Shown here: piece after piece, positions 1-20,723 of the stretch
How positions within the stretch are numbered: position 1 is the stretch's first letter
Layout of the letters: the number at the start of each line of letters is the position of its first letter
DNA from: a virus
Length of the DNA: 20,723 bases
IMG/VR virus record: IMGVR_UViG_3300033053_000054
Location: 1-20,723 of that record
Reading direction: 5' to 3' (one strand)
Translations under genes and position numbers: made by a program
The notes under the pieces: generated by a model
Told to the model about the DNA's origin: nothing
Seen by the model: the letters and a program-made list of their open reading frames with translations, nothing else
Database searches by the model: none

Positions 1-1092
1 CCCCCCACCATCCAAACCAAGTGTAATTAATTCTGATTTCTCAATTAGTCGATCAAGTGTGATTGTATCTCTGGCTTGTTGTAGCCAATATTCAGCACCA
101 GCCCAGCGGTTGGCACGTAGGTTTAGGCCAATTGGTACGTTTAAGTGTTTTGCAAGAAAGTCACGCAGCGATTCTTCGCCAGCATCCCTGACCTTCTCAA
201 ACTCGTTAATCAGGTAATCAAGATCAACCGATGCACCCAAGTTTGGATTGGTGACATAGAAGTTTTCAGGTTTTAAGTGCTCACCTGACTCAAGCATCCA
301 CTCAGGAAACTCGTAAATCAGCGGCAGGAACTGAGGATTGATCTTTACACCATCCCGAATATCACGCGCATAGTCCAGCAACTGCTTAAATACACCACAT
401 GGCGTTTCATCTGACATGGTAGACAGGTAGATAACACAACCTTCAGGCCGTGATGCCAGACCACCTTTCGCCTCACGAAACATCGATTCAGCGTTTGAGC
501 GTTTCCCAAACAACCAAACCTCGTCAATTAGGATGATTGAAGCCTTTTTACCCGCAGCAGCGTTACTTTCCGCAGCAATCACTTTTAAGGTCGCATTGGT
601 ACCCAAGTGGGTGACTGTTTTGGTGTGCTCAGACACATTGAACATTTCCTGAAGCTCAGGATCAGCTCGAATGAAGTCTCGAATTGGATTAAAACTATTG
701 TCCGCGACCTCTTTTGTGGGCGCCAACAGGATAAGCTCAGCCGACATACGATCATTTAAGATCAAGGCCACCATCATGATTCCAGCTGCAATCGTTGACT
801 TGGTGTTTTTCTTGGAGATCAGCAGGAAGAATTCACGAATTAAGCGCTTCTTCTGCTCTGGATCATAAGCACCAAAGATTGCCCGGACAAACTCAATTAC
901 CCAATCGAGTGTGACCTCTCCCATTTTGGGACTACCCATCACATCGACCAAGATTAATTCTTTAAAAATCCGCTCTGCTACATCGGCCACTTCTGGAAAA
1001 AGCGGTTCACATGGCATGAGTGACTTTTTAGCGACAATACGTTCCTCCCAGTCTGGAAGAGATGTCGACCATTCTGAGAGCATTGCTGACAT
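1..1092 (-). CDS. terL: Phage terminase large subunit (partial, C-terminus beyond the left edge)
   Basis: This is the ATPase/nuclease motor that packages phage DNA into proheads. 364 residues are visible, read from an ATG 4 bases after the small-subunit stop and open to the window edge. A deviant Walker A motif (SKKNTKST, residues 93-100) and a Walker B motif with catalytic acid (IILIDE, 186-191) define the N-terminal ATPase domain. The sequence breaks off at LGLDGGG, where Asp361 should be the first metal-binding residue of the RNase H-like nuclease domain, so most of the nuclease is missing here only because the window ends. The motif pattern resembles the Terminase_1 (TerL ATPase) family. 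It is co-oriented with the small subunit and HNH gene, the usual head-packaging order. A second ATG three codons in is a possible alternative start. Confidence 0.93.
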   Translation of the reverse strand, partial: MSAMLSEWSTSLPDWEERIVAKKSLMPCEPLFPEVADVAERIFKELILVDVMGSPKMGEVTLDWVIEFVRAIFGAYDPEQKKRLIREFFLLISKKNTKSTIAAGIMMVALILNDRMSAELILLAPTKEVADNSFNPIRDFIRADPELQEMFNVSEHTKTVTHLGTNATLKVIAAESNAAAGKKASIILIDEVWLFGKRSNAESMFREAKGGLASRPEGCVIYLSTMSDETPCGVFKQLLDYARDIRDGVKINPQFLPLIYEFPEWMLESGEHLKPENFYVTNPNLGASVDLDYLINEFEKVRDAGEESLRDFLAKHLNVPIGLNLRANRWAGAEYWLQQARDTITLDRLIEKSELITLGLDGGG

Positions 1093-1096
1093 AAAT

Positions 1097-1558
1097 TTAA
1101 CTCGGTCTACTGCCCATCTGGGCGTCCAATGTTCCAAACTTCCCGCCTTGAGTGGCTTTTTTGGCTTCATCGGCTTTGGTTTCTTTTTTGCCTTTTTCAG
1201 CGACCTTGCCGTGAAAATATGGAAGGGCTGCTTTTGCTGCATCCATTCGCAATTTCATATCTTCAACCGGATCAGTCCAAATCTCTTCTAAAAATTTGAG
1301 CGGGTCAGCACGATTGCCAGCAGCTTCAATGTCTTTTTTGGTGATGATTGGTCGTAGTTCTGGCTTGGAATCAACTTTAACTTCAGTGTTAATCTTAAGC
1401 CTTTCAATGTGTGCAATCACATCAGGGTCTTTGGCTAATCTCGATCCGGCTTGTGACGCTGATTCAGGACTGTAACCCGCGAATATAGCGGCTTGCTTGT
1501 TATCTGCACCATCATGTTTAGATTGGGCAAATGCCTTCTTTTTTGCTGTTAAAGCCAT
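1097..1558 (-). CDS. terS: Phage terminase small subunit
   Basis: A 153-residue DNA-recognition subunit of the packaging terminase. Residues 20-55 (KQAAIFAGYSPESASQAGSR and on to KDPDVIAHIERL) are the typical helix-turn-helix block of the Terminase_2 family, in which phage DNA is bound near cos or pac. The C-terminal part is Lys-rich and probably contacts the large subunit, whose gene starts 4 bases downstream. The ATG is preceded by a strong AAAGGAGG ribosome site with a short 4-5 base spacer. Upstream lies a 76-base gap and then the HNH gene, an order common in cos-type siphophages. Confidence 0.93.
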   Translation of the reverse strand: MALTAKKKAFAQSKHDGADNKQAAIFAGYSPESASQAGSRLAKDPDVIAHIERLKINTEVKVDSKPELRPIITKKDIEAAGNRADPLKFLEEIWTDPVEDMKLRMDAAKAALPYFHGKVAEKGKKETKADEAKKATQGGKFGTLDAQMGSRPS

Positions 1559-1634
1559 AAGCCCTCCTTTAACATATTTGCGAAATGGGAAATTTTTTTA
1601 TAAGTGAGATCGGGGGCGGTCTAGAAAGTGCAAG
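1559..1634. other. Gap between HNH and terS genes; possible cos region
   Basis: This 76-base non-coding gap has a GC-rich island (gatcgggggcgg, about 1608-1619) inside otherwise AT-rich DNA. In phages with an HNH-TerS-TerL cluster the packaging site often lies near the HNH gene, so this is a candidate. No cohesive-end sequence can be proven by eye. Confidence 0.25.
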
Positions 1635-1652
1635 TTATTTTAACTTTTGCAC
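1628..1652 (-). terminator. Hairpin at the end of the HNH gene, possible weak terminator
   Basis: GTGCAAGTT (1628-1636) and AACTTTTGCAC (1642-1652) form a stem of nine pairs with a two-base bulge, overlapping the HNH stop codon. On the minus strand it is followed by a short TTTC tract only, so it may act as an RNA-stabilising or processing hairpin rather than a true terminator. Confidence 0.3.
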
Positions 1653-1994
1653 TCCCCCCGTAGTCCTATGTTTTTGCTCAATTTTTTGCTTAATACTGTC
1701 ATGGCATAATTTGCATAATGCCTGGTGATTATTCACATTCCAGAACAAAGTCATGTCACCTTCATGTGGTTGGATGTGATCGACCACTGTGGCCTCTACA
1801 ACTAATCCTTGTTTCATGCAGAAATTGCATAAAGGATTTGATTGCAGAAATCGCAATCGATATTGCTGCCACTTATATCCGTAACCGCGTTGGGTAGATG
1901 ACTTACCTTCTCGCCATGAGGTACTTAATTGCTGAGTTGGTTTATTGCTCTTGAACGTTTGAAGCTTCGGTTGTAGCTGCTTGAGCTTTGCCAT
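1635..1994 (-). CDS. Phage HNH endonuclease, packaging-associated
   Basis: A 119-residue single-domain HNH nuclease. Zinc-site cysteines are visible as C56-x2-C59 and C94-x2-C97. The HNH core is VDHI (His73), an Asn-rich WNVNNHQALC stretch (about 85-94) and His98 in CHDS. HNH proteins encoded next to terminase subunits are known to assist cos cleavage and packaging in several siphophages, and this gene lies just upstream of terS on the same strand. I chose the ATG at 1994; an in-frame TTG two codons earlier would overlap the preceding stop. There is no strong ribosome site, so translation is probably coupled to the preceding frame that ends at 1997. Confidence 0.9.
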   Translation of the reverse strand: MAKLKQLQPKLQTFKSNKPTQQLSTSWREGKSSTQRGYGYKWQQYRLRFLQSNPLCNFCMKQGLVVEATVVDHIQPHEGDMTLFWNVNNHQALCKLCHDSIKQKIEQKHRTTGGVQKLK

Positions 1995-1996
1995 AA

Positions 1997-2209
1997 TCAA
2001 TCATCCAAATATCCTGAGCGTTTAGGCTCGTCATCTTCTTCAGTCAATTGGATCAGTAGTTCATTGATCTGTGCGTTCTGCTTGTTGTTGATCTGAATCA
2101 GTTGATTGTTCTGTTTGATTAGCTCGACCAGTAAGCCGTTGCAAACACAATTGCATGCGCTGCCTTGCTCTTTCTGTTTGTTGTTTAATCCACTCACGTC
2201 TTTCCTCAC
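1997..2209 (-). CDS. Small hypothetical phage protein, out-of-frame overlap with the gene before it
   Basis: This 70-residue frame begins at a GTG inside the preceding CxxC-protein gene and runs for about 149 bases in a different frame before continuing alone. Residues from about 26 on are rich in Asn, Gln, Leu and Ile (VELIKQNNQLIQINNKQNAQ) and look like a short coiled coil, ending in an acidic tail (EEDDEP). No function is recognised. The start is uncertain: the GTG has no ribosome site, and a CTG or GTC-adjacent start nearer the non-overlapping part is possible. Its stop lies 2 bases before the HNH start, suggesting coupling to it. The coil-like C-terminal half makes it more likely real than the N-terminal half. 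Confidence 0.5.
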   Translation of the reverse strand: MRKDVSGLNNKQKEQGSACNCVCNGLLVELIKQNNQLIQINNKQNAQINELLIQLTEEDDEPKRSGYLDD

Positions 2210-2225
2210 ATGATTTGCATGTCAT
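2061..2225 (-). CDS. Small CxxC phage protein
   Basis: A 54-residue protein starting MTCKSCEERREWIKQ, with one CxxC pair (Cys3, Cys6) followed by a basic amphipathic helix and a polar Gln-rich tail. Small phage proteins of this CxxC-EERR type are frequent between the antiterminator and the terminase of related prophages; I know of no assigned function. The start is well defined because its ATG overlaps the stop of the upstream gene in a 4-base ATGA, showing translational coupling. An in-frame upstream ATG at 2246 lies inside that gene and is less likely. A single CxxC could bind metal only as a dimer or with a partner. Confidence 0.6.
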   Translation of the reverse strand: MTCKSCEERREWIKQQTERARQRMQLCLQRLTGRANQTEQSTDSDQQQAERTDQ

Positions 2226-2407
2226 CGTTCTACATCCAATAACCATTGCAGATTCTGCATACGTCGATCTAATTCACGTACGTGAGCAAATGCCTGGTTT
2301 TTTAAAAGGAATGGTGCTGTTGAGTCTGACAAAGCTGCATACCATCGTTCACGATTAGTGATGCACTCATCCAGATTCTTTTTAAGTTCATGTTTATTTC
2401 TAGCCAT
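2222..2407 (-). CDS. Small hypothetical phage protein
   Basis: A 61-residue, mainly helical, charged protein (MARNKHELKKNLDECITNRE at the start, ending QNLQWLLDVER). I do not recognise a family. The ATG at 2407 was chosen over one two codons upstream because TTAGGGG lies 6 bases before it. The gene directly follows a hairpin with a T-rich tail (2417-2459), so its expression may depend on readthrough, for example by a Q-modified polymerase. Its stop overlaps the next start (ATGA), making it the first member of a small coupled cluster of three that leads into the HNH nuclease. Confidence 0.6.
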   Translation of the reverse strand: MARNKHELKKNLDECITNRERWYAALSDSTAPFLLKNQAFAHVRELDRRMQNLQWLLDVER

Positions 2408-2416
2408 ACTCATCCC

Positions 2417-2459
2417 CTAAAAAGAGAAGACCGCACCAAGTCTCTCGACTGATGCGGTC
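2417..2459 (-). terminator. Hairpin plus T-rich tract between the 34-aa and 61-aa genes
   Basis: GACCGCA (2429-2435) pairs with TGCGGTC (2453-2459), and inside it AGTC-TCTC-GACT (2439-2450) forms a second perfect stem. Read on the minus strand the hairpin is followed by TTCTCTTTTT, which fits an intrinsic terminator or attenuator just before the ribosome site of the gene at 2407. Confidence 0.55.
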
Positions 2460-2498
2460 CGCTGTAGTGGCCTAAGTACATCGACCAAACTGGAGAAA

Positions 2499-2603
2499 CT
2501 ATTTAACTTTGTCGCACTTTCTACATTCGATTGTTATGAACATGTCGTTTTCAGGATATTCCCACTCGTGTGAGCAGAACAGTTGTATTAAAAATTGGAG
2601 CAT
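2499..2603 (-). CDS. 34-residue zinc-ribbon-like phage miniprotein
   Basis: The frame starts at an ATG (2603) preceded by an excellent ACAAGGAG ribosome site, and encodes 34 residues. Cys10-x-His12 and Cys27-x2-Cys30 (FCSHEWEY and ECRKCDK) give a compact potential zinc ribbon, after a short hydrophobic N-terminus (MLQFLIQLF). A similar C-x-H-x-W to C-x2-C pattern ends the dATP/dGTP diphosphohydrolase-like protein at 6705-7118, so this may be a stand-alone version of the same module. The frame is open further upstream (to 2681), but the ribosome site decides for the short form. Function unknown. Confidence 0.6.
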   Translation of the reverse strand: MLQFLIQLFCSHEWEYPENDMFITIECRKCDKVK

Positions 2604-2696
2604 GCGGATCTCCTTGTAATATACAGCTACCACAGAAGTTCTATGCTGTGGCCCATAGCTACTCCCTACTTTGATTGCCACTGAACAGGCACAGTA

Positions 2697-2780
2697 CTAA
2701 TCAATTTTCGGTTTCATCATCAATTCATGGCGGGGCATCACTCCCAACTCTGATTTCACTTTCCTGCATATCCTATTCAT
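2697..2780 (-). CDS. Possible 27-residue miniprotein
   Basis: An ATG frame encoding MNRICRKVKSELGVMPRHEL and seven further residues; basic and without recognisable domains. Its start codon lies inside the last codons of a 7-residue upstream mini-frame (2773-2796) that has a GAGGG ribosome site at correct spacing, so it could be translated by coupling. It has no strong ribosome site of its own. Included because its composition looks protein-like, not because a family is known. Confidence 0.3.
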   Translation of the reverse strand: MNRICRKVKSELGVMPRHELMMKPKID

Positions 2781-2910
2781 GCTCGATGAACTGCATGGGT
2801 TGTACCCTCTTTCGCGGGGTCTAAGCGTAGCTAATCAAAGCTGATTAACCTAATCCATAGCCATCTTTCATGATGATCTCCTGTATTGGATTTATAGGAA
2901 TTTTAGGCAA

Positions 2911-2935
2911 CAAAAAAGCCCACCTTTCGATGAGC
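2911..2935 (-). terminator. Intrinsic terminator downstream of the Q-like gene (tR'-like position)
   Basis: On the minus strand GCTCA and TGGGC (with one G-U pair) form a stem around an 8-base loop, directly followed by TTTTTTGTT. The plus-strand reading also has a T-run but one stem mismatch, so the minus orientation is favoured. It lies 80 bases beyond the antiterminator gene, where lambda has the late terminator that Q overcomes. Confidence 0.6.
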
Positions 2936-2986
2936 TTTTTTGGAATCCTTGGGTTGGCTGCTTACGCAGTTCGACCACTATAAAGA

Positions 2987-3015
2987 GAATTTAACACATT
3001 ATTGCCGGCAGTCAA
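2987..3015 (-). promoter_or_regulatory. Candidate late promoter just after the Q-like gene
   Basis: TTGACT (3015-3010) matches a sigma70 -35 box in five of six bases. The -10 is poor: TTAAAT at 15-base spacing is the best fit; a TATAGT exists at 2983-2978 but is too far away. Proposed mainly because lambda pR' sits in the same place relative to Q and its terminator. Confidence 0.25.
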
Positions 3016-3465
3016 CTAATCTGTATAAAAACTTTTTAGATAGCTATGTTTAGAGGTAATTCGAACCACGCCTAACATTCTGTCCCTGGTTACCGCAAAT
3101 CGCGACATATCGTATCTTTTCGAGATGGTTTCTTCACTCATCCCATCAACATGGTAGCTCACGGCGACTTGTATCCATTTTTTAGCCTTCGTTGTTTCCG
3201 TTGAATAAATATGGTTGAGCAATGCTTCGATTGCCAAAGCCTGGTCATCGGTAATATTGCAACGAGGCAAAGCACGGCGGCGGTGGTCAACCTGAACCCC
3301 TTGTGCTAAATCCAGAAGATGACCCATAACCCCTTTTGCATCCAAAGAATCGTAGTGGTTGCCTATCAAAAGCCAAGAGCCGTATTGCTCCAGCCACTGC
3401 TCAATATTTCGTTCTTTCCAATCAATTGCCACGGAAAAGTGTGGGCGCTGCACTGCTATGTTCAT
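3016..3465 (-). CDS. Antiterminator Q-like protein
   Basis: A 149-residue protein starting MNIAVQRPHFSVAIDWKERN. The C-terminal half (ITDDQALAIEALLNHIYSTE, then WIQVAVSYHVDGMSEETISK and a helix-turn-helix-like segment ending VVRITS) resembles the phage antitermination Q family, which loads on RNA polymerase near the late promoter and lets it read through terminators. Position supports this: it is the last gene of the Cro-side early operon and is followed by a terminator and the late small genes and terminase. An in-frame GTG at 3501 would add 12 residues but has no ribosome site and lies at the edge of an inverted repeat, so I use the ATG. The assignment is by pattern only. Confidence 0.7.
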   Translation of the reverse strand: MNIAVQRPHFSVAIDWKERNIEQWLEQYGSWLLIGNHYDSLDAKGVMGHLLDLAQGVQVDHRRRALPRCNITDDQALAIEALLNHIYSTETTKAKKWIQVAVSYHVDGMSEETISKRYDMSRFAVTRDRMLGVVRITSKHSYLKSFYTD

Positions 3466-3503
3466 TCCTAATTTCACCCTGTAATTTGTATATTTTTTCA
3501 CCG

Positions 3504-3603
3504 AGTGGAGTTAGTGGAGTTTATATATCATTTTTCAGGAAGTACCTAATATATAGAAGGAGTACTTATGAAAAAACGAGCTTTAAACTCCACTAACTCC
3601 ACT
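3504..3603. repeat. 100-bp segment bounded by a perfect 20-bp inverted repeat
   Basis: Positions 3504-3523 (agtggagttagtggagttta) are the exact reverse complement of 3584-3603. Each arm is itself a near-tandem repeat of GTGGAGTTA/GTGGAGTTT. The 60-base centre holds a smaller inverted repeat (AAGTAC about 3540-3545 and GTACTT about 3572-3577) and, on the plus strand, AAGGAG followed by an ATG. It lies between the primase and Q-like genes. It could be a transcript hairpin, a protein-binding site or a tiny mobile element; no target duplication is evident. Confidence 0.85.
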
Positions 3604-3677
3604 TTTCCAAATCGCCTACAACAACAAACACGTAAAAAACTGCAAACATGCAAAAAATTACGCGCTTATTCCAAAAC

Positions 3678-6281
3678 TCAACCGTCTATTTTCGTAAAAT
3701 CTGCGGATTCATCCGTATCTCGCACACGAACACCCACAGTTACCATTCTTCCACCCGTGCTTTTCATTGTTGAAAAACGGCCGGCTAACCGTCGACCCAA
3801 AGACCTGGATGACGGGATGTATCGCAATTCGTTACGTGCTTCGGCATACGCTTTCCAACTAATCCAAAGATTCTGAGAGGTCTCTTTGAAGTCTCCGATC
3901 TCGCAGCACTCACGGATCCAGTCACCTAAAAGATCCATTTCTTCTTTGTACGATTCCCGGGCCTCCTTGGTCTTTTTGGTTTCATTCAAGCCGAACTCCT
4001 GGTACTCAATAGCACCGCGAACAAGCCAGGTTAAAACGCCCTGAAGCTCATCTTTTAATTTCTCGGTACGACCAGTATCCTTTTTGACATTTGGGTCCTT
4101 GTCATAATTTCGGGTGAATGGAACCATCATTAAACGGCGCCAGATACCATGGTCGCCACCCTTAATGATCGGCTTATGGTTGGTTGGCATGACCACTGTC
4201 CAGGTCGGTGTGAACTCGACAGAGACCTTTGAATATAGGCCACGGGCAATGATCGATTCGCCACCCGTCATGGATTTGACCAGGCCCTCTTTCAATTCCT
4301 TATTTTCATCAGGCTCACCGACATAAACAAACCGTGCACCACGTAAACGAAGTAAATCTTCACGTGCACCACCGGCGCTTGATTTGCCATCCCCTAAAAA
4401 AGTTTCAGCTGGAGTCATCTTGGCGTAGTCGCCAAGTGCTTTGAAGATTGTGGTTAAAACAGTTGATTTACCATTTGAACCATCACCAAAAGGAATCACG
4501 ATTAAGTTTTCCTTTGGATTACCTAAAATGGCGTAGCCCATTAAACGACGGAAGAAATCCGCCATATCCTGATCACCAAAGAAAGCATCGAGAACGGTTT
4601 TTTCAAACAATGGGCATTTCGCCTTTGGATGGTACTCAACGCCAGTGCTATTGGTGATAAGCAAATCCTGAGACGGTAAAACGAGATCGCCAGTGCGCAG
4701 ATCGACAGCACCGTTGGCGCATCCCAATAAATACAGATCAGAATCCAGCTCTTTAATCGGCACCAGGACACGAGGATCCGACTGTGCTAATCGAACCATG
4801 TTGGATACCATGTATGCTTTCTGGCTTGCTGCGCAGAATTGATAGAACTCCGCACGTTGGGCATCGTCATCAATCTTTTTGGCTTCATCGCCCAATGCCA
4901 ATACGGTTTGCTTTGCGTATTGCTCAATGACCATATTTACGCAAGGCTCCCAGTAAACAGCATTCCAGCGATACCAGTTGCCTGTTTCAGCAACAAACAT
5001 GATTTCGTTGCCGTACTTATCCAGCATGCGCGAAGCATTACCGAATTCAGTCATTGGTAATTTTTTGGAATCATCGAAAGCGACCTGAACCTTTTTACCG
5101 CCCATTGCGATATTGATTTCGCGCATAGTCAAGCCGATATCTGAAATCTGCTTAAAGCGTTTGCGGATCAGTCCGGATAACTCTGCGCGTAGTGCCAAAT
5201 CACTACCGGCAATTTTTCCTGCATCTTTGGCCACGACCTGCAAAAGGTCCTGTGTATCTTCACATTGCAGAATCTGATTTTTTACATCGCCAAGGATTTG
5301 ACGCTTTTCCTTTCGGACTTTTTCCTGTTTAGATTCACGACCCGTTTTAAGTAGCCAGTGTGCTGTAATGATGCTGGATCCAGTTTGGCTAAACGTGGTC
5401 CATCGGTACGCAAGATCGTCAGTGCTTGAATAGTTTGAAGCTGACGATGACCATTCATCCCACAAAGCAAGTGCGTCATCACTGGCACCAAACTCATGAT
5501 GCAAAGACATGCCAACACGTAACCAGGTTTCGAAGTCCTCATTGTCAATGTATTCAAGGTATTTTTTAGCATCCTCTAAAGACCAGCCGATCGGCATAGT
5601 CGTGTTCATTAATGGGTCGTCTTCATCCTCAAGTTCGCTTGAAGTCAAAGCACCGACTTTAGATTTGCTGTTTTTGATTCGTACAAGGCCATGCTTCTGT
5701 GCCATTTCTTCGAATTTTTCTACAGCTGCAGCAATTTGCTCTTTGGTCACCACCGGCAATGTTTCAGCCGAAAATTCTGTAAGACCACCAAAGAAATCTA
5801 CCCATTCATATGGCTTACCGGTATCTGGGTGAATGTGGTATGCAACGAACTGTTGTCCTTTACCCAGAATCTCAAGACGCTGTTTCACCATTTCTTTAAA
5901 TGGCTTCACTGCTTCTTCTGGAGTAGCGAACCAGCCCGAAATAGACTTGGCCCAGTTAGCCTCTTCAGCACGGTACACCATCAACATCTTTGGTGCTTTA
6001 CCAATACGCTCACAGCTCACGCCTAAATTGTCACGGCACCAGTCTGCGTATTCAGATGCTAAATCCTCATCCAGAACATCAATGTCCACAGCGCAAATAG
6101 GAAACTGGCCCTGTCCGGTTAAAACACCGATACCGCAATTTGAGTATTTAAGCAGGTCAGCAGCTGAGATACGGGAATCCTGCCAATCTTTTAAAGCAGG
6201 ACGTTTTTCACCCGGCTTGATCGGCACAACCATGTAGTTATATGCAAGGAGCTTTTTGCCTTGCTCACGGAAATTATTCAT
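3678..6281 (-). CDS. Bifunctional primase-polymerase / SF3 helicase (D5/P4 type)
   Basis: An 867-residue replication protein. Residues 1-170 form a Prim-Pol domain with the catalytic acid pair in CAVDIDV (Asp66, Asp68). Residues 230-312 match PriCT-2 (WSLEDAKKYLEYI to ITAHWLL). The C-terminal part, about 500-780, is a D5_N plus superfamily 3 helicase module: Walker A GDGSNGKST (599-607), Walker B FVYVGEPDE (651-659), sensor PTNHKP (699-704) and arginine-finger candidates in GIWRR. It would synthesise primers and unwind the phage origin. The ATG overlaps the preceding stop (ATGA) with GGAG upstream; a TTG seven codons earlier is rejected. It is the end of the Cro-side operon, while the polymerase it should serve is encoded in the opposite operon. 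Confidence 0.93.
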   Translation of the reverse strand: MNNFREQGKKLLAYNYMVVPIKPGEKRPALKDWQDSRISAADLLKYSNCGIGVLTGQGQFPICAVDIDVLDEDLASEYADWCRDNLGVSCERIGKAPKMLMVYRAEEANWAKSISGWFATPEEAVKPFKEMVKQRLEILGKGQQFVAYHIHPDTGKPYEWVDFFGGLTEFSAETLPVVTKEQIAAAVEKFEEMAQKHGLVRIKNSKSKVGALTSSELEDEDDPLMNTTMPIGWSLEDAKKYLEYIDNEDFETWLRVGMSLHHEFGASDDALALWDEWSSSASNYSSTDDLAYRWTTFSQTGSSIITAHWLLKTGRESKQEKVRKEKRQILGDVKNQILQCEDTQDLLQVVAKDAGKIAGSDLALRAELSGLIRKRFKQISDIGLTMREINIAMGGKKVQVAFDDSKKLPMTEFGNASRMLDKYGNEIMFVAETGNWYRWNAVYWEPCVNMVIEQYAKQTVLALGDEAKKIDDDAQRAEFYQFCAASQKAYMVSNMVRLAQSDPRVLVPIKELDSDLYLLGCANGAVDLRTGDLVLPSQDLLITNSTGVEYHPKAKCPLFEKTVLDAFFGDQDMADFFRRLMGYAILGNPKENLIVIPFGDGSNGKSTVLTTIFKALGDYAKMTPAETFLGDGKSSAGGAREDLLRLRGARFVYVGEPDENKELKEGLVKSMTGGESIIARGLYSKVSVEFTPTWTVVMPTNHKPIIKGGDHGIWRRLMMVPFTRNYDKDPNVKKDTGRTEKLKDELQGVLTWLVRGAIEYQEFGLNETKKTKEARESYKEEMDLLGDWIRECCEIGDFKETSQNLWISWKAYAEARNELRYIPSSRSLGRRLAGRFSTMKSTGGRMVTVGVRVRDTDESADFTKIDG

Positions 6282-6712
6282 TCGGATTTTTCTCCGTGGC
6301 AAAGATAGTCTAAATTTTTAAGCAGCGTTTTAATCATTTCTCGATTGAGTGAGTTCGTCGCTACTTTTAGCGAACCTTCCAACTGGTTTATATAATCTCG
6401 TAAGCGCATATAAACCAGATTGGGTTTCCCAAGCTCGAACTCCAAATCTTTAATTCGCTGGGTTTGGTCGTTAAATTTTTGACCTTGAGCAATTATCGTT
6501 TTTTGCATCCCGATAATCTCAGACTGCAGTTCATTAACCTGATTGCGCATTTTCAGGGCCAAGCACGCTATTTCCGCGTTGGTTTCGGTGAGCATTTCAT
6601 TTAATGTTTTTAGCCTTTCAATTTCTGCACATCGGCTTTTCTTGCCCTCTTCAAAGGCTTTAAGGCATGAGTCTTCAAGAATCTTGCATGCCTTTTCTTC
6701 GAAATCACTCAT
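6278..6712 (-). CDS. Coiled-coil phage protein of unknown function
   Basis: A 144-residue acidic, heptad-rich protein (MSDFEEKACKILEDSCLKAF at the start). Residues about 30-115 carry long runs of Leu/Ile at heptad spacing with Lys, Glu and Gln between (LKTLNEMLTETNAEIACLAL and ELQSEIIGMQKTIIAQ), a strong coiled-coil pattern. No catalytic motif. The ATG at 6712 is preceded by GAGG at 9 bases and overlaps the upstream stop by 8 bases; the frame is open 26 codons further but those lie in the upstream gene. It ends in an ATGA overlap with the primase start, so it is probably co-translated with it; a replication-accessory role is only a guess from position. Confidence 0.75.
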   Translation of the reverse strand: MSDFEEKACKILEDSCLKAFEEGKKSRCAEIERLKTLNEMLTETNAEIACLALKMRNQVNELQSEIIGMQKTIIAQGQKFNDQTQRIKDLEFELGKPNLVYMRLRDYINQLEGSLKVATNSLNREMIKTLLKNLDYLCHGEKSE

Positions 6713-7118
6713 ATTCGATTTCCTCACCGTGAGGTACGGCTTTTTGTGCAGGGCATTTAGAACAAACGAACGTCCGATGACCATCACCACTTGCCGTTGC
6801 TTCTTGCCAACTGTGTTGGCATATTTTCGGAGTCGATTTTTGATCCGACGAAAGAAGGAACATCAAACAGCAAATCGCATGAGCCAAATGCGGTTCGTTC
6901 GTTTCGGGATCATTTACTTGTCCATTCCACCAGGCATCTAAATGGCGGTGCGCTGCATCGAAATAGCGGGTACGTGCATTGGGTACAAAACGCCAGTTAT
7001 TTTCTGAATATTTTTTTGCACCAAATTCCAGAACATTTACGACTGGTGTTAAAACACCGTTGGGAATTAAAGAGAATCGAGGTTTATTGCCATCAAATTT
7101 TTGACCGTTTTCATTCAT
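6705..7118 (-). CDS. dATP/dGTP diphosphohydrolase-like protein with C-terminal zinc ribbon
   Basis: A 137-residue protein. Residues 5-90 (KFDGNKPRFSLIP, LEFGAKKYSENNWRF, RYFDAAHRHLDAWWNG, HLAHAICCLMFLL) match the dATP/dGTP diphosphohydrolase N-terminal family (also known as DUF5664), a MazG-like all-helical nucleotide-hydrolase fold. Candidate metal ligands are Glu31, His57, Asp61, Glu75 and His77/His80. Such enzymes adjust phage nucleotide pools, and relatives serve phages with modified adenine. Residues 100-122 add C-x-H-x-W and C-x2-C, a likely zinc ribbon not needed for the core. The ATG overlaps the cro stop by 8 bases and its own stop overlaps the next gene by 8. No purine-modifying gene is visible in this window, so a modified genome cannot be claimed. 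Confidence 0.82.
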   Translation of the reverse strand: MNENGQKFDGNKPRFSLIPNGVLTPVVNVLEFGAKKYSENNWRFVPNARTRYFDAAHRHLDAWWNGQVNDPETNEPHLAHAICCLMFLLSSDQKSTPKICQHSWQEATASGDGHRTFVCSKCPAQKAVPHGEEIEYE

Positions 7119-7377
7119 GCGCCAATTCCTTCTTTTTGCCTTTCACCTTGACCGGATTGCATTCCGCAAGAATCCATTCACGATCAAATCTCCCCCCACT
7201 TGCTACCGCCAAAGCACCTGCATAATCCGTTTCACCTGTGTAATCAGTCCTTGGCAAGTGCTGCTTCTTGATCCATCGGCCGATAATCGCCGGGGTCACA
7301 TCACAAGCGGCGCCCGCCAAAACCTGTCCTCCAATTTCTCGAACCACACGAGCTAAAGGCGTTTCATCTTCAAACAT
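7111..7377 (-). CDS. Cro-like / YdaS-type helix-turn-helix regulator
   Basis: An 88-residue DNA-binding protein. Residues 8-42 (LARVVREIGGQVLAGAACDV then TPAIIGRWIKKQHLP) form a helix-turn-helix of the Cro/YdaS kind, followed by a short segment around an acidic TDYTGETDYAGA stretch and a basic tail (KVKGKKK). It is the first gene of the minus-strand early operon and diverges from the repressor gene, the classic position of Cro, which represses the repressor promoter and directs lytic growth. The ATG has AAGGGAT upstream. Operators at 7424-7436 and 7483-7495 are its probable targets, shared with the repressor. Confidence 0.8.
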   Translation of the reverse strand: MFEDETPLARVVREIGGQVLAGAACDVTPAIIGRWIKKQHLPRTDYTGETDYAGALAVASGGRFDREWILAECNPVKVKGKKKELAHE

Positions 7378-7400
7378 CGAAAAGTATCCCTTGATTGTTT

Positions 7401-7413
7401 ATACATTAAATAT
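7401..7413. promoter_or_regulatory. Degenerate operator copy in the cro leader
   Basis: ATACATTAAATAT differs from the ATAC-N5-GTAT operator pattern at one half-site base. It lies between the cro promoter and the cro start. Possibly a weak third site of the switch region. Confidence 0.3.
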
Positions 7414-7420
7414 AATTAAT

Positions 7421-7448
7421 CTTATACCATTGGTATGAATCAAAACAA
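7421..7448 (-). promoter_or_regulatory. cro promoter with embedded operator
   Basis: On the minus strand TTGTTT (7448-7443) and TATAAG (7426-7421) are spaced by 16 bases. The perfect palindrome ATACC-ATT-GGTAT (7424-7436) covers the spacer and -10, so a bound repressor would block this promoter. It matches the sites at 7483, 8734, 8769 and 8801. Confidence 0.6.
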
Positions 7449-7482
7449 CCCGGCCGTATACAATTTTTTATACTAAAGTGTT

Positions 7483-7498
7483 ATACATAAGGTATAAT
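7483..7498 (+). promoter_or_regulatory. cI promoter -10 overlapped by an operator
   Basis: TATAAT at 7493-7498 is a perfect -10 box on the plus strand; no good -35 is present, as is common for activator-dependent or maintenance promoters. ATACATAAGGTAT (7483-7495) overlaps it and matches the operator pattern, suggesting autoregulation or Cro repression. Confidence 0.5.
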
Positions 7499-7540
7499 TT
7501 AGGGGACAAAAGACTATTCCCTGATATAAAGGAACAGCGT

Positions 7541-8638
7541 ATGGCAGATATTTCTGGCGAAGATTTTGAAAAAGCTCTGATTGAAGAATTAGGCCAAGAT
7601 AAAAATAACACCACTAAAATTACTTTTACAAAAACATTGAATGCTAATGACTTCAAAGACTTAAGTGATGATATTAAAGAAGTATCTTCAACTATCACAA
7701 TCACGATCCACCCTATTGCTCAGCGCATCCAATCTGCTATGGAATATAAGTCCAAAAAAGATGGAATAAAGCTCAGCTGGAACGGCCTGTCACAAGCATT
7801 GGAAATGTCTCCAGGAGCACCAACAAACTGGAAGAAAGGGAAAGTCAGCAAGGAAACTTTAGAAAAGATTGCTGAATATACTGGCGTCGAATTTGCATGG
7901 CTAGTCACCGGCGAAGGTGAAATGACAAAGCAAGTAAATAATGCACGAGCGGCATTAGGGATTGTCACAAGCACCGGACTCGGTGGAATGGCTGCCGGTA
8001 TAGTTTCAGGAACAGCTCTTGCCGGGCCTATCGGATTAGCTGCAGGGGCAATTGCTGCGACAGCGTTTGACGTAATAGGTAAAAAACTTAGTAAGACCCG
8101 CTTGCAAAATGCTATTGAGCAATTAGAAAATGAAGATCCAGATTTGGTCAGTGAAATAAAGCAAGATGTTGAAAATGCTGTAGAAAAGAAATTGACTGAA
8201 AATATTAATAACGTCCAAAGAATCCAAGAAAGTAGTATTAGACTCGTGCCACTTATAAGCCTTGTTCAAGCCGGAAGTTTTAGAGAAGCGATCTTAAACG
8301 CTCAAGATGAATACGTTGCTACCTATGCCGGAGATTTAGGGGCATATGCTTTCGCCCTGGAAATCGTGGGGTACAGTATGTTTCCGGAGTTTAAGCCAGG
8401 CGATAAAATTATCGTAGATCCTGACGTAAAGCCGATGCCGGGGGATTATGTTATTGCTCAAAACGACGGTGATGAAGCTACCTTTAAAAAATATAAACCT
8501 CGGGGTTTCGATGAAAATGGACGCGAGTATTTTGAATTAATTGCTCTTAACGAAAACTATCCTAACTTTGATTCCAGATTTCAAAAACTAAAAATCATTG
8601 CAACCGTAACCGATCATATTAGAAGTTTAAGACGATAA
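7541..8638 (+). CDS. CI-like phage repressor, S24/LexA peptidase fold, with Gly/Ala-rich insert
   Basis: A 365-residue lysogeny repressor, longer than the usual 200-240. Residues 1-55 are an acidic extension without known domain. Residues about 57-125 are the DNA-binding domain (IAQRIQSAMEYK, GLSQALEMSPGAPTNWKKGK, GVEFAWLVTGEGEM). Residues 137-180 are an uncharged Gly/Ala-rich hydrophobic stretch, then an acidic helical linker (183-230). Residues 236-365 are the LexA-like autoprotease: cleavage site Ala244-Gly245, catalytic Ser279 (GYSMFP) and Lys316 (ATFKKY), the same 37-residue spacing as LexA. RecA-stimulated self-cleavage would induce the prophage. The ATG has AAAGGA 7 bases upstream; a GTG at 7478 is rejected because it lies in the promoter. 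A terminator follows directly. Confidence 0.92.
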   Translation: MADISGEDFEKALIEELGQDKNNTTKITFTKTLNANDFKDLSDDIKEVSSTITITIHPIAQRIQSAMEYKSKKDGIKLSWNGLSQALEMSPGAPTNWKKGKVSKETLEKIAEYTGVEFAWLVTGEGEMTKQVNNARAALGIVTSTGLGGMAAGIVSGTALAGPIGLAAGAIAATAFDVIGKKLSKTRLQNAIEQLENEDPDLVSEIKQDVENAVEKKLTENINNVQRIQESSIRLVPLISLVQAGSFREAILNAQDEYVATYAGDLGAYAFALEIVGYSMFPEFKPGDKIIVDPDVKPMPGDYVIAQNDGDEATFKKYKPRGFDENGREYFELIALNENYPNFDSRFQKLKIIATVTDHIRSLRR

Positions 8639-8655
8639 AACGTCATATTTCTATA

Positions 8656-8680
8656 AACCGCTCCCAGTGAGCGGTTTTTT
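8656..8680 (+). terminator. Intrinsic terminator after the repressor gene
   Basis: AACCGCTC (8656-8663), loop CCAGT, GAGCGGTT (8669-8676), then a T-run. A perfect 8-bp stem that isolates the repressor transcript from the operator-controlled promoter just downstream. Confidence 0.9.
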
Positions 8681-8733
8681 ATTGTCTATATAAAAATAAA
8701 TTTATTTTCATATCAAATGTTTATAAAAAATTC

Positions 8734-8813
8734 ATACTTTAAGTATAAATTTTTATTGACGTTTATTCATACCCAAGTATATATTTGCCCCATCAAGTTC
8801 ATACTTAAGGTAT
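8734..8813 (+). promoter_or_regulatory. Promoter of the plus-strand early operon with three operators
   Basis: TTGACG (8756-8761) and TATATT (8780-8785, spacing 18; or TATATA with spacing 16) form a strong sigma70-type promoter. Three palindromes surround it: ATACTTTAAGTAT (8734-8746), ATACCCAAGTAT (8769-8780, one base shorter) and ATACTTAAGGTAT (8801-8813), each preceded by TTC. The third contains the AAGG that also serves as ribosome site for the gene at 8820. The arrangement recalls a lambda operator triplet but in front of the operon that does not start with cro. Confidence 0.8.
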
Positions 8814-8819
8814 AAATAA

Positions 8820-9248
8820 ATGAGTTTAGAACAAGCACTCCAAGAAAACACCGCTGCGGTAAATCGCCTTGCGGAACTGTTAGCAGCACAGCAACAACCC
8901 GTTGTGCTTAAAGTTGAAACCGTTCCTGAAATTGCGAAAAAGGCAATTGCGAAAGCTGTTGAAAATACAGCTCCGGTAATTGAAGCAGCTGCAGAAACTG
9001 CGGTTGAAGTAGAACAAAGCAGCCAGGCGCGTGACGAACTGCAAGACGCAGAAAAAACTGAAGCCAAAGCTGCCCCTACTGCGGATGACGTCAAAGCAGC
9101 GTTAATGGCAGTTGCTAAAAAATCCCGCAATGACGTTCAAAAAATCCTCCAGCATTTTGGTGCTGCCAACCTTTCTGGCCTTAAAGCGGATGATTACGAA
9201 CAGGTAATCAAAATGGCTGAAGAAGCACTGGAGACGACAGATGCCTAA
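8820..9248 (+). CDS. Conserved small phage protein, first gene of the replication operon
   Basis: A 142-residue protein rich in Ala and Glu. Residues 1-25 (MSLEQALQENTAAVNRLAEL) look like a short coiled coil. The middle (35-88) is low-complexity Ala/Glu/Val. The C-terminal domain (90-137, DDVKAALMAVAKKSRNDVQK, then a Gly-containing turn and LKADDYEQVIKMAEEAL) is a compact helical unit that I have seen in other phage proteins of similar build, without an assigned function. Its position ahead of the nuclease/SSB genes suggests a replication or recombination accessory. The ribosome site AAGG is inside the operator at 8801-8813, so a bound repressor could only act on DNA, but the leader is very short. 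Confidence 0.75.
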   Translation: MSLEQALQENTAAVNRLAELLAAQQQPVVLKVETVPEIAKKAIAKAVENTAPVIEAAAETAVEVEQSSQARDELQDAEKTEAKAAPTADDVKAALMAVAKKSRNDVQKILQHFGAANLSGLKADDYEQVIKMAEEALETTDA

Positions 9249-9417
9249 TAACAATTTAGATCGCGTTTGCGTTAAGCGTCTGAAAGCGGATGACTTTGCC
9301 CAAGACGATCTTGACTACGTGCCGACCAGCAAATTTGAAATCGTTTTAATGATCATCCTTGCTGTATTAACTGTCCTTCTTTTTGCTTGCTATGCATATA
9401 ACGAACTTTTTGCATAA
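9241..9417 (+). CDS. Small single-pass membrane protein
   Basis: A 58-residue protein starting MPNNNLDRVCVKRLK. Residues about 32-52 (FEIVLMIILAVLTVLLFACY) form one clear transmembrane helix, with a charged N-terminal half and a very short C-terminal tail, so it is probably an inner-membrane protein with its N-terminus inside. Its ATG overlaps the preceding stop by 8 bases, indicating coupling. Small one-helix proteins in this position of phage early operons have no agreed role; superinfection exclusion or membrane anchoring of replication are possibilities without evidence here. Confidence 0.7.
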   Translation: MPNNNLDRVCVKRLKADDFAQDDLDYVPTSKFEIVLMIILAVLTVLLFACYAYNELFA

Positions 9418-9429
9418 GGAAATGCCCGA

Positions 9430-10689
9430 ATGTCACATGCAAAATTTAGCCCTTCTGCTGCACACCGCTGGATCGCTTGTCCAGGCAGCATGGTAATGGA
9501 AAAAGGTATCCCGAACACTTCATCGGCTCATGCGGATGAAGGAACCGCAGCGCACTTCCTGGCATCTGAATGTTTAGAACAAGGTCGCAATGCAACTGAC
9601 TTTTTGAACTGCTTTATCGTGATCAAAAAAGGCAATGCGCTTTGGTCAACTAGCGATGAAGACAAACTTAGCTCAGGTTTCAACGTTGATCTTGAAATGG
9701 CTGAGTACGTTCAAAAGTACATTGATGCAGTTCGCTCACAAGCGGATGGCAATGAGCTTATGGTTGAACAGCGTGTTGAATTTTCCGAATTCATCGGTTC
9801 TGAAAATGCTTTCGGTACAGCAGATGCAATCATCATTTGTCAGTCTGAAATCCAGGTGCACGATCTTAAATACGGTCGTACAAAAGTTGATGCACAAGGC
9901 AATGAGCAATTAAGACTTTACGCATTAGGTGCGCTCTCTCAATTCGGCTTGTTCGGTGATTTTACCCAAGCGCGATTGGTCATTCACCAGCCACGAATTG
10001 GTCACGTATCGGAAGAAGTCGTTTCTGTTGAAGACTTATACGAATTCGCTCACCGCGCTAAAAACACCGTGCAAATGATTAAAGCAGTTGATGAAGGTAA
10101 AGCTTTATTCAATGAGCAAGATTTGCTTAATCCAGGTGAGAAGCAATGCCACTGGTGTAAAGCCAAGGCCACTTGTCCTGCACTAACCAAAGCGGTGATG
10201 ACAACTATTGCTGGTGAATTTGACGACTTATCAACTTGCGATCTGGAAGTTGAATTAAAGCAAGCAATTGAAAGCGTACCAAGCCACGGAAACCAATTAC
10301 TCGGCAAATTATACGCAGCTCTTCCTTTGATCGAAACCTGGTCGAAAGCTGTTGCGGTTGCTGTCACCGAAAAACTCCACAACGGTGAAAAGGTACTGGG
10401 TTTCAAACTGGTTCAAGGCCGTGCGGGCAACCGCTCTTGGTCAAATGCTGAAGAAGCGGAGCAAGTATTAAAAAGCATGCGCCTGAAAGTCGAAGACATG
10501 TACGACTTAAAACTCATTTCTCCGACCAATGCAGAAAAATTGCAAAAGGCCGGAACTATTGGCCCACGCCAATGGTCAAAAGTTGAATCCCTTATTGTGC
10601 GTCCAGAAGGCAAACCGACTGTAGCACCTGAATCTGATAAGCGCCCAGCGCTTGAAGTAAACCCCCTTAACGATTTTGAAAACTGTTAA
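9430..10689 (+). CDS. DUF2800 protein, RecB/Cas4-like nuclease with Fe-S cysteines
   Basis: A 419-residue protein of the DUF2800 family. The N-terminus (SPSAAHRWIACPGS, Cys17) and EGTAAH motif (37-42) are typical of AddB/RecB-like exonucleases. The PD-(D/E)XK core is visible as GTAD (Asp132), HDLKYG (Asp145, Lys147) and Gln160 in EQLRLYA. Cys240-x2-Cys243-x5-Cys249 together with Cys17 would hold a 4Fe-4S cluster. It probably resects DNA ends for recombination or replication, and is followed 20 bases later by a ssDNA-binding protein, the standard pairing in this module. The start follows AAGGA at proper spacing. Full length for the family. Confidence 0.9.
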   Translation: MSHAKFSPSAAHRWIACPGSMVMEKGIPNTSSAHADEGTAAHFLASECLEQGRNATDFLNCFIVIKKGNALWSTSDEDKLSSGFNVDLEMAEYVQKYIDAVRSQADGNELMVEQRVEFSEFIGSENAFGTADAIIICQSEIQVHDLKYGRTKVDAQGNEQLRLYALGALSQFGLFGDFTQARLVIHQPRIGHVSEEVVSVEDLYEFAHRAKNTVQMIKAVDEGKALFNEQDLLNPGEKQCHWCKAKATCPALTKAVMTTIAGEFDDLSTCDLEVELKQAIESVPSHGNQLLGKLYAALPLIETWSKAVAVAVTEKLHNGEKVLGFKLVQGRAGNRSWSNAEEAEQVLKSMRLKVEDMYDLKLISPTNAEKLQKAGTIGPRQWSKVESLIVRPEGKPTVAPESDKRPALEVNPLNDFENC

Positions 10690-10709
10690 TTAACAAAGGA
10701 AATAAACCC

Positions 10710-11261
10710 ATGAAAATCTCTCTTAAAAATGTCCGTCTTGCGTTCCCTAAATTGTTCAAAGCTGAATCTGTAAACGGTGGCGAACCGACATTCAGCGCAG
10801 CTTTTCTTTTTGCGCATGATCACGCTGCAGTGAAGGACATCAAAGCTGCAATTGAAAAAGTCGGTGAAGCTAAATGGGGTGCTAAATGGCCTCAAATCAA
10901 AAAGGGTCTCGAAACCCAAGACAAATTGGCTTTACACGATGGCGACACTAAAGCCGACCTTGCTGGGTATGAAGGCAACCTGTTTATCAATGCCAGTAAC
11001 AAAACACGCCCTCTCATCATCGACCGCGACAAAACTCTACTGGATTCAGCGGATGGCAAACCGTACGGCGGTTGCTATGTGAACGCATCAATCGAACTTT
11101 GGGCTCAGGACAACAGCTTCGGTAAACGAATCAACGCATCACTTCGCGGTGTGCAGTTCCTTAAAGACGGCGACGCATTCACAGGTGGCGGTGCGGCTTC
11201 TGATGATGAATTCGACGACTTGGCCGCTGACGAACTCGAAGAAGATCCATTAATGGCATAA
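10710..11261 (+). CDS. DUF2815 single-stranded DNA-binding protein
   Basis: A 183-residue protein matching DUF2815, a family related to the T7 gp2.5 type of OB-fold ssDNA-binding proteins. MKISLKNVRLAFPKLFKAES and the FSAAFLF, NLFINASNKTRP and ASLRGVQFLKDG segments are family-like. The last 25 residues are strongly acidic (DDEFDDLAADELEEDP), the tail by which SSBs contact polymerase and other partners. It lies between the nuclease and polymerase genes of the same operon, behind AAAGGA. It would coat ssDNA made by the primase-helicase and the nuclease. Confidence 0.88.
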   Translation: MKISLKNVRLAFPKLFKAESVNGGEPTFSAAFLFAHDHAAVKDIKAAIEKVGEAKWGAKWPQIKKGLETQDKLALHDGDTKADLAGYEGNLFINASNKTRPLIIDRDKTLLDSADGKPYGGCYVNASIELWAQDNSFGKRINASLRGVQFLKDGDAFTGGGAASDDEFDDLAADELEEDPLMA

Positions 11262-11322
11262 GCCAAAACGCCCTGGGCAACTGGGGCAAACCTTTCCAAT
11301 AAATCAAAAGTGAGAAGTAAAA

Positions 11323-11649
11323 ATGAGCGCAAAACCTACTGATGTATCTGACTTCATTGGCGAATTGAATGCAGGTGTTTTCGAAAAACAACTTGGTGCT
11401 GTTCTTTCTGATGTTGCTGCAGGCGTAGTTGCAAACGGCAAACCAGGTGAAGTGACCATCAAATTAAAGATCAAACAGATCTCTGACACAAGCCAAGTGA
11501 ACATTTCACATTCATTGGATTACAAGTCACCAACTTCCAAAGGTCACCGCACCGAATTGGTTGAAGGCGCCACCCCAATGCACGTACTTCACGGCGGCGG
11601 CATTTCAATCATGCCGCAATCAGCAAAAGCACACGACTACATGGACTGA
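11323..11649 (+). CDS. Conserved phage protein of unknown function
   Basis: A 108-residue soluble protein. It has an N-terminal helix pair (VSDFIGELNAGVFEKQLGAV), a probable beta hairpin (EVTIKLKIKQISDTSQVNIS) and a short Gly-rich part (HVLHGGGISIMP). Proteins of this size often sit between DUF2815 and DUF2303 genes in proteobacterial phages; I know no tested function. The ribosome site is weak (GAGAAG). A perfect 8-bp inverted repeat overlaps its stop codon, and 52 bases separate it from the next gene. Confidence 0.75.
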   Translation: MSAKPTDVSDFIGELNAGVFEKQLGAVLSDVAAGVVANGKPGEVTIKLKIKQISDTSQVNISHSLDYKSPTSKGHRTELVEGATPMHVLHGGGISIMPQSAKAHDYMD

Positions 11650-11663
11650 TGTAGTCCCCTTTT
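11635..11663 (+). terminator. Hairpin over the stop codon of the gene ending at 11649
   Basis: GACTACAT (11635-11642), loop GGACTG, ATGTAGTC (11649-11656), then CCCTTTT. Stem is perfect, but the T-run is short and offset by three C, so partial termination or message protection is more likely than full termination. Confidence 0.4.
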
Positions 11664-11701
11664 ACCACTTTCCAACTACAACTTAACTAAGAGTAAATTC
11701 A

Positions 11702-12532
11702 ATGGAACAAGCAGCAGTACAACAAATCGCGGAACTTGCAATCACAGCACAAGGTAAATTGCCTCTTCATGTAGACCAAAGCGCTTCAATCGCAATTCTG
11801 CCTGAAGGCTTCAAGCTTCACAGCACTGAAAAGTTCAATGCTTTGCGTGATCGTTACCGCGGCTCATATCGCACAAGCTCAATTTCTTCATTTGCGGAAT
11901 ACATCGAATACCGTAACAACGGCGCAGACGACAACGTTCAAACATACATCAACACCGAACGCGGTTTAAGTGCCCAAACTTTCTTAAACCTTGGTGATGT
12001 TATCGACCCTGGTCATGGTGATGACACTGCAACTCTAACTTTGGAAAAGAAAGCTGAACTTGCACGTTTCGAAGGGCTAAACGGAAATCGCCTACGCCAG
12101 CAGCAATTGATTGACGTTATCGACGATTGGGCTGAATTCCTTGAAGCGTATGGCGAATCTGGTGAAGTCGATCTGGATAAAGCGATTCGCGCACTTCGCA
12201 AAGTAAAAATCACAAAAGGTTCGGAATTAGATAGCCAGGTTCGTGACTTTGGCCACTCAGTAAGCGCTCTGGAAAAACTCGAGGCTACTGGCGTAGATGA
12301 AAACCTTCCACATTACTTCATTTTAAACACGGAATGTTTCCACGGTTTAAACCCTCGTTCAGTGAAGCTTTCACTTCGTATTTCTGCAAATAACGATGAT
12401 GCACCCGGCTTTGTTCTACGCATCGTTGGTGAAGAAGCATTAACCGAAGCACTGGCAGCGGAATTTAAAGACATTCTGACCGAGCGTTTAGAAGGCCAAG
12501 GCCAAATTTTCCAGGGTGCTTTCAGCGCTTAA
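11702..12532 (+). CDS. DUF2303 family phage protein
   Basis: A 276-residue protein of the DUF2303 family (E. coli prophage YfdQ belongs here). Family-like stretches are the N-terminal LPEGFKLHSTEKF, the SSISSFAEYIEYRNN segment, ARFEGLNGNRLRQQQLIDVI, and the C-terminal FHGLNPRSVKLSLRI and FVLRIVGEEALTEALAAEF. No enzyme motif is visible. It is found with recombination/replication genes in many phages, and here lies between the SSB and polymerase; a role in DNA metabolism is inferred only from that. The ATG has AAGAG 8 bases upstream. Confidence 0.85.
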   Translation: MEQAAVQQIAELAITAQGKLPLHVDQSASIAILPEGFKLHSTEKFNALRDRYRGSYRTSSISSFAEYIEYRNNGADDNVQTYINTERGLSAQTFLNLGDVIDPGHGDDTATLTLEKKAELARFEGLNGNRLRQQQLIDVIDDWAEFLEAYGESGEVDLDKAIRALRKVKITKGSELDSQVRDFGHSVSALEKLEATGVDENLPHYFILNTECFHGLNPRSVKLSLRISANNDDAPGFVLRIVGEEALTEALAAEFKDILTERLEGQGQIFQGAFSA

Positions 12533-12543
12533 ACCAATCAACA

Positions 12544-12612
12544 GCATCCGCTTCGGCGGTTGCTTTGGGAAATAAACATATTGCTGATCCTCTGTGTTTA
12601 TTTCACCAAAGC
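12544..12612 (+). promoter_or_regulatory. Two adjoining RNA hairpins before the gene at 12630
   Basis: First hairpin: GCATCCGC (12544-12551), UUCG-type loop, GCGGTTGC (12556-12563), seven of eight pairs. Second: 12562-12578 pairs with 12595-12612 in 17 base pairs with one bulged A (12605) around a 16-base loop. They share two bases, so they either stack or compete. The second ends 4 bases before the AAAGGA ribosome site. There is no T-run after it, so control of translation or an RNase III site is more likely than termination. Confidence 0.75.
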
Positions 12613-12629
12613 AAAAAGGAAATACATAT

Positions 12630-12833
12630 ATGAAACTAAAGCTCGTACTGTTTATCGATGGTCAACAAACGTATGACTCTTACGATTACCCCCTAGATCC
12701 AAAAACTGAAATCGAAAACCCTATCAACGTGTATTACAGGGAGCACGGTATCTATTTGTGTGACAATCCTGAAAAAGAAATTGATCTATACAACCTTGAA
12801 CATGAATACAAGATCATGATGGTTGAGGATTAA
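12630..12833 (+). CDS. Small hypothetical phage protein before the polymerase
   Basis: A 67-residue acidic protein (MKLKLVLFIDGQQTYDSYDY at the start) with many Tyr, Asp and Glu residues and a likely beta-alpha pattern. No family recognised. The ATG is preceded by AAAGGA at 9 bases, immediately after a long RNA hairpin; an in-frame GTG at 12594 lies inside the hairpin and is rejected. It ends 5 bases before the polymerase start, so changes in its translation would also affect polymerase synthesis through coupling. Confidence 0.7.
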   Translation: MKLKLVLFIDGQQTYDSYDYPLDPKTEIENPINVYYREHGIYLCDNPEKEIDLYNLEHEYKIMMVED

Positions 12834-12838
12834 AGATA

Positions 12839-14905
12839 ATGCAACTCGAACTATTCCTCGACCTCGAAACCTACTGTGAAACGCCAATTAAAAACGGTAC
12901 GCACGCCTACAGCGAAAACGCTGAAGTGATGATTTTCGCCTGGGCTTTAAACGATGGCGAAGTGCACGTTGAAGATTTAACAGCAGCACCGATGAGCAAA
13001 GAGCTAGTTGCCCTTTTGCACAACCCATCTGTAAAGCTCATTGCTCACAATTCTGGCTTCGACCGTACTGTTTTACGCTATGCAATGCCCCAGTACGATC
13101 TGAAAATCGAACGTTGGGAAGACACGATGGTTCAAGCATTAAGCCATTCACTACCTGGTGCATTAGGCTCACTTTGTGAAATCTTCAACATTGACCAGGA
13201 CAAAGCAAAAGACAAAGCCGGTAAGCAATTAATTCAGCTGTTCTGCAAACCGCAACCTGCAAACCGCAAAGAGCGTCGTGCTACCCGGGAAACACATCCT
13301 GAAAAATGGGCTGAGTTTTTGGCATATGCAAAAAACGATATTTTGGCTATGCGTGAATTGCGTAAAAAGATGCCGAAATGGAATTACCGCAATTCGGAAT
13401 TAGCACTCTGGCATCTGGACCAGAAGATTAACGACCGAGGCGTGTGCATCGATCTTGACCTCGTTCACTGTGCGATTGAAGCGGTAGACAGAGCGCAAAA
13501 AGGTTTAGCAAAACAAACGAAGGAAATGACCAATGGCGAAGTCGAAGCTGCCACTCAACGAGATGCAATGCTCAAGCACATCCTTAACGCTCACGGAGTT
13601 TCTTTGCCTGACATGCAGAAATCCACCCTCGAGCGACGCCTTAATGATGATTCGCTCCCTATTGCAGTCCGAGAACTTCTTGCAATCCGGTTGCAAGCAT
13701 CGACTACGAGTACGGCCAAATACAAAGCGCTTGCTCTTGGTACAAACACCGATGGGCGACTCCGCGGAACTTTACAGTTCAATGGCGCGAGCCGCACGGG
13801 ACGCTGGGCAGGACGTCTATTTCAACCGCAGAATCTACCTAGACCGGCTTTAAAACAGTCTGTAATTGATGAAGGCATTGAAACTTTAAAGATCGGCTGC
13901 GCCGACCTGTTCTATGAAAACGTCATGGAACTGACTTCATCTGCTATCCGTGGATGCATCCAGGCCCCTGAAGGCAAAAAGCTTTGCATCACAGACTTAT
14001 CAAATATTGAAGGTCGCGGTTTGGCTTGGCTTGCCGGTGAAGAATGGAAAAACCAAGCCTTCCGTGATTTTGACAATGGCACCGGGCATGACCTTTATAA
14101 ATTGGCATATGCAAAATCTTTTGGCGTATCCCCGGAAAACGTAGACAAAGAACAACGCCAGGTCGGTAAGGTCCAAGAACTTGCATTAGGTTATGAAGGC
14201 GGCGTTGGTGCATTCCTGACTTTCGCATCCGCATATGGTTTAGACCTCGATGCAATGGCAAACCAAGCGATTGACAATATCGACCAAGGCATCATGAACG
14301 AAGCAATTCGCGCATGGGAATGGCATAAAAAAGAACGTCGCAATACTTTCGGATTGAAACGCGAAACCTGGCTTGTATGCGATTCGTTTAAACGCTCATG
14401 GCGTTATGCACACCCGAACATCTCCGCATGGTGGTCAGAATTAAAGAACACAGCAATTTTAGCTTTGACCAATCCAGGTAAGGCATATCCATGCCGCAAA
14501 GTGTTCATGATGAAAAAAGGCTCTTGGCTTTTAATCAAACTGCCGAGCGGTCGCTTCCTTTGTTACCCAGGTGCACGTGCGGAAGACGATGGCCGTATCT
14601 CATACATGGGAAATAACCAGTACACCCGCAAATGGGAAAGACTTTATACCTACGGCGGGAAATTAGCCGAGAACATCACACAGGCATTTTCACGTGACGT
14701 ACTGGCTTACAACATGCCGGAAATTGAATCTGAAGGTTATGAAATCGTTTTGTCTGTTCACGATGAAGTAATTACCGAAGCACCAGATTCACCCGAATTT
14801 AATCACGAACACTTATCAAAACTGCTTGCGACCAATCCCGAATGGGCCAGCGATTTGCCATTGGCGGCAGCCGGTTTTGAATCTTACAGATATAAAAAGG
14901 ACTAA
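12839..14905 (+). CDS. Family A DNA polymerase with 3'-5' exonuclease domain
   Basis: A 688-residue phage replicative polymerase of the Pol I family, without the 5'-3' nuclease domain. The DnaQ-like proofreading domain is intact: LDLETY (Asp8, Glu10), AHNSGFD (Asp75) and YAKND (Tyr163, Asp167). The polymerase domain shows GASRTGRW with QPQNLPRP (317-335), motif A ITDLSNIEGR (Asp386), motif B RQVGKVQELALGYEGG (Arg440, Lys444, Tyr452) and motif C SVHDEV (His641, Asp642). All catalytic residues are present. It should extend primers made by the Prim-Pol/helicase of the opposite operon. GAGG lies 10 bases before the ATG. The next gene starts 5 bases after its stop. Confidence 0.95.
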   Translation: MQLELFLDLETYCETPIKNGTHAYSENAEVMIFAWALNDGEVHVEDLTAAPMSKELVALLHNPSVKLIAHNSGFDRTVLRYAMPQYDLKIERWEDTMVQALSHSLPGALGSLCEIFNIDQDKAKDKAGKQLIQLFCKPQPANRKERRATRETHPEKWAEFLAYAKNDILAMRELRKKMPKWNYRNSELALWHLDQKINDRGVCIDLDLVHCAIEAVDRAQKGLAKQTKEMTNGEVEAATQRDAMLKHILNAHGVSLPDMQKSTLERRLNDDSLPIAVRELLAIRLQASTTSTAKYKALALGTNTDGRLRGTLQFNGASRTGRWAGRLFQPQNLPRPALKQSVIDEGIETLKIGCADLFYENVMELTSSAIRGCIQAPEGKKLCITDLSNIEGRGLAWLAGEEWKNQAFRDFDNGTGHDLYKLAYAKSFGVSPENVDKEQRQVGKVQELALGYEGGVGAFLTFASAYGLDLDAMANQAIDNIDQGIMNEAIRAWEWHKKERRNTFGLKRETWLVCDSFKRSWRYAHPNISAWWSELKNTAILALTNPGKAYPCRKVFMMKKGSWLLIKLPSGRFLCYPGARAEDDGRISYMGNNQYTRKWERLYTYGGKLAENITQAFSRDVLAYNMPEIESEGYEIVLSVHDEVITEAPDSPEFNHEHLSKLLATNPEWASDLPLAAAGFESYRYKKD

Positions 14906-14909
14906 TGAA

Positions 14910-15728
14910 ATGAAGCACATTATTTGCTACTCCGGGGGACACAGCAGCGCACTGGTGGCGATTGAGGTAACACGTCGTTTCGGGAAGGAAAATGTAATCC
15001 TCGTAAATCACGACATTAATACAAATGTCGAGCTGCCGGACGTAAAACGTTTTAAGAAGAGCATCGCTCAGTATCTAGGATTGCCGATTACTTATGTGAA
15101 TATCCAAGGTCTCGAAGCAAGTGAACTGCCGGATCAATTCGAAGTAGTCAAAAAAGCAAAGGCGTTTAAGGTCGGCAACGGCACGGAGCTGTGCACAAGC
15201 CGCCTTAAAACAGAACCTTTCGTGAATTACTTGAATCAGAATTTTCCAAATAAAAATTGCGTTATCTATTACGGATTTGATGCGGAGGAAAAAGACAGGA
15301 TTCAGCGCCGATCAAGCATTTTGGCATCTATGGGGTATAGATCCGAATTCCCTTTAGCTTTTTGGAAAGAACGGACAATTTTCCAAACTATCGAGGTCGG
15401 CATCAACCCCCCAGCTCAGTACGACCAATTCAAGCATGCAAACTGCATTGGTTGTCTAAAAGCGGGCCGTCAACACTGGTACATCGTTTACTGCCAAAGA
15501 CCAGACATCTTTGCCAAGGCCAAGGATGCAGAGGATTACATCGGGTATTCCATCGATCCTGATTTCTACTTGGACGAGATGGAAGAAAGTTTCGAGAAGA
15601 TGAAACAGGTAGACATCCCCCAGACTGAACACATTAAACACCAGACATTCTGGGCCAAGGTAAGAAAAGCAGGAATCAACCTGCCGGAAGATGCCAGAGC
15701 CAAAAGACCTTGTGAGTGCGTTTTTTAA
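14910..15728 (+). CDS. PAPS reductase / PP-loop family protein
   Basis: A 272-residue protein with the PP-loop ATP-pyrophosphatase motif YSGGHSSA (7-14) near its start, as in phosphoadenosine-phosphosulfate reductases, DndC and QueC. Other features are an LVNHDINT strand end, ELCTSRLK (Cys95) and Cys pairs C179-x2-C182 (NCIGCLKAG) and C268-x-C270 at the C-terminus (RPCECVF), possibly an Fe-S or zinc site. Phage members of this family lie in replication or modification modules and their substrates are mostly unproven; adenylation-driven modification of a nucleotide, or sulfur transfer, is possible. The true start (14910) follows AAAGGA at 8 bases; earlier in-frame starts lie in the polymerase. 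Confidence 0.85.
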   Translation: MKHIICYSGGHSSALVAIEVTRRFGKENVILVNHDINTNVELPDVKRFKKSIAQYLGLPITYVNIQGLEASELPDQFEVVKKAKAFKVGNGTELCTSRLKTEPFVNYLNQNFPNKNCVIYYGFDAEEKDRIQRRSSILASMGYRSEFPLAFWKERTIFQTIEVGINPPAQYDQFKHANCIGCLKAGRQHWYIVYCQRPDIFAKAKDAEDYIGYSIDPDFYLDEMEESFEKMKQVDIPQTEHIKHQTFWAKVRKAGINLPEDARAKRPCECVF

Positions 15729-15730
15729 CC

Positions 15731-15994
15731 ATGCGCGAATCCCAAATTGAAAAAACCCTGGTGCAGCAAGTTAAAGCACGGGGCGGTGAAGTTAGAAAAG
15801 TGAAATGGATCGGTCGAAACAGTGCCCCAGACCGGTTGGTGATGATCAAGGGCAATTCGTTTTGGGCAGAGCTTAAAGCACCGGGTGAAAAGCCTACCCC
15901 TGCCCAAGCACGTGAGCATGAGCGCATGCGAAACATGGGTCAACGGATTGAAGTAATAGATTCAATTGAACAAATACAGGAATTATTGAAATGA
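15731..15994 (+). CDS. VRR-NUC domain nuclease
   Basis: An 87-residue stand-alone VRR-NUC nuclease of the PD-(D/E)XK superfamily. Asp34 (SAPDRLV), Glu47-x-Lys49 (WAELKAPG) and Gln59 (TPAQ) are the expected catalytic set. Single-domain phage members cut branched DNA such as Holliday junctions and usually neighbour an SNF2 helicase, as here (18000-19391). The ATG lies 2 bases after the PP-loop gene; an earlier in-frame start would lie inside that gene. There is no clear ribosome site, so translation is probably coupled. Its stop overlaps the next ATG in ATGA. Confidence 0.92.
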   Translation: MRESQIEKTLVQQVKARGGEVRKVKWIGRNSAPDRLVMIKGNSFWAELKAPGEKPTPAQAREHERMRNMGQRIEVIDSIEQIQELLK

Positions 15995-16230
15995 AAAACA
16001 AAATTACCGATGTGCATAACATCTTGATGGCACAGCTTGAAGCACTTAGCGATTTAACTGACGCTGATGGTAAAGAACTGCCAGCAGCTCAAATCGAACA
16101 ACGTTTTAAGCAAGCAAAAATGGTAAACGATACGGCAGCTCAGATCGTAGCGGTGAACCAGCTGGTAATTGATGCACAAAAGATATTACCACCTGAAAGC
16201 AGTACAGTACCCGCGCTAATCGGAGGCTAA
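15991..16230 (+). CDS. Small helical phage protein
   Basis: A 79-residue, almost fully helical protein (MKNKITDVHNILMAQLEALS at the start). Ala- and Gln-rich helices fill residues 8-65 and a Pro-containing tail follows. It shares a 4-base ATGA overlap with the VRR-NUC gene and has AGGA upstream. Proteins of this size appear at this spot in related phages; function is unknown. It may be an accessory to the nuclease, inferred from coupling only. Confidence 0.7.
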   Translation: MKNKITDVHNILMAQLEALSDLTDADGKELPAAQIEQRFKQAKMVNDTAAQIVAVNQLVIDAQKILPPESSTVPALIGG

Positions 16231-16233
16231 ATC

Positions 16234-16950
16234 ATGGGCCGTTCTTTTGCATACTCAGATGAAGAACTTCGGTTTCTAAAAGCAAATTGCAAAATGCTAC
16301 GTAATGAATTGCATGCTCAATTTCAAGAAAAGTTCAACCGCGAAGTGACATTGGCCGCGTTGAATTCAGTGTGCAAAAGAAACGGATGGCATTCAGGGCG
16401 TAAATCAAAAGGCGGCTCGCATTACGCACCTGAAGTCATCCAGTTCATTAGTGATAACCGCGCAATGCCACGTGAAGAATTGAAAGATATGGTAAATGCA
16501 AAATTTAATCTCGATATGACCTACAAAGGCCTTACTAGCCTTTGTCGTCGCCAAAGATTTACTACTGGTCGTAAAGGTCATTTCGGTGAGCATGACGGAT
16601 GGCGTCAAAGCGTTCAATTCAAAACGCAGCCGATCGGGTATGAAACAAGGCCCGACAAACGTGGCCGTGTTTACGTCAAAGTTGCAATGCCAAGTGAATA
16701 CCGCTTAAAGCACCACGTGATCTGGGAACAGCATTTCGGACTTATCCCTGAAAACCACGTGATTGTCTTTAAGGATGGTGATGACACCAATTTTCACCCG
16801 AACAATTTAATCGCGGTTCACCGCGGCGCAATTGGCACATTGAACCGCAGATACAAGCCTCAACAAGCGGATAAAGAAATCAAGCCATTGCTTTTAACCA
16901 TGGCGCAAATTGACCACAAGATTTACCAGAAGGAAAACGCAAATGCCTAA
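16234..16950 (+). CDS. HNH-like protein with two N-terminal DNA-binding repeats
   Basis: A 238-residue protein. Residues 7-58 and 63-114 are two copies of one module (Y-x-E-E, FL or FI, N, M-x-R-x-E-L, F-x-x-KF, then CKR or CRR and a GRK end), likely helix-turn-helix DNA-binding units. Residues about 145-205 resemble the HNH_3 domain: KHHVIWEQHFG (His160, His161), IPENHVIVFKDGDD and FHPNNLIAVHRG. The position where HNH_3 proteins have the first catalytic His (V-x-H-x-D) carries Phe179, so nuclease activity is doubtful. GGAGG lies 7 bases before the ATG. The next gene is a paralogue that starts within its last codons. Confidence 0.82.
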   Translation: MGRSFAYSDEELRFLKANCKMLRNELHAQFQEKFNREVTLAALNSVCKRNGWHSGRKSKGGSHYAPEVIQFISDNRAMPREELKDMVNAKFNLDMTYKGLTSLCRRQRFTTGRKGHFGEHDGWRQSVQFKTQPIGYETRPDKRGRVYVKVAMPSEYRLKHHVIWEQHFGLIPENHVIVFKDGDDTNFHPNNLIAVHRGAIGTLNRRYKPQQADKEIKPLLLTMAQIDHKIYQKENANA

Positions 16951-17539
16951 AGGAATCCGCTTGGTTTATACCGATGAAATGGTTGCATTTCTGCATGAAC
17001 ATAAAACCATGCTTCGTGAAGAAATGGCCTCTCTTTTCAATGAGAAGTTTGGGACAAATATCTCAACGGATAGCGTAAAAGCAAAATGCTTACGCATGGG
17101 ATTAAAGACAGGTCGAACAGGACGAATTGAAAAAGGCAATAAACCTTGGAATACCGGCACAAAAGGCTTAATGAAAGCCAATGTGACTACCTTCAAGAAA
17201 GGAAACAAACCTTGCAATGTAAAACCCGTCGGCTATGAGCGAATCACTAAAGACGGCTACATCGAAGTGAAAATTTCCGAACCGAATGTCTTTGAAATGA
17301 AGCACCGCCACATATGGCAACTTGCACATGGCCCAATTCCAAAAGGTCATGTAATCGTTTTCAAGAATACGAACAAACAAGATTGCCGGATTGAGAATCT
17401 GGAAATTATCACTCGCGGTGAACTTGCCCGATTAAACCAGTCTTATAAACACCTGGTTACACCAGAAACAAACGAAGCGTGTGTAACTATGGCAAAAATC
17501 AAGCACCGCGTACACCAATTTGAAAAAGGAAATATTTAA
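16943..17539 (+). CDS. HNH-like protein, paralogue of the preceding gene
   Basis: A 198-residue protein with one copy of the N-terminal module (VYTDEMVAFLHEHKTMLREE to TGRTGR, residues 7-55), a basic linker with two KGNKPWN/KGNKPCN repeats, and a C-terminal HNH_3-like domain (MKHRHIWQLAHGPIPKGHVI, then VFKNTNKQD and ENLEIITRGELARLN). As in its neighbour, the canonical first HNH His is replaced by Phe. Tandem duplication of the ancestral gene followed by loss of one module is the simplest history. The ATG overlaps the previous gene by 8 bases with AAGGA upstream. It may be a homing-type nuclease, an inactive DNA binder or a regulator. Confidence 0.82.
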   Translation: MPKGIRLVYTDEMVAFLHEHKTMLREEMASLFNEKFGTNISTDSVKAKCLRMGLKTGRTGRIEKGNKPWNTGTKGLMKANVTTFKKGNKPCNVKPVGYERITKDGYIEVKISEPNVFEMKHRHIWQLAHGPIPKGHVIVFKNTNKQDCRIENLEIITRGELARLNQSYKHLVTPETNEACVTMAKIKHRVHQFEKGNI

Positions 17540-17835
17540 TGGATATTGAAAAGTTAAAAAATCGCTGTGGTTATTCTGGTAAATCTCAGCAATGGCAATA
17601 TGGATTTGATTTGGCTATTCGTGAAATGCAAGCCGCCAATGCCCAAGCGGTGCCGGAAGGGTTTGTTTTGGTTAAAGACAAACCTGTTGCCTACATGGTT
17701 CAGAATAAATTCTGGAATGGTGAATTTGAAGTAAAGCTATTAAGTGAAATGCCTGAGCCGGAATTTGATGGTGATTCTTATGATATTGAGATTCCACTCT
17801 ATGCAATCGAAGCCCAGGAGCAAGCCAATGACTAA
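17539..17835 (+). CDS. Hypothetical phage protein
   Basis: A 98-residue acidic protein. It begins with a helix (MDIEKLKNRCGYSGKSQQWQ), then PEGFVLVKDKPVAYMVQNKF and an acidic stretch ending in PLYAIEAQEQAND. The VPEGFVLV and PVAYMV pieces recall short variable proteins often found in phage accessory zones; no function known. Its ATG shares one base with the preceding stop (TAATG). The last eight codons and the ribosome site for the following gene are nearly identical to the end of that following gene, see the repeat at 17809 and 17981. Confidence 0.7.
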   Translation: MDIEKLKNRCGYSGKSQQWQYGFDLAIREMQAANAQAVPEGFVLVKDKPVAYMVQNKFWNGEFEVKLLSEMPEPEFDGDSYDIEIPLYAIEAQEQAND

Positions 17836-18004
17836 ATGTGATAGTTGCGGAAATGAAAATTTTTTATTGCTGACTCGTCAAAATCCGAAAGGTCAGAAAG
17901 GTATTTTTCACTGTGAGCAATGCACCGGTGCGCTGGTTGATAATGTCGGTGAGGCACTTGTTGAAGATATTTGCGGTGGTGAAGCACAGGAGCAATCCAA
18001 TGAC
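17809..18004 (+). repeat. Duplicated gene junction flanking the zinc-finger gene
   Basis: Bases 17809-17832 and 17981-18004 match at 22 of 24 positions. Both contain the C-terminal codons for EAQEQ, an AGGAG ribosome site and the ATG of the next gene. The zinc-finger gene (17828-18010) lies exactly between the copies, as if it were a removable cassette. Confidence 0.85.
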
Positions 18005-18010
18005 AGCTAA
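17828..18010 (+). CDS. Small zinc-finger phage protein
   Basis: A 60-residue protein with Cys4-x2-Cys7 and Cys29-x2-Cys32 (MTKCDSCGNENF and FHCEQCTG), a classic four-cysteine zinc ribbon, followed by an acidic tail ending EAQEQSNDS. AGGAG lies 7 bases before the ATG, which overlaps the end of the upstream gene by 8 bases. Small zinc ribbons of this sort can bind nucleic acid or act as protein adaptors; no specific role can be assigned. The junction sequences before and after it are near-identical, implying insertion or duplication by recombination. Confidence 0.72.
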   Translation: MTKCDSCGNENFLLLTRQNPKGQKGIFHCEQCTGALVDNVGEALVEDICGGEAQEQSNDS

Positions 18011-19391
18011 ACCCTTCAATGCCCGCCCTTACCAACACGCGATTATCGAGCATATTCTCGATAATCCGCGCTGCGGTGTCTTTGCTGGCATGGGTATGGG
18101 CAAGACTTCCTCTACCCTAACTGCTTTAGAAATTCTGGAAATGTTAGAACCGGGTCCGGCTCTTGTTGTTGCCCCCTTGCGGGTAGCAGCGAGCACTTGG
18201 CCGGATGAAGCAAAGAAATGGCAGCATCTGGAAAATTTAAAAGTGGTTGCGATTATCGGTACGCCTAAAGAACGCGAAGCAGCACTTCGCCAGAAAGCGC
18301 ATGTTTATACGATCAACTATGAAAATTTACCATGGTTGGTTGAACACCTGGGTAGCAAGTGGCCTTTCACCAAAGTGGTCGCTGATGAAAGCACAAAGCT
18401 AAAAGGGTTCCGTGTAAGCCAGGGTTCAAAACGTGCGAAGGCTTTGGGCAAAGTTGCTCATAAATATGTGAAACGATTTATCGCTTTGACCGGAACGCCT
18501 GCCCCCAATGGCTTAAAGGACTTATGGGGTCAGACTTGGTTTTTAGATCGTGGCAACCGTCTTGGTACCAGTTTCAATGCTTTTACCTCCCGCTGGTTCC
18601 AGTCTATTCAGGTCGGTGCAGATCGCCATGCTGTTCAGCTTGTACCGTTCAAACATTCACAGGCTGAGATTCACAGCAAGCTGACTGATATTTGCATATC
18701 GCTTGAAGCTAAAGACCATTTCGATATTGACGAACCAATTGTGAACGTCATTGAGGTTGAGCTGACTGGTAAAGCCCGAAAGGTCTATGACGAAATGGAA
18801 AACGAAATGTTCATTGAGCTTTCAGACACCATTGAAGTCGAAGCTTTTAACGCCGCATCCAAAACTATGAAGTGTTTGCAAATTGCCAGTGGCTCACTGT
18901 ACACCGATGAAAATGGATCATGGGAACCTATTCATGATTTAAAAATTCAGGCTTTGGAATCAATCATTGAAGAAGCCGCAGGCATGCCAGTACTCGTTTC
19001 ATACCACTGGAAAAGTGACCTTGAACGATTGCTTAGGGCATTCCCCCAAGGCAGACACCTGGATAAAAATCCAAAAACAATCAGCGACTGGAATAAAGGG
19101 AAAATCCCCGTGATGTTTGCCCATCCGCAAAGTGCGGGCCACGGACTGAATTTACAGGATGGCGGCAATATCCTGGTGTTCTTTTCCCATTGGTGGAACC
19201 TCGAAGAATACCAACAAATTATTGAACGTATTGGGCCAACACGCCAGGCGCAGGCCGGACATGATAGACCGGTATTCATTCACCACATTGTTGCCAAAGG
19301 TACTATGGATTTAGTGGTAATGGAGCGCAGAGAGTCAAAACGAGAAGTGCAGGATTTATTAATGGAGGCTATGAAAAAGAAATGTGCATAG
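18000..19391 (+). CDS. SNF2-family DEAD/DEAH helicase
   Basis: A 463-residue SNF2-type superfamily 2 translocase. Residues 9-13 RPYQH begin the helicase core; Walker A is AGMGMGKTSS (29-38), motif II is VVADEST (Asp129, Glu130), motif III is ALTGTPAPN (162-170), and the second lobe ends with WNLEEYQQIIERIGPTRQAQ, motifs V and VI. It would remodel DNA or strip proteins ahead of replication or recombination; phage members typically accompany a VRR-NUC nuclease and Pol I, as here. The ATG at 18000 overlaps the zinc-finger gene by 11 bases and has AGGAG at 7 bases; the longer frame upstream lies within that gene. Confidence 0.92.
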   Translation: MTAKPFNARPYQHAIIEHILDNPRCGVFAGMGMGKTSSTLTALEILEMLEPGPALVVAPLRVAASTWPDEAKKWQHLENLKVVAIIGTPKEREAALRQKAHVYTINYENLPWLVEHLGSKWPFTKVVADESTKLKGFRVSQGSKRAKALGKVAHKYVKRFIALTGTPAPNGLKDLWGQTWFLDRGNRLGTSFNAFTSRWFQSIQVGADRHAVQLVPFKHSQAEIHSKLTDICISLEAKDHFDIDEPIVNVIEVELTGKARKVYDEMENEMFIELSDTIEVEAFNAASKTMKCLQIASGSLYTDENGSWEPIHDLKIQALESIIEEAAGMPVLVSYHWKSDLERLLRAFPQGRHLDKNPKTISDWNKGKIPVMFAHPQSAGHGLNLQDGGNILVFFSHWWNLEEYQQIIERIGPTRQAQAGHDRPVFIHHIVAKGTMDLVVMERRESKREVQDLLMEAMKKKCA

Positions 19392-19453
19392 TAGTTAAAG
19401 AAGATAGCGGGCTGGATGAAGAAACAATTTTAAGTTTGGGAGAGGTGTCGTGA
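19382..19453 (+). CDS. Possible 23-residue coupled miniprotein
   Basis: A frame encoding MCIVVKEDSGLDEETILSLG and three more residues. Its ATG overlaps the helicase stop by 10 bases, and its TGA overlaps the GTG start of the next gene in GTGA, so it would link translation of the two neighbours. No family recognised, no strong ribosome site. It fills exactly the space that would otherwise separate two coupled genes. Confidence 0.4.
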   Translation: MCIVVKEDSGLDEETILSLGEVS

Positions 19454-19701
19454 GCGAAGTTAAAATTATTACAATTACCGAACCGGAATTGGAATCCCTA
19501 ATTGATCGAGTATGCCGTAAAGCTGTTTTAGAGGCTTTCGCGCAGCGGGATGATGAACTGCTCAACATTGAGCAGCTTTGCCAGAAGATACCTGGATTGA
19601 CTCGCCACCTTTTTAAAAAACTGGTTCAACAAGCCAATCTTAAGAATGTCCGCGGAAAATACTCGCTCAACGAAGTTAAAGGCGCTCTGCAATCTCACTA
19701 G
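19450..19701 (+). CDS. Probable excisionase / small helix-turn-helix protein
   Basis: An 83-residue protein. After an N-terminal helix (ELESLIDRVCRKAVLEAF), residues 38-80 (LLNIEQLCQKIPGLTRHLFK, then a basic turn and GKYSLNEVKGAL) resemble the winged-helix, MerR-like fold of excisionases and AlpA-type proteins. It uses GTG, behind GGGAGAGG, and is probably coupled to the mini-frame before it. It ends 26 bases inside the oppositely directed integrase gene; a small HTH protein next to an integrase usually is the directionality factor. A general phage regulator is the alternative. Confidence 0.6.
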   Translation: MSEVKIITITEPELESLIDRVCRKAVLEAFAQRDDELLNIEQLCQKIPGLTRHLFKKLVQQANLKNVRGKYSLNEVKGALQSH

Positions 19702-20626
19702 CGGTGGGATTGTAGTAAACCATTGCCCTTTTAGGGTTGCTCCAACCAAACATTTTACACAGATCAAGTACCGGAATTTTTAAAGCAATTCGTGTTGCCG
19801 CTGTATGCCGGGCATCATGGAATGTAAAGCCATCAAGTCCGGCATCAATCCGAGCTTTCATAAAAGCGGTGCTCACTTCTTGCGGCTTCATGTCAAAAAC
19901 GGACCCAGATTTCTTCTCCCCTATATTCTGTAGAATAGCCACCGCAGATTTGCTTAAAGGCACTTCACGCGGCCTTCCGTTTTTGGTAGTGACCAGTTTA
20001 AGAAATCGTTTTTTAATAAATACATTGTCCCAAGTCAACCCACATATTTCAGCTTGGCGCATGCCCGTCTCAAGAGCGAATAAAAATAGCGAACACATTT
20101 TTTCATCAAGCGCAGCGCACATAGCTTGGATCTCGTGATCTGAAATAATCCGCTCTCTATGGTCAGAATCCTTTGGCATCTTAACGCCTGCCATAGGACT
20201 TTCTTGCAACCAAAGCTTAACTTCTATGCACCAGGTGAAAAACGCACCGAGCACAATCATTTCCCTACGAACAGTCGCACCTTTTACATTCTCTAACCGG
20301 CTTTCACGCCAATTGACTAACATTTCTTTATTGACTTTGACCAGAGGCAAATCACAATCCATATGCTTGAGGATGAAATTGATTTTATCGATTTCTTGTG
20401 TACAACCTTTCTTTTTAACAGTAACGGTGTCTCGATATTGCTCTAATGCTTTTTCAAAGCTGATATGGTCAAAGACCTGTGCTTTTTCATTTCTGAGTGT
20501 TACCTCAGTTTCTTGAGCCCAGGCTTTTGCATCACGCATGGTATCGAAAGTTTTACTTTTAGGCGGGTTTGGTTTGATTCTGACAGTGGCTGTCACCCTG
20601 CCATTACGTTTCTGAAAAGTTGCCAT
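19676..20626 (-). CDS. int: Phage tyrosine integrase
   Basis: A 316-residue tyrosine recombinase that integrates and excises the prophage at att sites. Residues 1-50 are an arm-binding domain (MATFQKRNGRVTATVRI), 55-150 the SAM-like core-binding domain (FEKALEQYRDTVTV), and 160-316 the catalytic domain: Arg190 (TGMRQAE), Lys215 (TTKNGR), His270-x2-Arg273 (FHDARHTAA), Trp295 in place of the second His (FGWSNP) and nucleophile Tyr304 (MVYYNP), nine residues after Trp295 as expected. Complete and intact. It faces the plus-strand operon and overlaps the probable excisionase gene tail to tail. The ribosome site is weak (AGGA 11 bases before the ATG). Confidence 0.95.
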   Translation of the reverse strand: MATFQKRNGRVTATVRIKPNPPKSKTFDTMRDAKAWAQETEVTLRNEKAQVFDHISFEKALEQYRDTVTVKKKGCTQEIDKINFILKHMDCDLPLVKVNKEMLVNWRESRLENVKGATVRREMIVLGAFFTWCIEVKLWLQESPMAGVKMPKDSDHRERIISDHEIQAMCAALDEKMCSLFLFALETGMRQAEICGLTWDNVFIKKRFLKLVTTKNGRPREVPLSKSAVAILQNIGEKKSGSVFDMKPQEVSTAFMKARIDAGLDGFTFHDARHTAATRIALKIPVLDLCKMFGWSNPKRAMVYYNPTASEIAERL

Positions 20627-20640
20627 GTGGGCTTAAATCC

Positions 20641-20660
20641 TGTTGCACTCTTGTTGCACT
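20641..20660. repeat. Direct repeat upstream of int, possible integrase arm or operator sites
   Basis: TGTTGCACT occurs at 20641-20649 and again at 20652-20660, an 11-base period close to one helical turn, 15-34 bases before the int start codon. Such phased repeats fit protein-binding sites. No tRNA or complete attachment core was seen nearby. Confidence 0.55.
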
Positions 20661-20662
20661 AC

Positions 20663-20692
20663 ATTTTAAAAACCTTTTAAATCTAATTGCAA
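20663..20692 (-). promoter_or_regulatory. Candidate int promoter
   Basis: On the minus strand TTGCAA (20692-20687) and TAAAAT (20668-20663) are separated by 18 bases. Four and five of six bases match the sigma70 boxes. The repeats at 20641-20660 lie directly downstream, where a bound protein could block initiation. Confidence 0.4.
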
Positions 20693-20723
20693 TTTTTTAA
20701 AAAAATTAACATAAGTATATAAA

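What the first reader, a model, noticed from the sequence alone, without database searches (positions are those of the whole stretch)
7950..8100. CI-type repressor with a 44-residue glycine-zipper-like hydrophobic insert
Seen: residues 137-180 of the 365-residue repressor are uncharged until near the end and full of Gly/Ala with G-x3-G-like spacing, long enough for one or two membrane helices, placed between the helix-turn-helix domain and an intact S24 autoprotease domain (Ala244-Gly245, Ser279, Lys316). Known: lambda CI and LexA relatives have a short polar linker here. Inference: the insert could tether the repressor to the membrane, form an oligomerisation bundle, or add a second function (such as membrane activity after cleavage releases the N-terminal part, giving abortive infection or exclusion). 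The extra 55-residue acidic N-terminus is also unusual.
Basis: partly seen in the sequence, partly recalled or inferred. Interest (0 to 1): 0.62.

Follow-up and report, generated by a model that had tools for sequence, protein, structure and literature searches.

The report
Phage repressor with hydrophobic hairpin insert
A virus integrated in Acinetobacter bacteria keeps itself dormant with an otherwise standard lambda-type repressor that carries a rare, evolutionarily maintained oily segment between its DNA-binding and self-cleaving halves, which may let the repressor touch the cell membrane or stick to copies of itself; I found no report that anyone has tested this.

Summary
Window 7541-8635 (+) encodes a 365-aa CI-type repressor (HTH about 58-128, S24 autoprotease 237-356 with Ala244-Gly245, Ser279, Lys316). 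Residues 137-176 are 40 consecutive uncharged residues, 53% Gly+Ala. It is the immunity repressor of a lambda-like switch: six 17-bp palindromic operators flank the gene, three on each side, next to a divergent cro-like gene in an Acinetobacter prophage.

The insert is real and rare. Among 104 distinct S24 repressors surveyed, only this one and three relatives (30-69% identical; all Acinetobacter or its close phages), plus one frame-broken relative, carry it. Related prophages with the same cro-like gene have a short polar linker instead. It is under purifying selection (dN/dS 0.14-0.40). Composition and the uncharged helix-turn-helix layout are conserved; strict GxxxG spacing is not.

What it does is undecided. 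Hydropathy is borderline for a membrane helix and AlphaFold gives no confident fold. I favour a cytoplasm-facing membrane hairpin (0.42) over a soluble self-association module (0.33). Release of a membrane-active fragment by cleavage is disfavoured: the most distant relative keeps the hydrophobic segment but has lost the cleavage site and apparently the catalytic lysine. New variant of a known kind.

The parts
7541..8635 (+). CI-type immunity repressor, 365 aa (stop 8636-8638)
7541..7711 (+). Acidic N-terminal arm, residues 1-57; variable in length and sequence between relatives
7712..7924 (+). HTH domain, residues 58-128; shared with many Acinetobacter prophage repressors
   Evidence: pLDDT 84-90 over residues 61-120
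7949..8080 (+). Gly/Ala-rich hydrophobic insert, residues 137-180; probable helix, Gly-Pro turn (162-163), helix
8081..8236 (+). Charged helical stretch after the insert, residues 181-232; basic at its start (K181, K182, K185, R187)
8237..8635 (+). S24 autoprotease/dimerisation domain, residues 233-365; cleavage A244-G245, S279, K316
7399..7415 (.). Operator-like 17-bp palindrome, left cluster, site 1
7422..7438 (.). Operator-like 17-bp palindrome, left cluster, site 2
7481..7497 (.). Operator-like 17-bp palindrome, left cluster, site 3
8732..8748 (.). Operator-like 17-bp palindrome, right cluster, site 1
8766..8782 (.). Operator-like palindrome, right cluster, site 2
8799..8815 (.). Operator-like 17-bp palindrome, right cluster, site 3
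7111..7377 (-). Divergent cro-like regulator gene, 88 aa (weak YdaS / phrog_35 match); about 70% identical in both insert-bearing and insertless relatives

Best explanation
The gene encodes the lysogeny (immunity) repressor of a lambda-like switch in an Acinetobacter prophage. It binds six palindromic operators on both sides of its gene and is inactivated by RecA-stimulated self-cleavage at Ala244-Gly245. Between its DNA-binding and dimerisation/protease domains it carries a maintained Gly/Ala-rich helical hairpin. I think the hairpin most likely associates shallowly with the cytoplasmic face of the inner membrane, entering and leaving on the same side so that both functional domains stay in the cytosol, which would concentrate repressor and prophage at the membrane. 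SHOWN by sequence: domains, catalytic and cleavage residues, operator-like sites, conservation and rarity of the insert. INFERRED from the family: operator binding and RecA-stimulated cleavage. INFERRED, weakly: helical hairpin and membrane contact.
For: S24 fold and residues. Six operator-like sites in two clusters: 11 strand matches against 0.43 expected; similar palindromes stand upstream of L003 and L041. Insert present in L003, L041, L053 and L098 and absent from about 100 other S24 repressors. dN/dS in the insert 0.14 (window/L041) to 0.40 (window/L003), with diverged synonymous sites. An uncharged run of 29-40 residues is kept down to 30% overall identity. A central Pro-Ile turn (GPIG, APIG, GGPIL) is kept in 4 of 5; basic residues lie on both flanks in most copies, which fits two cytoplasmic ends. 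The fragment model is helix-turn-helix, at low confidence. The Gly/Ala composition and energy resemble a Dot/Icm OmpA-family protein matched by the profile, and the top PDB-profile matches include the membrane-inserting paddle region of a bacterial dynamin (E 0.06; paddle role: PMC6715688).
Against: Hydropathy only reaches the classical threshold (KD19 1.25-2.05; summed dG +2 to +5), well short of a normal TM helix (-4.5) or the dynamin paddle (+0.3). The legs are 14-24 residues, short for two full spans. Shuffled inserts match the dynamin-like LeoBC profile as well as the real one (best 4.9e-4 against 4.3e-4), so that resemblance is composition plus the charged coil. AlphaFold gives pLDDT 22-30 in the insert. 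No paper on a membrane-bound phage repressor was found, but the library is partial.
Confidence: 0.42

Rival explanations
1. The insert is a soluble (or only incidentally hydrophobic) self-association module: small-residue helices from several subunits pack with the following charged helix, strengthening cooperative operator binding without any membrane contact.
For: Marginal hydropathy; an adjoining charged helix 187-229 is predicted and conserved (63-69% identity); two clusters of three operators imply cooperative binding.
Against: 40 consecutive uncharged residues with no polar helix face (hydrophobic moment 0.03 in leg 1) is atypical for a soluble bundle; AlphaFold finds no packed domain.
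Confidence: 0.33
2. The insert is a nearly neutral low-complexity spacer, tolerated but not needed.
For: Insertless relatives with the same cro-like gene exist (L004, L058). The insert is less constrained than HTH or S24, and its GxxxG spacing is not conserved.
Against: dN/dS 0.14-0.40 with diverged synonymous sites; not one charge has entered the core in five diverged copies.
Confidence: 0.13
3. The N-terminal fragment set free by autocleavage is membrane-active and causes exclusion or abortive infection.
For: After cleavage at 244-245 the insert would remain with the HTH on a 244-residue fragment (for the sequence; family knowledge for the cleavage).
Against: In L098 the Ala-Gly site reads Leu-Val and the aligned catalytic Lys reads Gly, yet the hydrophobic segment is kept. 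No second effector domain is found, and the insert is marginally hydrophobic.
Confidence: 0.06
4. The insert is a recognition element for a membrane or AAA protease (such as FtsH), tuning repressor turnover.
For: An exposed hydrophobic stretch in a regulator whose level sets the lysogeny decision; otherwise general knowledge only.
Against: No direct evidence; such elements are usually short and terminal.
Confidence: 0.06

Closest known systems
Lambda CI / LexA-type S24 repressors (Pfam PF00717; PDB 2ho0, 8gmu, 3bdn)
   Same: HTH plus S24 domain, Ala-Gly cleavage site, Ser-Lys dyad, S24 fold match E 1.7e-9, two clusters of three operators
   Different: Extra Gly/Ala-rich insert of about 44 residues, a long charged helix, and an acidic N-terminal arm of about 57 residues
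Insertless repressors of sister Acinetobacter prophages (L004, L058)
   Same: Same position and cro-like neighbour (68-69% identical), S24 domain 52-59% identical
   Different: Short polar linker, no hydrophobic segment, no long arm
L098 repressor-like protein of an Acinetobacter integrated island
   Same: HTH 48% identical, hydrophobic Gly-rich segment at the same place
   Different: Shorter segment; S24 domain 30% identical with the cleavage site and aligned Lys replaced; island also carries candidate defence genes
Membrane-inserting paddle hairpin of bacterial dynamin-like protein (PDB 2j68; PMC6715688)
   Same: Gly-rich hydrophobic hairpin with a GPIG-like turn, followed by a charged helix
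   Different: No significant homology (E 0.06-0.27), clearly more hydrophobic, unrelated protein context
Glycine-zipper/OmpA-like lipoproteins (NCBIfam TIGR03789, NF053611)
   Same: Similar Gly/Ala-rich composition over the insert (E 0.0013 and 0.12)
   Different: Far below the curated cut-offs; exported envelope proteins, not DNA-binding regulators

Membership tests
CI/LexA-type S24 autocleaving repressor | N-terminal HTH DNA-binding domain | tested here: met
   Phage_CI_repr just under its cut-off (21.7 of 22 bits); phrog_4 repressor E 5e-37; confident helices 58-123 in the model
CI/LexA-type S24 autocleaving repressor | S24 domain with Ser/Lys dyad and Ala-Gly cleavage site | tested here: met
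   PF00717 E 4e-18; A244, G245, S279, K316 invariant in the 13-sequence alignment; fold match to lambda CI
CI/LexA-type S24 autocleaving repressor | Multiple palindromic operators at the promoters flanking the gene | tested here: met
   Six sites in two clusters
CI/LexA-type S24 autocleaving repressor | RecA-stimulated cleavage and operator binding in vivo | not testable with these tools
   Needs biochemistry
Membrane-anchored transcription regulator | Transmembrane or membrane-inserted segment | tested here: inconclusive
   Borderline hydropathy; low-confidence models
Membrane-anchored transcription regulator | Experimental membrane localisation | not testable with these tools
   Needs fractionation or microscopy
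Glycine-zipper domain | Regular GxxxGxxxG repeats beyond composition | tested here: inconclusive
   Above composition only in L041 (p 0.008); window p 0.30; no Pfam glycine-zipper match
Bacterial dynamin paddle | Significant sequence relationship beyond composition | tested here: not met
   E 0.06-0.27 in the PDB; shuffled inserts score as well on LeoBC

The most novel reading that the evidence does not exclude
A lambda-type lysogeny repressor that is tethered to the inner membrane by a built-in hairpin, so that prophage silencing and SOS induction take place at the membrane: a membrane-tethered CI repressor.
Probability: 0.35. Interest if true: 0.68.

Novelty: new variant of a known kind. Interest (0 to 1): 0.42.

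Why it matters
Lambda-type repressors are textbook soluble cytosolic proteins. A subfamily that maintains a hydrophobic insert between its two halves suggests that some prophages link immunity to the membrane or use a different assembly mode. Sister prophages with the same cro-like gene but an insertless repressor offer a ready-made comparison.

Tried and rejected
Searching with the repressor or its insert alone found no insert-bearing relative in viral, genome or phage collections; relatives were found through the neighbouring DNA polymerase. No significant homologue of the insert was found elsewhere in 176 Acinetobacter genomes: one weak hit lies in a sigma-54-type response regulator, read as chance. 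A Rossmann-like GxGxxG reading was rejected: the motif is not conserved and the alcohol dehydrogenase matches are insignificant. A dynamin-paddle relationship was first suggested by LeoBC and BDLP matches, then rejected as homology because shuffled inserts match LeoBC as well. The PDC-M09A match (8.5e-6 against a best of 8e-4 in 11 insert-only shuffles) is unexplained and was not pursued. Other S24 proteins with apparent hydrophobic stretches that were checked were stop-to-stop artefacts upstream of the likely start codon. Literature searches found no membrane-bound phage repressor.

Full report
What is there. The window is a 20,723-base viral contig. Its DNA polymerase is 80-91% identical to Acinetobacter prophages and about 66% identical to Bordetella phage BPP-1, so it is an Acinetobacter-type prophage. 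The repressor gene occupies 7541-8635 on the + strand (365 aa) behind a good ribosome site. Pfam finds Peptidase_S24 at 237-356 (E 4e-18) and a sub-threshold Phage_CI_repr HTH at 76-128; PHROGs files it as a repressor, E 5e-37. A244-G245, S279 and K316 are invariant across the S24 alignment, and the AlphaFold model's S24 half matches lambda CI and LexA (E down to 1.7e-9).

It is the immunity repressor. Three 17-bp palindromes (7399, 7422, 7481) lie between it and a divergent cro-like gene, and three more (8732, 8766, 8799) lie downstream before the rightward operon (11 strand matches against 0.43 expected for the main pattern). This mirrors lambda's two clusters of three operators. Similar palindromes occur upstream of the repressors of L003 and L041.

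The insert. Residues 137-176 are uncharged and 53% Gly+Ala. The same segment occurs in L003 (68% identical overall), L041 (69%), a frame-broken copy in L053, and, shorter, in the distant L098 (30%). In a survey of 104 distinct S24 repressors with enough upstream sequence, only the four intact ones had such a stretch inside the protein; the other apparent cases checked lie upstream of the likely start codon. A profile of the HTH plus insert found one insert-bearing case in 176 Acinetobacter genomes (L098 itself) and none in 369 gammaproteobacterial genomes. The survey is biased towards relatives of the query, so the rarity figure applies to this neighbourhood.

Selection. Pairwise dN/dS in the insert is 0.14 to 0.40 while synonymous sites are strongly diverged; HTH and S24 are more constrained, the N-terminal arm much less. 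So the insert is maintained, mainly in composition: GxxxG spacing exceeds expectation in L041 only.

Evolution. The same cro-like gene (68-76% identical) accompanies both insert-bearing repressors (window, L003, L041, L053) and insertless ones (L004, L058). In the HTH tree the insert-bearing proteins, L098 included, fall on one side, with weak support (0.59-0.72), whereas the S24 domain of L098 is distant. This suggests that the insert travels with the DNA-binding module. L098 has Leu-Val in place of Ala-Gly and Gly at the aligned catalytic Lys, although a neighbouring Lys remains and the alignment is imperfect, so loss of cleavage there is likely, not proven.

Structure and membrane. The full-length model is confident for HTH and S24 but has pLDDT 22-30 in the insert, with only three insert sequences in the alignment. 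A fragment model gives helix 127-156, a break, and helix 165-182, mostly at pLDDT below 50. Hydropathy is at the classical threshold, and the summed biological-scale energy is +2 to +5 kcal/mol, against -4.5 for a likely TM protein in the window, +0.3 for the dynamin paddle and +3.8 for a glycine-rich OmpA-family protein. The energy is a plain sum without position weights, using residue values from memory of the published scale. Profile matches to the dynamin paddle (2j68), LeoBC and glycine-zipper lipoproteins are weak, and shuffling the insert leaves the LeoBC score about as good. These matches show the kind of composition, not descent.

Verdict. The membrane/oligomerisation reading is plausible and undecided. 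A single membrane crossing would put the S24 domain in the periplasm, away from RecA, so a same-side hairpin is the only membrane topology consistent with function (family knowledge). I prefer shallow membrane association (0.42) to soluble self-association (0.33). The released-effector idea is unlikely. No membrane-bound phage repressor was found in the open literature library, which is partial.

Noticed in passing
L199 5891-16094 (G078:C29), around L098: Integrated island with integrase, PLD-like protein, the insert-bearing repressor-like gene, DUF3631 primase-like gene, Vsr endonuclease and a three-gene candidate defence system matching PDC-M33A/B/C (E 9e-100, 1e-34, 2e-30); its repressor appears to have lost the autocleavage residues.
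   Followed up: partly
window 14874-15725 (+): Gene matching SspD of DNA phosphorothioation systems (PADLOC E 1.6e-17) inside the phage; among related prophages only L022 has a close copy (74%).
   Followed up: no
window 9241-9417 (+): Small protein with one very hydrophobic segment (FEIVLMIILAVLTVLLFACYAY) just downstream in the rightward operon; weakly similar ORFs in L003, L041, L004 and L058, with and without the repressor insert.
   Followed up: partly
L053 2570-3565: Repressor gene read in four overlapping frames over 1 kb: either a decayed gene or sequencing errors.
   Followed up: no
window 16234-16950 and 16910-17539 (+): Two adjacent ORFs that look like paralogues of each other by eye (shared repeat-like N-terminal pattern and an HNH-like tail) in the rightward operon.
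   Followed up: no
window 7946-8209 (P0001 residues 136-223): Insert plus following helix match candidate defence family PDC-M09A (E 8e-6 to 8e-5; L041 7e-6), about 100-fold better than the best of 11 insert-only shuffles; meaning unknown.
   Followed up: partly
NZ_CP064203.1 and NZ_CP104448.1 (plasmid collection; L118): Records of about 4 Mb listed as A. baumannii plasmids that are presumably mislabelled chromosomes.
   Followed up: no
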